A DNA stretch of 58,730 nt, taken from assembly GCA_902789225.1 (NCBI GenBank), contig CADANC010000003.1:1-58730 (forward strand). Reading direction: 5' to 3'. How positions within the stretch are numbered: the stretch's first letter is position 1; each line of letters begins with the position of its first letter. This document shows, piece by piece, positions 1 to 58,730 of this stretch. A model generated the notes under the pieces. The model had not been told where the DNA came from. It searched no databases and worked only from the letters and a program-made list of their open reading frames with translations. The position numbers and the translations under genes were made by a program. Source of the stretch: an uncultured Erysipelotrichaceae bacterium (lineage in GTDB: Bacteria > Bacillota_I > Bacilli_A > RF39 > UBA660).

Positions 1-147
1 ACACTAATGAATGTAGATGATACTATTGAAGGAGCAAAAGAAGCTTCAAAATACTGGACTATTCATTATGAAATACCAAAATATAAAGAACAAAGAGCAG
101 TAGAAAGAGCCGAAAGTATAGGCAAATACTGGGAAAGAGCGTCATAG
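1..147 (+). CDS. 3' end of an unknown gene (partial)
   Basis: Frame 1 is open from the left edge to a TAG at 145-147, giving the last 48 residues of a protein. The tail is charged and aromatic, with two Tyr-Trp pairs (KYWT and KYWERAS) and no membrane segment. The stop is followed at once by the ribosome binding site of the next gene (GGAGG at 147-151), so the two are very probably co-transcribed. I do not recognise the family. The start lies outside the window. Confidence 0.6.
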   Translation, partial: TLMNVDDTIEGAKEASKYWTIHYEIPKYKEQRAVERAESIGKYWERAS

Positions 148-158
148 GAGGTGTAAAT

Positions 159-2060
159 ATGGCATGTTTAAACGAAATAACTTGTGATAGTGATATTGGA
201 GCATCTCCATTCATTATTGCAGAAAAAGGAACAATAGCATCAGCAGCAGAAGAAATAGAATCCCTAGGAACACAAATTGGAGAAGCAATATCACAAATAG
301 AAGCTGAAATATCAGGTGGAGGTTTAGATGAATATTCACTATATGTAAATGGATCTTCCCCTGCATATGATGAAGCAATGAAAATAGTACAAGACTTAAC
401 AACAATAAAAGAAGATTTATCAAAATTAGCTGAATCATATGAACAAAACTTACTAGAACATTATTCTGAAGAATTAGATAATTATATTGAAAAAGTAAAA
501 GTAAAAATAGAAGAATTAAAAGGTCAATTAGCTGCTAAAGAAAAAGAATTAGCTGCTAAAGAAGAAGCATATAAAAGTACTAGAAATGATCCTGATAGAC
601 CATCATATAAAGCTGATATTGATGCACTAAAAGGTGAAATAGATAAACTTAATGAAGAAATAAAAAAATATGAAAAGAAACTAGAAGAAGCAGAACAAGC
701 AAAAGCTGGAATAGATGCACAAGTAGAAAAAATTGTAGCAGCTAATAGCCCAGGGTCAACAAGTTCAAATTCTAGTTCAAGTTCTAACTCAAGTTATATA
801 CCAAGTACCGGAGGAAACCCAGGTGGCAACTCAGGAGGAACACAAAACCCAGGTGATAAACCAGATGAAAATACAGATGATGACAAAATAAAAATAGACT
901 ATGATTTAAATAAAGATAAAGTACAATTTGTTGAATCAAAATCATATATTAAATCAAGTAAAGAAGAACAATCAGAAATAGATAAATATATAGAAGAATT
1001 AAAGAAAAAAGGAAAAGTTCCTGAAAACTTTACAGGATACTTCTATGATAAAGCTAATAATAGAATTTTATATTTAACAAAAGGAAAACTAGAAAAAGTA
1101 AATAAACCTGCATTAATAGATGGAAAATTCTTCTATTTCAAGGATGGAATTGCTCATATAATAAATCATAACTATACAGCAAAGAACATGAATATTCCAT
1201 ACTATAATTTAGAAAAAGGATTATTAGTAGATGGTAAAACATATACTAAAGAAGAACTTGCTAAAATATTTAAAGAAGCCCCTTCTCTAGCTACTTCAGC
1301 AGCAGGTATATCATACATATTAGGAAAGAATGTAGATCCTACTGAATTAACTAAAATTCAAGGATGGGATTATAAAGCTAATCAAGACTTAAATGGACTT
1401 AAATTAGCAGAACAATATAATGTTAAAGCATTTACAACAAACAATCCTGATTATGTAACTACTGCTATTAAAAAAGGTTATCCAGTAACTGTTGCTAAAG
1501 AAGATGGATATATAACAGTTGTAGGCGTAGATGAAAAAGGCAACTATCAAGTAATAGATCCAAAGAATGAGAAATCTCTTACAACTACAGTTAAAGAAGA
1601 TGAATTATTCGCTATGGTCAAAAAAGATGGTGAATCAAGATATACTATCTATGGAGCAAAATCTCCAGAAGAATATGATAAAACAAAAACAAATGTTACA
1701 GATATAAGACAACATACAGTAGATCAAACTGGAGATAACAATAACGATAATAATCAAAACAACAATAATCAAAACAATACTAATAATGGCCAAAATAACA
1801 ACACAAATAATCAAGATAACGCAAGTAATCAAAACAATAATACAAATCAAAATACAACAAGCAACGATAATAATGGTCAAAATACATCAAATAATACAAA
1901 TAATGAAAACACTACAAACCAAAATAATAACGGAAATACACAAAATAATAGCAATGATACAAATTCACAAAATACAACTAACGATTCAAATAACAATAAA
2001 AATACAAATAATGAGAATACTGCAAATCAAAACAATAACACAAACGCTCAAAACGTGTAA
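159..2060 (+). CDS. large coiled-coil protein with degenerate C39-like domain and Asn-rich tail
   Basis: This 633-residue protein has a good start: GGAGG seven bases before ATG. It has no signal peptide or membrane segment. Order: an N-terminal part with a long charged coiled coil (about residues 60-195); a Ser/Gly/Pro linker (about 200-240); a middle region; a domain at about 370-510 resembling the C39-like peptidase fold; and an Asn/Thr/Gln-rich tail from about 525 to the end. In the C39-like domain the usual CGPT..A motif reads PSLATSAAGISYILG, so the nucleophilic Cys is absent, and the usual His before the GVD strand is replaced in DGYITVVGVD; the DP motif is kept (VIDPKNE). I infer a non-catalytic binding domain. 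The layout (coiled coil, no Sec signal, low-complexity tail) would suit export by a type VII-like route, but no such gene is visible. It is co-directional with the partial gene before it and convergent with the next. Confidence 0.75.
   Translation: MACLNEITCDSDIGASPFIIAEKGTIASAAEEIESLGTQIGEAISQIEAEISGGGLDEYSLYVNGSSPAYDEAMKIVQDLTTIKEDLSKLAESYEQNLLEHYSEELDNYIEKVKVKIEELKGQLAAKEKELAAKEEAYKSTRNDPDRPSYKADIDALKGEIDKLNEEIKKYEKKLEEAEQAKAGIDAQVEKIVAANSPGSTSSNSSSSSNSSYIPSTGGNPGGNSGGTQNPGDKPDENTDDDKIKIDYDLNKDKVQFVESKSYIKSSKEEQSEIDKYIEELKKKGKVPENFTGYFYDKANNRILYLTKGKLEKVNKPALIDGKFFYFKDGIAHIINHNYTAKNMNIPYYNLEKGLLVDGKTYTKEELAKIFKEAPSLATSAAGISYILGKNVDPTELTKIQGWDYKANQDLNGLKLAEQYNVKAFTTNNPDYVTTAIKKGYPVTVAKEDGYITVVGVDEKGNYQVIDPKNEKSLTTTVKEDELFAMVKKDGESRYTIYGAKSPEEYDKTKTNVTDIRQHTVDQTGDNNNDNNQNNNNQNNTNNGQNNNTNNQDNASNQNNNTNQNTTSNDNNGQNTSNNTNNENTTNQNNNGNTQNNSNDTNSQNTTNDSNNNKNTNNENTANQNNNTNAQNV
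1735..2055 (+). repeat. low-complexity AAT/AAC/ACA tract coding the Asn-rich tail
   Basis: About 320 bases consist of irregular short repeats of AAT, AAC, ACA and CAA codons that encode the Asn/Gln/Thr tail. No single unit repeats exactly, but related blocks such as AATACAAATAAT recur. Such tracts can change length by slippage. Confidence 0.7.
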
Positions 2061-2070
2061 TAAAACAAAT

Positions 2071-2095
2071 AAAAAGGATATTAAATATCCTTTTT
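2071..2095. terminator. bidirectional terminator between convergent genes
   Basis: The arm AAAAAGGATAT, a 3-base loop and the arm ATATCCTTTTT form a perfect 11-bp hairpin with A and T tracts on both sides. It can end the plus-strand gene before it and the minus-strand zinc-ribbon gene after it. Confidence 0.85.
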
Positions 2096-2096
2096 A

Positions 2097-2330
2097 TTAT
2101 GACTTTTTACTATCTCTTTTAAAAATACGAATATGTGGATGACTACTATGATCCTTACAACGACGTAAATCTGCAGTAAATGATTTATTACAATTATTAC
2201 AATAATAAGAATAAACACTATCACGAGTCTTAACTAAAGGCCTATCACAGATAGGACAATTAGGAATAACATTTAAGTTACTATCAATTAATCCATTCTC
2301 ATACATTAAAGCAAACATATTAAGATCCAT
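2097..2330 (-). CDS. small zinc-ribbon protein
   Basis: A 77-residue protein with two Cys pairs (CPICDRPL and YYCNNCNKSF) about 19 residues apart, the pattern of a zinc ribbon. The C-terminal third is basic and His-rich (CKDHSSHPHIRIFKR). I chose the ATG at 2330 because AAAGGAA lies about ten bases upstream; an in-frame ATG at 2357 has no ribosome binding site. No function beyond zinc and probable nucleic-acid or protein binding can be assigned. It ends at the shared bidirectional terminator. Confidence 0.65.
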   Translation of the reverse strand: MDLNMFALMYENGLIDSNLNVIPNCPICDRPLVKTRDSVYSYYCNNCNKSFTADLRRCKDHSSHPHIRIFKRDSKKS

Positions 2331-2399
2331 AATATCACTATTCCTTTCTAACAACATAATATACTACATAAAAATAATATATTTGTAAAGAAATAAAAA

Positions 2400-2939
2400 T
2401 TACAATAGATTATTTAAATTAAGTTTATTAAATTTTATATCATAATAATCACAAAATATAGAACAATAATATTTATCTTCATCAACCAATAAATCTTTAA
2501 TATTAGAATCACACCCAATATTATTAAATCCAATTTGTAAGCCTAAACCCTTTAGTTTACTATAGGCTTCTTTTTTTACCCATAAAATTAATCTATCTTT
2601 ATTATCCTCTACTCCATTCAAAAATCTAATAGAAACATCATCACTAATAATTCTAGTTTTCTCTTCTATATCAATTCCAACTTCATAATTCGAAATAACA
2701 CAAGCAATATAATTTTTAGAATGAGAGTAATTAAAAAATATATTAGAATTTTTAAAATAAGGCTTTCCATTATCATTAAAAACAATTTCATCTAAAGAAA
2801 TACCAAAAATATTTAGCATTCTTTCTAATACTACCCTAGCCTGATCAGTTTCTAATCTATCTGAATTCTTAGAAACATCAATTTCAGATTTGTTAATAAT
2901 AACATAATAAAGATTATCTTCAAAATTATAATTAATCAT
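2400..2939 (-). CDS. 4'-phosphopantetheinyl transferase, Sfp-like
   Basis: It transfers the phosphopantetheine arm of CoA to a serine of a carrier protein. All three family motifs are visible: GKPYF (58-62) followed by FNYSHS (69-74); the Mg-binding GIDIE (88-92); and WVKKEAYSK (120-128), the W..KEA..K signature. At 179 residues it is short for the Sfp group (usually about 220). The C-terminal part is reduced. No polyketide, peptide-synthetase or fatty-acid carrier gene is present in this window, so its partner is unknown; it may serve the housekeeping acyl carrier protein. The start overlaps the end of a 32-codon reading frame, suggesting translational coupling. Confidence 0.85.
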   Translation of the reverse strand: MINYNFEDNLYYVIINKSEIDVSKNSDRLETDQARVVLERMLNIFGISLDEIVFNDNGKPYFKNSNIFFNYSHSKNYIACVISNYEVGIDIEEKTRIISDDVSIRFLNGVEDNKDRLILWVKKEAYSKLKGLGLQIGFNNIGCDSNIKDLLVDEDKYYCSIFCDYYDIKFNKLNLNNLL

Positions 2940-3030
2940 TAATAATTCCTTTTAAAGAGATAACTGGTACCCTATTAACATCATATCTAATATTTTTTAA
3001 TTCATTTATAAACTTAACCAATTCATTCAT
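2932..3030 (-). CDS. 32-residue peptide coupled to the phosphopantetheinyl transferase
   Basis: A short frame starts at ATG 3030 with AGGTGAT five bases upstream, and its TAA (2932-2934) overlaps the ATG of the phosphopantetheinyl transferase (2939). The peptide begins MNELVKFINELKN and has no membrane or Cys motif. The good ribosome binding site and the stop-start overlap argue that it is translated, either as a small protein or as a leader that delivers ribosomes to the next gene. No homologue is recognised. Confidence 0.45.
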   Translation of the reverse strand: MNELVKFINELKNIRYDVNRVPVISLKGIIND

Positions 3031-3050
3031 ATTAATCACCTAAGAATACT

Positions 3051-3575
3051 TTAGTCCTTACTAGTCATAACATTTCTTTTATCTAAAGGTAAAACTACAT
3101 TATTATTATTAACACCAACCTTATTAGCCAATTCTATAGCCTCTTTTAATAAATCTACTAAATTATTATAAGGATCTTTATTAGTGTCTTTTTTATATAA
3201 CCAATCTAAATATCTAATCTTTCTAGCATCATCTGGTCTTCCATAAATAACTTTACCTGTATGAATCCAATATCCAAATTCAACATTTGTAGTAAAAGCA
3301 GGCATATCAGGTAAAATACGAGGAACCCAAAACAATATAACTGAAGCATTAGATAAGGCTTCTCTTTCCCATTCAACTTGATCTAAATAATCTCCTCTAG
3401 GTTTTAATGTTGAATATTCAGGATCATATACTATGCCATCAAAACCAATATCTTCAATTAACTTACAAGCATCAACTCTCCAAGAATGGACACTATCATC
3501 TCTAGGAGTAGGCCCAGCTAAAAATATAGATTTTTTTCCTTTTAAAACCTCTTGATCAGAATAATTTATAACCAT
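3051..3575 (-). CDS. nucleoside 2-deoxyribosyltransferase-like protein
   Basis: The 174-residue sequence opens with a Rossmann-like strand followed by IFLAGPTPRDD, the AGP signature of the nucleoside 2-deoxyribosyltransferase-like family. Further matches are YDPEYSTLKPRGDYLDQVEWE, WVPRILPDMPAFTTNVEFG and a terminal charged tail. The family breaks or exchanges N-glycosidic bonds of nucleotides or related compounds; substrate here cannot be told. Start ATG 3575 has GAGGTG nearby. It lies just upstream of the 32-residue peptide and phosphopantetheinyl transferase and may share their transcript. Confidence 0.75.
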   Translation of the reverse strand: MVINYSDQEVLKGKKSIFLAGPTPRDDSVHSWRVDACKLIEDIGFDGIVYDPEYSTLKPRGDYLDQVEWEREALSNASVILFWVPRILPDMPAFTTNVEFGYWIHTGKVIYGRPDDARKIRYLDWLYKKDTNKDPYNNLVDLLKEAIELANKVGVNNNNVVLPLDKRNVMTSKD

Positions 3576-3601
3576 AATTTCACCTCAATTTAAATTATAT
3601 A

Positions 3602-5212
3602 TTAAATAGATAAACTATCAAATTTCTTTGCAGATACTTTAATTAAATATAAATATAAAATAATATCTATAAAAAGATAAGCACCTAAGAAAATAAGCAA
3701 TAATGTCACAGGATTAACCAATTCAATCAATTTACTAATCAATAACACTGATCCAAGTAAAAGTAACATTCCAATAAGTACAGATAGAAATGAACTAGTA
3801 CTTTGTTTAACAACTTCAGAACTATTTTCAAAATCTAGTTTTGGATACTTTAAATTCATAATTAATCCAATAAAATGTGATACTAAAGGTATCAATATAG
3901 AAAATGCAAGTAACAATAACATTTCAATAATACTTAATCTAAAACGAATAAATAATATAATATCACCTATAATTATAGGAATTGTAGTAATTAAAAGTGC
4001 TGCATATACTTTAGACATTAAAATAGTTTTAGTATTAATAGGAAGAGATTTTAAAATATTTATATTCTTACCTTCCAAACTAATAACAGAATTAGTAATA
4101 GATGTCATAAAAGCAGCAAAAGATATTAAAACAAATATAAATATAGATAAATAAGAATCTAATATCTTTACAGGCATTACACTCTTCAACAAATCAAATG
4201 CATCATTATATTTAACACATAAACCAATTACAACAATAATAAATAAAACTAAAGAAAATCCAGCATTAACAATAAAGACCGGTGTCTTAAAGAATGTATT
4301 TAACTCTTTTTTAATTAATGATATAGTCTTAGGTCTAGATTTAATAACTAAATTATCAATTCTAACACTCTTAGAAGTACTAACATTCTTAAGTCTTGAA
4401 TTAATCTTAAAATAGAATTTACTTAAGATAAATAAAGTAATAATGAATAAAACAATATTAATTAAAATAAATACTAATAAGTCAACTATATTAAAATCAG
4501 TTACTAATTTAGCATAAATTCCTGCAGGATAATACAACTTAATAATAAAATCATTAATACTAGTAGCATGTGCTGCAATCTTCTCGAAAATAGAATCCAT
4601 ATTCATAGAAAAAACAAATACAGCTAATATAATTACAAATGAAACTAATATTTGAGTAAAGTTTTTAAATTTAAATCTACTAGATATACTAGATGTTATA
4701 ACCCCAATAATACAAGATAGTATTACAGGTATAACAGGAAGAAACAAAATCATAACAAAACTAGTTAAAAAGAATGTCCACTCTAAACTATCAGCCCATC
4801 TAATATATGCAACAATCAAAGGAATAATAAATAATGCATTAAATATTAATTCAAATAAATAAAACTTAAATATTCTTACAAATAATACAGTACTTCTTTT
4901 AATAGGTAAAGATAATAATAATTGATCATCCTTACAATTAAATAATAATGAACCAGTCTTATATACACCTTCAACAACAACCATTATAGAAGTACCAAAA
5001 ACAACCAAAGAAATAACTAAAACTTGTAAATGCATAGGAGCTAGTTTTTCAAAAATTATATTAGCATTAGACCATATAGCAAACATAAAAGCAAAAGATA
5101 AAAACAAAGGAAGTATAATATTATTGTTTTTATTATCTTTCTTTTGTCTTATCTTAAAGATATTCATATCACTAGTCATACATGCTTTTAATAAAGATAA
5201 TATTTTCTTCAT
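3602..5212 (-). CDS. ABC transporter permease (exporter type)
   Basis: A 536-residue integral membrane protein with about 12 hydrophobic segments in two halves separated by a soluble stretch (about 275-305). Its stop-start spacing to the ATPase gene upstream is only two bases, so the two form one transporter. The substrate is unknown; two-half permeases paired with a single ATPase of this kind are often drug, lipid or peptide exporters, but no motif decides. It ends with a TAA at 3602 before the deoxyribosyltransferase-like gene. Confidence 0.8.
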   Translation of the reverse strand: MKKILSLLKACMTSDMNIFKIRQKKDNKNNNIILPLFLSFAFMFAIWSNANIIFEKLAPMHLQVLVISLVVFGTSIMVVVEGVYKTGSLLFNCKDDQLLLSLPIKRSTVLFVRIFKFYLFELIFNALFIIPLIVAYIRWADSLEWTFFLTSFVMILFLPVIPVILSCIIGVITSSISSRFKFKNFTQILVSFVIILAVFVFSMNMDSIFEKIAAHATSINDFIIKLYYPAGIYAKLVTDFNIVDLLVFILINIVLFIITLFILSKFYFKINSRLKNVSTSKSVRIDNLVIKSRPKTISLIKKELNTFFKTPVFIVNAGFSLVLFIIVVIGLCVKYNDAFDLLKSVMPVKILDSYLSIFIFVLISFAAFMTSITNSVISLEGKNINILKSLPINTKTILMSKVYAALLITTIPIIIGDIILFIRFRLSIIEMLLLLAFSILIPLVSHFIGLIMNLKYPKLDFENSSEVVKQSTSSFLSVLIGMLLLLGSVLLISKLIELVNPVTLLLIFLGAYLFIDIILYLYLIKVSAKKFDSLSI

Positions 5213-5214
5213 AA

Positions 5215-5919
5215 TTATCCCTCAAGTTCCATAAATACTTTTTCAAGAGATTTATCGCCTTTAATTTCCTTCATACTTCCAGCTTTTACTAACTTTCCAT
5301 TTTTAATAATTGCTACCCTAGTACATAACTTTTCAGCAACATCTAGTATATGTGTAGAATAAAATACTATTTTACCCTCTTTAACCATTTCATTTAATAC
5401 TTCTTTAATATCAAATACAGCTTTAGGATCAAGTCCTACAAAAGGCTCATCCATTATTAAAATTCTAGGATCATGAGCAAGTGCAGATATTAAAACAACC
5501 TTTTGTTTCATACCATGAGAATAACTATCAATAGTATCACCTAATTTATCTTCCATATCAAATAACTTAGCATATTTCTTTATATTTTTCTCTCTAGTTT
5601 CAGTATCAATATCATACATATCACAAATAAAATTAATATAATCAATTGCTTTCATATGTTCATATGTTTCAGGATTATCTGGCACAAAAGCCATTAACTT
5701 TTTACATTCAACAGGATTATCTTTAATAGACATACCATCTATTAAAATATCTCCTTCATCAAAATCATGAATTCCAACAATTGACTTAATCAAAGTAGTT
5801 TTACCAGCTCCATTATGTCCAATAAAAGCAAAAATATCTCCATCATTAACATCAAAACTAACATTGTCTACTGCTTTCTTACTTCCATACTTTTTAGTAA
5901 CATTTTTAATCTCAATCAT
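5215..5919 (-). CDS. ABC transporter ATP-binding protein
   Basis: A 234-residue ABC ATPase: Walker A GHNGAGKTT (about 33-41), signature YSHGMKQK, Walker B ILIMDEPF followed by VGLDP, and the switch His in YSTHIL. I placed the start at ATG 5919 (MIEIKNV) because GAGGAG lies seven bases upstream; a longer frame adds five residues without support. The signature reads SHGMKQ in place of LSGGQ, common in ABC-2-like exporter ATPases. It powers the permease encoded immediately downstream. Confidence 0.92.
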   Translation of the reverse strand: MIEIKNVTKKYGSKKAVDNVSFDVNDGDIFAFIGHNGAGKTTLIKSIVGIHDFDEGDILIDGMSIKDNPVECKKLMAFVPDNPETYEHMKAIDYINFICDMYDIDTETREKNIKKYAKLFDMEDKLGDTIDSYSHGMKQKVVLISALAHDPRILIMDEPFVGLDPKAVFDIKEVLNEMVKEGKIVFYSTHILDVAEKLCTRVAIIKNGKLVKAGSMKEIKGDKSLEKVFMELEG

Positions 5920-5953
5920 ACAAAATCTCCTCAATAATTATTATAACAAATTA

Positions 5954-6622
5954 TCACCATATAAAAGGTATTAACTTATATTTAACTTTCTTCTGATATT
6001 CCTTATATCCTTTCAAATCTCTTCCTAATACTTTTTCCTCATTATTAATTCTTTTTATAATAATAAAAGGATATATTAAAAAAATAACAAACGAAATAAT
6101 AGAACCTAATATTAAAGGAATAGATAAAAACAAAAATATTGTAACAGTATACATAGGATGTCTCACTATACTATATAATCCAGTATCGATTAATTTTTGA
6201 TTATCTTCTACTTCAACAGTTCTTAATAAAAATGAATTTTCTCTTAAAACTTCAGCATATAAAATATAAAAAACAATAAAAACTGCCGAAGAAATCCATG
6301 TAACAATATTTGGTAATATAAACCATTCAAATCGATAATTTAAACCAGCTATAATAAAACCACTAATAAACATTAAACCACTTAATACTAATACCCATTT
6401 TTGTTCATTTTCTTTTTCTATATTATTTAATCTTCTTTTTAATAAATCAGGATTAAAAATCATTAAAATCATTCCAAGAATAAACATAGGAATAAATAAA
6501 ACTCCAATGAATAACCATCCTTGCCAATATGAAAAAGTACCAGGTAAAAACAATAACAATCCAATTATTAATAACCCAAAAACATACTTAAAAAGTGCCT
6601 CAAAAAATAATTTAAAATTCAT
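5954..6622 (-). CDS. membrane methyltransferase, isoprenylcysteine/phospholipid methyltransferase type
   Basis: 222 residues with five or six membrane segments and the family motif GLYSIVRHPMYT (about 150-161), in which the RHP.Y block binds S-adenosylmethionine. A conserved acidic stretch NNEEKVLGRDLKGY..Y near the end matches the EE..L motif of the ICMT/PEMT group. The natural substrate in bacteria is usually unknown. It lies 34 bases before the ABC ATPase and could be part of the same transcript. Confidence 0.8.
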   Translation of the reverse strand: MNFKLFFEALFKYVFGLLIIGLLLFLPGTFSYWQGWLFIGVLFIPMFILGMILMIFNPDLLKRRLNNIEKENEQKWVLVLSGLMFISGFIIAGLNYRFEWFILPNIVTWISSAVFIVFYILYAEVLRENSFLLRTVEVEDNQKLIDTGLYSIVRHPMYTVTIFLFLSIPLILGSIISFVIFLIYPFIIIKRINNEEKVLGRDLKGYKEYQKKVKYKLIPFIW

Positions 6623-6637
6623 AAAGATCTCCTTAAA

Positions 6638-7075
6638 TCAAATCATTTTTCTAATTTTAATTGCTTCTTTTACATTATTTTCATTATTATTATATTTTAT
6701 AAAAATATCAAGAATTTTTACCAACTCATCTTTCTCATTTATAGAAAGTATATTAATTCTATCTTCTATACAAAATAATAATCTAGTAATTGAAATATCT
6801 TCTTCAGAAGTAAGTACTTCATCTACCATATCCATGCCAGATTCAATAAGAGATTCTTCAAGTAACCCATATTTATCAGAAAAAGAATCAATAATATCAA
6901 TTTTTTTTATAAAAGACTTAAAAAAAATTGTATGGGACATTTGAATGCTTTCTTCATCTTTTCCATATTCATGAAAATTATAATCTCTACTATCATGTCT
7001 AGCTACACCTTCATAAATATCCCCTAACCCATCAACAAGTCTAATACATTTATTATCATATCTTTTTAAGTTCAT
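6638..7075 (-). CDS. hypothetical protein with small Sm-like N-terminal region
   Basis: 145 residues, soluble. The start (KRYDNKCIRLVDGLG, then DIYEGVARHDSRDYNFHEYG) looks like the short beta-rich Sm-like domain found in several unnamed Bacillota proteins; the remainder is acidic and helical. No catalytic motif can be named. It is 15 bases upstream of the membrane methyltransferase and probably co-transcribed with it. Confidence 0.6.
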   Translation of the reverse strand: MNLKRYDNKCIRLVDGLGDIYEGVARHDSRDYNFHEYGKDEESIQMSHTIFFKSFIKKIDIIDSFSDKYGLLEESLIESGMDMVDEVLTSEEDISITRLLFCIEDRINILSINEKDELVKILDIFIKYNNNENNVKEAIKIRKMI

Positions 7076-7141
7076 ATTATATTCTCCAATACTTTATACT
7101 CATTACATACAAATTAATTATATCTCATACAAACAAAAAAA

Positions 7142-7169
7142 TAAAAAAATATTCCTAATAAAGGAATAT
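7142..7169 (-). terminator. intrinsic terminator
   Basis: ATATTCCT, a 5-base loop and AGGAATAT form an 8-bp stem followed on the minus strand by a run of seven T. It closes the unit ending with the gene at 7180-7461. Confidence 0.8.
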
Positions 7170-7179
7170 ATAAAAAGTA

Positions 7180-7461
7180 TTAATCAATATCGTTAGATTG
7201 ATCCCCATGATATGTTGAAATATTATTCCATTGATTTTGAATTCTAGGAGGATTTGGTTGATATAACATATCAAAAGCTAACCATACAGATGCAATTAAT
7301 AAAGCCACCAAAAGTACAATAAATTGTATTTTTGTCTTGCGATTAGGATTTTCTTTATAAGCAGCAAACCTACTAACAGTAAAGAAAAGCAATATTATAA
7401 TAATAGGAACTAATAAATATATTGAAAGCACTACTCCAGAATCAACAACATCTAAAAACAT
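7180..7461 (-). CDS. small two-segment membrane protein
   Basis: 93 residues with two hydrophobic segments flanking a basic loop (RFAAYKENPNRKTK) and a polar Asn-rich C-terminus. The ATG at 7461 (MFLDVV) has GGAAGGTG six bases upstream; a frame three residues longer begins with GTG and has no better site. It is 18 bases downstream of another small membrane protein and near an MFS carrier, so the three may act together. Function unknown. Confidence 0.6.
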   Translation of the reverse strand: MFLDVVDSGVVLSIYLLVPIIIILLFFTVSRFAAYKENPNRKTKIQFIVLLVALLIASVWLAFDMLYQPNPPRIQNQWNNISTYHGDQSNDID

Positions 7462-7479
7462 AAAAAACACCTTCCTTGT

Positions 7480-7818
7480 TTAAAAGCTAATAATAATTCC
7501 TGTTAAAAATGAAACACTATTTAAAAGTAAAGAAAATAAATAGTTATTTATTTTTAAATTCAAACACTTTTTATAATATAATGCTTCAACATAAAAAACA
7601 ATTATTTCACCAATAACAATATAAATAACATTAAAAAGATTACTATTTAATAATATAACTAAATGATATAAAACATTTAAAATTATATTAGTAATTATAT
7701 TAATAATCACAATATACTTATATTCATTTTTCTTCAATAGTAATATACTAGCAACAGAACATTCTATTCCTATAGTAATTATACATGATAAAAGGATACC
7801 TGCAACTATATTATCCAT
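7480..7818 (-). CDS. small three-to-four-segment membrane protein
   Basis: 112 residues, nearly all hydrophobic, with three or four membrane segments. The start ATG 7818 lies inside the last codons of the upstream MFS gene (8-base overlap), and its AAAGGGATG binding site is also within that gene, so translation is coupled. No family recognised; an accessory subunit of the MFS-like carrier is a reasonable guess. Confidence 0.6.
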   Translation of the reverse strand: MDNIVAGILLSCIITIGIECSVASILLLKKNEYKYIVIINIITNIILNVLYHLVILLNSNLFNVIYIVIGEIIVFYVEALYYKKCLNLKINNYLFSLLLNSVSFLTGIIISF

Positions 7819-8845
7819 ATTTTTTCATCCCTTTACAAAACAAAAAAAATATTAAAGCACTAGCAAAAACATTTAAAGGTAAAATAATTATATTAAATCC
7901 ATTTAATCCTGAAAAGTATAAGAGACTTCCTAAAAATAATGCTAAAGTATTTAATCCAAAAGCCCTTCCATAATTATTTAAATAATTAGATAACAGTATC
8001 AAAGTAATTGGCATAGTCATATTAAATAATAATATACTAGTTAAGGCTATTATCATACTTTTAAAAGAAAAAATAAATAATAAAGAAGAAATTAATAAAG
8101 AAAGAAATCCAACTTTTTCTAAACCAAATTTATCTGCTAACAAACCTCCTATTGCTTTTCCTAAAGCAACCATAATTACTGATAATAGTAATAAAGAAAA
8201 ACTACTCTTCCAACTATAATTTAAAATAAATCCAATATATCCTCTAATACAAATAGTTAAAAATATAAGATAAATAATAATTCTTTTTTTATATTTAAAA
8301 TCAAAAACAGAAATATTCTTTTGTTTAATATTTGTATTATATTTTTTATATAAAATACTTAATAATAAGATAGTAATAATTAGTAAAATAATGATTAAAT
8401 AAATAGGATACTCCAATTTATTAATACTACATCCAATGAATAAACCTAAAGCTCCCGGAGCAACATACAGCCCTATTTTAGAAGCTTTCTTATTAGATAT
8501 ATTTAAAACATCTATACCTCCACCAATATGAAACAAAGCATTACCTACTCCAATTAAAACAATAGGAATTATTGGAATCATATTAAGTAGATAAGCAATA
8601 AGAATTAAAAAACAACCAACTATACTAACAAGAGAATTCTTATTCTTATTATTAAATAAGATACCAAAAGGCAATTGTAAAACAAATGCTAAAAAATCAT
8701 ATAATAATATAAATAAAGATACTCTTGTAGTAATGCCAAACTCAGAAACTAAAAAATGATAAATAAAAGCAGCACAACACAAATCAACAACAAAATGAGA
8801 AAAAGAATATATAAAAACAATAAATTTATCTTTGATATATATCAC
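7811..8845 (-). CDS. MFS-type transporter
   Basis: 344 residues with about 11 membrane segments. The first segments contain FSHFVVDL and the middle has LFHIGGGIDVLN plus YVAPGALGLFIGC, a pattern seen in the fosmidomycin-resistance-like branch of the major facilitator superfamily. The start is a GTG with GAGG six to seven bases upstream. It is shorter than most MFS proteins (about 400). Substrate unknown. Two small membrane proteins follow in overlapping or close order. Confidence 0.7.
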   Translation of the reverse strand: MIYIKDKFIVFIYSFSHFVVDLCCAAFIYHFLVSEFGITTRVSLFILLYDFLAFVLQLPFGILFNNKNKNSLVSIVGCFLILIAYLLNMIPIIPIVLIGVGNALFHIGGGIDVLNISNKKASKIGLYVAPGALGLFIGCSINKLEYPIYLIIILLIITILLLSILYKKYNTNIKQKNISVFDFKYKKRIIIYLIFLTICIRGYIGFILNYSWKSSFSLLLLSVIMVALGKAIGGLLADKFGLEKVGFLSLLISSLLFIFSFKSMIIALTSILLFNMTMPITLILLSNYLNNYGRAFGLNTLALFLGSLLYFSGLNGFNIIILPLNVFASALIFFLFCKGMKKYG

Positions 8846-8864
8846 TCCTATCCTCTATCTTATA

Positions 8865-9563
8865 TTACTCAAATAAGATAGAAAACAACTCATCTAAATA
8901 ATCAGTTTTACTATTATAAGAATATACTTCCCTATAATTATCATTATTATAAAACTTTAGTTCTTTAACTTCGTTATCATGTTCATTATTATTAAACATA
9001 TCTATTAATTGATCTTTAGTATATTTAGTTTTAACTTCATAAAGAGTTCCTACCGGATAAAAAGCTTTATTTGATTCTTCTCCAGAAGGATATTTCAAAA
9101 ATCTTAATATAGCATCAAAATTAGAATCATTAATTAAATCAAAACCTAACTCTTCCATAAATTCTCTAACTAAGCATTTATAATAATCAAATTTGTTATT
9201 AATAAAATCTTTATTATCAGCCATACCTCCAATAGTGTTTAATTTATTATCTCTATTATTTAATATAATACAAACATAATTATCAGAAGTAGTTATGTAT
9301 CCTGCAGAAAATAAAGATCTAACAGTGATTTCTCCAGTCTTTCTAGCATAATAAAGAGTTGAAAATTTAGACTTTGAAATCTTAATTAAAGGAACTTTCT
9401 CATCAATATCAGTTACACAATAAATATCTCCGTCATAAAAGTCTTCAGAATCTTTATCATTTATAAATTCATTCCATTCTTCATTAACTCTACTAGTGAT
9501 AGTATCATCTAGTACTAAATCTCCAACAAATAAAGAATCTAAACTATTAATTATTTTTAACAT
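8865..9563 (-). CDS. Nudix hydrolase-like protein
   Basis: 232 residues. The Nudix box is visible: GGMADNKDF about 20 residues before CLVREFMEELGFDL, which fits the REU.EE.GU core. The GG to REFMEELG spacing is several residues longer than the canonical box, so there is a small insertion. The N-terminal 70 residues are an unrecognised extension. Nudix enzymes hydrolyse nucleoside diphosphates linked to another group; the substrate is not predictable. Its start has AAAGGAG upstream and it lies 30 bases from the histidine phosphatase gene. Confidence 0.72.
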   Translation of the reverse strand: MLKIINSLDSLFVGDLVLDDTITSRVNEEWNEFINDKDSEDFYDGDIYCVTDIDEKVPLIKISKSKFSTLYYARKTGEITVRSLFSAGYITTSDNYVCIILNNRDNKLNTIGGMADNKDFINNKFDYYKCLVREFMEELGFDLINDSNFDAILRFLKYPSGEESNKAFYPVGTLYEVKTKYTKDQLIDMFNNNEHDNEVKELKFYNNDNYREVYSYNSKTDYLDELFSILFE

Positions 9564-9593
9564 TATAAAACTCCTTTTATAAATTTATTAAAA

Positions 9594-10220
9594 TTAAAAA
9601 TCTATATATTCAATATTTACAATTTTATTATCTTCAAAATCAACCCTAAAAACCATAGGATTTTTCATATTATCATTATAAACTTCCTTATCATGAAATA
9701 CTAATCTCATAATTCTACCATCAAATGAAAAATCAGTGTTATTTTGTAAAAAAGACATCATTATTATTCCATGAATAAAAAGCGCTACTCTATTATTTTC
9801 ACTATTTAATATTTCATCTAAAAATGTATTAAATCTATTATCAACCTCATTAAGTGATTCACCGCTACCAAATTTATAATCTTTATTTGAAAAAGAATCC
9901 AATGTTTGATTTTTAGGTAATTCACTAATTGTTTTAACCCCAAGATCTCTTTCATTTATTCTTTTATCTAATCTAATCTTTAAATTATTCAATTCTGCTA
10001 CATATTTAGCAGTACCTATCGCTCTAAATGAATCAGCAGCATAGACAGCATCCAAATGACTTAATTCATCTAATTTGCAAAGTTTTTTAGCATTTTCTTC
10101 CCCTTCACTAGAAAGAATCATATTACGATTATAATCATCCCATAATACATTTTCATAATCATCATAATTCTCAATTTCGATAAAAGGTGCAGAATGTCTG
10201 ATTAAATATATTGTTTTCAT
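9594..10220 (-). CDS. histidine phosphatase superfamily protein
   Basis: 208 residues. The N-terminus YLIRHSAP carries the catalytic His of the phosphoglycerate-mutase-like fold, though the usual RHG reads RHS. The second His is in LFIHGIIMMSF (about 177), and a conserved Arg and acidic pair are in RINERDLG. Family members remove or move phosphates on sugars, nucleotides or proteins. It sits between a Nudix gene and a glycosyltransferase gene, all close together. Confidence 0.8.
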   Translation of the reverse strand: MKTIYLIRHSAPFIEIENYDDYENVLWDDYNRNMILSSEGEENAKKLCKLDELSHLDAVYAADSFRAIGTAKYVAELNNLKIRLDKRINERDLGVKTISELPKNQTLDSFSNKDYKFGSGESLNEVDNRFNTFLDEILNSENNRVALFIHGIIMMSFLQNNTDFSFDGRIMRLVFHDKEVYNDNMKNPMVFRVDFEDNKIVNIEYIDF

Positions 10221-10246
10221 AGTATCTCCTTTAATAATAAATTATA

Positions 10247-11752
10247 TTATTCTTTAGACGAAATCTCTTTTAATTGATATAATTTAGCATATTTTATCTT
10301 ATGCTCATAAATATATCTATCTTCATATACTAAATCATAATTATTTTTAACATAATCAGGAATAATATATTTATTACCTTCTATAGAATAAACTAAAAAT
10401 TTAACTTTTTTATTTAATGCATAATCATTTAATTCATCTATATTATCACTAAATCTATCATAATTAATATTTTGTAATTCAAAGAATTTAGTATTAGGAA
10501 CTATTCCAGTTATAGTATATATTCCTACATCTAAACTAGTCATATTTACTAATGTAGGATCATCAAACTTATTAATATAATTTGCATATTTAAATTGAAT
10601 ATATTCATCTTTAGACTTTAACATATCTTCTCTATAATTAGCATTAAGAAAATCTAAAACAAGACATATTATAAATATAATTATAAACATATATTTTTTT
10701 ATAGGATAATCATTTTTCTTAACTAAGAATATAAATCCTATAATGCTTATTGGTAAAAATATAGCAACAGGTAAAATATAATATATATAATCTTTTAAAC
10801 AAATTATTATAAAAAAGATAGTAGTTAAAAATAACCCAACTATATTAATTTTTAATCGTGATTCCATACCTTTTATAGGAATAATAAAAAATGGCATGAT
10901 AAAACCTGTAATACAAAATAATAAACCACCTGCACCTACTAAATAAAAGAATATTAATAGCATAGTTGTTACATTAAAACTATTAAATGGACCATAAGCT
11001 GTAATATTAATAATAAAATAATCCAATATAAAATCTTTCAATCCACCTACTAAATAAAAAATAATTACAGTAACTATCAAAGGTATAAAAAATCCAATTA
11101 AAAATTTAAAACAAAAATAAATTGCTTTCTTCTTTTCTTTTTCTCTTAGAAGATCAATAAATATCAATATAACAAAGCCAATCCAAAACCCGAGAGAAGT
11201 ATATTTCATTAATAAAACACATCCAGCTAAAAAACCATTCAATACTATTTCTTTATCAGTTAGTCTTTTATCTCTAAAATATTTTATAAAATAATAAAAA
11301 GAAATACTAAATAAAGGGAAACAATATTCTTCACAAGATCCACCATGTACAAATGACTTTGATGTTGTAATAATAAGAGTTAATATTGGTAATATAATAA
11401 TAGAATATTTTTCATCTAAAAAAAACTTAATTATTTTATGATTATAAAAAAGAAATATAGAAAACAAAATTACTTCAATAATAAATACTCCATGGAATGT
11501 TTTATTACTAATTAAATAGCCTAAGCTATATATTAAATACAATAAAGGACCTTTTTGTTCAAATAAATCTTTATAAGGAACTAAACCATTTACAACGCTT
11601 TTTCCCATTGTAAAAAATGCATTTGCATCTTCCCAATCATTAAAAGTATAAAAAAATGAATTTTTACTTGTAAACAAAAGCATAAAAAATGCAACTAATA
11701 TACAAAATAAATGAAATTTATATTTTGAAATAAATTGTTTAATACTAGCCAT
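10247..11752 (-). CDS. GT-C type membrane glycosyltransferase
   Basis: 501 residues with about ten membrane segments. The first extracellular loop holds DWEDANAFFTMGKSVVNG followed by VPYKDLFEQKGPLLYLIY, the acidic and QKGP pattern of the GT39/RgtA-D-like polyprenyl-phosphate-sugar glycosyltransferases. A C-terminal soluble part of about 110 residues follows. It probably moves a sugar from a lipid carrier onto a cell-surface polymer. AGGAGAG precedes the start. Confidence 0.78.
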   Translation of the reverse strand: MASIKQFISKYKFHLFCILVAFFMLLFTSKNSFFYTFNDWEDANAFFTMGKSVVNGLVPYKDLFEQKGPLLYLIYSLGYLISNKTFHGVFIIEVILFSIFLFYNHKIIKFFLDEKYSIIILPILTLIITTSKSFVHGGSCEEYCFPLFSISFYYFIKYFRDKRLTDKEIVLNGFLAGCVLLMKYTSLGFWIGFVILIFIDLLREKEKKKAIYFCFKFLIGFFIPLIVTVIIFYLVGGLKDFILDYFIINITAYGPFNSFNVTTMLLIFFYLVGAGGLLFCITGFIMPFFIIPIKGMESRLKINIVGLFLTTIFFIIICLKDYIYYILPVAIFLPISIIGFIFLVKKNDYPIKKYMFIIIFIICLVLDFLNANYREDMLKSKDEYIQFKYANYINKFDDPTLVNMTSLDVGIYTITGIVPNTKFFELQNINYDRFSDNIDELNDYALNKKVKFLVYSIEGNKYIIPDYVKNNYDLVYEDRYIYEHKIKYAKLYQLKEISSKE

Positions 11753-11804
11753 TTTATATCTCTCCTACTATAATGAATTATCTAAAAATATTATATCATA
11801 ATAA

Positions 11805-11830
11805 TAAAAAAATCAGCATAATAGCCGACT
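11805..11830 (-). terminator. intrinsic terminator
   Basis: AGTCGGC and GCTGATT pair over 7 bp (two G-U) with a 6-base loop, followed on the minus strand by a T-rich run. It closes the AAA+ gene. Confidence 0.7.
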
Positions 11831-11832
11831 TT

Positions 11833-12459
11833 TTATTTTCTATGTTTCTTTGAAGTCTCTTTACTTGGTTTATCTTTTTCTCTAATTATTACTGGCATTA
11901 AAGTATTAGTAAAAGCAGAATGATATCCATCATATATTTCAGATAATTCCATATCTTTATAATCTCCAACTAAAATAAAAGTAAGGTTTGAAGTATCAAA
12001 TAATCCATCTTCTCCAAAAGCAGTAAATGGTATAGTTGTACCTCTTAAATATGAAGTTAGTGATAATTGATTTAAACTACGAGATATCATTTCTTTATGA
12101 ACTTGCTTCTTTATTTCATCTTCTGTTCCATCTTCAAGTAATGGAGTTATAAATCTATCATCCATACTCATTTTTTCAAACTCATCTATTAAAACAACTG
12201 CTCTTTCGGCTTTTTGTAAATCACCATTAGTAGATTCAACTAAACGTCTTAGTATATCAGATAAATGAAAACCAAAATAACCTTCATTTGCTATAGTTGA
12301 TACTGAACATCTAAAAGTTGGCATATCTAAATCTTTAATAGTTCTAATAAGATCTTTATCCATTTCACCATCTAATAAAACATGTCTATTAGAAAAACCA
12401 CCATTTGTTTGATTCATAGCAATTACATTTAAGATTTTTTTTAAATTGCTTTTTTTCAT
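11833..12459 (-). CDS. ClpX-like AAA+ domain protein without Walker A
   Basis: 208 residues from ATG 12459, chosen because AGGGGG lies ten bases upstream; a longer frame to 12516 runs into the promoter and would add a false hydrophobic start. The sequence tracks ClpX/HslU: FRCSVSTIANEGYFGFHLSDIL (split here as 49-60 and 61-70) corresponds to the ClpX segment after the P-loop, AERAVVLIDEFEKM (84-97) is Walker B, and RGTT (139-142) with FDTSNLTFILVGDY (154-167) matches the EGTT and DTSNILFI..G blocks. The P-loop itself is missing: where GPTGSGKT should be, the protein reads LLDGEMDKDL. There is no zinc domain and no C-terminal lid domain. I infer a non-hydrolysing adaptor or regulator derived from ClpX. 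Confidence 0.65.
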   Translation of the reverse strand: MKKSNLKKILNVIAMNQTNGGFSNRHVLLDGEMDKDLIRTIKDLDMPTFRCSVSTIANEGYFGFHLSDILRRLVESTNGDLQKAERAVVLIDEFEKMSMDDRFITPLLEDGTEDEIKKQVHKEMISRSLNQLSLTSYLRGTTIPFTAFGEDGLFDTSNLTFILVGDYKDMELSEIYDGYHSAFTNTLMPVIIREKDKPSKETSKKHRK

Positions 12460-12487
12460 GTATATTATTCCCCCTAAAATTAGCAAA

Positions 12488-12516
12488 ATTATAGCATAAT
12501 ATATTAATAATTTCAA
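12488..12516 (-). promoter_or_regulatory. strong promoter for the AAA+ gene
   Basis: On the minus strand TTGAAA (12511-12516) and TATAAT (12488-12493) are exactly 17 bases apart, with TGC before the -10 box (extended -10). This lies 29 bases before the ATG at 12459 and sets the gene apart as its own unit. Confidence 0.8.
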
Positions 12517-12544
12517 GTATTAATCCATACAATAGCCTTTTTCT

Positions 12545-12570
12545 AAAAGAAAAAGCAAGATTTCTCTTAC
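12545..12570 (-). terminator. intrinsic terminator
   Basis: GTAAGA, a GAAA tetraloop and TCTTGC form a 6-bp stem followed on the minus strand by TTTTTCTTTT. It closes the gene at 12573-13151. Confidence 0.75.
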
Positions 12571-12572
12571 TT

Positions 12573-13151
12573 TTATTTCAATTCTAAATAATAATCTTCT
12601 TTTTCATAAGAATAACTATCAGTACCAGTTTCTTTTACATCAGAAATAACAGAAACCTTTAAATATTTTGCTTTGCTTTTAGCATCAGGTCCATCTTTTT
12701 CTGAAAAATATAAGATTCCTTCCTCTGTTTTTCCTTTAGCTATATCCTTGTTTATAATTGAATTTTCAAAATTATTGTAATCATTAGAAGAAACAATTTT
12801 TTCTTTATTATCATCTACCAAATCAAAAGATACAGTTGAAATACTAAGAGTATCATCACCATTATTCTTTATAGATACTTTTAATGTATTACCATATGTT
12901 TCAGTATATCCATTGTTAGTTGATACTTTTTTATCTCCACCACTAGTTAGTAAAAAGAATAAAATTATAACAACAATAACTGCTCCTATGATGATTAAAA
13001 CTTTTTTGTTTTTAAGTAGATTATTGTTTGTTGTATTTCCATTATTTTCATTAACAGAAGAAACAGTAGGTTGTGGTTGTACAGAAGAATTTATATTTTC
13101 TTCATTAACTCCACTATTCATATTATTATTTTCATCCCAATTATTATTCAT
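12573..13151 (-). CDS. membrane-anchored protein with DUF4352-like extracellular domain
   Basis: 192 residues. Residues 1-45 are Asn/Ser-rich and polar; a single hydrophobic segment (KKVLIIIGAVIVVIILFFLL) follows a basic stretch; the remainder is a beta-rich domain with KVSIKNNGDDTLSISTVSF, typical of the immunoglobulin-like DUF4352/DUF5067 surface domains. The orientation should be cytoplasmic tail in, domain out. ATG 13151 is taken; GAGAGA lies upstream, with a possible TTG two codons earlier. Role unknown. Confidence 0.7.
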   Translation of the reverse strand: MNNNWDENNNMNSGVNEENINSSVQPQPTVSSVNENNGNTTNNNLLKNKKVLIIIGAVIVVIILFFLLTSGGDKKVSTNNGYTETYGNTLKVSIKNNGDDTLSISTVSFDLVDDNKEKIVSSNDYNNFENSIINKDIAKGKTEEGILYFSEKDGPDAKSKAKYLKVSVISDVKETGTDSYSYEKEDYYLELK

Positions 13152-13200
13152 ATTCAAATCTCTCTATTATCATAATTATATATAAATTATTTTTTAAGAA

Positions 13201-13262
13201 TCAATAAAAAAGCAATTGTATTTTGATGTGAACCCTGTTTAGGAGACATCAATAAAAAAGCA
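13201..13262. repeat. pair of 14-bp direct repeats
   Basis: TCAATAAAAAAGCA occurs at 13201-13214 and again at 13249-13262, 48 bases apart. Between them GATGT and ACATC flank a GC-richer core containing CCCTGTTTAGG. The segment is non-coding and unlike its surroundings; it may be a relic of a mobile element. Confidence 0.6.
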
Positions 13263-13269
13263 GTAGATT

Positions 13270-13299
13270 AAAAAGAGAAAAAATTATTTTTCTCTTTTT
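13270..13299 (-). terminator. intrinsic terminator
   Basis: A 13-bp perfect A/T-rich stem (AAAAAGAGAAAAA with its complement) and a 4-base loop. It lies 31 bases after the stop of the nitroreductase gene and ends that transcript; it is symmetrical enough to act both ways. Confidence 0.75.
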
Positions 13300-13330
13300 G
13301 TGTAATTTTTTCTTAGAATTTTTTAATATA

Positions 13331-14080
13331 TTAAAAATGATATATAGCCGTTAAATTGTTTTCTTTTTCATGATCTTCTTCAACAAATACTTCTTTTTTA
13401 TAAGTAATACCATTATGTTCTAAACATAACTCTAAGAAACACATGAATATTCCAATATCAATTTGATTATAATATAAAACTTTATCTTTAGGCATTATTC
13501 CCCTTTTTCCTTCTTTACGATATCTATATACTTTGATTTCTTTTTCATGTGCCTCTACTTTCCATGGTTGAGTATTACAAGCACTAGGAGAAAATCTAAC
13601 TATATTAGCTATATCTAAATAATTATCTCCAGACCATATTTCAGATATTTCTTTTCTTTTACTTTTAAACATATCTTTTCTAAATTTATCTTCAGAATCA
13701 ACCTTTGCTATAGCAATCATAATAACAAAATCAAGTCCATCAAACTGCTCTTCATCAGGCTTACCTATTCCAAACCAAAGTGTTCCAATATTTTTAGATA
13801 CTAAATATAAATCTAGTTGTTCCCCTAAATAACCAATATTTTGAAGATAATTATCCTTAACTTCAGAATAGAATAAAATACAATACTCTTGTCCCCTAAG
13901 TATAGATTCTTTTTTTACTATTCTAATTTTTACTTTAATGTCATCAACCAAAGGTTTTAATTTAGAAAACTCTTTTTCAATATCATTAAGTTCATCTTCA
14001 TTAATATGATCATTACCTATATTTCTAAATAAATGAAAAGATTTTCTTTTAAATATCATTTCATATAAATCTTTATTCAT
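13331..14080 (-). CDS. nitroreductase family protein
   Basis: 249 residues with the flavin-binding pattern of the TM-nitroreductase-like group: an Arg-Lys-Ser near the start (FKRKSFHLFRN), RFSPSACNTQPWKVE (about 170-184), where S.CN.QPW is the hallmark, and a C-terminal half resembling a second half-domain. Such proteins bind FMN and reduce nitro or quinone-like compounds with NAD(P)H. It stands alone between a terminator and the LURP-one-like gene. Confidence 0.75.
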   Translation of the reverse strand: MNKDLYEMIFKRKSFHLFRNIGNDHINEDELNDIEKEFSKLKPLVDDIKVKIRIVKKESILRGQEYCILFYSEVKDNYLQNIGYLGEQLDLYLVSKNIGTLWFGIGKPDEEQFDGLDFVIMIAIAKVDSEDKFRKDMFKSKRKEISEIWSGDNYLDIANIVRFSPSACNTQPWKVEAHEKEIKVYRYRKEGKRGIMPKDKVLYYNQIDIGIFMCFLELCLEHNGITYKKEVFVEEDHEKENNLTAIYHF

Positions 14081-14130
14081 AATTATCTCCTTTATAAAAT
14101 ATGTGAAATATCCTGATTATATAAGTATTC

Positions 14131-14808
14131 TCACCAATGCCATAAACGATATTCTACTGTATCTCTAAAATCTTCAATTTTTGATGGTGCATTATATATA
14201 TCAATAGCAAGTACTATCATTAATACCAGAAGTTCATTAGCATCTTCATCGTATTCAACTTTGTATGTATCTCCATAATATAATATTTTATTAGATACTT
14301 TAGCAATTTCCTTACCATTTTTATCAAAAATATGATACTTAAATCCGGTTATATTTCCTTTTACTATCCAACCATTATCTAATATTAATTTATCTTTAAA
14401 AATTGTTTTAGACTTTAATTTAGCAACCCTCTTACCACCAATAATAAAATCAAAATCATCAACCTTAATTTGCATAGAAAGTGGTTTTCTAAGAGCTATT
14501 AGTTTTTCTTTAACCACAGCAAGTTCAACATTATTAATATCATAGATATGTAAATGACGTTTAATAGAAGCAAATTCACCTTTAATTTTATATTTCACGG
14601 TTTGACTATCATCTAATACATTAAGCGTATCTTTAAATGAATATAATTTCTGATTAACTATAAGAATTTTTTTGTCTTTTTTCTTTTCAAATAATTTTTC
14701 ATTGTTTTTTTCAATTTCTTTATCTAAAACTTTAATTGCTTTTTCTCTAACAGATGATCCAACAGTTTCATCTAATACTTCTTTTGCTATAGTTCCTAAA
14801 ATTCCCAT
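14131..14808 (-). CDS. LURP-one-related (Tubby-like fold) protein
   Basis: 225 residues. After a charged helical start come repeated beta hairpins: KLYSFKDTLNVLDD, YKIKGEFASIKRHLHIYD, LAVVKEKLIALRKPLSMQI and GNITGFKYHIFDKNGKEIAKV. This matches the LURP-one-related/scramblase-like family (a membrane-tethered beta barrel). The gene ends with TGA, showing that TGA is a stop. The start is 26 bases downstream of the surface-protein gene. Function in bacteria is unknown. Confidence 0.68.
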   Translation of the reverse strand: MGILGTIAKEVLDETVGSSVREKAIKVLDKEIEKNNEKLFEKKKDKKILIVNQKLYSFKDTLNVLDDSQTVKYKIKGEFASIKRHLHIYDINNVELAVVKEKLIALRKPLSMQIKVDDFDFIIGGKRVAKLKSKTIFKDKLILDNGWIVKGNITGFKYHIFDKNGKEIAKVSNKILYYGDTYKVEYDEDANELLVLMIVLAIDIYNAPSKIEDFRDTVEYRLWHW

Positions 14809-14834
14809 GTTTTATCTTCTCCTAACATATTATA

Positions 14835-15893
14835 TCAACGACTATTCCAAAATTCATTCATAGGCATTGAAATAAGAGATTGAGGTTCAATAGTACTACC
14901 TCCATTAGAGTCAAAAATACTAGCTTTACCTTTTTGCATATAAATATTTATATAAGGTAATCTATGAAGAAATACATCATAATCCATATATGCTGCCCTT
15001 CCTAATTGTGTTTCATTATTAATGATATCACCCAAACCAACTTTTATATCAGCAACTTCCATGTAAATAATGGAAATAAATTCTCCATCCATATAAGATA
15101 ACGTATAAATATCAGATACCGTTTCAGGAGTCTTAGCATCTCTTCCATAATTAAAATTACTCGTATATGTTCTTATAGAATAAACCTCTCCACAAGTTAC
15201 GGAATAAATTGGTGAGAGCCTATCTGTTACTATAAAATAATTATATTTAGGATTATAATAATTATGAGAATAATTAGCAGTTGCAAAATAATAATTAACA
15301 TATTTTCCATGTTCAACAGGCCTTTTAAATTCACATACATTAGGAATTTCCTCTTCATTTATTTCCTCATTAGGTAAAGATTGTTCTTCAGTTATAGTTG
15401 GTTCTACAATTTGAACATTTTGAGATATTTCTTGGTTTGGAATCTTTACTTCTTCCTTAGGTAATTCATTCCATTTAGCATATAATTCAATATCTTTATA
15501 TCCAATTAAACAATTCTTATTGTCATATTCAGGAATAGGTTTTATATCTTTAGAATTTACTGCCTCTACTTTATTATTTAATTCAATATCAAAATACCAT
15601 CCATCAAAACTAAATCCATCTCTTACAGGGATCGGTAAATCTTCATAGTTATCAGTCTCAACTACTACACTAACACTCATACTAGTTATATCATTACCAC
15701 CATTAGAATTATATTTAATATTAAAACTACCATTTATATTTTTATTACATTCTCCTTTTTCTATTCTTTTAGTAATATTATTATCTATCTCAATATCTTT
15801 CTTATTATCTTTAAAAGTAAATTGATAAATTAAAACTATAATAGCTATTACAGGTATTATAACAGCAAAACCAATTAATATCTTATTTTTCAT
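14835..15893 (-). CDS. membrane-anchored surface protein: InlB-type repeat plus degenerate LytM-like domain
   Basis: 352 residues. A signal-anchor (residues 5-27) is followed by a Listeria-Bacteroides repeat (FNIKYNSNGGND, then PVRDGFSFDGWYFD and IELYAKWNE), an acidic Pro/Glu linker, and a C-terminal region resembling an M23/LytM domain: GEVYSIR, VGLGDIINNETQLGRA and HRLPYINIYMQKG. The M23 H.H pair and metal-binding HxxxD are not recognisable, so a catalytic role is unlikely; EnvC/NlpD-like activators are an analogy. GAAAGG precedes ATG 15893. It ends in TGA. Confidence 0.65.
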   Translation of the reverse strand: MKNKILIGFAVIIPVIAIIVLIYQFTFKDNKKDIEIDNNITKRIEKGECNKNINGSFNIKYNSNGGNDITSMSVSVVVETDNYEDLPIPVRDGFSFDGWYFDIELNNKVEAVNSKDIKPIPEYDNKNCLIGYKDIELYAKWNELPKEEVKIPNQEISQNVQIVEPTITEEQSLPNEEINEEEIPNVCEFKRPVEHGKYVNYYFATANYSHNYYNPKYNYFIVTDRLSPIYSVTCGEVYSIRTYTSNFNYGRDAKTPETVSDIYTLSYMDGEFISIIYMEVADIKVGLGDIINNETQLGRAAYMDYDVFLHRLPYINIYMQKGKASIFDSNGGSTIEPQSLISMPMNEFWNSR

Positions 15894-16000
15894 ATTCTTT
15901 TCCTTTCAACATTCTTAATTTAACAAATTAATATAATATTTCTATATACTCTTCATAATACAATTCAAATATTTAAATGTTAATATATATTTTCCAATTC

Positions 16001-16618
16001 CTATTTTTTGATTGAAATTGATGTAGGAATAATATCATTTATACTTTTTGCAGTCATAACATTAATATATTTATCATCTATTAAATATTTCAATTCATCA
16101 CTAATTTCATTGTAATCGCTAGTCAATTTATCTTGAATAAATTTTAATGTATCTTCATCATTTAATATCATTACATTGTGAGCTAAATTATATAAATTGT
16201 GTATTGAATCAAAATGAGATAGTGCATCAGCGTTAACTAATATTTGTTCTTCTTTTGTTGTTCTATATTCTGCCCTTTTACTGCTATGATTTAAAATACA
16301 TTTTTTTACAAGTTGCACTTTTTTTGCTGGATAATTGTTTTCTCTTAATAATTTTTCAACAATGATTGCTCCATCTTCATTATGTTTTGATCTATCTAAA
16401 TTAATATCAGTCATTGCTATATCATGTAATAATGCGCTTAATTCTAGCACTTCATAATCAACATCTTGTCCTTTTGAAAGTATACATACATATTTATAAA
16501 CGTATTGGATATGTTCTTTATATATGTTGTATTCATCTTTAGTACCTTTTGTTAAAGCTTCAAATAAATTACTTCTATTTATTATTTCTTGTTTCATTTT
16601 ATTTACTATTTCACTCAT
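16001..16618 (-). CDS. HD-domain phosphohydrolase
   Basis: 205 residues with the metal-binding set of the HD superfamily: H36, H65-D66 in ALLHDIAM, H111 in ILNHSSKR and D131 in NADALSHFD. HD proteins hydrolyse phosphate esters, often of nucleotides. The binding site AGTAGG sits very close to ATG 16618. The codon use is less like the neighbours than usual, and it borders the repeat-bearing patch. Confidence 0.75.
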   Translation of the reverse strand: MSEIVNKMKQEIINRSNLFEALTKGTKDEYNIYKEHIQYVYKYVCILSKGQDVDYEVLELSALLHDIAMTDINLDRSKHNEDGAIIVEKLLRENNYPAKKVQLVKKCILNHSSKRAEYRTTKEEQILVNADALSHFDSIHNLYNLAHNVMILNDEDTLKFIQDKLTSDYNEISDELKYLIDDKYINVMTAKSINDIIPTSISIKK

Positions 16619-16834
16619 ATCCTACTCGCTTTCTAAAATTGAGATAAATTCGAAATGCCATGTCCTAAGACAAAGAACATATCATAAATCATGTAACTAA
16701 AATACTAATTAAAACACCTTAAGAGAACAACCATTAACTAATAACACTTCATAATTTATAGTCTCTTTCAATTATAATTATAACATGAAAAATAGAACTT
16801 TTCATTTTCCTATTATCTTAATATTATGATTGTT
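16619..16834. repeat. intergenic with dispersed repeat copies
   Basis: This 216-base non-coding stretch contains TTCTAAAATTGAGATA (16631-16646), which recurs in near-identical form at 18995-19010, and CCATGTCC..AAGAACATATCA (16658-16684), which recurs at 18129-18155 with weaker relatives at 18171-18189 and 18215-18236. On the minus strand these units read ATGTTCTT..GGACATGG. No gene is supported here. Confidence 0.55.
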
Positions 16835-17158
16835 TTATTTTATTTTTTCACTTACTTCTTTTGCTACATTCGATTTTAATATAGTCGCAAGCATATATAC
16901 ACCTTGTTCAACAAATGCCGTATGTCCTTTTCTAGAACCACCTTTTGAAGTCGAAATTTTCGACTTCAAAGAATTATATTCTTTATCATAAATATCTTTC
17001 TGGAAATTTTTCTGGATTGTTTTTTACTGCTTCATTAATTCTTTTTGTTTCAACGTTATATAGTTTTGCTAAATCAGTATCTAACATTACCTCCTTCCCG
17101 TCAATTTCATAAATCATTTCTTCGATGTTTATTACATCTTTCTCTGCTATGTCATTCA
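16835..17158 (-). pseudogene. ORF6N (KilA-N-like) domain gene, frameshifted
   Basis: From ATG 17158 (GGAGG upstream) the frame reads IYEIDGKEVMLDTDLAKLYN then VETKRINEAVKNNPEKFPERY, the classic ORF6N phage-type DNA-binding domain, and stops at 16986. In the next frame the domain goes on: EYNSLKSKISTSKGGSRKG, TAFVEQGVYMLATIL and KSNVAKEVSEKIK to TAA at 16835, corresponding to the conserved second half (.FTEQGVAMLS.VL). A frameshift near 16988 therefore breaks one gene. Such proteins are phage antirepressor or regulatory relatives. A sequencing error or programmed shift cannot be excluded. Confidence 0.8.
16944..16970. repeat. 27-bp perfect palindrome
   Basis: TTTGAAGTCGAAA, one central base, and TTTCGACTTCAAA form a perfect 13-bp inverted repeat inside the second half of the ORF6N pseudogene. 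It could be a hairpin or an operator-like site. Confidence 0.7.
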
Positions 17159-17345
17159 TAATAAAACCTCCTTTTTTAAAATAAAAAAAGGATATCCCCT
17201 TCATCCTATTGAAAGGGATATCCCGCAGCATGCAATAATTCTTCCTTGCCTTAAAGAATTAGAACCTTAGCGTCCAAATTGTCATATTAACTCATGGCAA
17301 GATAATTAATACATTTTCAACTTATCATATTTATTATGTTAAATC
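17159..17345 (-). promoter_or_regulatory. structured leader with terminator before the ORF6N gene
   Basis: The leader on the minus strand has a hairpin with arms AATTCTT and AAGAATT (17237-17243 with 17254-17260). The CTTGCC of its loop side (17245-17250 on plus) is complementary to GGCAAG at 17296-17301, which would make a pseudoknot. It is followed by a 14-bp terminator hairpin (17190-17223) with a T run at 17182-17189, placed only a few bases before the ribosome binding site. This is the layout of a transcription attenuator. No known riboswitch class is recognised. Confidence 0.55.
17182..17223 (-). terminator. strong intrinsic terminator in the ORF6N leader
   Basis: A 14-bp stem (GGATATCCCTTTCA with TGAAGGGGATATCC, one G-U) and a 6-base loop, followed on the minus strand by TTTTTTTATTTT. 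It lies directly before the GGAGG of the ORF6N gene. Confidence 0.85.
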
Positions 17346-17357
17346 AATCGAATAGAA

Positions 17358-18089
17358 CTATTTTTTTGTTTTTTTAATATATGTATAATTGCTGATAGAT
17401 AAATGACCATTTTGTGGAATATATCTAGCTACATATAAATCATATTTTCCTGGCTTAGTAATCTGGTCATTGTAATTATCAGTTGTTTTATTATAAATCA
17501 TATAGTAAGATTCATAATTTAATAAATCTTCATCCTGTAGTAAAAAAGAATTATCATGTGTTATTCTTTGGTTAGCAGGAATATATTTTATTAGTTTTTT
17601 ATCCAAGTTATTTGAAATAATATAATGATTATTTTGTTTAATACTCTTTAATAGCGCTTCTCTATATTTAAACTCATAATCAATATCTAGCTCATTATAA
17701 TTAAATCGTACAAAATAATCTTCTTCATATTCATTAAAATTTGCTTCACCTTTTGGTGGCAACTTAACATTTAGTATATCCCTATACTCATTTACTTTAT
17801 TATAATCAACTTTTGGATTATCGAATATCCAAGCTAGTCCAAACGAAATAAAATAGAATGATATTATTCCACTAATAACAATATTAATAATGCCATTATC
17901 TTTTCTATATATTATTCCCATTATCATTGATAGTAATGGAATTATTTCTAATACTAGAAATATCCAGTTATGTTCAACTGTATTAAATAAATTATAATCC
18001 ATTTTTACCATTAACATTAACGCAATTGGAACAGTACATAAAGATGCTATCCATAAATATTTTAATAATTCTTTCCTATCTATTTTCAT
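17358..18089 (-). CDS. membrane protein with three N-terminal segments
   Basis: 243 residues. Three hydrophobic segments (about 10-28, 42-60, 66-90) precede a soluble, probably extracellular, polar domain rich in Tyr and Asn with YESYYMIYNKTTDNYNDQ and a closing ISNYTYIKKTKK. No family recognised. The binding site GAGAGGAAT precedes ATG 18089. It lies inside the repeat-bearing patch and its codon use is like the accessory neighbours. Confidence 0.6.
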   Translation of the reverse strand: MKIDRKELLKYLWIASLCTVPIALMLMVKMDYNLFNTVEHNWIFLVLEIIPLLSMIMGIIYRKDNGIINIVISGIISFYFISFGLAWIFDNPKVDYNKVNEYRDILNVKLPPKGEANFNEYEEDYFVRFNYNELDIDYEFKYREALLKSIKQNNHYIISNNLDKKLIKYIPANQRITHDNSFLLQDEDLLNYESYYMIYNKTTDNYNDQITKPGKYDLYVARYIPQNGHLSISNYTYIKKTKK

Positions 18090-18231
18090 ATTATTCCTCT
18101 CATATACTGTATAATTATTAATAATTAACCATGTCCTGGGGCGAAGAACATATCATTTTTATATGAATTTGGTCAACGAACATATCAATTTATCTCCACT
18201 GTTACCTATATGTATGCGGATAAAGAACATA
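18090..18231. repeat. intergenic with three related short repeats
   Basis: Three units with the shared core GAACATAT occur at 18129-18155, 18171-18189 and 18215-18236; the first is nearly the same as the unit at 16658-16684. On the minus strand two of the units encode a short MFF..GHG peptide. They look like remnants of one repeated element. Confidence 0.5.
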
Positions 18232-18981
18232 TTATTTATTTTTTCTTAAAACCCAAAATACGGTATCACCTGCAAATTTTTTTGTTTGCTCTGATTCATC
18301 TGAAATATTATAAGAATAGTCATGTTCAATAATTTCAAATGGTTGCTCTTTTATAAATTCTTCTAATTCTTCAATAGTTGAAAAATGAATAAATGCTTCT
18401 TCACCTGCTTGATCTATTGTAATTAGATCGCCTAAACATTCAACATTTTTTTCATTTATACCATTTTGCCATTTAATTTCTAAATCCTTCCAAAAGTCTA
18501 AATGAGAGCTTTTTGGGTCATGTCTATCATGAGCTGTAAAAATATAATATCCATTTGGCTTTAAAACTCTGTAGACTTCTTTTAATACATTTCTTCTGTT
18601 TTCTAAACCTGGAATACATTGCATTCCATTATATGAAAATATTACAATATCAAATGTATTATCTTCATAATCTAGTTTTGTTGCATCTCCGACTACAAAA
18701 TTAATATTTAAATTATTACTATTTGAATATTCTTTTGCAAAATCAATTAATTTTTCTGCAATATCTAAACCAGTTATATTAGTATATCCATCTTTAAATA
18801 AATTTATCGTAGTTCTTCCTGCACCACAACCCAAATCTAAAATTTTATCATTTTTGTTTATATATTTTTTGAATATAATTCTTTCTGAATTCCATAAACC
18901 AACTTCTTCAATTGCTTCACTGTATCTTTTAATATTTTCATCTAAATTGTATTGATTTTTAGTGTAATCTAAATCTTTCAT
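18232..18981 (-). CDS. class I SAM-dependent methyltransferase
   Basis: 249 residues from ATG 18981 (MKDLDYT), which has GAAAGGAAG upstream; the longer frame to 19044 begins inside a repeat unit and is not favoured. SAM-binding motifs: ILDLGCGAGRTTINL (motif I), GLDIAEKLIDFAKEYS, VVGDATKLDYEDNTFD and VLKEVYRVLKPNGYYIFTAHD. It belongs to the Methyltransf_11/25 type; the substrate is not predictable. It sits in the accessory patch. Confidence 0.82.
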   Translation of the reverse strand: MKDLDYTKNQYNLDENIKRYSEAIEEVGLWNSERIIFKKYINKNDKILDLGCGAGRTTINLFKDGYTNITGLDIAEKLIDFAKEYSNSNNLNINFVVGDATKLDYEDNTFDIVIFSYNGMQCIPGLENRRNVLKEVYRVLKPNGYYIFTAHDRHDPKSSHLDFWKDLEIKWQNGINEKNVECLGDLITIDQAGEEAFIHFSTIEELEEFIKEQPFEIIEHDYSYNISDESEQTKKFAGDTVFWVLRKNK

Positions 18982-18991
18982 ATTAATTCTT

Positions 18992-19122
18992 CCTTTCAAA
19001 AATTGAGATGACCTTGCAATGGCTAGACCGTGGGTTTTTGACATCTCACTTTTTGTATGTTCATGGGTCTTTGCATTCCTAAAACCAATAGTTTATCAAC
19101 CTTGTCTTTTGGTTTTTGACAT
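18992..19122. repeat. repeat-bearing intergenic segment
   Basis: Contains CCTTTCAAAAATTGAGATG (18992-19010), related to 16631-16646, and two copies of GG(G/T)TTTTTGACAT, at about 19032-19044 and 19110-19122. It separates the methyltransferase from the 68-residue gene. It looks like degraded element ends. Confidence 0.5.
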
Positions 19123-19126
19123 GCCA

Positions 19127-19333
19127 TTATTTCTTTTTAATAATCCATACCCATTTTTCTTTTAAAGATAGTTTTTTAAACTCATAACCATAATCTGGTA
19201 ATTCTTTTTTATAAGTTAAGAATGCATGGTCAAAATCAAAGCCAGTTATTCTTTTTACTTCTTCAAATGATAATTTATACTCTTCTTTATTATTTTCTTT
19301 TACATATCTCCATAATGGTTCATACTTACTCAT
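19127..19333 (-). CDS. small conserved-looking protein (68 aa)
   Basis: A 68-residue basic protein, MSKYEPLWRYVKEN..KLSFEEV..ITGFDFDHAFLTYKKELPDYGYEFKK. The spacing of aromatic and charged residues resembles a family of small Bacillota proteins of unknown function. AAAGGAG lies upstream of ATG 19333. No activity is predicted. It is three bases from the stop of the rRNA methyltransferase gene, so it may be the last gene of that transcript. Confidence 0.6.
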   Translation of the reverse strand: MSKYEPLWRYVKENNKEEYKLSFEEVKRITGFDFDHAFLTYKKELPDYGYEFKKLSLKEKWVWIIKKK

Positions 19334-19336
19334 ATA

Positions 19337-20533
19337 TTATCTCCTTTCAAGTACCGTGATACTCTCGCAATGGTACGTTCTAGGAAACATATTAAATAAT
19401 TTTATACTATTTATATTATATTTGTAACTTAATAAATCCAAGTCTCTAACTAAAGTTATTGGATCACAAGATACATAAATAACATTTTTAACATTACTAG
19501 ATATTAGTGAATTAATAGTTTTCTTATCCAATCCACTTCTAGGAGGATCAACTATTACTAAATCATAATCATTAATTAGATTAATATTTTTTGATACATC
19601 CCCTAATATAAAATTACCTTTCATTTTATTTAATTCTAAATTTCTAAAAGCATCGCTAATATTAGAAGGATTATTATCAATACCTACTAAATCTATATCA
19701 AGACCATTACATACATAAATACCAATACTACCAGTACCACAATATAAATCCAAAATATTTTTAGGTTTTAATTTAATTACATTTTTCTTAATCTCATCAT
19801 ATAACTTCTTAGTTAATTCCAAATTAATCTGAAAAAAAGACTTAGAACTAACATAATACTTAACATCACCAATGCTAGTAATAATAGAATCGTTTTTACT
19901 AATAACTTCATCATTTACAATTAAGATATCACTTAATCCTAAATAATTTTTATAATTAACTTTTCCTTTAATATCAATTAAAGATTTTTTTTCATCATTG
20001 CTAACTCTAATTAATATTTCTTCTATATTTTTATTATCTAATTTATTTAATTTTTTAATTATATTATTAATCTTATTAGAAACTAGTAAACATTCATCTA
20101 TCTCTACTATATTATGACTATTACTATTATATAAGCCTAGTTTTCCTTTATCACCATGTAATACTATTTTATTACGATAATTCATAGCATTAAGACTATA
20201 AATATCAGTAACATTATATTTAATTTTACTAAACTTCTTAATAATATTATTTACTTTATCTAATTTATAATTATTCTCATATTCTAAATTAATATGATCT
20301 AGGCTACATCCTCCACAAAGTTCACTGTATTTACAACCTACACATCTATATTTTGACTTAGTGTAAATCTCTATTAGTTTAGCTTCACAATAATTTCTTT
20401 TTTCATTAGTAATTTCTATTTCTACTACTTCACCAGGAATAACTCCTGAAACAAAACATATCTTATTATTAACAAAAGCGATTCCTCTTCCAAAATCATC
20501 TAATCTCTCTATCTTGACTTTCATTTTGAACAT
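19337..20533 (-). CDS. 23S rRNA (uracil-C5)-methyltransferase, RlmD/RlmCD type
   Basis: 398 residues from ATG 20533, with AGGAG five bases upstream. N-terminal TRAM domain (about 1-60), then a four-Cys iron-sulfur site CVGCKYSELCGGC with an earlier Cys, then SAM motifs DLYCGTGSIGIYV, the catalytic DPPRSGLDKKTI and YVSCDP, which holds the nucleophilic Cys. It methylates U747 and/or U1939 type uridines of 23S rRNA. The first 36 bases overlap the end of the M23 peptidase gene. Confidence 0.9.
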   Translation of the reverse strand: MFKMKVKIERLDDFGRGIAFVNNKICFVSGVIPGEVVEIEITNEKRNYCEAKLIEIYTKSKYRCVGCKYSELCGGCSLDHINLEYENNYKLDKVNNIIKKFSKIKYNVTDIYSLNAMNYRNKIVLHGDKGKLGLYNSNSHNIVEIDECLLVSNKINNIIKKLNKLDNKNIEEILIRVSNDEKKSLIDIKGKVNYKNYLGLSDILIVNDEVISKNDSIITSIGDVKYYVSSKSFFQINLELTKKLYDEIKKNVIKLKPKNILDLYCGTGSIGIYVCNGLDIDLVGIDNNPSNISDAFRNLELNKMKGNFILGDVSKNINLINDYDLVIVDPPRSGLDKKTINSLISSNVKNVIYVSCDPITLVRDLDLLSYKYNINSIKLFNMFPRTYHCESITVLERR

Positions 20534-21107
20534 AATCTCCTTTCTTAATATAGTGTGTCTTGTGACCATTTGCTAAAACATTACTAAATCTTATTATTAA
20601 TGGATCTGAATTAAAAAAATCATCTCCAGTATTTACTTGCATATGAATATGAGGACACAAGTTTCTACCACTATTTCCAACTTTTGCAAGAATTTGTCCT
20701 CTACTTACTATATCACCAACATCTACTTTAAAACTATTAGGCTCAATATGACAAATAGTAACATATTCTCCATATTTAGTTTTAATAATAATATGGTTAC
20801 CTTGTACTTTATCACTATCCCAAGAGACTCTCATATCAGAATAAACTCTACTATTAGGAACTCCATCTTCTATCGCATAAACAAACCCATCTATTGGACT
20901 AATAATATCTTGTAAATACCCATAATAATCCTCTAAATTATTACCACTACCTTCAAAATATTTATCATTTATTTTCATATCAAAATCATATGCCCATCTT
21001 TGTCCATATACATCATAAGAATGAGAATCTTCCTTCTTATAACCACCTGCATAAATAAACCATTCACCATAAGCAGGTATAGAAAAATAAGATTTAGTTT
21101 TTTTCAT
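20496..21107 (-). CDS. M23 family metallopeptidase (LytM fold)
   Basis: 203 residues with no signal peptide visible. The Zn-site elements are present: HSYDVYGQRWAYDFD (first His and Asp), YVTICHIEPNSFKVDVGD and the PHIHMQV motif (H.H). Intervening glycines VSRGQILAKVGNSGR match the fold. The M23 fold usually cuts peptidoglycan crosslinks; some family members of this type are cytosolic or exported by other routes. It ends in TGA inside the following rRNA methyltransferase gene. Confidence 0.83.
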   Translation of the reverse strand: MKKTKSYFSIPAYGEWFIYAGGYKKEDSHSYDVYGQRWAYDFDMKINDKYFEGSGNNLEDYYGYLQDIISPIDGFVYAIEDGVPNSRVYSDMRVSWDSDKVQGNHIIIKTKYGEYVTICHIEPNSFKVDVGDIVSRGQILAKVGNSGRNLCPHIHMQVNTGDDFFNSDPLIIRFSNVLANGHKTHYIKKGDYVQNESQDREIR

Positions 21108-21121
21108 ATTATCACTCTTTT

Positions 21122-22042
21122 CTAACCATTAGTATCAGTAGAAATTGTTTCAAAACTAATATTATTACCATCACTAATAGAAATAATTGTACCATCAATA
21201 TCAGTTCTATAAATTCTTAAATTTAAATAATTTAATTTATTTAAAGTAACTTCTGCAGGTAAATTATAATCATTAGCTTTTCCTACACTTATTACAGCGT
21301 AATCAGGTTTAACTTTATTTAAAAATACAGCACTATTAGAATATCTAGATCCATGATGACTAATCTTTAATACATCACTTTTCAAATAATCACCAAATTC
21401 ACCATTTACAATCATATGCTCAACTTCGTTAGTAGCATCTCCAGTAAATAAATAACTATTATTAAAGAAAGTACACTTCATTACAACAGAATCATTATTT
21501 AAGTCAGCTTTATCAGTACCTACAAATAATACCTTACAACTAGTATTTTCTAAGTTTAAATCTTGACCAATAACAGGAGTATTAATATCTAAATTATTCT
21601 TCTTTAAAGTACTAATTAAATTCTTATAAGTAAAATCATCTACCCTAACATCAGGCATATAATACTTATCTATATTAAAATTATTAATAATTTGATACAT
21701 TCCACCTATATGATCTTCATGAGCATGAGTACCTATTACATAATCAAAATGATCAATTCCTAAAGATTTAATATAATTAACTAACTTAACACCATCTTTT
21801 CTATTACCGGCATCAATCAACATATTATGATTATTTTCAGTAAGTAAAATAGCTTCGGCTTGCCCAACATCAATATAATATACTTTTAATTTATTATCAG
21901 TAGTTACTTCTACTTTTTTAAAATTAATATCATTATTAATTTGATTAGAATAATTATTTAAAAAATAATAACATAATACTATAACTAAAAGTACAATTAA
22001 TTTTATTAGTTTTTTCTTTTTTCTTTTACTTCTTCTTGCCAT
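21122..22042 (-). CDS. ComEC/Rec2-related metallo-beta-lactamase hydrolase, membrane-anchored
   Basis: 306 residues from ATG 22042 (AGGA upstream). A basic start and one membrane segment (about 12-28) lead to a metallo-beta-lactamase domain: YYIDVGQAEAILL, the metal site THAHEDHIGG, LFTGDAT with its Asp, and KISHHGSRYSNS. This is the stand-alone version of the ComEC C-terminal domain, probably facing outside. Substrate is likely a nucleic acid or phosphodiester, by family only. Confidence 0.82.
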   Translation of the reverse strand: MARRSKRKKKKLIKLIVLLVIVLCYYFLNNYSNQINNDINFKKVEVTTDNKLKVYYIDVGQAEAILLTENNHNMLIDAGNRKDGVKLVNYIKSLGIDHFDYVIGTHAHEDHIGGMYQIINNFNIDKYYMPDVRVDDFTYKNLISTLKKNNLDINTPVIGQDLNLENTSCKVLFVGTDKADLNNDSVVMKCTFFNNSYLFTGDATNEVEHMIVNGEFGDYLKSDVLKISHHGSRYSNSAVFLNKVKPDYAVISVGKANDYNLPAEVTLNKLNYLNLRIYRTDIDGTIISISDGNNISFETISTDTNG

Positions 22043-22081
22043 AAATACCATCCTAATAAAATTATAATAATAAAAAAGAAC

Positions 22082-22771
22082 TTAATCAATAAGTCCTTCT
22101 TCTTTTAACATAACTTCTACATATTTATTATTATCTAGAAAGCATTTATATACATTACCTATAGTTCTATATTTATTACCTTCTACTATCAAACAACTTT
22201 TATCTTCAATACCATATACTTCTCTATCTATTTCATTTTCTAATTCTTTTTTCTTATAATTATCATTATAATGAGGACAAATATTAATAGGAATAGTATT
22301 TAATCCTTCAACAAACTCATACTTATCATTTTCTCCTCTAATAATTAAAGAATCACTATATCCAGAATTAGATAATAATATAGCTCCGGCAGATATACCT
22401 ATAAACACACAATTATCCTTATTTTCGAATAATTCATCTAACTTATACTCTTTTACATCTTGAACTAATTTGATTGAATCTCCCCCACAAAAATATATAA
22501 TATCAGCATCATTTATCTTATCAATAACTATTTGAGGATTATTAATAATATTTTTCTTTTTTAAATAAGCTGTATTACATCCCAAATCTTTATATATTTT
22601 TTTAATAGTATCATAATAAGAATCACTAAAACTAGAAGCAAGTCCTATAAATAATAAATTAGGATTATCTTTACCAGTTAATTTAACAGCTTCTTTATCT
22701 ATGATTTCAGTCTCATAAAGAGTATTACCTCTACCAACATTACCTCCACCTACTAAAATATATTTATTCAT
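22082..22771 (-). CDS. peptidase family S51 (dipeptidase E-like) protein
   Basis: 229 residues with the class I glutamine-amidotransferase-like fold: ILVGGGNVGRG at the start, IIYFCGGDSIKL, and the nucleophile elbow FIGISAGAI (Ser about 125) followed by a region with CPHYNDN. Peptidase E cleaves Asp-X dipeptides; cyanophycinase is a relative. No carrier or polymer gene nearby decides the substrate. Confidence 0.8.
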   Translation of the reverse strand: MNKYILVGGGNVGRGNTLYETEIIDKEAVKLTGKDNPNLLFIGLASSFSDSYYDTIKKIYKDLGCNTAYLKKKNIINNPQIVIDKINDADIIYFCGGDSIKLVQDVKEYKLDELFENKDNCVFIGISAGAILLSNSGYSDSLIIRGENDKYEFVEGLNTIPINICPHYNDNYKKKELENEIDREVYGIEDKSCLIVEGNKYRTIGNVYKCFLDNNKYVEVMLKEEGLID

Positions 22772-22793
22772 AATATCACCATAAATATTATAA

Positions 22794-22818
22794 CAAAAAA
22801 AGGATATTAATAATATCC
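22794..22818 (-). terminator. intrinsic terminator
   Basis: GGATATT, a 3-base loop and AATATCC followed by TTTTTTT on the minus strand. It closes the DUF362 gene. Confidence 0.8.
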
Positions 22819-22826
22819 AAATAATT

Positions 22827-23717
22827 TTATATTTCTATTAATTCATAATCTCTAGTTCCTACTCCTAAGCTTTCTGCATAAGGAAGTATTTCTCTACCTT
22901 GTTGTCTATCAATTCTTTCTTGTAATAAATGTGCTCCAGGATCATTAGAATTCCAAACCATATCTATAAATGCTTGATCATTTGCTACAGGATCTAGTGA
23001 AGCAACTATTCCTAAGTCAGCCATTACAGGATCACCTTGATTAGCATCACAATCACAATCAACACTTAGTGCATTCATTACTGTAATATAAACAATAGGT
23101 TTATTATTTTCTTTACAATAATTAGCAACTCCACCAGCAGCTTCTGCCATAGATTCAATAAAATCAATTTGTTCATACTCTACTGTCCAAGCTTTAACAG
23201 GATCAGCAGATTGACCACAAGAATGAATATATGCTTTTCCATTACGAGAAGCAATTCCTATAGATTGATTTTTTAAATTAGCTCCAAATCCTCCCATAGC
23301 ATGTCCTTTACCATGAGCAAGATTAATAAACGAATCATAATTCTTAAAGTTTTCTCCAATAATATCATATTCTAAATGTTTAGAACCTTCAGGAACAGGT
23401 ATCTTAAATTCACCATTTCCATCCATAATATCTACATCAGCAAAAGAAGTAAATCCATGCTTTTCAGCAACCTTAATATGATCTTCATAAGTATTTCTTT
23501 TACCAGGATATGCAGTATTACATTCTATAATAGTACCATTTAATTTCTTAACTAATGGACCAATTAAATCAGCTTTTAAATATCCTTTAGCTCCATCTTC
23601 TCCAGTAGAAACTTTAACTCCTACTTTACCAGGAAGTTCTACTCCTAATTTCTCATAAATTTCAATTAACTTCTCGGGTGTAATTTCTTTACTATAATAA
23701 ACTTTAGCTTTTTCCAT
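22827..23717 (-). CDS. DUF362 family protein
   Basis: 296 residues. PGKVGVKVSTGEDGA near the start, ADLIGPLVKKLNGTIIECNTAY and INLAHGKGHAMGGFGANLKN belong to the DUF362 family. Several Cys residues (HSCG, YCKE, DCDCD) are present, and many family members carry iron-sulfur clusters, but no ferredoxin-like CxxCxxC is seen here. Function is unknown. GAGGA precedes ATG 23717. Confidence 0.8.
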   Translation of the reverse strand: MEKAKVYYSKEITPEKLIEIYEKLGVELPGKVGVKVSTGEDGAKGYLKADLIGPLVKKLNGTIIECNTAYPGKRNTYEDHIKVAEKHGFTSFADVDIMDGNGEFKIPVPEGSKHLEYDIIGENFKNYDSFINLAHGKGHAMGGFGANLKNQSIGIASRNGKAYIHSCGQSADPVKAWTVEYEQIDFIESMAEAAGGVANYCKENNKPIVYITVMNALSVDCDCDANQGDPVMADLGIVASLDPVANDQAFIDMVWNSNDPGAHLLQERIDRQQGREILPYAESLGVGTRDYELIEI

Positions 23718-23738
23718 TATAAATCCTCCAATGATATT

Positions 23739-24284
23739 TTATCTTAAAACTTTCTTTAAAACAATATTCTTATTTCTAGTAGGAACAACAATATTATCTA
23801 GTTGTTTTTTTACATTTCCTTTACTAATTACTTCTTTATCTTTCCCATCCATAGAAGGAATCTTAAATTTTCTTCCTAATCTCAAAGATTTAGTTTCAGA
23901 ATTAATCATTCTCTCAATTCCTTCAAATCTATCATTATATTGCATATATTGATCAATATTATCATACTCATCAACAGTCCTAATATTTAATCTATCAACA
24001 TAACTTTTACATTCTTCAAAATCTAAAAATATTTCATCAACTCTATCAGAATTCATATAATTACCATATTTATCCATATCAGGATATTCTAAATAGAAAG
24101 CATCTAATGCTTGAAAATAAGGAAAAACCACTTCATAAGAATAAATAGGCTTTTTATTAAAATCATATTTAAAACTTTGTCCAACTAAATAAGCTTTAGA
24201 AACAATAAAACCATGTTTATCATTAGCCTCATCAAATACTTCCATTGGAGCATAAACTATAGGATACTCATTATTACTACTCAA
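23739..24284 (-). CDS. hypothetical protein (181 aa)
   Basis: A soluble acidic protein with many Tyr and Phe residues in the first 70 positions (KYDFNKKPIYSYEVVFPYFQ) and a basic last quarter. No motif or family recognised. GGAGG precedes ATG 24284. It lies 21 bases upstream of the DUF362 gene and could be co-transcribed. Confidence 0.6.
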   Translation of the reverse strand: MSSNNEYPIVYAPMEVFDEANDKHGFIVSKAYLVGQSFKYDFNKKPIYSYEVVFPYFQALDAFYLEYPDMDKYGNYMNSDRVDEIFLDFEECKSYVDRLNIRTVDEYDNIDQYMQYNDRFEGIERMINSETKSLRLGRKFKIPSMDGKDKEVISKGNVKKQLDNIVVPTRNKNIVLKKVLR

Positions 24285-24324
24285 ACCAAATCACCTCCAT
24301 AAAATTAAAAATATTATAACATAA

Positions 24325-24348
24325 GAAAAAGAAGAATTAAAATCTTCT
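24325..24348 (-). terminator. intrinsic terminator
   Basis: AGAAGA and TCTTCT pair across a 7-base loop and are followed on the minus strand by TTTTTC. It overlaps the stop of the PepC gene. Confidence 0.55.
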
Positions 24349-25675
24349 AGTCTGCTAAAGTACCCATAGGATCCCAAGGATCAAGTTCTATAGCTTCACT
24401 TTCTAATACTTTTAATTCTTCTTCATTTAAATATTTTTTATTAATAACAACTTGAAAAACATATTTATCAAACCAAGAATCTGTAGCGACATGATATCCC
24501 TTTTTAGCATGTTCATCTCCCCAACTATTCTCAATTTTCCATTTATTAGGCTTATCTTCATCTATATTAACACCAGTTATTACCATAGCATGATTCATAG
24601 CAGATTCACCCATATCTAACATTTCTTCTTTAGTCATATCCAATTCTATTTGTAATAAATCATTATAGTCATAACTTAAATCATCCCAGATGCCTTCATC
24701 TCTATCACCATACTTCATACAATCAGAACCAAACCAAACAGTCTTATTATCACTAAGCTGAGATACAACTAATTGTTTTATTCTATTAATTCCTAAATTT
24801 AAATGTTTAATATCTTTTCCTTCAACTAGGTTACCTAAATATTTAATAGTATACATTTTCATATAAGGTTTATCTTTAGTAGGAGAATTAATAATACTTA
24901 CATATTCATCAATATTAATACCTACAAATTCTCTTAAAAATTCTTTAGGAGTAAGATCTTTATAAATATGATAAACATCATCTTTATCAGTAAATTCAAA
25001 AGAAAACTTCTTAGGTGGAACTCCAAAAGAACTACATAATAACTTATAAATATTATTCATAGTTTTATCTTTTAAAGTATTAATTAATTCAATATTACCT
25101 TTACTATAAAACTCTCTCATTTTAGAAGTAGTTTTTCTTAAATATCTATTTAAAATTTCATCTATTTCATTAGTATTTTCACTTTGATATGTTTCTTCAT
25201 AACAACTTTTAGGAACTACACCATATTTACGTACAATATTGGCGAACATATCCCATTGACCACCATCTTCTATACCTCTAGCCATAATAAATGAAAATAA
25301 TCTATCATCTACTTTTCTATCTAATAGATTAACAATATTTTCTAAAAAGTAATTACATTTTTCTAACTTATCATAAAAAGCAACATAGTTTTGAGATAAT
25401 TCAAATTTTTCTACATTATATTTAGATGCAATTTCTTCTCTTAAAACATTTAATCCAGCAAATATCCAACATCTTCCTGATTTCTTTTGATTAGTAGCTT
25501 CCATAGTTTTTATATTAATAGAAAAATCATTTTGTAAACTACTACTTCTTTCATTTACTCTAACTAAATCACTAATCTTATTTTTATTTAAAGCTCTTCT
25601 AGTAATACTAGAGATTTTATCATTTTTATATTCTTCTTCTAAAACATCCAATCTATTTATACTAAGTTCTTTCAT
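24347..25675 (-). CDS. pepC: aminopeptidase C (bleomycin hydrolase family, C1B)
   Basis: 442 residues from ATG 25675, where GGAGG is seven bases upstream. Catalytic triad visible: Cys in QKKSGRCWIFAG (about 68), His in SAMNHAMVITGV (about 361) and Asn in ENSWGDEHAKKGY (about 383). The length matches the usual 440-450. It is a cytosolic hexameric cysteine aminopeptidase that releases N-terminal amino acids from peptides. It appears to be a single-gene unit with a terminator overlapping the stop. Confidence 0.92.
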   Translation of the reverse strand: MKELSINRLDVLEEEYKNDKISSITRRALNKNKISDLVRVNERSSSLQNDFSINIKTMEATNQKKSGRCWIFAGLNVLREEIASKYNVEKFELSQNYVAFYDKLEKCNYFLENIVNLLDRKVDDRLFSFIMARGIEDGGQWDMFANIVRKYGVVPKSCYEETYQSENTNEIDEILNRYLRKTTSKMREFYSKGNIELINTLKDKTMNNIYKLLCSSFGVPPKKFSFEFTDKDDVYHIYKDLTPKEFLREFVGINIDEYVSIINSPTKDKPYMKMYTIKYLGNLVEGKDIKHLNLGINRIKQLVVSQLSDNKTVWFGSDCMKYGDRDEGIWDDLSYDYNDLLQIELDMTKEEMLDMGESAMNHAMVITGVNIDEDKPNKWKIENSWGDEHAKKGYHVATDSWFDKYVFQVVINKKYLNEEELKVLESEAIELDPWDPMGTLAD

Positions 25676-25705
25676 ATATCCTCCTATCATAAATAATTAT
25701 ATCAA

Positions 25706-25732
25706 ATAAAAAAAGACTTAAAAAGTCTTTTT
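25706..25732. terminator. intrinsic terminator
   Basis: AAAAGACTT, a 3-base loop and AAGTCTTTT with A and T tracts on both sides, adjacent to the flavodoxin stop. Confidence 0.75.
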
Positions 25733-26201
25733 ATAAAGTTTCTAACCATGCTTTAATTTCTTCATCAGTAGAAGAACTTGTTAATCTAATACCCTCTAAT
25801 ACTTTAGCGCCAGGAATTACCTTAGCCATATCACTAGAAGCACTTCCTATACCAGAAGATCCACTAGTACAAAAAGGAATAACCTCTTTACCATTAAAAT
25901 CATACTCTTCTAAAAAAGTATTAATTATTCTAGGAAATGTATACCACCATACAGGATAACCTATAAATATCCTATCATATTTACTAATATCTTCAACTTT
26001 AGATGAAATTTTAGGCCTGGAATCAGGATCATTCATTTCAATACTAGATCTACTTTTATTATTAGTCCAATCTAAATCTTCAGAACTATATTTTTCTTCA
26101 GGAACTATTTCAAATAGATCTCCTCCAACTAAACTATTTAGTTTAGAAGCAACTCCGCTAGTAACACCACTTGCACTAAAGTAAGCAACTAAAGTCTTCA
26201 T
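25731..26201 (-). CDS. flavodoxin
   Basis: 156 residues. The start MKTLVAYFSASGVTSGVASKL holds the FMN phosphate loop (here broken at SASGVTSGVA), followed by FIGYPVWWYTFPRIINTFLEE and the FCTSGSSGIGSA stretch, typical of the flavodoxin_4 family. It carries electrons or acts as a quinone or nitro reductase partner. It is 13 bases downstream of the NagZ-like gene. Confidence 0.85.
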   Translation of the reverse strand: MKTLVAYFSASGVTSGVASKLNSLVGGDLFEIVPEEKYSSEDLDWTNNKSRSSIEMNDPDSRPKISSKVEDISKYDRIFIGYPVWWYTFPRIINTFLEEYDFNGKEVIPFCTSGSSGIGSASSDMAKVIPGAKVLEGIRLTSSSTDEEIKAWLETL

Positions 26202-26214
26202 AAATAACCTCCTT

Positions 26215-27417
26215 CTATGAATATACTTTATTTATAGTATTTATATTCTCTTCACTATTTAAATTTGAAACATCTAAATAATTATCATAATTATCTTTAA
26301 TATATTTATATTTATAAAATAATATTTTTCTAACAGAAGAATTAATTCTCTCTTCACTAATTTTGCCTTCTTTAACTGACTTCTTAACTGAATTAAACGC
26401 TTCAATTGAATCAGTTGGATATAATAAAATATCTGCTCCAGCATTAATAACATTTTTATAAATCTCATCAGAAGAATAATCCCTATGTTCAATCATATTT
26501 AAAGCATCTGTAATTACAAGACCTTTATATTGTAATTCATCAATTAATAAATCATTAATAACAGCTTTGCTCATTGAAGCAGGAGTATTATCCCCTGTAA
26601 TACTAGGTACAGCAATATGACCAACCATAATCATTTTAGCATCATTATGAATAGCATATTTAAAAGGATATAAATCTTCATTTAATAAAGCTTCTTTGTC
26701 TTTATTAATTATAGGTAAATCAACATGAGAATCTTCCATAGTAGAACCATGTCCAGGAAAATGCTTATAACAAGAAATCACATTATACTCTTCAATACCA
26801 TTACTTAAAGCTACACCATGTTTTGCAACCTTTTCATAATCTCCTCCAAAACTTCGTTTACCAATAACTTGATTATCTTTATTAGTAACTACATCAATAA
26901 CAGGAGCAAAATCAACATTAAATCCAAGCACTCTAATTTCTCTTCCAATAACTTTTCCTACATCATAAGTTAATTCCAAATCATCTTTTAAACCAACATC
27001 ATACATATAAGGAATATGAGTAATATCTTCTTTTAAATAAGCAAGTCTCTCAACATTTCCCCCTTCTTCATCAACTGTTATAAATAGAGGTATTTCACTA
27101 CTACCCTTAAGATCCTTAACAAATTTTAAAGTATCATTATAAGTAGTAATATTATATCCTAAAAACATAAAACCACCAGGTTTAACAGTACTCATAATAT
27201 TAGATAATTCATCATTATAAGATGTAGAATTATAAGAAACAATAAACATTTGACCTATCTTTTCATCAAGACTCATATGAGACATTACTTCATCTACCTC
27301 ATTATATACAGTCTCATCAACACTAGGCTTAGTCTTAAATACTTTATTAGCATCCTTACATCCTACTAAAAAAACACTAATTAATAAAATAAATAATAAT
27401 ATAAAAAATCTCTTCAT
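26215..27417 (-). CDS. nagZ: beta-N-acetylhexosaminidase lipoprotein (GH3, NagZ-like)
   Basis: 400 residues. Signal peptide with lipobox FLVGC: the Cys is about residue 20, so it is a lipid-anchored exported enzyme. GH3 family motifs: GQMFIVS, TVDEEGGNVERL, CYKHFPGHG (about 220), DSHVDLP and the catalytic Asp in VITDALNM (about 305). NagZ-type enzymes cut N-acetylglucosamine from peptidoglycan fragments. ATG 27417 is chosen; the binding site is weak. Followed by flavodoxin. Confidence 0.87.
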   Translation of the reverse strand: MKRFFILLFILLISVFLVGCKDANKVFKTKPSVDETVYNEVDEVMSHMSLDEKIGQMFIVSYNSTSYNDELSNIMSTVKPGGFMFLGYNITTYNDTLKFVKDLKGSSEIPLFITVDEEGGNVERLAYLKEDITHIPYMYDVGLKDDLELTYDVGKVIGREIRVLGFNVDFAPVIDVVTNKDNQVIGKRSFGGDYEKVAKHGVALSNGIEEYNVISCYKHFPGHGSTMEDSHVDLPIINKDKEALLNEDLYPFKYAIHNDAKMIMVGHIAVPSITGDNTPASMSKAVINDLLIDELQYKGLVITDALNMIEHRDYSSDEIYKNVINAGADILLYPTDSIEAFNSVKKSVKEGKISEERINSSVRKILFYKYKYIKDNYDNYLDVSNLNSEENINTINKVYS

Positions 27418-27462
27418 AAAACTCACAACTTAATTTTAAAATAACTCATATTAACAGTCAAT

Positions 27463-27492
27463 AAAAAAAATCTATCTTATTTAAAAGATAGA
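27463..27492 (-). terminator. intrinsic terminator
   Basis: TCTATCTT, a 6-base loop and AAGATAGA followed on the minus strand by eight T. It overlaps the end of the DUF4190-like gene. Confidence 0.8.
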
Positions 27493-27749
27493 TATACACC
27501 AAGAATTGAATTAAGAATTGATAAAACTAAACCAATAATACTTAATGTAAAACCAGCAGTAGTATTGTATTCATCTTTATGTTTATTATTAATAACAATA
27601 CCAACAATACCTAATATCCATCCACTTATAGCAATCAATAAACCACAAGGAATAGAAAGTATACCAACAGTTAATCCTGCAGAATATGTCTTTTTTCCAG
27701 GTTGATTACCATTATTTTGATTAGTTAAATTTTCATTATTATTTTCCAT
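27477..27749 (-). CDS. DUF4190-like small membrane protein
   Basis: 90 residues: a Gln/Asn-rich start (MENNNENLTNQNNGN), then two membrane segments, the first GLTVGILSIPCGLLIAISG, the second about 63-85. The layout matches the DUF4190 family of two-segment proteins. Function is unknown. GGAGT precedes the start. It forms its own unit with an overlapping terminator. Confidence 0.65.
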   Translation of the reverse strand: MENNNENLTNQNNGNQPGKKTYSAGLTVGILSIPCGLLIAISGWILGIVGIVINNKHKDEYNTTAGFTLSIIGLVLSILNSILGVYLSFK

Positions 27750-27813
27750 AACTTACTCCTTTAAAAAAATTATATCATAATATAAATTTGAATAAAATAT
27801 TATTTCTTAAATA

Positions 27814-28131
27814 TTATATTTCATCGTCAATCCAATCAAAAAATTCTTTGCTTCCTCCATTAATAACATAGTAAGATATCTCACAAACTTCATAATCATG
27901 AAGTCTTTTTATTTCTTCTTCAATTTTAGGATATAAAGATTCTCTAGATCTAGCCTGAATCAAATATTCATGTTGAGCTTCTATATCACGGCGCCAAAAA
28001 TACGTAGAATCGCATTCATATACTTGACAACCTACGACTAATTTTTTCTTCAAAAGACCTTTAACAATCTTATCAGCAGTCTTTTTACTATTACATAATG
28101 TCGAAACAACAATATAATTATTCAATTTCAT
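27814..28131 (-). CDS. cutA: CutA1 family protein
   Basis: 105 residues. YIVVSTLCNSKKTADKIVKG, GCQVYECDSTYFWRRDIE and RSRESLYPKIEEEIKRLHDYE match the CutA1 trimeric fold. The family is linked to divalent cation tolerance, but its direct activity is unclear. The AGTAGGG site touches ATG 28131 directly, which is unusually close. A -35/-10 pair (TTGATT and TATTAT, 17 apart) is visible upstream. Confidence 0.85.
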   Translation of the reverse strand: MKLNNYIVVSTLCNSKKTADKIVKGLLKKKLVVGCQVYECDSTYFWRRDIEAQHEYLIQARSRESLYPKIEEEIKRLHDYEVCEISYYVINGGSKEFFDWIDDEI

Positions 28132-28161
28132 CCCTACTTATCTAAATAAAATATACAACTA

Positions 28162-28190
28162 ATTAACTATAATACATAATAAATTTAAAT
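28162..28190 (-). promoter_or_regulatory. probable cutA promoter
   Basis: On the minus strand TTGATT and TATTAT are 17 bases apart in the gap between pyrH and cutA. The match is fair, not perfect. Confidence 0.45.
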
Positions 28191-28207
28191 TAATCAATGA
28201 TTAAATA

Positions 28208-28912
28208 TTAATTATTAGAAACTATAGTACCTACTTTTTTCCCATTAACAACTTTCTTTAAATCGCCTTTTTTATTAATATCAAAAACAACAATAGGAAT
28301 ATCATTATCCATACTTAAAGTCATTGCTGTAGAATCCATAACTTTTATATTTTTATTTAATACATCCATATAGCTAATTTCATCTATCTTAGTAGCATCA
28401 TCATGTTTATTAGGATCTTTATCATATACTCCATCTACATTAGTTGCTTTAATCAAGCAATCAGCTTCTATCTCAGCAGCTCTTAAAGCAGCAGCTGTAT
28501 CAGTTGAGAAAAAAGGTGAACCTGTTCCACATCCAAAGACAACAACTCTTCCTAAATTAAGATGTTTAATTGCTCTATCTTTTATATAATATTCTGCAAT
28601 TTGTCTCATCTCAACTCCAGTCTGTACTCTAACGTCAACTCCTAATTGTTTAAATGCATCTCCTAATGCAAGAGCATTCATAGTAGTACCAAGCATACCA
28701 ATATAGTCAGACGTACATCTATCCATCATAGTATTGCTTCTACCTCTCCAGAAATTTCCTCCTCCAACAACTATTGCAACTTGACTACCTTCTTCATTTA
28801 TTTCTTTAATCTCTCGACAAACATCTAACACCCTTTCAAAGTCAATACCAAAACCATTATCTCCAGCAAGTGCTTCTCCACTAAGTTTAATTAATATTCT
28901 TTTATATTTCAT
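28208..28912 (-). CDS. pyrH: UMP kinase
   Basis: 234 residues, the usual length. KLSGEALAGDNGFGI at the start, VVGGGNFWRGR with the Gly-rich phosphate-binding loop, TGSPFFSTDTAAALRAAE and KATNVDGVYDKDP are diagnostic. It phosphorylates UMP to UDP with ATP and is a GTP-regulated hexamer in bacteria. GGAGGAG precedes ATG 28912. It lies 14 bases downstream of glyA, a co-transcribed pair. Confidence 0.95.
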   Translation of the reverse strand: MKYKRILIKLSGEALAGDNGFGIDFERVLDVCREIKEINEEGSQVAIVVGGGNFWRGRSNTMMDRCTSDYIGMLGTTMNALALGDAFKQLGVDVRVQTGVEMRQIAEYYIKDRAIKHLNLGRVVVFGCGTGSPFFSTDTAAALRAAEIEADCLIKATNVDGVYDKDPNKHDDATKIDEISYMDVLNKNIKVMDSTAMTLSMDNDIPIVVFDINKKGDLKKVVNGKKVGTIVSNN

Positions 28913-28926
28913 ACTCCTCCTTAAAA

Positions 28927-30150
28927 CTATTTATATATTGGAAATTTAGAAGTTAATTCTAAAACTTTATTCTTTAATTCCTTTAATTTTTTCTTATCAT
29001 CATGATTAGATAATGCATCATAAATAATATCTGCTACATATATAAATTCTTTTTCTTTAAAGCCACGTGTTGTCATAGCAGGAGTACCTAATCTTAAACC
29101 ACTAGTAACACTAGGTGATAAAGTCTCTCCAGGAATAGTATTCTTATTAACAGTAATACATATATCATCAAGTACCTTTTCAGCTTCTTTTCCAGTAATA
29201 CCAAAACTAGTATTAACATCTACTAAGAATAAATGATTATCAGTACCACCACTTACTATTTTTACACCCTTACTCATTAATTCATCACACATACTTTTAG
29301 CATTCTTAATAATTTGTTCAGCATACTTTTTAAATTCAGGTTGTAACGCTTCATAAAAGCATTCTGCTTTAGCAGCAATAACATGCATTAATGGACCACC
29401 TTGAATACCAGGAAATATAGTTTTATTAATCTTAGTAATTATATCTTGATCATTAGTTAAAATAATTCCACCTCTAGGTCCTCTTAAAGTCTTATGAGTA
29501 GTAGAAGTTACTACATGAGCATAAGGAATTGGACTAGGATGTAATCCAGCTGCTACAAGTCCTGCAATATGAGCCATATCTACCATAAGAATAGCTCCAA
29601 CTTTATCAGCAATTTCTCTAAATCTCTTAAAATCAATTATTCTAGAATAAGCACTAGCTCCAGCAATAATCATTTTAGGTTTTTCTCTTAATACTAATTT
29701 TTCAATCTCATCATAATCTAACATCTCAGTATTTTGATCAACATCATATGAAACAATATCATAATCTTGACCACTAAAACTCATTTTATGACCATGAGTT
29801 AAATGACCACCATTAGATAAATTCATACCCATAACTTTATCACCTTTTTGAAGTAAAGCTCTATATACTGCCATATTAGCACTACTACCACTATGAGGTT
29901 GAACATTAGCATAATTACATTTAAATAATTCACAAATATATTCAATAGCTTTACTTTCAAAAATATCTATATATTGACACCCACCATAATATCTCTTACC
30001 AGGATATCCTTCAGCATATTTATTAGTAAGAATAGAACCTTGTAATTTTAATACATCTTTTGAAACATAATTTTCAGATGCAATTAATTCTATATTATTC
30101 TCTTGTCTTTTTTTCTCTTTTCTTAAAGCACTTTCTAAAATTTTATCCAT
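28927..30150 (-). CDS. glyA: serine hydroxymethyltransferase
   Basis: 407 residues, normal length. [12 protein letters not shown] near the start, [29 protein letters not shown]-type AH motif and the PLP-lysine motif [13 protein letters not shown] (about 226) are present. It interconverts serine and glycine with tetrahydrofolate, supplying one-carbon units. GGTGGTG precedes ATG 30150. Confidence 0.96.
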
Positions 30151-30181
30151 AATTCAACACCACCAAATTAATTATATCAAA

Positions 30182-30224
30182 AAAAAATTTAAAAAAAGAA
30201 AAAGAATAGTAAAAATTATTCTTT
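30182..30224 (-). terminator. intrinsic terminator
   Basis: AAAGAATA and TATTCTTT across an 8-base loop, followed by a T-rich run on the minus strand. It overlaps the end of the histidine kinase gene. Confidence 0.7.
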
Positions 30225-32141
30225 CTCTATATTTCCACTAGTAATAACATAACCTTCAACATTAGACCAATCTATTTCCTTTACATTAGTAGACGTTGCT
30301 CCTGTATCATTATTAGAAAATATCTTATCTAATTTTTCTTTAATTTGATCTTTAGTAAAAGGTTTAGCAATATAATCTATAAAACCTAAATCTAAATATT
30401 TTTCTCTAGCTCCTTCTATAGCATCAGCAGTTAAAGCAATAACAGGAATATTATAACCATCTATTTTTTTAAGTTCTTTAAAGCATTCTTCTCCACTCAT
30501 TTTAGGCATCATAATATCCATAAGTATTACATCATAATTTTCTCCAGATTTAACTTTATCAATACACTCCATGCCAGATACACAACTATCTATTTGTACT
30601 CCTAATGAATCAAGTGCTCTTTTAGCAACTTTAATATTAAGTAAATTATCATCTACAATTAAAACTCTTCTAAAAGAATAATCAATATAATTTACTTCTC
30701 TCTTATTAGCACTTTCATATTTAATTTCTTTAATACCTATAGTTTGAGGAATATTAACTACAAATAAAGATCCACTTCCAAAAGAAGATTCAACATTAAT
30801 ATTTCCACCCATCATTTCAACTAATTTTTTAGTAATAGATAACCCTAATCCAGTACCTTCACTAGTACTATTCTTCTCAATATCTAATCTTTCAAATTTA
30901 TTAAATAATTTATTAATATCTTCTGCTTTAATTCCTCTACCAGTATCTCTAACACTAATCATTAAATTACATAAACTACCATGATTAATACATTTACAAG
31001 TAAAATCTATTTCACCCTCTTCTGTATATTTAATAGCATTAGTAATTAAATTATTAATAATTTCTTTAATATGTGTTTTATCACCAATTAACACTTCAGG
31101 AATATCTTCTGCTATATTAACATGAAAACTAATATTCTTATCACCTATTCTAGTCGCAAGTATTCTAGAAAGAGTATGAGCTTCTTCTTTAAAATCATAA
31201 GAAACATTATTAATTTCCATCTTATTAGATTCTATTTTAGAAATATCTAAAATATTACCAACTATTTCTAATAATGTATAAGAAGCAGTAGTAATATCTT
31301 CAGCATCTTCAACTACATCTTTAGGTAATTCATCTTTACGAGATAAAATATCTTCACTCATACCAACTATAGCATTCAAAGGAGTTCTAATTTCATGTGA
31401 CATACTAGATAAGAAATCACTTTTAGCTCTATTAGCTTTTTCAGCAACATCTCTAGCATTTTCTACTTGATTTAATAATCTAATATCAGGATTTTCAATA
31501 GAAAAATACATTAAATAACAAAGTAATGATAGTATTAAATCATAAATATTAAATTCAGGATTTAACATAACAAATAAACCTAAAACAATAATTATAGGAA
31601 TAATAAAATATAAAGCATAATATCTTCTATCATATTTTTTAAAATTATAAATTGATATAAAGAAAGCAGCAAATACTTCTAAAAATACAATTAAATAAGT
31701 AAATATTATAGAAGAACCTTCTCCACTAGTAATACCTCCTGTTTTATAAACTTTAAAATCTAATAAAAATATAATAATACCTACAATAGTATAAAATATA
31801 TAATTACAAACAGTAATTTTTTGAACGTTCTTTCTATACTTTTCAAAAGAAATATATAAAATATAAGCAAGAACATTAGTAGTAATAACAATAATAAATA
31901 AAGAACCTAATTTATTAACTGTAGAAAAGAACAATTGAAACCAATCAGGAATAGAATCTACAGCATAAATACTAGCCATATAATGAGATACTAAATTAGA
32001 TATATTAACTAATAAAGTAAATATAAGTATATTTTTATAATAATAATTTTCTTCTAAATCAACTTTCTTTCTAGTAAAAAAGACAATAGTAATTATAGCA
32101 GTAAATATCAAGCATACAAAAGGTATCTCATACTCTATCAT
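30216..32141 (-). CDS. hybrid histidine kinase with receiver domain
   Basis: 641 residues. About six to seven N-terminal membrane segments (to about residue 215), a linker helix, HisKA with SHEIRTPLNAIVG (His about 255), HATPase with NNLITNAIKYTEEGEI, DTGRGI and GTGLGLSI, then a receiver domain with DDN (Asp pair), ILMDIMMPKMSG (phospho-Asp about 545), ALTADA and KPFTK. It senses a membrane or outside signal and passes phosphate from His to its own receiver. No phosphotransfer or output partner is next to it. GGAGG precedes the start. Confidence 0.9.
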   Translation of the reverse strand: MIEYEIPFVCLIFTAIITIVFFTRKKVDLEENYYYKNILIFTLLVNISNLVSHYMASIYAVDSIPDWFQLFFSTVNKLGSLFIIVITTNVLAYILYISFEKYRKNVQKITVCNYIFYTIVGIIIFLLDFKVYKTGGITSGEGSSIIFTYLIVFLEVFAAFFISIYNFKKYDRRYYALYFIIPIIIVLGLFVMLNPEFNIYDLILSLLCYLMYFSIENPDIRLLNQVENARDVAEKANRAKSDFLSSMSHEIRTPLNAIVGMSEDILSRKDELPKDVVEDAEDITTASYTLLEIVGNILDISKIESNKMEINNVSYDFKEEAHTLSRILATRIGDKNISFHVNIAEDIPEVLIGDKTHIKEIINNLITNAIKYTEEGEIDFTCKCINHGSLCNLMISVRDTGRGIKAEDINKLFNKFERLDIEKNSTSEGTGLGLSITKKLVEMMGGNINVESSFGSGSLFVVNIPQTIGIKEIKYESANKREVNYIDYSFRRVLIVDDNLLNIKVAKRALDSLGVQIDSCVSGMECIDKVKSGENYDVILMDIMMPKMSGEECFKELKKIDGYNIPVIALTADAIEGAREKYLDLGFIDYIAKPFTKDQIKEKLDKIFSNNDTGATSTNVKEIDWSNVEGYVITSGNIEKE

Positions 32142-32170
32142 ATTATTATCCTCCTACTATATTGTATCAC

Positions 32171-32207
32171 ACATAATTAAAAAAAAAGAGACTATTATCT
32201 CTTTTTT
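32171..32207 (-). terminator. intrinsic terminator
   Basis: A 10-bp stem (AAAAAAGAGA and its complement) with a 6-base loop, and T-rich flank on the minus strand. It ends the acyltransferase gene. Confidence 0.75.
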
Positions 32208-33346
32208 ACATTACCATTTTCACTTTGAACTAATTGTAAATGTCTTCTCATAACAGAAGGAACATCTTTTCTATCTAAATCATTTTTTAATAAAACAGCA
32301 CTTCTAGTATTTAATAAAGTATTTCTAATAACATCTTTATTAAACCTTAAATTACTAATAGTAGTAATTACTTCTTCATATTCTAAATCATCTTTTGTTT
32401 TCTTAGTTAAGAATTCACCATCAAAAATATCTTTATTCCACTTCATTTTTTCAAATGAATCTCTAACTTTTTCCTGTCTCAACTCTTCTTCTAAATCATC
32501 ATGTTCACTTCTCTTAATTTGATCAAAATGTCTTTCCATCATCGGATAAACAGCACTTGTCATCTTATCTCTAATTAAAGAAGTTAATGTATTAACATAT
32601 TTTTTCTCTCTATCTCTTTCATCCAAACTATAATCTCTTTCTACACCAAAGTCTTCCAAATTTATAGGATGACCTACATCAACATAAGAAATATTATTTT
32701 CTTGATCTCTAATTAATGTACAAACAACTATTTTTCTACCAGTTTCTAGACTTAAATTAACTGGCCCATCAAACAATTTATTAACGATCTTATTAGGATT
32801 ATAATTATGACTACCTTCAGGAAATATTAATATACTATTAGTCCTAAGAATTCTTTTCATTTTAGGAATTAAATCAGTTCTTTGTTGTTGATCCATTATA
32901 TCAAAACAGACCATTCCATTTAACCATGAAAGATAAGCTTCAGGATCATATTGTAATGTTTCAATAGAACCAAGTACTAAATAAGCATTTCTATCAATAA
33001 CATTCAAAATAGTTTCAATATCTTCTGGGCAAGTATGATTGCAAACAAAAATATAAGGCTCATCTTTATCAAGTTCAGGATATCTTTCAAGAATAATATT
33101 ATTCTTACCCTTTTTTAAAGGATATTCACTTATAGGAATTCTATCACTGTGTTTTGCTAGATAAGCAAAATAATCATCATCATTAGAAAAATCTTTATTT
33201 CTAACATCAATAATATTAACTCCTGTAAAAATATTACATGCTTTTTTAAAAGGTCCATCAAACTTTTTTCTAAGCATTAGTCCTATATCACTAGTAAAAT
33301 GATCTACATCTTTTTCATTTAAATTACTAATTAATAAGTTTTTCAT
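32195..33346 (-). CDS. PlsC-like acyltransferase with C-terminal extension
   Basis: 383 residues from ATG 33346, which has AAGGTGG four bases upstream. The PlsC pattern is seen as YIFVCNHTCPEDIETI (about 118-133; the usual HxxxxD is here N-H-T-C-P-E-D), FDIMDQQQ and LIFPEGSHNYNPNKIVNKL. A charged C-terminal part of about 130 residues (KMKWNKDIFDG) has no partner in my memory. Probably transfers fatty acyl groups to lysophosphatidate or a similar acceptor. It is 29 bases downstream of ispH. Confidence 0.75.
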   Translation of the reverse strand: MKNLLISNLNEKDVDHFTSDIGLMLRKKFDGPFKKACNIFTGVNIIDVRNKDFSNDDDYFAYLAKHSDRIPISEYPLKKGKNNIILERYPELDKDEPYIFVCNHTCPEDIETILNVIDRNAYLVLGSIETLQYDPEAYLSWLNGMVCFDIMDQQQRTDLIPKMKRILRTNSILIFPEGSHNYNPNKIVNKLFDGPVNLSLETGRKIVVCTLIRDQENNISYVDVGHPINLEDFGVERDYSLDERDREKKYVNTLTSLIRDKMTSAVYPMMERHFDQIKRSEHDDLEEELRQEKVRDSFEKMKWNKDIFDGEFLTKKTKDDLEYEEVITTISNLRFNKDVIRNTLLNTRSAVLLKNDLDRKDVPSVMRRHLQLVQSENGNVKKR

Positions 33347-33375
33347 TAAACCACCTTCAACAATAGTATACCATA

Positions 33376-34239
33376 TCAATTATATTTATTATTGATATAA
33401 TCAATAATCTCATTAGTTACTTCATTAGGAGTAGATGCACCTGAACTTACACCTAATTTATTAATATTAGATAAATCAATATCTTCTAAATCAGATATAT
33501 CTTGAACTAAAAATACTTTATCTAACTTTTCTCTAGCAATATTAGCAAGTTCTAAAGTATTAGAAGAATGCTTTCCACCTATTACAATCATAGCATCAAC
33601 GCTATCACAAAGTCGACTCGTCTCATCTTGTCTATTTTTAGTTGCAGGACAAGTAGTATTATCAATTATATAAGTATAATTATCATATTTAGATTGAATA
33701 AAATCAGTAATTTCATTAAATTTTTCACTAGAATAAGTCGTTTGACTACAGATATATATACTATTAAGATTAGATTCAATTACTTTATTAAAACAATCAT
33801 CTATATCATTTTCATTTTCAATAACATAAGAATTATCTCCAGCAAAAGATTTAGTTCCAACTACTTCAGGATGAGTCTTTTTACCAATAATAATTACAAA
33901 ACTATCTTTTGAATTAGATTCAACTTTATCATGTATTTTTTTAACTTTAGGACAAGTAAAATCAAATAACATAATATTTTTATTCTTTACTTCTAAATAA
34001 TTATCTTTTGTCTCACCATGAGCTCTAAATATCAATTTAGCCCCATCAGGAACTTCATCTATACTATTAATAGTAATCATACCTTTATCTTCCAAACTAC
34101 CAATTACTCTCTCATTATGAAGAATCTCACCTAAACAATATATCTTTTCTTCATATTGTTCTAATATTCTAATAGCTTGTTTTATAGTATTAGAAGATCC
34201 TGCACAAAAACCATTTAACTTATTTAATATAATTTCCAT
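33376..34239 (-). CDS. ispH: 4-hydroxy-3-methylbut-2-enyl diphosphate reductase
   Basis: 287 residues. The three cluster-binding Cys are visible: C12 in GFCAG, C96 in DFTCPKVKKIH and the TTCPATKNRQDE block at about 197. His 41 and His 74 (GEILHN, FRAHGE) and a GGKHSSNT motif also match. It is the last enzyme of the MEP route to isopentenyl diphosphate and binds a [4Fe-4S] cluster. The gene stands alone before the acyltransferase. Confidence 0.95.
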   Translation of the reverse strand: MEIILNKLNGFCAGSSNTIKQAIRILEQYEEKIYCLGEILHNERVIGSLEDKGMITINSIDEVPDGAKLIFRAHGETKDNYLEVKNKNIMLFDFTCPKVKKIHDKVESNSKDSFVIIIGKKTHPEVVGTKSFAGDNSYVIENENDIDDCFNKVIESNLNSIYICSQTTYSSEKFNEITDFIQSKYDNYTYIIDNTTCPATKNRQDETSRLCDSVDAMIVIGGKHSSNTLELANIAREKLDKVFLVQDISDLEDIDLSNINKLGVSSGASTPNEVTNEIIDYINNKYN

Positions 34240-34265
34240 ATAATCACCAATAAAATTATAACATA

Positions 34266-34293
34266 AAAGAATAAACCATAAAGTTTATTCTTT
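34266..34293 (-). terminator. terminator of the extended preQ0 operon
   Basis: AAAGAATAAAC and GTTTATTCTTT form an 11-bp stem across a 6-base loop, overlapping the stop of the methyltransferase gene. The following T run is modest, so efficiency is uncertain. Confidence 0.6.
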
Positions 34294-35122
34294 AATTAGT
34301 ATATTCACTATAAACCAAATCTGTAGTTATAGGTAATTTAATTTTATTATTTACTTTATACTTATTAAAAATATTAATCATTTCAGATTTATAAGTATCT
34401 ATATCAATTTTCTTATCTTTAATAGTATTACATATATTTTTTAATCCATGTAAAGGATATAATTCAAAAGATAAAGCAAAATCTAAAAACTCTGCTTCAT
34501 CTAAATATATAGAATTATCAAAAGTCTTTTGAATAATTTCACCTTCATATAAATCATTACAACTTAATATATTTTCTCTAACTTCAGTTTTAAAATCTTC
34601 ATTAAAATTATCTTTTGAATATCTAAAGTCACAAGTAGGATAAACATTAATTAAAACATTCAACATATCATTAAAAACTTCTTTTTGAAAATCATATCTA
34701 TTCCAAATAATAAATATATTATCAGAATTTTTTAATATCCTATTACATTCTATTTTAAACTTGCTAATATCAAATAAATGTAATGCTTGAGCAACAAATA
34801 CATAATTAATACTATTATCATCCAACTTAGTGTCATAACAATTACCTAAAACACTACTATAATTAGTATATTTATTTAATTTATAATCAGATACTTCTTT
34901 CATATTGATATCAGGCTCTACCCCAATAAATTTAATATCATATTTTAATAAATCCTTAGAAAGTATTCCAGTACCACTTCCTATTTCACAAACTATATTA
35001 TTATTATGTTTCAAAAAATAATTATCATTAATAAAATCTAATAATTCTTTAGAATAACACATTAATTTATCATAGTACTTTGCACTATCTATATCTTTTA
35101 CAAAACTCTTAACTTTATTCAT
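34292..35122 (-). CDS. class I SAM methyltransferase, last gene of the extended operon
   Basis: 276 residues. SAM motif VCEIGSGTGILSKDLL (about 45-60), FIGVEPDINMKEV and the segment AQALHLFD fit a Methyltransf_11-type enzyme. Target not predictable. It shares one base with the gene before it and ends at a hairpin, closing the operon of nine upstream genes. No membrane segment. Confidence 0.8.
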   Translation of the reverse strand: MNKVKSFVKDIDSAKYYDKLMCYSKELLDFINDNYFLKHNNNIVCEIGSGTGILSKDLLKYDIKFIGVEPDINMKEVSDYKLNKYTNYSSVLGNCYDTKLDDNSINYVFVAQALHLFDISKFKIECNRILKNSDNIFIIWNRYDFQKEVFNDMLNVLINVYPTCDFRYSKDNFNEDFKTEVRENILSCNDLYEGEIIQKTFDNSIYLDEAEFLDFALSFELYPLHGLKNICNTIKDKKIDIDTYKSEMINIFNKYKVNNKIKLPITTDLVYSEYTN

Positions 35123-35577
35123 TATATCTTTTTTCCATATCTTTTTATTACATCTAATTGTCTTTTACTTTCCTCTTCATCATCAGCCATATGAAGAATA
35201 TTTTCTAAATATAAATCTATTCCTTTTTCACTATTAATTACTTTAGAAAAATCATTTCTAATATCTCTTTTTAAAGTAAAAATGTCTTTATAAAATGATT
35301 TATCCTTACTAGCAACATAAATCTTTCTTAATGAGTGAATATTAATATAAAAGCAAGAAATAATTTGAGGATTATAAACAACTAAATCATTGTACTTATA
35401 ATCACTTTTCCATTTTTCATCATCAGGATAATCATAAAATTCATCAATAAATCTTTTGAAATTACCATCTATTATAAAGTCACCTATCATAGACTTATCA
35501 TAAGAATCAGGAATACTTTCAATTATTCTGTCTTTAAAATCATATGAAGGATTCCATATTACAGAAAGAATTTTCAT
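35122..35577 (-). CDS. unknown 151-residue protein in the extended operon
   Basis: Starts MKILSVIWNPSYDFKDRII, then PDSYDKSMIGDFIID and a run FYINIHSLRKIYVASKDK; the tail has HMADDEEESKRQLDVIKRYGKK. No family recognised; the early IWNPSYDFKD looks like the start of a small nucleotide- or sugar-handling domain, but this is only a guess. It overlaps the carbamoyltransferase stop by four bases and the methyltransferase start by one base, so translation is coupled on both sides. Confidence 0.6.
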   Translation of the reverse strand: MKILSVIWNPSYDFKDRIIESIPDSYDKSMIGDFIIDGNFKRFIDEFYDYPDDEKWKSDYKYNDLVVYNPQIISCFYINIHSLRKIYVASKDKSFYKDIFTLKRDIRNDFSKVINSEKGIDLYLENILHMADDEEESKRQLDVIKRYGKKI

Positions 35578-38204
35578 TTTTTAGCTCTCTCAATAATATT
35601 TTTAGCAAAATCAATTAATTTTTGATTATGACATCCAACTCTAGCAACTTCAGGAATATACCAATCAGGATCATATATATTTAATCCAACTCCATCAGTT
35701 TGTCTAATATAAATATTAGGCTCAGCTAATTCTAATTCCATTAAAGTAGGTTCTCCCTCTTCTATAATAGCATCTACTCTAGCAATTAATACTTTATCTA
35801 TTGGAAGTTTTTTAACAATATTTTCAGCAAAATTTAGTAAATTATCAGGAAGCTTTTCAACTCCTTCTTTTTCTTTTTTACCATATAATTTACCAGGCTT
35901 TTTACATACAGCTTGAACAAATTTTCCATTTAAGAAAACCATTCCATATTCTCCCTCTTTAATTCCCTCAGCAAATACTTGTAAAATAACTCCTCTTTCA
36001 GAAAACTTATCTAATAATTCTTTAAATGCTTTTTCATAATTTTTCTCAATATGAGAATTTTCATCATTATTAACATTAAAAGGATCTATTAAATAAGTAT
36101 TATAACTTCTAGCAGAAACAGCTGGTTTTAATACAAACATCTTCTTACCATAATATTTACCTAAATATTTTTTAATTGTTTTCTTCAATGTTTTCTCAGG
36201 CACAACTAAAGATTTATTAGTATTAGATAAAACAACACTATCCATAATTTTTACATTATTATCTTTTAACCATTTAATCTGTTTATCTTTATAAATATTA
36301 TTTAAAACTATATCTACATCATTATAAACATTTACTTTTTTCTTCTTTAAAGATTTTAACCAATCAACATATTCATCTAATCTTTCATGATAATCCCAAG
36401 TAGATCTAATTATAACAATATCAGGTCTATTCCAATCATATGAATTATCATCCCAAGAAACAATATTTACATATGCTCCTTCATTCTCTAAATACTTTTT
36501 TAAAATTCTATCATCAACATCTTTAAAATAAGGCGTATAAGAAACAATTGTTACATGAATATCTTTTTTCTTAACTAGATAATTACCCATTACTAAGTAA
36601 TCTAAATTCATTCTTTCAAAACCATCAATTGCATCTTCTGGAGTGCAAACAATAGGTTCACCTTTAACATTAAATGAAGTGTTTATTACTACAGGAATAC
36701 CTGATAATTTATAGAAATTATTAATTATATTATAAAATCTTTCATTATATTCTTTAGTAACAGATTGAATTCTAGCAGTACCATCAACATGAGTAATAGC
36801 TTGTAGCCTATCTTTTTTAGAATCTAATACATTAAAATTCTTTGTCATATGAGGAGAAAAAATATTAGAATCAAAATATTTATCTTGTTCTTCATATAAT
36901 ACTGCAGGAGCAAGTGGTCTCCAAACTTCTCTTCCTTTTAAAGTATTCATTCTAACTAACATCTCATACTTTTCAGGACTAGCAAGTAAACTTCTATTAC
37001 CAAGTGCTCTAGGTCCAAGTTCTATTCTTCCTTGGAAATTAGCAACTATATTACCTTCATTTAATAACTCAGCAATCTTCTCTTCAATATTATCAATAAT
37101 TTCATATTTATATTTTTTTGCCTTTAAAGCTTCTTCAATTGATTTAGAATCATACTCTAATCCAGTATAAGGAATCATTTCAATTCTAACATCATCGCCT
37201 GAGTTGACTGCTCCAAAAATTGCTGCTCCTAAAGATATTCCACCATCGTTTGCAGCAGGTTGAATAAATACACTATCTATATTAGGCATAGCTTCAATTC
37301 TAGATGAAGTAGGACAATTAAGTGCAACACCTCCAGCTAAGCATACCTTACTAATATTATATTTTTTAGCATATTTATCAACTAATCCAACCATTATATC
37401 TCCAAGTAATAATTGAGCAGAAGCTGCCAAATTAGCATAAGGCATAACACTATCATCAACTTCTACAATTCCTTCTTCTCTTTTTGGAAGAATCTCATCA
37501 AGTATTTCTCTCCACTTCTTAACAGAAGCAGATTCTTCATCTTTACTAACTTTTTCTATATGAAATGAACATTTCAACTCACCATTTTCATCAAGATAAA
37601 TATGCTTTTTCAAATCATCATAATAAATTGGTTTTCCATAAGACGCAAGTCCCATAGTTTTACCTTCTTGTCCACTATGAAAACCACAATGTTTAGTAAT
37701 ACCTGTATAAAAATATCCTAATGAAACAGTTGATTCATATAAAAGTTCCATCTTATTATCTTTTCTATTTGCCAGAAACATTGAAGTTGCTATATCTTCA
37801 CCTTGACCATCAATAATAAATACTAATGCGTCCTCATAATTAGATGGAATAAAAGTACTATATGCATGAGCAATATGATGATTTATATAACTTATCTTTG
37901 ATGCATACTTTTCATTTCCAAATAATAATTTAGACATTTCTTCATTAGAAATAAATTCTTTATTAATCATCTTATATAAAGAATGATAATCCCATCCGAT
38001 AACAAATTTATCAATATCATCTAAACTTAAATTAGAATATTCTAAGCATGCTTTAATTGACTCTGTAGGTAGTGAATCATATGCATGTCTTTGTCTAATT
38101 ATCTTTTCTTCTTCAATAGAGAAAACTAACTTTCCATCAACAATTAAACTAGCTCCTCCATCATGTCCTCTATCAGTATAACCATTTAATCCAATAGTTT
38201 TCAT
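35574..38204 (-). CDS. carbamoyltransferase (NodU/CmcH) fused to ATP-grasp ligase
   Basis: 876 residues. Residues 1-335 are the N-terminal domain of O-carbamoyltransferases: TDRGHDGGASL (10-20), the metal-binding NHHIAHAYS (108-116), IDGQGEDIATS (131-141), SLGYFYTGITKHCGF (161-175) and EGKTMGLASYG (180-190), with LAGGVALNC (289-297). Residues 345-545 are the C-terminal carbamoyl domain: GRIELGPRALGNRSLLA, WRPLAPAVL and SFNVKGEPIVCTPEDAI. Residues 550-876 are a distinct ATP-grasp: RSTWDYHERLDEYVDWL, FVLKPAVSARS (Lys 693), VFAEGIKEGEYGMVFLNG and ARVDAIIEEGEPTLMELELA (Asp 811, Glu 823, Glu 825). The domain order and the DcsG-like STWDY motif suggest carbamoylation followed by amide or ring formation. 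GAGGGT precedes ATG 38204. Confidence 0.88.
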   Translation of the reverse strand: MKTIGLNGYTDRGHDGGASLIVDGKLVFSIEEEKIIRQRHAYDSLPTESIKACLEYSNLSLDDIDKFVIGWDYHSLYKMINKEFISNEEMSKLLFGNEKYASKISYINHHIAHAYSTFIPSNYEDALVFIIDGQGEDIATSMFLANRKDNKMELLYESTVSLGYFYTGITKHCGFHSGQEGKTMGLASYGKPIYYDDLKKHIYLDENGELKCSFHIEKVSKDEESASVKKWREILDEILPKREEGIVEVDDSVMPYANLAASAQLLLGDIMVGLVDKYAKKYNISKVCLAGGVALNCPTSSRIEAMPNIDSVFIQPAANDGGISLGAAIFGAVNSGDDVRIEMIPYTGLEYDSKSIEEALKAKKYKYEIIDNIEEKIAELLNEGNIVANFQGRIELGPRALGNRSLLASPEKYEMLVRMNTLKGREVWRPLAPAVLYEEQDKYFDSNIFSPHMTKNFNVLDSKKDRLQAITHVDGTARIQSVTKEYNERFYNIINNFYKLSGIPVVINTSFNVKGEPIVCTPEDAIDGFERMNLDYLVMGNYLVKKKDIHVTIVSYTPYFKDVDDRILKKYLENEGAYVNIVSWDDNSYDWNRPDIVIIRSTWDYHERLDEYVDWLKSLKKKKVNVYNDVDIVLNNIYKDKQIKWLKDNNVKIMDSVVLSNTNKSLVVPEKTLKKTIKKYLGKYYGKKMFVLKPAVSARSYNTYLIDPFNVNNDENSHIEKNYEKAFKELLDKFSERGVILQVFAEGIKEGEYGMVFLNGKFVQAVCKKPGKLYGKKEKEGVEKLPDNLLNFAENIVKKLPIDKVLIARVDAIIEEGEPTLMELELAEPNIYIRQTDGVGLNIYDPDWYIPEVARVGCHNQKLIDFAKNIIERAKK

Positions 38205-38212
38205 TAACCCTC

Positions 38213-39121
38213 CTATTTTTTATATCTATACCATTGATATCTTAATACTTTTGTAGGTCCATAACTTTGTTTATATCTATTAATATTGCTTGTCTTCTCA
38301 GTAATCTCTTCCCCTGTCGCAAGACCACTCATATCATAATAATCTATATCTTTATTAGAACATGCATAATTAATTAATTCATAATCTATTCTTGCTGAAG
38401 GACTAATCTTAGAATATAAAGAATCAAAACAATTATATCTAGTAATAAGAGTATTACCAAAATGATAAATAACATGACCAGCAATTACTTTATCCTTATC
38501 TAAACAAACAACCAAATCACTATTCTTTTCACTTAAATTATGCTCTAAATAATCAAGTGAAAAATCAACTCTACCACCCGTCTCATTCATTCTTTTATTA
38601 TATAATTTATAAAACTCATCAATATACTCTACTCCATATTTAATATTTTCTCTAGGTATATTAATTAATCCCTTTTTAATAATTCTTCTTCTATTTGCAT
38701 TACAATTATGTAAAATTTCTTCCATTGATAAAGTGGTATCAATTAAAGGAGTAACAAAATACCAATCTTTTTGAATATCTCCAAATTTATTATTAAATTC
38801 TTCTATTTGATCATCAGAAATTGAAAACATTACATCTTGTTGATAAATTTCAGAGACTTCACTTATAAATCTCATTATATCTTCTACAGTAGCATTACTA
38901 GATACTATAGGTCCAAAAGGTATTTTTACAAAACCCTTCTTTAATTTAGCAAAAGCATAAATCTTTTTATCACCATCATTATCATATAAGAAATTAATTT
39001 CTTCATCTTCCATATAAGTTCTAGAATAATCATAAGACTGATAATATGTAGGATTACTTAATTTTAATATAGTATCATCCCAAATATTTTTAGCCATCTT
39101 TTCATCTAAAATTCTTACCAT
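38213..39121 (-). CDS. FemAB/GNAT-like peptidyl or aminoacyl transferase
   Basis: 302 residues with the double GNAT-like layout of FemAB-type transferases. The first half has WDDTILKLSNPTYYQSYDYSR and GPIVSSNATVEDIMRF; the second has LVVCLDKDKVIAGHVIYHFGN, then LITRYNCFDSLYSKISPSAR and DIDYYDMSGL, the end pattern of this group. Such proteins move amino acids from aminoacyl-tRNA, or acyl groups from CoA, onto peptidoglycan or small molecules. It lies eight bases upstream of the carbamoyltransferase gene. Confidence 0.75.
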   Translation of the reverse strand: MVRILDEKMAKNIWDDTILKLSNPTYYQSYDYSRTYMEDEEINFLYDNDGDKKIYAFAKLKKGFVKIPFGPIVSSNATVEDIMRFISEVSEIYQQDVMFSISDDQIEEFNNKFGDIQKDWYFVTPLIDTTLSMEEILHNCNANRRRIIKKGLINIPRENIKYGVEYIDEFYKLYNKRMNETGGRVDFSLDYLEHNLSEKNSDLVVCLDKDKVIAGHVIYHFGNTLITRYNCFDSLYSKISPSARIDYELINYACSNKDIDYYDMSGLATGEEITEKTSNINRYKQSYGPTKVLRYQWYRYKK

Positions 39122-39123
39122 AA

Positions 39124-39903
39124 TTAACTCCTACTAAAATAATATCCTAAACAATAAACAATATTCCAAATTATGCAATAAAAACCAGATAAAATATTTT
39201 CTCTAAAGCAAGGAAATATAAGATTCCAATTAGCAGTAGGTCTCTTTTCATGAAGTCCTTTTCTAGCAGCAGTCTTAACACCTGTACCATATCTATAAGC
39301 AGAACGTAAATCCTGTTTAAAACTTAAATTATCATGTATACAGGTAACTGATCTAATAAGTCCTACCTCAATATTCTTATCCTTACATCTTTTATTTAAT
39401 TCAGAATCTTCAATCCATTTAATTTCTTCATCAAAATAATAACCAATTAATTTAATAATATCTTTATGAATACCAATAGAAGGACATAACGCATATCCAG
39501 GTATTCCCATAGATCTTAAAACACTAACAATCTTACTTTGAAAATTATCACTACTAAATTTAACATACCCATCTACTAATAAATACTTATCTAACATTTC
39601 ATCATATTTTTTAATAGCTCCTCGTTTCATAATACAATCGCTATCATAAAATATTACTTTATCATATGTTGCATTAATCATACCTATATTTCTAGATTTA
39701 GAAAGATTTCGCTCTCCAATCTCAATTATTTTCAAATCAAATTTTTTACTCTTTTTATAACTATTAACAATATCTTTTACCTCTTTAGTTCCACCATTAA
39801 TAACTACTACTACTTCACAATGCTCTTTAATGCTATCTAGCATATTTTTTATTCTAGAATCATCAGCGACACATATTACTAAACTAACCATGTATTTTTT
39901 CAT
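39124..39903 (-). CDS. family 2 glycosyltransferase
   Basis: 259 residues. SLVICVADDSRIKNMLDSI opens the GT-A fold; GERNLSKSRNIGM, VIFYDSDCIMKRGAI (the DXD metal site) and EEIKWIEDSELNKRCK with the usual ED pair follow. A C-terminal hydrophobic segment may tether it to the membrane. It adds a sugar from a nucleotide sugar. It overlaps the symporter gene by 20 bases. Confidence 0.85.
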   Translation of the reverse strand: MKKYMVSLVICVADDSRIKNMLDSIKEHCEVVVVINGGTKEVKDIVNSYKKSKKFDLKIIEIGERNLSKSRNIGMINATYDKVIFYDSDCIMKRGAIKKYDEMLDKYLLVDGYVKFSSDNFQSKIVSVLRSMGIPGYALCPSIGIHKDIIKLIGYYFDEEIKWIEDSELNKRCKDKNIEVGLIRSVTCIHDNLSFKQDLRSAYRYGTGVKTAARKGLHEKRPTANWNLIFPCFRENILSGFYCIIWNIVYCLGYYFSRS

Positions 39904-41197
39904 ATTTTCTAAATAGCTCCTTAAATTTCTTACTCAAGATAAATAAAGCAATAATATTAGGTATAACAATAAATCCAACTGTCATATCAGCCATAGACCA
40001 TATTGCTTCAATTGGAAGAAATACAGCAAAAACTATTGGAAAAATATAAATCCATTTTAAGAACTTAAATGATTTATCTCCAAATATATATCTCATACAA
40101 GTACTAAATTCATAGAAGAATCCTATATAAGTAGAGCAAGCAAATGTTACAATTACAAAACATAAAATGTATTTACCTATATTACCAAATACTGAATGAA
40201 ATGCCGCTAAAACAAGAGGTGCTCCATCTACTCCACTTGTCCATACTCCAGTACTCATAATTAATAAACCAGTTAAAGTACATACAATAAAACTAACTAT
40301 ATACACCTCAACCATTCCCCACATACCTTGAACAACAGGATTATTAGTAGAAGTAGCATGTACTGTAGTAGAAGTACCTGTACCTGCCTCATTAGCAAAT
40401 ATACCTCTAGCAGCACCCTTACTTATAGCATCAATTACACTTGCTCCAGCAAAACCACCAATAGCAGGTGCAGGACTAAATGCATATTTAAAAACATTAG
40501 CTATTCCAACAGGAAGATTTTTAATATTAATAATTATTACAATAAGATTAATAATAAAGTAGAAAATAAACATAATTGGAACAGATCTCTTTAGAATAGA
40601 ACTAACTCTTTTTAATCCTCCAGATACAACTAATATTCCTACACTTATTAAAATGATTGCTACAACAATTTTACCAATGTTAAATGTATCTAGTATTGAT
40701 GTAGCAGCTGTATTCATTTGAACAAAACCTGAATCACATAAAACATATACTAATAAGAAGAAAACATAAACCCCTGATAAAATAGGTCCAACCTTCTTCC
40801 CAATATGTTTAATATAATACATAGGTCCACCTACATATCCATCATCACTTTTCTTATGATAATGAACAGCCATAGTAACTTCTACCATCTTTGTAGCCAT
40901 ACTAAATAGTGCAATTAACCACATCCAAAATAATGCACCAGGTCCACCAACAGCAATAGCAGTTGCAACTCCAGCAACATTACCAGTACCAATAGTACCA
41001 CCTAATACAGAAGTAATAGTTTTATAAGACTCATCCCCAAAATTCTTTAATTTACCAATAGTATTCTTATATATAGTTTTAATTCCTCTAATTTGTAAAA
41101 AATTAGTGCACTTACTAAAATATAATCCAGCTATAACAATAAATAAAGTAAGAGGAACTCCCCATATATAAGAAATAACATTATATAATCCATCCAT
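39884..41197 (-). CDS. sodium:alanine/glycine symporter (AGCS family)
   Basis: 437 residues with about 10-11 membrane segments. GTGNVAGVATAIAVGGPG and ALFWMWLIALFSMATKMVE plus ARGIFANEAGTGTSTT are diagnostic. It imports small amino acids (Ala, Gly and similar) with Na+. Its place between folE and the glycosyltransferase, one base from folE, suggests supply or export of an amino acid used by the ATP-grasp and FemAB-like enzymes; this is inference. Confidence 0.9.
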   Translation of the reverse strand: MDGLYNVISYIWGVPLTLFIVIAGLYFSKCTNFLQIRGIKTIYKNTIGKLKNFGDESYKTITSVLGGTIGTGNVAGVATAIAVGGPGALFWMWLIALFSMATKMVEVTMAVHYHKKSDDGYVGGPMYYIKHIGKKVGPILSGVYVFFLLVYVLCDSGFVQMNTAATSILDTFNIGKIVVAIILISVGILVVSGGLKRVSSILKRSVPIMFIFYFIINLIVIIINIKNLPVGIANVFKYAFSPAPAIGGFAGASVIDAISKGAARGIFANEAGTGTSTTVHATSTNNPVVQGMWGMVEVYIVSFIVCTLTGLLIMSTGVWTSGVDGAPLVLAAFHSVFGNIGKYILCFVIVTFACSTYIGFFYEFSTCMRYIFGDKSFKFLKWIYIFPIVFAVFLPIEAIWSMADMTVGFIVIPNIIALFILSKKFKELFRKYEKIHG

Positions 41198-41198
41198 T

Positions 41199-41774
41199 TT
41201 ATTTACCTATAGAATTTAAAAATTCTTTTCTTAATTCATTATTATTTTTGAAATCTCCTGTAAAATAAGTAGTTACAGTCTTTTCTCCATTTTTCTTAAT
41301 ACCCCTAGTAGTAACACAAGAATGTTCTCCAGATACAATAACTGCTACGCTATCTGTAGAACAACTCTTCATAATTATGTCACCAATGTCTTTAGTTAAT
41401 CTTTCTTGTAATTGAAGTCTTTTAGATACCATATCAACTATTCTAACTATCTTAGATAAACCAATTACTTTACCCTTAGGAATATATGCTAAAGAAACAT
41501 TCATATTATACATAAGAGCCATATGATGTTCACAATAACTAAAAGTAGGTATATCTTTTTCAATAATCATTCCATCATAATCTTCTACAAAACATTTACT
41601 AAACATTTCAGCAATTTCATCATTAGAATATTTCATACCTTCAAAAACTTCATCATACATTTTAGCAACTCGCTTAGGTGTTTCAACTAAACCATCTCTA
41701 TCAGGATCTTCACCTAAAGCAATTAATATATTTCTAACTGAATCTTCAATTAGTTTTAAATCAAAATTCTTCAT
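41199..41774 (-). CDS. folE: GTP cyclohydrolase I
   Basis: 191 residues from ATG 41774 (AAAGG eight bases upstream; a GTG three codons earlier would overlap queE). [37 protein letters not shown] with the zinc Cys-His, [18 protein letters not shown] and [15 protein letters not shown] are the family marks. It turns GTP into 7,8-dihydroneopterin triphosphate, the first step to folates and to preQ0. It follows queE directly. Confidence 0.96.
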
Positions 41775-41775
41775 T

Positions 41776-42426
41776 TTAAACACCTTTCATATTAGGATCC
41801 CATATAATTTTATGTAATTGAACTTGAACTCTCATTTTAGAAGTATCAATATTTTTTGAATTTAAATACTTCATAAATTCAACTATTTTTTCAGGATCAA
41901 TCTTTTCAAATATAGGACTTAAATAAATATAAGATTTAACATCATAGGTACTTAATATTTCCTCTATTTTAGAAAAATCACTTTCTTCTAATACAAATTT
42001 TAAAACATCGCCATCTTGTAATTTTTCAATATTAGAAAGAAGCATCTTATCTTCCATTCCACTACTAGGTAATTTATAATCCATAGTAATTAAACATTTA
42101 CCTAAATACTTAGAAATATCTATAGAACCATTTGTTTCAATATTTACTTTATATTTATTTTTTAATAACTCTTCAATTAATTTTTCTGCTTCAGGAAAAA
42201 GTAGTGGTTCTCCTCCAGTAAGAGTGATATTTTTACAATTATAAGTAGAAACTTTATCTAATATTTCATCAATACTCATAAAAGTACCAGAACTTTTCTT
42301 TAAAGCATATAAAGTATCACAATAAGAACACTTTAAGTTACAACCAGCTAGTCTTATAAATACTGCTAACTCACCTGTTCTTAATCCTTCCCCATCTATA
42401 CTATAAAAAATCTCATTTACAAACAT
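41776..42426 (-). CDS. queE: 7-carboxy-7-deazaguanine synthase
   Basis: 216 residues. [20 protein letters not shown] precedes the radical-SAM triad [25 protein letters not shown] and [15 protein letters not shown] follow. It converts 6-carboxytetrahydropterin to 7-carboxy-7-deazaguanine with a [4Fe-4S] cluster. It lies two bases after queD. Confidence 0.95.
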
Positions 42427-42428
42427 TT

Positions 42429-42761
42429 CTAAACCTCATAAATAGCAGTATTATCTTCACTTTCAGTTACTTCTACTCTATAACAGAAAGGACTTAATTC
42501 ATCACATATCCATTTAGCAATATTTTCTGCTGTAGGATTAAAATCAAATATTTCATTTAAGTATTTGTGATCCATCTTTTCTTTAATCTTTTTCTTAATA
42601 ACAGTAAAATCTAATATCATACCATTTTTATCTAATTCTTCACTTCTACAATAAATAACAATTATCCAGTTATGTCCATGTAGATTTTCACATTTACTTT
42701 CATAATCAAGTTTTAAATTATGAGCAGCACTAATTTCTAATCTTTTTTTAACGTAGTACAT
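42429..42761 (-). CDS. queD: 6-carboxy-5,6,7,8-tetrahydropterin synthase
   Basis: 110 residues. ISAAHNLKLD, CENLHGHNWIIVIYC (zinc His pair and catalytic Cys), MILDFTVIKKKIKE and DHKYLNEIFDFNPTAENIAKW match the QueD/6-pyruvoyltetrahydropterin synthase fold. It makes 6-carboxytetrahydropterin. It is eight bases downstream of queC. Confidence 0.94.
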   Translation of the reverse strand: MYYVKKRLEISAAHNLKLDYESKCENLHGHNWIIVIYCRSEELDKNGMILDFTVIKKKIKEKMDHKYLNEIFDFNPTAENIAKWICDELSPFCYRVEVTESEDNTAIYEV

Positions 42762-42769
42762 ATATCCTC

Positions 42770-43426
42770 CTAATTATCATATTCAACGGGATCAGTTAAT
42801 CCTAATTCTTTAAATGCTTCTAACCTTCCTCTACAAGGTTCACATTTACCACAAGCTTTATCTCCTCTAGCAACACATGTCCAAGTATATTCAAAAGGAA
42901 TACCAAATTCATGAGCAAGTCTTATATCATCTATTTTTTTATTATAATTACATGGAGCAACTACTTTTAAGTTTTTAGTTAACTTAGTACTAATAGAAAC
43001 TAAATCATTAACTTTTTCATAGTATTCAGGACTATTATCAGGACAAATCCAAGGTCCTGCTTCACTACCTGTATAAATAGCATCTGCTTCAATTACTTCA
43101 GCCCATGCAACACATGCAGCAATAATACATGAATTTCTATTAGGAACATAGATTAAATCATCAGCTGATTCACCTTCTTTAATATCACCATCAGTAATTA
43201 AACTTCTTCCTAGCCTACCTAACCACTTCATATCTATAATTTTATGTCTTTTACAACCAAAATGTTCAGCTAACTTTTTAGAATTAGCTATTTCTCTTTC
43301 AACATTCTTTTGACCATAATTAACAGTTAAGAAATATAGATCATACCCCTCTTTCTTTGCAATAGCAGCACTAACTGCACTATCGATTCCACCACTTAAT
43401 GCAACAATAGCTTTCTTTTTTTTCAT
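42770..43426 (-). CDS. queC: 7-cyano-7-deazaguanine (preQ0) synthase
   Basis: 218 residues from ATG 43426 (AGGAGGG 5-6 bases upstream); a longer frame to 43486 covers the terminator and is rejected. ALSGGIDSAVSAAIAK is the ATP-binding PP-loop, YVPNRNSCIIAACVAWAE, GSEAGPWICPDNSPEYY and the zinc set CVARGDKACGKCEPC complete it. It forms preQ0 from 7-carboxy-7-deazaguanine, ATP and ammonia. It is the first gene of the operon, behind a promoter, leader and terminator. Confidence 0.95.
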   Translation of the reverse strand: MKKKKAIVALSGGIDSAVSAAIAKKEGYDLYFLTVNYGQKNVEREIANSKKLAEHFGCKRHKIIDMKWLGRLGRSLITDGDIKEGESADDLIYVPNRNSCIIAACVAWAEVIEADAIYTGSEAGPWICPDNSPEYYEKVNDLVSISTKLTKNLKVVAPCNYNKKIDDIRLAHEFGIPFEYTWTCVARGDKACGKCEPCRGRLEAFKELGLTDPVEYDN

Positions 43427-43605
43427 AATTACCCTCCTAACAAAAAAAGAAAATACCGCAATATTTTCTTTTAAAATTAACAACATAATATTTGTGCAAC
43501 TTAAACTACAAATATAAATACTTATAAATTAAGGCAGCCAATATAATCGCAACTTTAACTGAAAATATTGTCTGTGAATAAAATTATGAAACTTTTTTCA
43601 TTTCT
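43427..43605 (-). promoter_or_regulatory. queC leader, likely attenuator or unrecognised riboswitch
   Basis: About 175 bases lie between the promoter and queC, and an intrinsic terminator (43442-43470) sits just before the ribosome binding site, the usual layout of a riboswitch. Two related units, AGTTAAAGTTGC (minus, 43549-43560) and AGTTTAAGTTGC (43496-43507), are 53 bases apart. PreQ1-I and preQ1-II signature strings are not seen. I cannot name a class. Confidence 0.55.
43442..43470 (-). terminator. terminator in the queC leader
   Basis: A 9-bp stem (AAGAAAATA with TATTTTCTT) and a 6-base loop are followed on the minus strand by TTTTT. It ends only a few bases before the AGGAGGG of queC and so can cut off the operon. 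Confidence 0.8.
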
Positions 43606-43635
43606 TATATAAACACCATAAATATTTTTTGTCAA
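43606..43635 (-). promoter_or_regulatory. promoter of the extended preQ0 operon
   Basis: Perfect -35 TTGACA (43630-43635, minus) and -10 TATATA (43606-43611), 18 bases apart. Transcription would start near 43600. Confidence 0.8.
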
Positions 43636-43642
43636 GAAAAAA

Positions 43643-43671
43643 CAAAAAAAAGAGGATTAAATAACCCTCTT
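43643..43671 (-). terminator. intrinsic terminator after the KsgA-family gene
   Basis: AAGAGG with CCTCTT and an inner TTA/TAA pairing, followed on the minus strand by eight T. It overlaps the KsgA-family stop and isolates the queC promoter. Confidence 0.75.
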
Positions 43672-44859
43672 AACTTTAACATCAGGTAGTTCTTCAACTA
43701 CTTTACCAGTTAATCTATCTTTTAATTCACTTTCTTCTAAATATTCTAAACCTCTATGAAGTAATGCATCATATCTAGTCATATCATATAAATAATCATA
43801 AGTTCTTTGATATTTTTCTTTAACATGATTTTTTCTTACAGGCATAAAGTTTTCATCTAAATCAAATTCTTCATCTTCGTAATCAAAGTCACTATCTAAT
43901 CTTCCAGTTTCTTTATATCTTCTATATTGATACATAGGATCATCCAAATCTCTACCAGATCTAGAAGTACGAGATTTATTCTTTTGATCATTTCTAATTA
44001 AATCTTGAATTAAAGTAGAAATTTGACCATTAGTTAAATCATAAATATTTTTATCACCTATTACTTTAGAAGTACAATCAGTATTAACTGAAATAGATTG
44101 AGATTTATGTTTATTTAATTTATAAACTTTACCTTGATGTAACATCATATTATAAACTCTATTAATAGATGGAGCTAACCCTCTCTTGTCAGTTAAAAAA
44201 CTAGACATAATTCTATCAACAGTAGTTTTTTTCTTCTTAGGTGTTAAATTAACTAAGAAAGAAGTAACTGCAGGCTCTGGATAAAATGCTTCACTAGGAA
44301 TAGCACATTCAATATCAACATCAACCATAGAATGACATATTGCACCTATTAAACCAAACTCTGAGTTTTGACATCTACTTTTACCATCAGTTATTTGTAT
44401 AGGAGCAACCATCTTTCTTACACTATTTTGACCTAAAACTAAAGTAATACTTTTTAAAATAGAAGTACTATTTCTTTCATTCTTATCATAACCTAAAGCT
44501 CCAGATTGAGCCAAATTAATTAAGAATGGTTCAGTTATAGTATAAGGTAAATTAGCAACAATTCTATCATAAGTAGAAAAATCAAATTCTAGTGCATCAC
44601 CTTCAATTACTGTAACATTACTTCTATCCTTATATTTTTCTTTTAAATAATTAGCATAATAAGTATCTTTTTCAATAACAGTAACAAAATTATTACCCGA
44701 AATTAAATAATCAGTTAAAGCTCCTTCTCCTCCACCAATTTCACAAATAGTTTCATAAGGTTGAATATTAGCAGAGTCATATATTCTTTTTAACATATTT
44801 TGATCAACCATAAAATGTTGATCCTTAGTTGGATTAGGATTTTTTACAAATTCTTCCAT
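43657..44859 (-). CDS. KsgA/Erm-family RNA adenine dimethyltransferase with extra C-terminal region
   Basis: 400 residues. PTKDQHFMVDQNMLKRI, VICEIGGGEGALTDYL-like motif I, VIEGDALEFDF and the adenine-binding NLPYTITEPF (about 99-108) are the KsgA/Erm marks. Typical KsgA is about 270-290; here a charged tail from about 290 (RSGRDLDDPMYQYRRY, DSDFDYEDEEFDLDENF) adds about 110 residues. It could be the housekeeping 16S rRNA enzyme or a resistance-type 23S rRNA one; no decision is possible. The gene ends with an overlapping terminator. Confidence 0.82.
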   Translation of the reverse strand: MEEFVKNPNPTKDQHFMVDQNMLKRIYDSANIQPYETICEIGGGEGALTDYLISGNNFVTVIEKDTYYANYLKEKYKDRSNVTVIEGDALEFDFSTYDRIVANLPYTITEPFLINLAQSGALGYDKNERNSTSILKSITLVLGQNSVRKMVAPIQITDGKSRCQNSEFGLIGAICHSMVDVDIECAIPSEAFYPEPAVTSFLVNLTPKKKKTTVDRIMSSFLTDKRGLAPSINRVYNMMLHQGKVYKLNKHKSQSISVNTDCTSKVIGDKNIYDLTNGQISTLIQDLIRNDQKNKSRTSRSGRDLDDPMYQYRRYKETGRLDSDFDYEDEEFDLDENFMPVRKNHVKEKYQRTYDYLYDMTRYDALLHRGLEYLEESELKDRLTGKVVEELPDVKVKRVI

Positions 44860-44916
44860 CTATTGCACCCCCATTTAATTAGGCATATTTTATCATAAAA
44901 TAATTAAAAAGTCAAT

Positions 44917-44935
44917 TAAAAAGAGCCGAAGCTCT
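44917..44935 (-). terminator. intrinsic terminator (TTCG tetraloop)
   Basis: AGAGC, a TTCG loop and GCTCT followed by TTTT on the minus strand. It overlaps the stop of the CPBP protease gene. Confidence 0.8.
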
Positions 44936-46397
44936 AATTATTTAATCCTGTATATACACTCATCTTATTTTCATCAGTTAATACAAAATATCCAAAATCA
45001 TCAGTTTTAACCGCAACATAGAAATCTCCATTATCACCATCTTCAATAGTAACTAATTCACCAACATCGCTAATAGCATAAGATTTCATTTTATCATGAA
45101 CATTATCTAAGAATTCTTTAGAATCAGATAAATCACTCTTATCAATAATCTTATATTTAAATATACTGTTAGTTGCTTCATCACTAATAACATAACCTAA
45201 AATATATTTATCATCGTGTTCAGCCAAAATATAGTCATATAAAGATTCTTTTTCTAACTCAACTAAATCATTTGTATTATCATTTTTAAATACTAGAGCT
45301 TTTTTATTAGAATCAAAGTATAAAGAATAATTATAATTTTCTCCTCCTATATCATTAGTAGAACTACTAATTCTATAAGTTTCAATATTATCTGTAGTAA
45401 TTTTAGTACTATTAAACTCTATTTTATCAAACTCATAAGTCTCTCCTCCATGAGAAACATCAACCATTGCAAAAACAATAATTAAAACAAAATATATTAT
45501 TCCTAATACAATACCATTACCAATTACTTTACCTTTTTTAGGATTAGAATTAATAAGATCTTTTCTAAAAGGACGAACTATTCCTAACTCAATAACTGCT
45601 AGAAGAATTCCAAATATTAAATTAACTATAGCACTACCTTTACTAGTCATCATAACAGTTTCTACAGTAGCAGTCTCTGATAACATTATTGAGAAATCCC
45701 AAAATGCATGTAAAAATACAACTGACCAAATATTCTTAGTTTTATAATAAATTGTACCAAAACCTATTCCAGAAGCTGCTGCACTAATTACTTGAACTAT
45801 TACATCTACAGAACTCATACTACCATTAATAACATTAATAGAATGTAATAAACCAAATATAATTCCAGATATACAAATACATAAAAATATACTCTTATTA
45901 TCTCTTCCATATCTCTCTAAAAATTCATTTAGTAACCAACCTCTACATAAAAATTCTTCATAGACCCCAATTAAAAAACAAAATATAGCAAGATTTATTA
46001 TACTTCTAACATTAACATCACCACTAAATGAAGTAATAAACATAACAATACATCCAAATGTTAGATAAAAAGATCCATAAGCTAATCCTTTACTAAATTT
46101 TTCTTTCTTTTGAGTAAAGACATAGGAATTCTTCCATATTAACATTACCAAAAAAACAAGTACTGCTAAAATAGCTTCTCCTATTATTCCTTTTCCAAAA
46201 GGATAATTTTCAATATTATCATATAGAAAGTTTGAAAAAACAAAATGTATTAATATAAAAGTAACTACAAATATTACTCCCATTAATATAGAAAATACAA
46301 CAAACGGCATTCTCTTTTTAGGAACAACATCATTAGTATTATTATTACTACTATCTACTTTATCAGAAACTTCTAACACTTCAATATTTTCATTCAT
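44934..46397 (-). CDS. CPBP (CAAX-type) intramembrane metalloprotease with C-terminal domain
   Basis: 487 residues, about eight membrane segments. The active site is VYEEFLCRGW (EExxxR, about 146) with SGIIFGLLHS (F..xxH) and VVFLHAFWDF. A soluble C-terminal region of about 170 residues follows the last membrane segment. The family cleaves within or near membranes, or acts as a bacteriocin-immunity type. A polar N-terminal tail of 25 residues precedes the first segment. No neighbour indicates a substrate. Confidence 0.83.
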   Translation of the reverse strand: MNENIEVLEVSDKVDSSNNNTNDVVPKKRMPFVVFSILMGVIFVVTFILIHFVFSNFLYDNIENYPFGKGIIGEAILAVLVFLVMLIWKNSYVFTQKKEKFSKGLAYGSFYLTFGCIVMFITSFSGDVNVRSIINLAIFCFLIGVYEEFLCRGWLLNEFLERYGRDNKSIFLCICISGIIFGLLHSINVINGSMSSVDVIVQVISAAASGIGFGTIYYKTKNIWSVVFLHAFWDFSIMLSETATVETVMMTSKGSAIVNLIFGILLAVIELGIVRPFRKDLINSNPKKGKVIGNGIVLGIIYFVLIIVFAMVDVSHGGETYEFDKIEFNSTKITTDNIETYRISSSTNDIGGENYNYSLYFDSNKKALVFKNDNTNDLVELEKESLYDYILAEHDDKYILGYVISDEATNSIFKYKIIDKSDLSDSKEFLDNVHDKMKSYAISDVGELVTIEDGDNGDFYVAVKTDDFGYFVLTDENKMSVYTGLNN

Positions 46398-46489
46398 AAA
46401 AACTCTCCTTACAATAATATTTTATAATATAATCAAAACTTATTAATAATAAAAATAAAAATATTTTGATTTATACAAAATATTTTACA

Positions 46490-46849
46490 TTATTTTAATT
46501 CTCTTTGAATCCAAATCATTATTACATTAACAATATAACGAACTTCTTTATCAGTTAAATCTCTACCTTTAGGAATGTGATGTATCTTCATCAAACAATT
46601 TCTACAACAAGTACCAGTAGCATGCTGAGCAATAAATACAGGATGCACTTGCCTCATAGGTGTTTGTTTACCATCATTTTCTATATATGCAGGAGCAAGC
46701 CTTTTATTAATAATGTCATATGCATCCCCAGCAATCTTATCAATAGATTTTTCCATAACATAATCACGCATTTTTTCATTCAAATGAAATGATCCTCTAA
46801 ATTTAGACTTAGATAAACTATCTAATAATTTATTAATATTGTCTATCAT
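46490..46849 (-). CDS. DUF4186 family protein
   Basis: 119 residues, matching DUF4186 closely: KFRGSFHLNEKMRDYVMEK, NKRLAPAYIENDGKQTPMR, HPVFIAQHATGTCCRNCL and KIHHIPKGRDLTDKE. The CCRNC and HH motifs suggest a metal site. Function unknown. Confidence 0.88.
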   Translation of the reverse strand: MIDNINKLLDSLSKSKFRGSFHLNEKMRDYVMEKSIDKIAGDAYDIINKRLAPAYIENDGKQTPMRQVHPVFIAQHATGTCCRNCLMKIHHIPKGRDLTDKEVRYIVNVIMIWIQRELK

Positions 46850-46879
46850 AATAATTAACTCCTATTTGGATTATAGCAC

Positions 46880-46902
46880 AAAAAAAGAAGCATAAGCTTC
46901 TT
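46880..46902 (-). terminator. intrinsic terminator
   Basis: AAGAAGC and GCTTCTT across ATAA, T run on the minus strand. It overlaps the stop of the Big_2 gene. Confidence 0.75.
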
Positions 46903-47425
46903 AAATAACAGTTACTAATATTTTATATGTGTCGCCTTGAACAGTAACATCAATTATAGTGCTACCTTCTCCTACACCAATAACTTCACCTGTAGAAGTA
47001 ACTCTCGCAACATTTTTATCGTTAGAAGAATAGAACACATTTCTATCACTAGCGTTACCAGGATAAAAAGTAACTACTATTTTAGTTCTTTGATCTACTT
47101 TAATTACAGATTCAGCTATTTTTACATCTACATGATCAACAGGAATAAATTCTCCATCCTCTATACTAGCAGTATTAGGAACATTTCCAGTATTTTCTGC
47201 TTCATTAGAAGGAATATTACTATTAACACCCTCATTTGAAGAATTAGAAGAATTTTCATCTTTGTCTTTGTCTTTATCTTTATCTCTATTATGAAGTATT
47301 AATTCACTTGAAGTATCTGGCTTCAATTTTTTATTATTACTTTTCTTATTATAATAATTATAACTTAATACAATAATTAAGATAATTATAATGATCATTA
47401 TTATAAAAGCGATGATTTTTTTCAT
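46901..47425 (-). CDS. membrane-anchored protein with bacterial Ig-like (Big_2) domain
   Basis: 174 residues from ATG 47425 (GGAAGGTG upstream). A membrane anchor (about 4-22), a linker with (DK)5 and Ser/Asn-rich repeats, then a Big_2 domain: VDVKIAESVIKVDQRTKI, FYPGNASDRNVFYSSND and VARVTSTGEVIGVGEGST. It is a surface protein with adhesion- or scaffold-like fold; no ligand can be given. Confidence 0.82.
   Translation of the reverse strand: MKKIIAFIIMIIIIILIIVLSYNYYNKKSNNKKLKPDTSSELILHNRDKDKDKDKDENSSNSSNEGVNSNIPSNEAENTGNVPNTASIEDGEFIPVDHVDVKIAESVIKVDQRTKIVVTFYPGNASDRNVFYSSNDKNVARVTSTGEVIGVGEGSTIIDVTVQGDTYKILVTVI
47263..47292. repeat. 6-bp tandem repeat coding Asp-Lys
   Basis: On plus, four to five copies of TCTTTG/TCTTTA encode alternating Asp-Lys in the linker of the surface protein. 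Its length could vary by slippage. Confidence 0.65.
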
Positions 47426-47475
47426 ATTTATCACCTTCCCCACTCATGCAATATATTATACTACATATTGCTCCT

Positions 47476-48024
47476 TTAATCAATATTTCTAAAATCACAA
47501 TTTTCATCATGAGAGTTAATAATACCAATAGCTTGTAGATAAGAAAATATAATTACACTTCCTACAAAAGTCATACCACGACTCTTAAGATCATCACTAA
47601 TCTTATCACTAAGACTACTTCTAGTAAGAACTCTCTTATAAGTAATCACTTTATTATTAGTAAAATGCCAAATATAATTATCAAATGAACCATATTCACT
47701 AATAATATTTTTAATTATTTTACTATTATTAACAATACATTTAATCTTTAATTTATTACGAATAATACCTGAATTATTTAATAATTCTCTAAATTTATTA
47801 TCATCATATTTTATTATTTTATCTATATCAAAATTATCAAAAGCCTTTTCATAATTTTCTCTTTTATTAAGAACACATTCCCAAGAAAGACCAGCTTGCA
47901 TAGATTCTAATAAGAACATTTCAATCAAATGATGTTCATCATGAGTTGCTCTTCCCCATTCATTATCATGATAATCTACATATAAAGGATTATTTAAATT
48001 AACCCATCTACATCTATTAGTCAT
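47476..48024 (-). CDS. tag: DNA-3-methyladenine glycosylase I
   Basis: 182 residues from ATG 48024, which overlaps the mnmA stop (TAATG). CRWVNLNNPLYVDYHDNEWG, FLLESMQAGLSWECVLNKR and GMTFVGSVIIFSYLQAIGIIN are diagnostic; the zinc ligands at Cys 4, His 17 and the terminal HDENC are all visible. It removes 3-methyladenine from alkylated DNA. Coupled to mnmA. Confidence 0.94.
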   Translation of the reverse strand: MTNRCRWVNLNNPLYVDYHDNEWGRATHDEHHLIEMFLLESMQAGLSWECVLNKRENYEKAFDNFDIDKIIKYDDNKFRELLNNSGIIRNKLKIKCIVNNSKIIKNIISEYGSFDNYIWHFTNNKVITYKRVLTRSSLSDKISDDLKSRGMTFVGSVIIFSYLQAIGIINSHDENCDFRNID

Positions 48025-49127
48025 TATAAATACCAAAGCTTTTGGCCATTCTTTCTAACTTCTTTAATAATGCCTCCACCAAGACACTCTTCATCATTAT
48101 AAAAGACGCAAGCTTGACCAGGAGTTACTGCTTTGACACCTTGTGGATACTTAACAATAACATTACCATCATCTAGCCATTCTAGTGAAACCGGAACATC
48201 TTTTTGTCTATATCTAAATTTAGCACTACACTCAATAATCTTATCATCACCAAGATAATTAACATTATCAACTAAACAAGAATCACTAATTAAATAGTCA
48301 TTATCTTCACCTAAAGAAATATATAAAATATTTTTAGATAAATCCTTACCTACAACAAACATCTTATCTTTAGTACCACCAATGTTTAGTCCTTTTCTTT
48401 GACCAATTGTATAATTCATTAGACCAATATGTTTACCAATAACATCACCAGTTTCAATATTAACAACATCACCAGGTTGATTAGGTAAATAGTTTTTCAA
48501 AAAGTTTTTAAAATTTCTTTCTCCAATAAAACAAATACCAGTAGAATCTTTCTTTTTAGCAGTAATTAAATCATACTCTTCTGCTATTTTTCTAACATCA
48601 CTTTTAACCATGTCACCTATAGGAAATAACACATTACTAAATTGTTCTTTAGATACTTGTGATAAGAAATATGTTTGATCTTTATTATCATCAATTCCTC
48701 TTAATAGTTTTCCATCTACTAATCTAGCATAATGACCAGTTGCAATATAATCAGCTCCTAGTTTTCTAGCTTCTTTAGCAAACATATCAAATTTAATATA
48801 TTTATTACACATAATATCAGGATTAGGAGTTCTACCATTTTTTAATTCATCTAAGAAATAAGTAAAAACATAATCCCAATATTCTTTAACAAAATCCTTT
48901 CTATGTAAAGGAATATTTAATTTATCACAAACAGCCTTAGCATCATTGTAATCTTCTTCTTGAGGACATATTCCTGAATCAGTAGTAGGTCCATTTAATT
49001 CACCATCAGCTAAAGAGTCCCAATTTCTCATAAAAAGGCCTATAACTTCATATCCTTGTTTTTGTAAAACAATAGCAGCAACACTTGAATCTACGCCACC
49101 GCTCATACCAATAACTACCTTTTTCAC
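48024..49127 (-). CDS. mnmA: tRNA-specific 2-thiouridylase
   Basis: 367 residues. The start is a GTG at 49127 (GGGGTGAT upstream); a GTG three codons before is also possible. VIGMSGGVDSSVAAI is the PP-loop; the catalytic Cys pair are in NPDIMCNKYIKF (about 103) and STGICFIGER (about 200). It adds sulfur to U34 of tRNA-Lys, -Glu and -Gln. It is followed directly by tag. Confidence 0.94.
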   Translation of the reverse strand: MKKVVIGMSGGVDSSVAAIVLQKQGYEVIGLFMRNWDSLADGELNGPTTDSGICPQEEDYNDAKAVCDKLNIPLHRKDFVKEYWDYVFTYFLDELKNGRTPNPDIMCNKYIKFDMFAKEARKLGADYIATGHYARLVDGKLLRGIDDNKDQTYFLSQVSKEQFSNVLFPIGDMVKSDVRKIAEEYDLITAKKKDSTGICFIGERNFKNFLKNYLPNQPGDVVNIETGDVIGKHIGLMNYTIGQRKGLNIGGTKDKMFVVGKDLSKNILYISLGEDNDYLISDSCLVDNVNYLGDDKIIECSAKFRYRQKDVPVSLEWLDDGNVIVKYPQGVKAVTPGQACVFYNDEECLGGGIIKEVRKNGQKLWYL

Positions 49128-49181
49128 GATTATCACCCCAAAACATTTATATATTTTAACATAAATAACAAAAAAAATAAA

Positions 49182-49257
49182 TGGTGTTTTCGAAGAGGTT
49201 TGAACTCTTATTACTACCGTCGGAGGATAGCGTTTTATCCAGTTAAACTACGAAAAC
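49182..49257 (-). tRNA. tRNA-Arg (anticodon CCG)
   Basis: A 76-base cloverleaf: acceptor GTTTTCG with CGAAAAC, D-arm GTTT..AAAC, anticodon stem CTATC with GGTAG around CTCCGAC (CCG at 49221-49223), T-arm AAGAG-TTCAAAC-CTCTT, and an encoded CCA. It reads CGG, a rare codon in this AT-rich DNA. Confidence 0.95.
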
Positions 49258-49267
49258 AAGAAAGGGA

Positions 49268-49816
49268 TTATACTCCTTTACAAGTCATCCCCATATCCTT
49301 TGAAAACTCCCACCAAGTTTTAAGCATCAATTTATTATTTTTATAGATATCAGCTTGCCCCTCTATTTCAGGTTCAATCTCTCTCAACTTATCCATATCA
49401 ATTTTCTCATAATTAATAACAGTATCATATATAACAGAATTATCATTTCTAGTAACAGTTACATCATAATATCTTAAACCCTTATATTGATCTTTAATGT
49501 TTTTATAAGCTTCTTCATATTCATCTAATAAAGATTGATTAGTACCAGATACTTTTTCTTGAGAATGTAACATAGTAATAACTCCATCTTTATAAGTAAC
49601 TGAATATCTAAAATCATCTTCTAACTGAGTAATATTAACATCTCTAACACATTGTAATCTTCCACTACCATTAACATTAATATTATATGCAGCGTCTTCA
49701 TTAAATTCTTCATCAGTTCCAGACATATTGATAATTTCAGGTTCATTCTTTTTACATCCAGTAACTAATAATAATAAAGCAATAACTAATAATAAATACT
49801 TACTTTTTCGCATCAT
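49268..49816 (-). CDS. lipoprotein of unknown function
   Basis: 182 residues. Signal peptide with lipobox LLVTGC (Cys about 21), then an acidic domain rich in Asp and Asn with YSVTYKDGVITMLHSQEK and VINYEKIDMDKLREIEPE. It resembles small Bacillota lipoproteins of the DUF1307-like type, but I cannot confirm it. The start overlaps the end of the DUF1003 gene by 17 bases, so the two are coupled. Confidence 0.75.
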   Translation of the reverse strand: MMRKSKYLLLVIALLLLVTGCKKNEPEIINMSGTDEEFNEDAAYNINVNGSGRLQCVRDVNITQLEDDFRYSVTYKDGVITMLHSQEKVSGTNQSLLDEYEEAYKNIKDQYKGLRYYDVTVTRNDNSVIYDTVINYEKIDMDKLREIEPEIEGQADIYKNNKLMLKTWWEFSKDMGMTCKGV

Positions 49817-50318
49817 TTACATCATCTTCCTCTAATAATCTAACTATTCTTCTTTCTAGTCTTAATATTTCTTCAACTTTATGATGTAGTTCTTCACTAA
49901 TTAATTCACTTTTTAAATCAGTTCTATAATCATTTTGATTTCTTAATGAATCTTTCTTAGCTTGTCTATTTTGACTCATCATGATAATTGGAGCCTGTAG
50001 TGCTGCTAAACAAGATAATAGTAAATTAAGTAAGATAAAAGGATATTCATCAATTTTAACTATACCAAATAAATTTAGACACATCCAAATAACTAAAAAA
50101 GCTATAAAACCAAAGATAAATCCCCAAGATCCAGCAATTTCACTAATCTTATCAGCAACTTTATCCCCTTTAGTCATATTCTTATCTTCTTGTTTATCTA
50201 TATCAATCGCAATAGGTTGTTCAACAAGAAGATCTAATAATTCTTCATCATCTTCTGCACTAAACTCTTTATTAAGTAATAATTTAACTATCTCTCTTTT
50301 ACTCTTTTTAACAGCCAT
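49800..50318 (-). CDS. DUF1003 membrane protein
   Basis: 172 residues. The family core is SWGFIFGFIAFLVIWMCLN followed by DEYPFILLNLLLSCLAALQAP and IMMSQNRQAKKD, with two membrane segments and flanking helices. A Glu/Lys-rich start of about 50 residues precedes it. Function unknown. It is two bases after the hydrolase gene and overlaps the lipoprotein gene. Confidence 0.88.
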   Translation of the reverse strand: MAVKKSKREIVKLLLNKEFSAEDDEELLDLLVEQPIAIDIDKQEDKNMTKGDKVADKISEIAGSWGFIFGFIAFLVIWMCLNLFGIVKIDEYPFILLNLLLSCLAALQAPIIMMSQNRQAKKDSLRNQNDYRTDLKSELISEELHHKVEEILRLERRIVRLLEEDDVNDAKK

Positions 50319-50320
50319 AA

Positions 50321-51160
50321 CTAATTCTCCTCAATAAAATCTTTAACTATATTATATATATCATCCTTCATAGTATGAATATTTTTAATAAATCCATGAG
50401 TATTACTTTCAAAACAATAATATTTACCATTTACTTTTTTAGAAAACAATTCAATTTCGTCCTTAATAGGATCAAACTCTCCAGAAATAATAAACATTTC
50501 AGGAAATAAATTTAATTTATCATATTCAAGTACTTTATTATAATAATTATCTTCTTTTAAATATTTCTTTTGAAAATCTTTAAGTAAATTTAAAGTTAAT
50601 AAATCATTTTTACTATCAAAAGATTCATATTTACCTTCTAAATAATCCATAGAAATTAATGGATAAAATAAAACACATTTATTAATAAAACCATTATTCT
50701 CTTCTATACTTTTAATAATACAATCATTAACAAATAATCCACCTAAGTCATCACCTATTAATGAAATATTATTTCTATCTAAGCCTAAAGCATAAAATTC
50801 ATTATATAAAAATTTAACTGTTTCATATATAGAATTCATAGTATTAGGATATTTAATAGTCTTATCAAAATAATCAACTACTATTAAACACTTATCTAAT
50901 TTAATTGCTAAATCTCGACAAATTCCATCATATAAACCAACTGAATCAGTATTTTTACCAGATCCAGGAATAAATATAGAAACATTATTCATATTAGATA
51001 CTTTTTTAGGATAATAAACTCTAATAGGTAATAATCCTTCTTTTAATATTATTTTATATTCTGATATATTTTCTTTAGAAATAGAAGGATGTAATAATTC
51101 CTTAACATTTCTAAACAAACTATATCTATCTTCATTATCAAAATTATTTTTAATCAACAT
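50321..51160 (-). CDS. alpha/beta hydrolase (HSL-like) with Asp in the nucleophile position
   Basis: 279 residues. Order of an alpha/beta hydrolase: the strand ending FIPGSGKN at the oxyanion side, VDYFDKT, then the elbow SLIGDDLGG (136-141), where the usual GDSAGG nucleophile Ser is Asp 138, then FIISGEFDPIKDEIE (acid) and SNTHGFI (His). The acid and His are kept. Either it uses Asp, like dehalogenase- or epoxide-hydrolase-type enzymes, or it is inactive. Substrate unknown. Confidence 0.7.
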   Translation of the reverse strand: MLIKNNFDNEDRYSLFRNVKELLHPSISKENISEYKIILKEGLLPIRVYYPKKVSNMNNVSIFIPGSGKNTDSVGLYDGICRDLAIKLDKCLIVVDYFDKTIKYPNTMNSIYETVKFLYNEFYALGLDRNNISLIGDDLGGLFVNDCIIKSIEENNGFINKCVLFYPLISMDYLEGKYESFDSKNDLLTLNLLKDFQKKYLKEDNYYNKVLEYDKLNLFPEMFIISGEFDPIKDEIELFSKKVNGKYYCFESNTHGFIKNIHTMKDDIYNIVKDFIEEN

Positions 51161-51185
51161 AAAGTTTCACCATATAAATTATAAC

Positions 51186-51213
51186 ATAAAAAAGTAGAAT
51201 TAACTCTACTTTT
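51186..51213 (-). terminator. intrinsic terminator
   Basis: AAAAGTAGA with TCTACTTTT across a 6-base loop, then a T-rich flank on the minus strand; overlaps the end of the first PlsC-like gene. Confidence 0.65.
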
Positions 51214-51832
51214 GTTTCTTTTTAGCCTTTTTTTTCTTCTTTTCTTCCTTTAAAGAAGCTCTCATCAAATTACCTATTTGTCTATATAAATATTTATTAG
51301 TCTTTTCTAAATCATCTTGAGCTTTAAATGGTTCTCCAAATCTATAAGTTAAATTATCTCCATGAAAAACATAATCACCTGTTACTGCAAAAGGAACTAA
51401 TGTAGCATTTGTCTTATGAGCAAGACTAACTGCCCCATATTTAAAAGGTAATAAAAATTGATCTGTTTTATTTCTAGTTCCTTCAGGAAATAGACCTAAA
51501 CAATTACCTTTTTCAAGTACAGCAATAGCTTTTTCTTTCGCAATAGGATCTTTCTTACTTCTATCAACCGCAATACAACCACTCATCTTAAAAAACCAAG
51601 CAACCTTTTTATCATCAAAATATTCTTTTTTTGCCATATAATGAATTGGTCTCTTATTACAAAGAATAGGACCATTCTGATCCATAACATGTTTATGGTT
51701 TCCAACAAATATTAATGGACCTTCTTTAGGAATATTTTCAACACCTATAAAAGTAGGTCTATAATACCACTTATAAAAACCACCCAATAAAAATTTAAAT
51801 ATTCTATATGGCAACATTATATCTTTACTCAT
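51206..51832 (-). CDS. 1-acyl-sn-glycerol-3-phosphate acyltransferase (PlsC-like)
   Basis: 208 residues. VGNHKHVMDQNG (HxxxxD), KEKAIAVLEKGN, LGLFPEGTRNKTD and LVPFAVTG are the family motifs. A basic C-terminal tail (KKKKKAKKK) is unusual. Membrane enzyme; acylates lysophosphatidate for phospholipid synthesis. It overlaps the second PlsC-like gene by four bases. Confidence 0.88.
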   Translation of the reverse strand: MSKDIMLPYRIFKFLLGGFYKWYYRPTFIGVENIPKEGPLIFVGNHKHVMDQNGPILCNKRPIHYMAKKEYFDDKKVAWFFKMSGCIAVDRSKKDPIAKEKAIAVLEKGNCLGLFPEGTRNKTDQFLLPFKYGAVSLAHKTNATLVPFAVTGDYVFHGDNLTYRFGEPFKAQDDLEKTNKYLYRQIGNLMRASLKEEKKKKKAKKKQK

Positions 51833-52401
51833 ACTTCCTCCAACTTATCTTTAATAATTTTTTCTAACTTTTTATTACTCTTTTCTACATCTTTAGTTAC
51901 AGTGATAGGTTTTAAATAAGTAAGTGTAACTCTTCCCCCTATACCAAACAATCTATATTTACCCTTAATAGTAAATGGAACTATTTTACTACTAGTAGAA
52001 TAAGCCATACGAACAGCACCAGTCTTAAATGGCATTATTGTATCATCTGTTCTATTAATTGTACCTTCTGGAAAAATACAAATAGCTTCATCTTTTTCTA
52101 ATACTTTTTCTGCTTCAACTAATGCCTTACCATCATGAACCTTTCTATTAACAGGAATGCATAACATTCCCTTTATAAAAGGTTTTAATGGACCTTGAAA
52201 CAATTCTATTTTAGCAAGAAAATGAAGAATTCGTCTATTAGAAATACCTAATAGTACAGGATCTAACCACCTAGTATGATTACCTGCAAATACTACTCTA
52301 CCATCAATAATGTTTTCTTTACCAATAATTCTAGGAAAAAATAATAACTTAAATAAAATAAATCCTAAGAATCTCATAATCCTATAAAATAATGTTTTCA
52401 T
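51829..52401 (-). CDS. 1-acyl-sn-glycerol-3-phosphate acyltransferase (PlsC-like), second copy
   Basis: 190 residues from ATG 52401 (GGTGAT upstream). FAGNHTRWLDPVLL (HxxxxD), IPVNRKVHDGKALVEAEKVL, IFPEGTINRTD and IVPFTIKG match the family. A paralogue lies directly downstream; the two differ in length and tail, so they may use different acyl donors or acceptors. Confidence 0.87.
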   Translation of the reverse strand: MKTLFYRIMRFLGFILFKLLFFPRIIGKENIIDGRVVFAGNHTRWLDPVLLGISNRRILHFLAKIELFQGPLKPFIKGMLCIPVNRKVHDGKALVEAEKVLEKDEAICIFPEGTINRTDDTIMPFKTGAVRMAYSTSSKIVPFTIKGKYRLFGIGGRVTLTYLKPITVTKDVEKSNKKLEKIIKDKLEEV

Positions 52402-52418
52402 AATCACCACACATATAA

Positions 52419-53873
52419 TTAACTTAACAATTCATTAATACTATCTTTTAATTCTTTAGTAACCTCTTTATCTTTTAATTTAACTAATTCTTTATAAATA
52501 TCAGTATCCTTAAAATCAATATCAGACTCTCTATTCCAATTAAATAATGTATCCAAAGCCATATTTCTAACATCAACAAACTTATTCTTTAAGCCTAATA
52601 TAATAAATTTAGTATTGATAAAAGGATAATCATTAATTAGTTTCAAAACAAATTTTAATTTGAAGGCATAATCATCAAATAAACTATAATTATCAGTTAA
52701 TTCATCCCTCTTACCAGGAAAACTATCAGCTAAGAGATTAGTAGCTTTATCTTTATATTTAGTTTTAATTAACTTCTCATACATAAATGTATATTTAAAA
52801 GGATTAGTAATAAACTTATTAAATATTTCTTTATCAAAATCTAATTTATAACTATCAATCAAATATATTATTTGATATAACTCATCAAAATCTTTTGATT
52901 CTTCTAACTTAGCACTAATTTTCTTAATAAATTTACGATTATTAACAATCTTATCTAATCTATTATGAATACCTTCATCATTATAAAAATATAAATTAGA
53001 AATACATAAATAGGTAAAAGGTTTATCTTCAAATTTATAAAAATAATCTAAATATAAATTAATATTACTAATAAATTTATCTCTTAATATCTTATCATTT
53101 TCTATTAAACTATCAATAATAATAGAAATACTTTTATATAATTCTTCACTCATATCATCATTAATAAATTTACTAATATCTAATTTATTATAAATAATAT
53201 TACTCATAAGAGCAATATCACTAGTATTATATACACCTTTAGTAATAATATACTCTCTAATCTTATTATCAGTTATTTTTAATTTGTCCATTAAAAAGAT
53301 TTTTCCAAATCCATTTACCTTCTTAATCAAATCAAATATTATATCATTCTTATTATCAAGTTGATTTATATGATAAAAAAGTACAAAGAAAGTAAATTCA
53401 TCACATAGAGCCAAATTATATATAATTTTCTTATCATTTTCACCTATATTAATAAATGATAAGAAAAATATAGCTAATTTAATAGCTTCAACTTTATTAA
53501 TATTATTAATTATATATAAAGCTAATTCATATATATAAATAGAATTTAATTCATCTTGTAATCCAATAAATGCCTCATTAATTTTATCAATACTATATAT
53601 TAATAAATGATCACCATTTACACTAAAATAATCATCTAATTCTTTAGCACACTCTTTATAATTTCTAGTAGTATTATGTTTAAGAATCATATCAATAATA
53701 GCAGGACTATCATTATATGAAGCCTCATGATTACCTCCAAATATGTATGTAGCATCTACTCCACCAGGAATATAATCAAGATGAATATCATTAAAATCAT
53801 AATACTTAAAAATATTAAACTTATGACTTATTTTTCCATCAACGATATTTTCAACTAAATCTTTATACAGCAT
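52419..53873 (-). CDS. unknown 484-residue helical protein
   Basis: No signal peptide. It opens MLYKDLVENIVDGKISHKF, has a TYIFGGNHEASYNDSP stretch, and the remainder is mostly helical with many Leu, Ile and Asp residues, like a helical-repeat fold. No catalytic motif is recognised. It is two bases from the S41 gene and is the last of a four-gene run. Confidence 0.6.
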   Translation of the reverse strand: MLYKDLVENIVDGKISHKFNIFKYYDFNDIHLDYIPGGVDATYIFGGNHEASYNDSPAIIDMILKHNTTRNYKECAKELDDYFSVNGDHLLIYSIDKINEAFIGLQDELNSIYIYELALYIINNINKVEAIKLAIFFLSFINIGENDKKIIYNLALCDEFTFFVLFYHINQLDNKNDIIFDLIKKVNGFGKIFLMDKLKITDNKIREYIITKGVYNTSDIALMSNIIYNKLDISKFINDDMSEELYKSISIIIDSLIENDKILRDKFISNINLYLDYFYKFEDKPFTYLCISNLYFYNDEGIHNRLDKIVNNRKFIKKISAKLEESKDFDELYQIIYLIDSYKLDFDKEIFNKFITNPFKYTFMYEKLIKTKYKDKATNLLADSFPGKRDELTDNYSLFDDYAFKLKFVLKLINDYPFINTKFIILGLKNKFVDVRNMALDTLFNWNRESDIDFKDTDIYKELVKLKDKEVTKELKDSINELLS

Positions 53874-53875
53874 AT

Positions 53876-55000
53876 TTACTCCTCAAATTCATATGATAAA
53901 GCTTTCTCTAATACTTTATCCCTATGATTCATTATATCAAAAATATCATTATCTAGTAAAATATCTGGTCTAAAATGTACACTTTTAAATCTATAATCTT
54001 CTAATTTCTTTAATTCTCTACGTTTAGAACAAGAACTAAACTCACCATTCTTATAATAAAAATACTTAGTAGAATAATTAACTATTATATCTGTATTAGT
54101 TAATTTAAATGATGAAATATTTCCAAAATGATTCATAGTAGTACCTATTTCACTACCAATAAATATAGCATTATTATTAACCATTGAATCAATAATAAAT
54201 GTAGAACTACTATAAACATTATAGTCAGTAAGAACAATAGTCTTAAGATTTTTACTTTTAATAAAATCAATTAAAGGAACACTAACAGAAGAATCTCCTC
54301 CACCATTACCTCTAATATCTAAAATAATACTATTATAATTATCTAACTTAGAAATATTCTTAATAAAATTATTCATAGCATCCATATCTTTACAAGCAAT
54401 ATATTTTAAGATTAATCTATTATTTTGAATATCATACAAATAGTTTTCTCTTTCTAAAATAAAACTATCACATTTATCAATATCTAATTCAATAGAAGTA
54501 TTATCACTAAATTTAAATATTAAAGTAGAAGTATTACTATCAATACTAGGTAAATATCTAATACCATTAACACTACTAAAATTAAATTCAATCTCACTAT
54601 TTAAATGACCAATAGTAGTATAACTAATAGCATCTCTCATCTCTTTAATAAGTTTAATTATACTAACACCATTAATAGAAATAACATCTTTATATAAATA
54701 AGATGAATATATAGAAGCGCTTTCTACTAAATATAATTTATTATTAAGAAATCTAAACATAAAAGGCAATGCCTTATTATTTTTAAATTTACATTTAGTA
54801 TGAGAATCTTTTCCATTATTAATAAACTTTAATAAACAATTTAAAAAATATATAAAATCTAAATCATTATTAATCTTATTTTTATATTCTTTTATATAAT
54901 GAAAAATCTCTTCACTACTCTTATCATGATAAATATTAATATGTTTAAATTTTAATCTCTTTAAAAAAATATCTAAATCTTCACTATATCTTTTTTTCAT
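53876..55000 (-). CDS. S41-family peptidase, apparently cytosolic
   Basis: 374 residues, with no signal peptide and no PDZ domain recognised. The core has SIILDIRGNGGGDSS (about 225-239), IVLTDYNVYSSSTFIIDSM with the catalytic Ser (about 266), and GSEIGTTMNHFG. A Lys is expected near 290. It is a relative of C-terminal processing proteases. The start overlaps the preceding gene by 17 bases. Confidence 0.75.
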   Translation of the reverse strand: MKKRYSEDLDIFLKRLKFKHINIYHDKSSEEIFHYIKEYKNKINNDLDFIYFLNCLLKFINNGKDSHTKCKFKNNKALPFMFRFLNNKLYLVESASIYSSYLYKDVISINGVSIIKLIKEMRDAISYTTIGHLNSEIEFNFSSVNGIRYLPSIDSNTSTLIFKFSDNTSIELDIDKCDSFILERENYLYDIQNNRLILKYIACKDMDAMNNFIKNISKLDNYNSIILDIRGNGGGDSSVSVPLIDFIKSKNLKTIVLTDYNVYSSSTFIIDSMVNNNAIFIGSEIGTTMNHFGNISSFKLTNTDIIVNYSTKYFYYKNGEFSSCSKRRELKKLEDYRFKSVHFRPDILLDNDIFDIMNHRDKVLEKALSYEFEE

Positions 55001-55817
55001 GTTTACTCCTATTACAATTTAATATATTACTAGTAACTTTATCTCTATCTACAAAAGAATCTAAAGTTAATAAATTATCACCTAATAAATCGTTATTACT
55101 AAAAGGTATTACATTTTTATTACTAAATAGATAATCATATGAATCATATCTCTCATCTAATTCTTTTCTAATAGTTCCCTGAACTTCAGCTTTTATATAA
55201 GGAATTAATTCATCTTCACTCTCATAAGAATCCATAACTCTAAATAATAAATAACAATCACTGACTAATCTATCTCTTTTAATTAAAAAGTAATGATCAG
55301 CTGGCATTTTTCTAAAAGATGCATTTCCTATATACACTTTTGAATTAGATTTTTCTTCTTTATACAAAGAATATATATCAGATAAATATGTATTAATCAA
55401 CTGTTTAACTTTGTCAGCAGTTAAATTAGTTTTTCCTAAAAGAGATTCTACATTATTATCACATACTACTTGTAATCTACCATTATTGTTACAAACCATA
55501 AAACCATTATCAACAAAAACACTTTTATTTAATAATTCAGGTTCTAAAAGAAGAGAAGATTTCTTTTTATTATCACTATCTTCCATATATGACTTATAAA
55601 ACGACTTTATATCTCCAATCTCATAACCTATTTCCGTTTCAATTATTTCAGGAAAGTAATCAACATCATCAAAATCAAGCGTTAATTCTAAATCAGAAGA
55701 ATTAATAACAGATTCTACATAATTAGATAAATCTGCAAATGTAAAAAAATCTACTCCAAGAACATCATTTTTTGCTTTAATACCATTTATTATTAAATCA
55801 TTTATTCTAACTACCAT
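54984..55817 (-). CDS. unknown 277-residue protein
   Basis: From ATG 55817, where GGAGG lies upstream. Soluble and acidic with many Ser and Asp; SRKMPADHYFLIKRDRLVSD and IPYIKAEVQGTIRKELDERYDS are notable. I recognise no family. It starts next to the end of the transglutaminase-like gene and overlaps the S41 gene by 17 bases. Confidence 0.6.
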   Translation of the reverse strand: MVVRINDLIINGIKAKNDVLGVDFFTFADLSNYVESVINSSDLELTLDFDDVDYFPEIIETEIGYEIGDIKSFYKSYMEDSDNKKKSSLLLEPELLNKSVFVDNGFMVCNNNGRLQVVCDNNVESLLGKTNLTADKVKQLINTYLSDIYSLYKEEKSNSKVYIGNASFRKMPADHYFLIKRDRLVSDCYLLFRVMDSYESEDELIPYIKAEVQGTIRKELDERYDSYDYLFSNKNVIPFSNNDLLGDNLLTLDSFVDRDKVTSNILNCNRSKHEKKI

Positions 55818-55818
55818 A

Positions 55819-56808
55819 TTATTCCTCCTCATGTTTCATTTTTAGTACTTTAAAATGTCCTTTTCTTTCACCATATTCATGATAAGCAGGAACATCTAAA
55901 CTAGAATCATTTATATTTTCAAAACCGACTAAATTATTATTAAAAAATCTATGTACAGGAAGTTCTCTATCATGTCCAAATAAAACATATTTAGTATTAA
56001 AAGATCTGCTCATTAAATTATCACTAATATCTCCACTAATAATATTTAAAGCATTATCAGATAGATACAAGTTCCCATCATGATAAACAAAATTCCAAGC
56101 ATGAGAACCATTATATAGAATCCTACAATTAACTTTAAGTTTAGGATTATTAAGAAGTAACATAGTATAAGCACTAATTCCAGTACAAGTACCATATCTA
56201 TCATCTAGTACTGTTCCTACTTTAGAAGCATCAATTACTACTTTATGAGTTGGACTATCAGAAAACACATAATCATAATCACCGATTCTAACTTCATTAT
56301 CTCCAACATATTGAATATTACCTTGAATATAATCAGATACTTCATAAATATTTTTAAATTCACCTAAATCGTCCAAATCATCTAAATCAGAATGAATTTG
56401 TTCTAAAGTTTTTCTCCAAAAAACTTTATCAACATAAGGTAAATCACAAGGTTCCCCATTATTCTTAGAAGCAAAATAAGTATATATATAACTATCAAAT
56501 TCAGGATTCCACATAGTATAACTTAAAGGAACTCCAAATCTAGAAAATTTAAAATAGTCTTTCTTTTTTATATAACTTCTATCCCTCATCTCACCATCAT
56601 CTATTAAACTAATAGGATTAAAAATATGATCACTAACACTACTATTAATAAACTTAACCCTATCAAAGTCAGGTAACATAAAAGAAACAAGCTTATTTCT
56701 ATGACAAATTTCAATAAACTTATCAATATCATAATAAATACTATCATCTAATAAAATATATTCAGCTTCATTAAATTTATCAATTTCTACGTCACTATAT
56801 TTTACCAT
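55819..56808 (-). CDS. transglutaminase-like protein
   Basis: 329 residues, no signal peptide. The Cys-His-Asp triad is seen as RYGTCTGIS (Cys about 204), YNGSHAWNFVYHD (His about 236) and LYLSDNAL (Asp about 247), as in transglutaminase-like cysteine proteins. The first 190 residues are an unrecognised domain. First gene of the four-gene run. Confidence 0.75.
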   Translation of the reverse strand: MVKYSDVEIDKFNEAEYILLDDSIYYDIDKFIEICHRNKLVSFMLPDFDRVKFINSSVSDHIFNPISLIDDGEMRDRSYIKKKDYFKFSRFGVPLSYTMWNPEFDSYIYTYFASKNNGEPCDLPYVDKVFWRKTLEQIHSDLDDLDDLGEFKNIYEVSDYIQGNIQYVGDNEVRIGDYDYVFSDSPTHKVVIDASKVGTVLDDRYGTCTGISAYTMLLLNNPKLKVNCRILYNGSHAWNFVYHDGNLYLSDNALNIISGDISDNLMSRSFNTKYVLFGHDRELPVHRFFNNNLVGFENINDSSLDVPAYHEYGERKGHFKVLKMKHEEE

Positions 56809-56836
56809 CTTAAAACCCCCGTTCGTATATTATAAC

Positions 56837-56862
56837 AAAAAAAAGAGTTTAAATAAACTCTT
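56837..56862 (-). terminator. intrinsic terminator
   Basis: AAGAGTTT and AAACTCTT with a short loop and a T run on the minus strand. It overlaps the asnS stop. Confidence 0.75.
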
Positions 56863-58231
56863 AATAATCACAATTACCAGGTGTTCTAGGAAAAGGAATA
56901 ACATCTCTAATATTTTCCATACCAGTAAGATACATAAGTAATCTTTCAAATCCTAATCCAAATCCACTATGATAGCAACTACCAAATCTTCTTAAATTTA
57001 AGAACCATTCAATAGACTCTTTCTTAACATCTTTTTCTTTAATACGTTGATCTAATACTTTTAAGTCTATTTCTCTTTCACTACCACCCATTATTTCTCC
57101 TGCTCCAGGTACTTCTAAATCAACAGCAGCACAAGTCTTACCATCTTCATTAACTTTCATATACCAAGCTTTAATATCTTTTGGCCAATCTTTAATAAAT
57201 ACAGGTCCATTAAAATGTTCAGTAATATACTTTTCATGTTCTTTAGCTAAATCTTCATCATAGCTAGGTTCAAATTCAAATTTCTTTTTACTCTTCTTTA
57301 ATAAATCAATAGCTTCTTTATGAGTAATTCTTACAAATTCAGATTTAACTAGTTTTTCTAATTTTTCTCTTAATCCCTTTTCAACAAAACTATCAAAGAA
57401 ATTAATTTCATCAGGACAATGTTCTAATACATAAGAAACAACATATTTTAACATATCTTCTTCTATATCCATTAAACCATTAATATCACAAAAAGCAATT
57501 TCAGGTTCAATCATCCAAAACTCATTAGCATGAACTTTAGTATTTGAATTTTCAGTTCTAAATGTAGGTCCAAAAGTATAAATCTTTTTAAAGCTCATTG
57601 CCATAGCTTCTCCATGTAATTGACCACTTCCAGTAATATATACTTGTTTACTAAATAAATCTTTAGAAAAATCTACTTTACCATCTTTATCAACTGGAAT
57701 ATCGTTAAAGTCAAATGTAGAAACTTTAAACATTTGATTAGATCCTTCACAATCTGTTCCAGTAATAAGAGGAGTCATTGCATATAAATAATTATTCTTT
57801 TGAAAATAATCATGTATAGCAAAAGCCGCTACACTTCTTACTCTAAATACTGCTTGGAATGTTTTAGTTCTTCCTCTCATATAAGAAACACTTCTTAAAA
57901 ATTCCATAGTATGTCTTTTTGCTTGAATTGGATAATCTGCAGGTGCATCACCTATCAATTCAATTTCTTCTATTTTTAATTCCATTGCTTGTTTACCATT
58001 AGATTTAACTAATTTACCACGAGCAACAATAGATGATCCAACATGATAATGGCAAACCTCATCAAAATTACTTAATTTATTATCATAAACTAATTGTAAT
58101 GAATTGAAGCAAGTTCCATCAGAAAAATCAATAAAACCAAATTCTTTTTGATCTCTATTATTTCTAATCCATCCCTCAATTTCAACTTTATCTCCAATTT
58201 TTTTCTTTTTAAATACATCAACTAAATCCAT
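56861..58231 (-). CDS. asnS: asparaginyl-tRNA synthetase
   Basis: 456 residues, usual length. OB-fold anticodon domain at the start with VEIEGWIRNNRDQKEFGFID, then class II motifs: FRTENSNTKVHANEFWMIEP (motif 2) and GFGLGFERLLMYLTG (motif 3). It charges tRNA-Asn. The leader is only about 55 bases with no T-box. AGGAGAG precedes ATG 58231. Confidence 0.95.
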   Translation of the reverse strand: MDLVDVFKKKKIGDKVEIEGWIRNNRDQKEFGFIDFSDGTCFNSLQLVYDNKLSNFDEVCHYHVGSSIVARGKLVKSNGKQAMELKIEEIELIGDAPADYPIQAKRHTMEFLRSVSYMRGRTKTFQAVFRVRSVAAFAIHDYFQKNNYLYAMTPLITGTDCEGSNQMFKVSTFDFNDIPVDKDGKVDFSKDLFSKQVYITGSGQLHGEAMAMSFKKIYTFGPTFRTENSNTKVHANEFWMIEPEIAFCDINGLMDIEEDMLKYVVSYVLEHCPDEINFFDSFVEKGLREKLEKLVKSEFVRITHKEAIDLLKKSKKKFEFEPSYDEDLAKEHEKYITEHFNGPVFIKDWPKDIKAWYMKVNEDGKTCAAVDLEVPGAGEIMGGSEREIDLKVLDQRIKEKDVKKESIEWFLNLRRFGSCYHSGFGLGFERLLMYLTGMENIRDVIPFPRTPGNCDY

Positions 58232-58286
58232 AAATTATCTCTCCTATAAACATTCTATCACTAAAAACTAAATATGATAATATTTT

Positions 58287-58730
58287 TTAAGATGCAATAT
58301 CAAAATTACTCATACTTTTAACAAGTACTTTTGGTTTAACAAGATCTTTCTTTTGTAATCCGAAATTATCTAAAAGATAAGGAAAATCTCTATATTTAGA
58401 TTCTTGATTCAATCTTAATAAATCATTCTTAACTATATATGGAGAATCCAAATATTTATCTAAATAATGATAAGCCAAAGCAGTAGGCAAAGAATAATCT
58501 CTTGCATTCAAGAATAAATCAAAATTATCACTAAATATTTTGCTTTCTTTATCAGCTAATATTTCATTAAAAACAAATAAAAACTCAGAAAAAGTAGAAT
58601 TATAATTTTTAATATAAGAAGAAATATCAGTTCTATTAAATCCAACACTTTCTAAATACTTCATAAATGCTAGTTCAATAAATCTAGGATAAGTTTCATC
58701 TAAACCATTAACACTTTTCCTAATATCTCT
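58287..58730 (-). CDS. unknown protein, 5' end outside the window (partial)
   Basis: The frame is open from the right edge through RDIRKSVNGLDETYPRFIEL and MKYLESVGFNRTDISSY to a TAA at 58287; 147 residues are visible. An internal ATG at 58664 has no clear ribosome binding site, so the gene more likely begins beyond the edge. It is helical and charged (DNFDLFLNARDYSLP). No family recognised. Confidence 0.65.
   Translation of the reverse strand, partial: RDIRKSVNGLDETYPRFIELAFMKYLESVGFNRTDISSYIKNYNSTFSEFLFVFNEILADKESKIFSDNFDLFLNARDYSLPTALAYHYLDKYLDSPYIVKNDLLRLNQESKYRDFPYLLDNFGLQKKDLVKPKVLVKSMSNFDIAS

Follow-up and report, generated by a model that had tools for sequence, protein, structure and literature searches.

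A carbamoyltransferase–ATP-grasp fusion in a candidate preQ0-derived natural product operon of an uncultured Erysipelotrichaceae bacterium

A 58 730 nt stretch of DNA from an uncultured Erysipelotrichaceae bacterium (contig CADANC010000003.1; hereafter, the window) encodes a single polypeptide in which an O-carbamoyltransferase is joined to an ATP-grasp enzyme. On balance, we favour the view that this fusion is a genuine bifunctional enzyme, and that the operon in which it lies makes a natural product derived from preQ0 (7-cyano-7-deazaguanine). The presence of a preQ0 operon in a genome in which QueF was not found is a larger and more telling result than the fusion itself, and was absent from the original prediction. 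The operon connects the carbamoyltransferase/ATP-grasp pair to a supply of preQ0 in a family that otherwise seems to lack preQ0 synthesis, and may represent a new branch of the preQ0/deazaguanine natural products.

Domain architecture of the fusion protein

The fused gene is read from the minus strand (38204→35574) as an ORF of 876 aa, with an ATG start and an AGGAGG-like ribosome site. The interval originally given for the gene was correct; a plus-strand reading of 35574–38204 was rejected, as it contains stops throughout. Residue checks and predicted folds showed that the two catalytic halves originally recognized in the polypeptide are both intact in this one frame (Table 1). The halves meet at residue 547/548, where there is no appreciable linker. 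The structure prediction proposed as a check on both halves was confident, with a mean pLDDT of 83.5 for the full-length protein and 84.6 for the ATP-grasp half, and Foldseek recovered both folds from the full-length model, TobZ first and DcsG second.

Table 1. Positions in the window of the fusion gene, its parts and the neighbouring genes
Feature	Position	Strand	Evidence or remark
Fused O-carbamoyltransferase (residues 1–547) and DcsG-like ATP-grasp (residues ~548–876)	35574..38204	-	Pfam, NCBIfam, TobZ alignment, predicted structures, Foldseek
O-carbamoyltransferase half, residues 1–547	36564..38204	-	Pfam, TobZ alignment, Foldseek, residue mapping
ATP-grasp half, residues 548–876	35574..36563	-	Alignment of 15 relatives, predicted structure, Foldseek
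Junction GTTAAGAAAAAAGATATTCATGTA, no stop and no in-frame canonical start	36550..36581	-	Shorter by 2 nt than in G502, where the genes overlap as TAATG
queC, 7-cyano-7-deazaguanine (preQ0) synthase, first operon gene	42770..43486	-	141 bits, NCBIfam cut-off 150.3
queD, 6-carboxytetrahydropterin synthase	42429..42761	-	94.2 bits, over cut-off
queE, 7-carboxy-7-deazaguanine synthase (radical SAM)	41776..42426	-	259 bits, NCBIfam cut-off 260.1
folE, GTP cyclohydrolase I	41199..41783	-	Over cut-off
AGCS-family amino acid carrier	39884..41197	-	Pfam/NCBIfam
Family 2 glycosyltransferase (GT2)	39124..39903	-	74 % identical in G502
GNAT/FemAB-like transferase, possibly aminoacyl-tRNA-dependent	38213..39121	-	In 2 of 145 family genomes
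Unknown 151 aa protein, overlaps the fusion stop	35122..35577	-	No match in Pfam, NCBIfam or PADLOC
SAM-dependent methyltransferase, last operon gene	34292..35122	-	Pfam; comparison with G502
Additional KsgA/Erm-like rRNA adenine dimethyltransferase, 400 aa, NLPY motif	43657..44859	-	Adjoins the cluster in both genomes

Judging from its sequence, the N-terminal half is a class III (NodU/CmcH/TobZ) O-carbamoyltransferase with its Kae1-like N-terminal and YrdC-like C-terminal domains in full. Pfam placed nearly complete Carbam_trans_N (PF02543, 135 bits) and Carbam_trans_C (PF16861, 218 bits) domains within residues 13–546. TobZ, the carbamoyltransferase of tobramycin biosynthesis, aligned over residues 1–547 (E 1.5e-82, 32 % identity) and was also the best Foldseek match of the predicted structure (TM 0.88 by target). 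Residues H14, H109, H113, D132, D320, K423, R478 and S510 align with H14, H114, H118, D137, D338, K443, R498 and S530 of TobZ; among them, H109, H113, D132 and D320 match the His-His-Asp-Asp metal ligands and H14 the catalytic histidine. H14, K443 and S530 of TobZ are positions mutated in its deposited structures. In GdmN, the positions equivalent to these four ligands and to H14 are described as the iron ligands and the catalytic histidine, respectively (PMC9633730). All of the catalytic residues tested are present in residues 1–547, in keeping with the claim that the first 545 residues hold all of the NodU/CmcH motifs. Within its family, this half is unexceptional. TobZ ends at the point where the fusion protein continues into the ATP-grasp half. 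TobZ-type carbamoyltransferases, which have no dimerisation domain, usually act on polar substrates (PMC9633730).

The C-terminal half is assigned to the ATP-grasp superfamily by its modelled fold and by the presence of the ATP/Mg residues. The original description of a complete ATP-grasp at residues 550–876 agrees with the predicted fold and with the invariance of K693, Q742, E752, R809, D811, E823 and E825 among 15 relatives. The proposed likeness to DcsG, the ligase of D-cycloserine formation, held for the fold: DcsG was the closest solved structure in Foldseek (TM 0.78–0.82 by target, 17 % identity), ahead of PsnB, D-Ala-D-Ala ligase, ArgX/LysX and RimK; it was found at 3.5e-18 by a profile built from 15 sequences; and the R-S-x-W and E-x-E-L motifs are common to both proteins. 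The likeness did not extend to family membership, as residues 559–834 matched the NCBIfam D-cycloserine synthetase model NF058666 (E 9.8e-24) with 84 bits against a cut-off of 360 bits. Identity as a D-cycloserine synthetase was rejected on this score, and because no other D-cycloserine pathway gene was found among the identified genes of the operon.

A cyclase of the DcsG type, in which the activated carboxylate would be closed by the carbamoyl nitrogen to give a cyclic imide or carbamate amino acid, is nevertheless a tentative alternative for this half. In the DcsG reaction, an O-ureido nitrogen closes the ring, a carbamoyl group is chemically similar to an O-ureido group, and DcsG is the nearest solved enzyme; set against this are the low identity and the sub-threshold score given above. 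The stand-alone relatives within the family, which lie beside an aminotransferase gene and in several cases beside a second, amino-acid-ligase-like ATP-grasp, would also suit ligation.

These stand-alone DcsG-like ATP-grasps form a conserved unit at four loci (L043 8010–11665, L044 328–4025, L048 7969–11631 and L050 7512–11160), in which an aminotransferase of ~506 aa, assigned to class I/II by Pfam in L043, precedes the DcsG-like ATP-grasp, and a protein of ~420 aa follows it. In L043, the ~420 aa protein is itself an ATP-grasp, similar to l-amino acid ligases, and the unit further includes a gene for a family 3 solute-binding protein. The unit is a candidate for the synthesis of an amino-acid-derived product.

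The preQ0 operon and its distribution

Ten minus-strand genes make up the operon (queC, queD, queE, folE, AGCS carrier, GT2, FemAB-like, fusion, unknown and methyltransferase genes), in which the fusion comes eighth and the intergenic gaps are −20 to +8 nt. As in preQ0 natural product clusters, folE, queD, queE and queC stand beside tailoring genes, with QueC and QueE scoring just under their NCBIfam cut-offs. Carriers of the AGCS family usually import amino acids. The operon contains no NRPS, phosphoribosyltransferase or dedicated efflux pump gene. The GC and GC3 values of its genes are unremarkable, and a GC anomaly as a mark of transfer was, therefore, rejected.

The gene order is conserved, at 35–79 % identity, in one other genome, G502, an uncultured Firmicutes MAG (locus L035, contig CAMOPK010000001.1), and the two cluster-bearing genomes represent two genera. 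The G502 operon has no counterpart of the unknown 151 aa gene, and differs by the insertion of an S66 peptidase gene and a radical SAM/SPASM gene between queD and queC (L035 16002–17872). S66 (LD-carboxypeptidase/MccF-like) enzymes can give self-immunity to peptide-nucleotide antibiotics. The last operon gene, a single methyltransferase in the window, is a tandem double methyltransferase of 484 aa in G502 (L035 7336–8790).

Next to the cluster in both genomes lies a long KsgA/Erm-like gene, on opposite sides in the two cases and separated from the operon by a 170 nt gap in the window. The G502 counterpart (L035 6114–7259) is 55 % identical. The long enzyme has an extended C-terminus, and each cluster genome also encodes other KsgA-like copies of ~270 aa; the seven other family genomes tested had the short kind only. 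The long form may be a self-resistance enzyme.

QueE was found in 2 of 386 family genomes, exactly the two that carry the cluster. QueF was absent from both of these fragmented assemblies, which are 96 % (the genome of the window) and 88 % (G502) complete, whereas a genome from the same class, used as a control, has it. A search for preQ1 riboswitches gave no match at the gathering threshold. Taken together, these observations suggest that preQ0 synthesis arrives with the operon and has no obvious path to queuosine. The tRNA-guanine transglycosylase TGT is encoded in the genome of the window but not in G502. It also occurs in relatives that have no QueE, which would be expected if they rely on salvage.

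A model for the pathway

The most economical reading of the operon is that its product would be a preQ0-derived natural product that is both carbamoylated and aminoacylated. FolE, QueD, QueE and QueC would supply preQ0. The N-terminal half of the fusion would convert carbamoyl phosphate and ATP to carbamoyl-AMP, from which the carbamoyl group would be moved to the hydroxyl of a polar building block, either an amino acid or a sugar. The C-terminal ATP-grasp would phosphorylate a carboxylate for coupling to an amine; most likely, the carbamoylated amino acid would be attached to the core in this way, with ring closure as in DcsG as the alternative. The GT2, FemAB-like transferase and methyltransferase would attach further groups, and the KsgA/Erm-like enzyme may shield the ribosome of the producer from a product that is presumably secreted. 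The fusion of enzymes that are neighbours in a pathway is strong evidence that they act together, and so ties carbamoylation to ATP-dependent ligation in a single pathway; it is plausible that carbamoylation comes first and that its product is then the substrate of the ATP-grasp. A bolder version, which we advance as speculative, is that the product is an antibiotic directed against the ribosome, a 7-deazaguanine bearing carbamoyl and aminoacyl groups, with the KsgA/Erm-like enzyme providing self-resistance and the fusion channelling the carbamoylated amino acid straight into an amide bond, in uncultured producers with small, low-GC genomes.

Several elements of this model have parallels in known pathways. 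In polyoxin biosynthesis, the NodU-like carbamoyltransferase PolO modifies an amino acid, which the ATP-grasp enzyme PolG then couples to a nucleoside (PMC4029187, PMC11641026); however, PolO and PolG are encoded by separate genes, the core is a uracil nucleoside rather than a 7-deazaguanine, and PolG is likened to the ATP-grasp half by pathway logic. The core of the huimycin cluster consists of the four preQ0 genes, a methyltransferase gene and a glycosyltransferase gene, and is adjoined by the carbamoyltransferase gene KALB_4074 (PMC7439116). The window operon shares folE, queD, queE and queC with the preQ0 clusters of huimycin and toyocamycin, as well as the methyltransferase and glycosyltransferase genes with the former. 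Both of those clusters, in contrast, belong to actinomycetes and have no carbamoyltransferase–ligase fusion, and neither an ATP-grasp nor a FemAB-like gene is among the huimycin cluster genes listed in PMC7439116. FemAB-like, tRNA-dependent transferases add amino acids in the nucleoside and streptothricin-like antibiotic pathways of pacidamycin (PacB) and BD-12 (Orf11) (PMC12945691). The FemAB-like protein of the window may likewise be tRNA-dependent. If the model is correct, 7-deazaguanine natural products would extend from actinomycetes to small-genome uncultured bacteria, in the form of a compact, expressible operon.

Counting against the model, the cluster occurs in only two genomes, both of them fragmented assemblies, and GT2 and FemAB-like proteins are also found in cell-wall pathways. 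Further points against it are the lack of NRPS, phosphoribosyltransferase and dedicated efflux pump genes, the usual role of AGCS carriers in import, the differing position of the KsgA-like gene in the two genomes with its 170 nt gap in the window, and the sub-threshold scores of QueC and QueE. The operon could instead decorate a cell-surface polymer: a glycan or a peptidoglycan precursor would be the substrate of the GT2 and FemAB-like enzymes and would be carbamoylated and amidated by the fusion, with the que genes serving as co-transcribed suppliers of queuosine. The frequent use of both transferase families in envelope pathways, a capsule-type PGA_cap gene farther off in G502 and the presence of TGT in the genome of the window fit such a role. 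We consider it unlikely, as the que genes belong to the same tight operon in two genera, whereas queE is otherwise missing from the family sample; QueF is missing from both genomes and TGT from G502; and the operon encodes no lipid carrier, flippase or polymerase.

Slightly less probable still is the entry of preQ0 into RNA or DNA, either as a hypermodified base of tRNA resembling queuosine or as a DNA modification of the 7-deazaguanine type, which would be decorated by the fusion, the GT2 and the FemAB-like enzymes. TGT in the genome of the window again favours this possibility; the tRNA enzyme TsaD is a relative of the class III carbamoyltransferases, and TobZ-like carbamoyltransferases have reportedly been linked to cytosine modification. 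The absence of QueF, and of TGT from G502 (88 % complete), argues otherwise, as does the outcome of the defence system search, in which dpd and other defence models were unmatched: PADLOC returned neither DpdA nor any further defence component, the similarities being limited to generic ones to QueC, viperin-like proteins and methyltransferases. Nucleic acid modification is also hard to reconcile with the amino acid carrier and with the KsgA-like enzyme linked to the cluster.

Probable origin and rarity of the fusion

In G502, the closest relative, the carbamoyltransferase (71 % identical) and the ATP-grasp (48 % identical) are encoded by adjacent genes that overlap as TAATG. A net difference of 2 nt removes both this stop and this start from the window. 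The split state is probably ancestral, because every other ATP-grasp or carbamoyltransferase examined in the family has a gene of its own, and the fusion gene would have arisen through a small insertion or deletion where two translationally coupled genes overlapped.

Separate homologous genes together with a read error at the junction had been named as evidence against a fusion; the separate genes do exist in G502, but the ATP-grasp frame argues against a read error: from residue 539, which still lies in the carbamoyltransferase, to residue 654 it contains no ATG, GTG or TTG, so that correcting a single base could not restore two normal genes. It is, therefore, very improbable that assembly or sequencing errors have joined an ordinary two-gene pair, even though the fusion was seen in a single genome, its closest relative has the two genes apart and the junction includes six consecutive A: stretches of six or seven A elsewhere in the fusion gene leave the frame undisturbed, so at least two errors would be needed, and the contig is 130 kb long. 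We conclude that the fusion, which rests on one assembly, is probably genuine.

The fusion is also likely to be rare, to judge from the sequence collections searched. The proposed search for the same domain order yielded no second fusion in genomes, plasmids, phages or viral contigs. Three further genomes of the genus and 386 family genomes yielded none, and an orthologous carbamoyltransferase was present in just two of the 386. A phylum-wide sample of 392 genomes contained neither a second fusion nor an orthologous pair, and viral contigs contained no relatives. The best matches in plasmids and phages were stand-alone carbamoyltransferases of ~29–35 % identity, all of which aligned over less than 80 % of the query. 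Scanning a large collection of genome contigs with the single protein returned no relatives, and a scan with an alignment, based on two peptide patterns and of low sensitivity, returned only the G502 contig. Nothing relevant to a carbamoyltransferase–ATP-grasp fusion appeared in the literature searched. The original prediction considered this pairing apparently undescribed; the fusion is indeed new in the sources searched, but the logic of carbamoylating and then ligating is already known from the separate enzymes PolO and PolG (PMC4029187, PMC11641026).

A further carbamoyltransferase, in genome G725 (41 %), was set aside as belonging to a different cluster. At this locus (L062 9733–14981), a class III carbamoyltransferase gene lies between two histidyl-tRNA synthetase-like genes and is adjoined by an S66-like peptidase gene, an arrangement that looks like a pathway with a resistant copy of its target.
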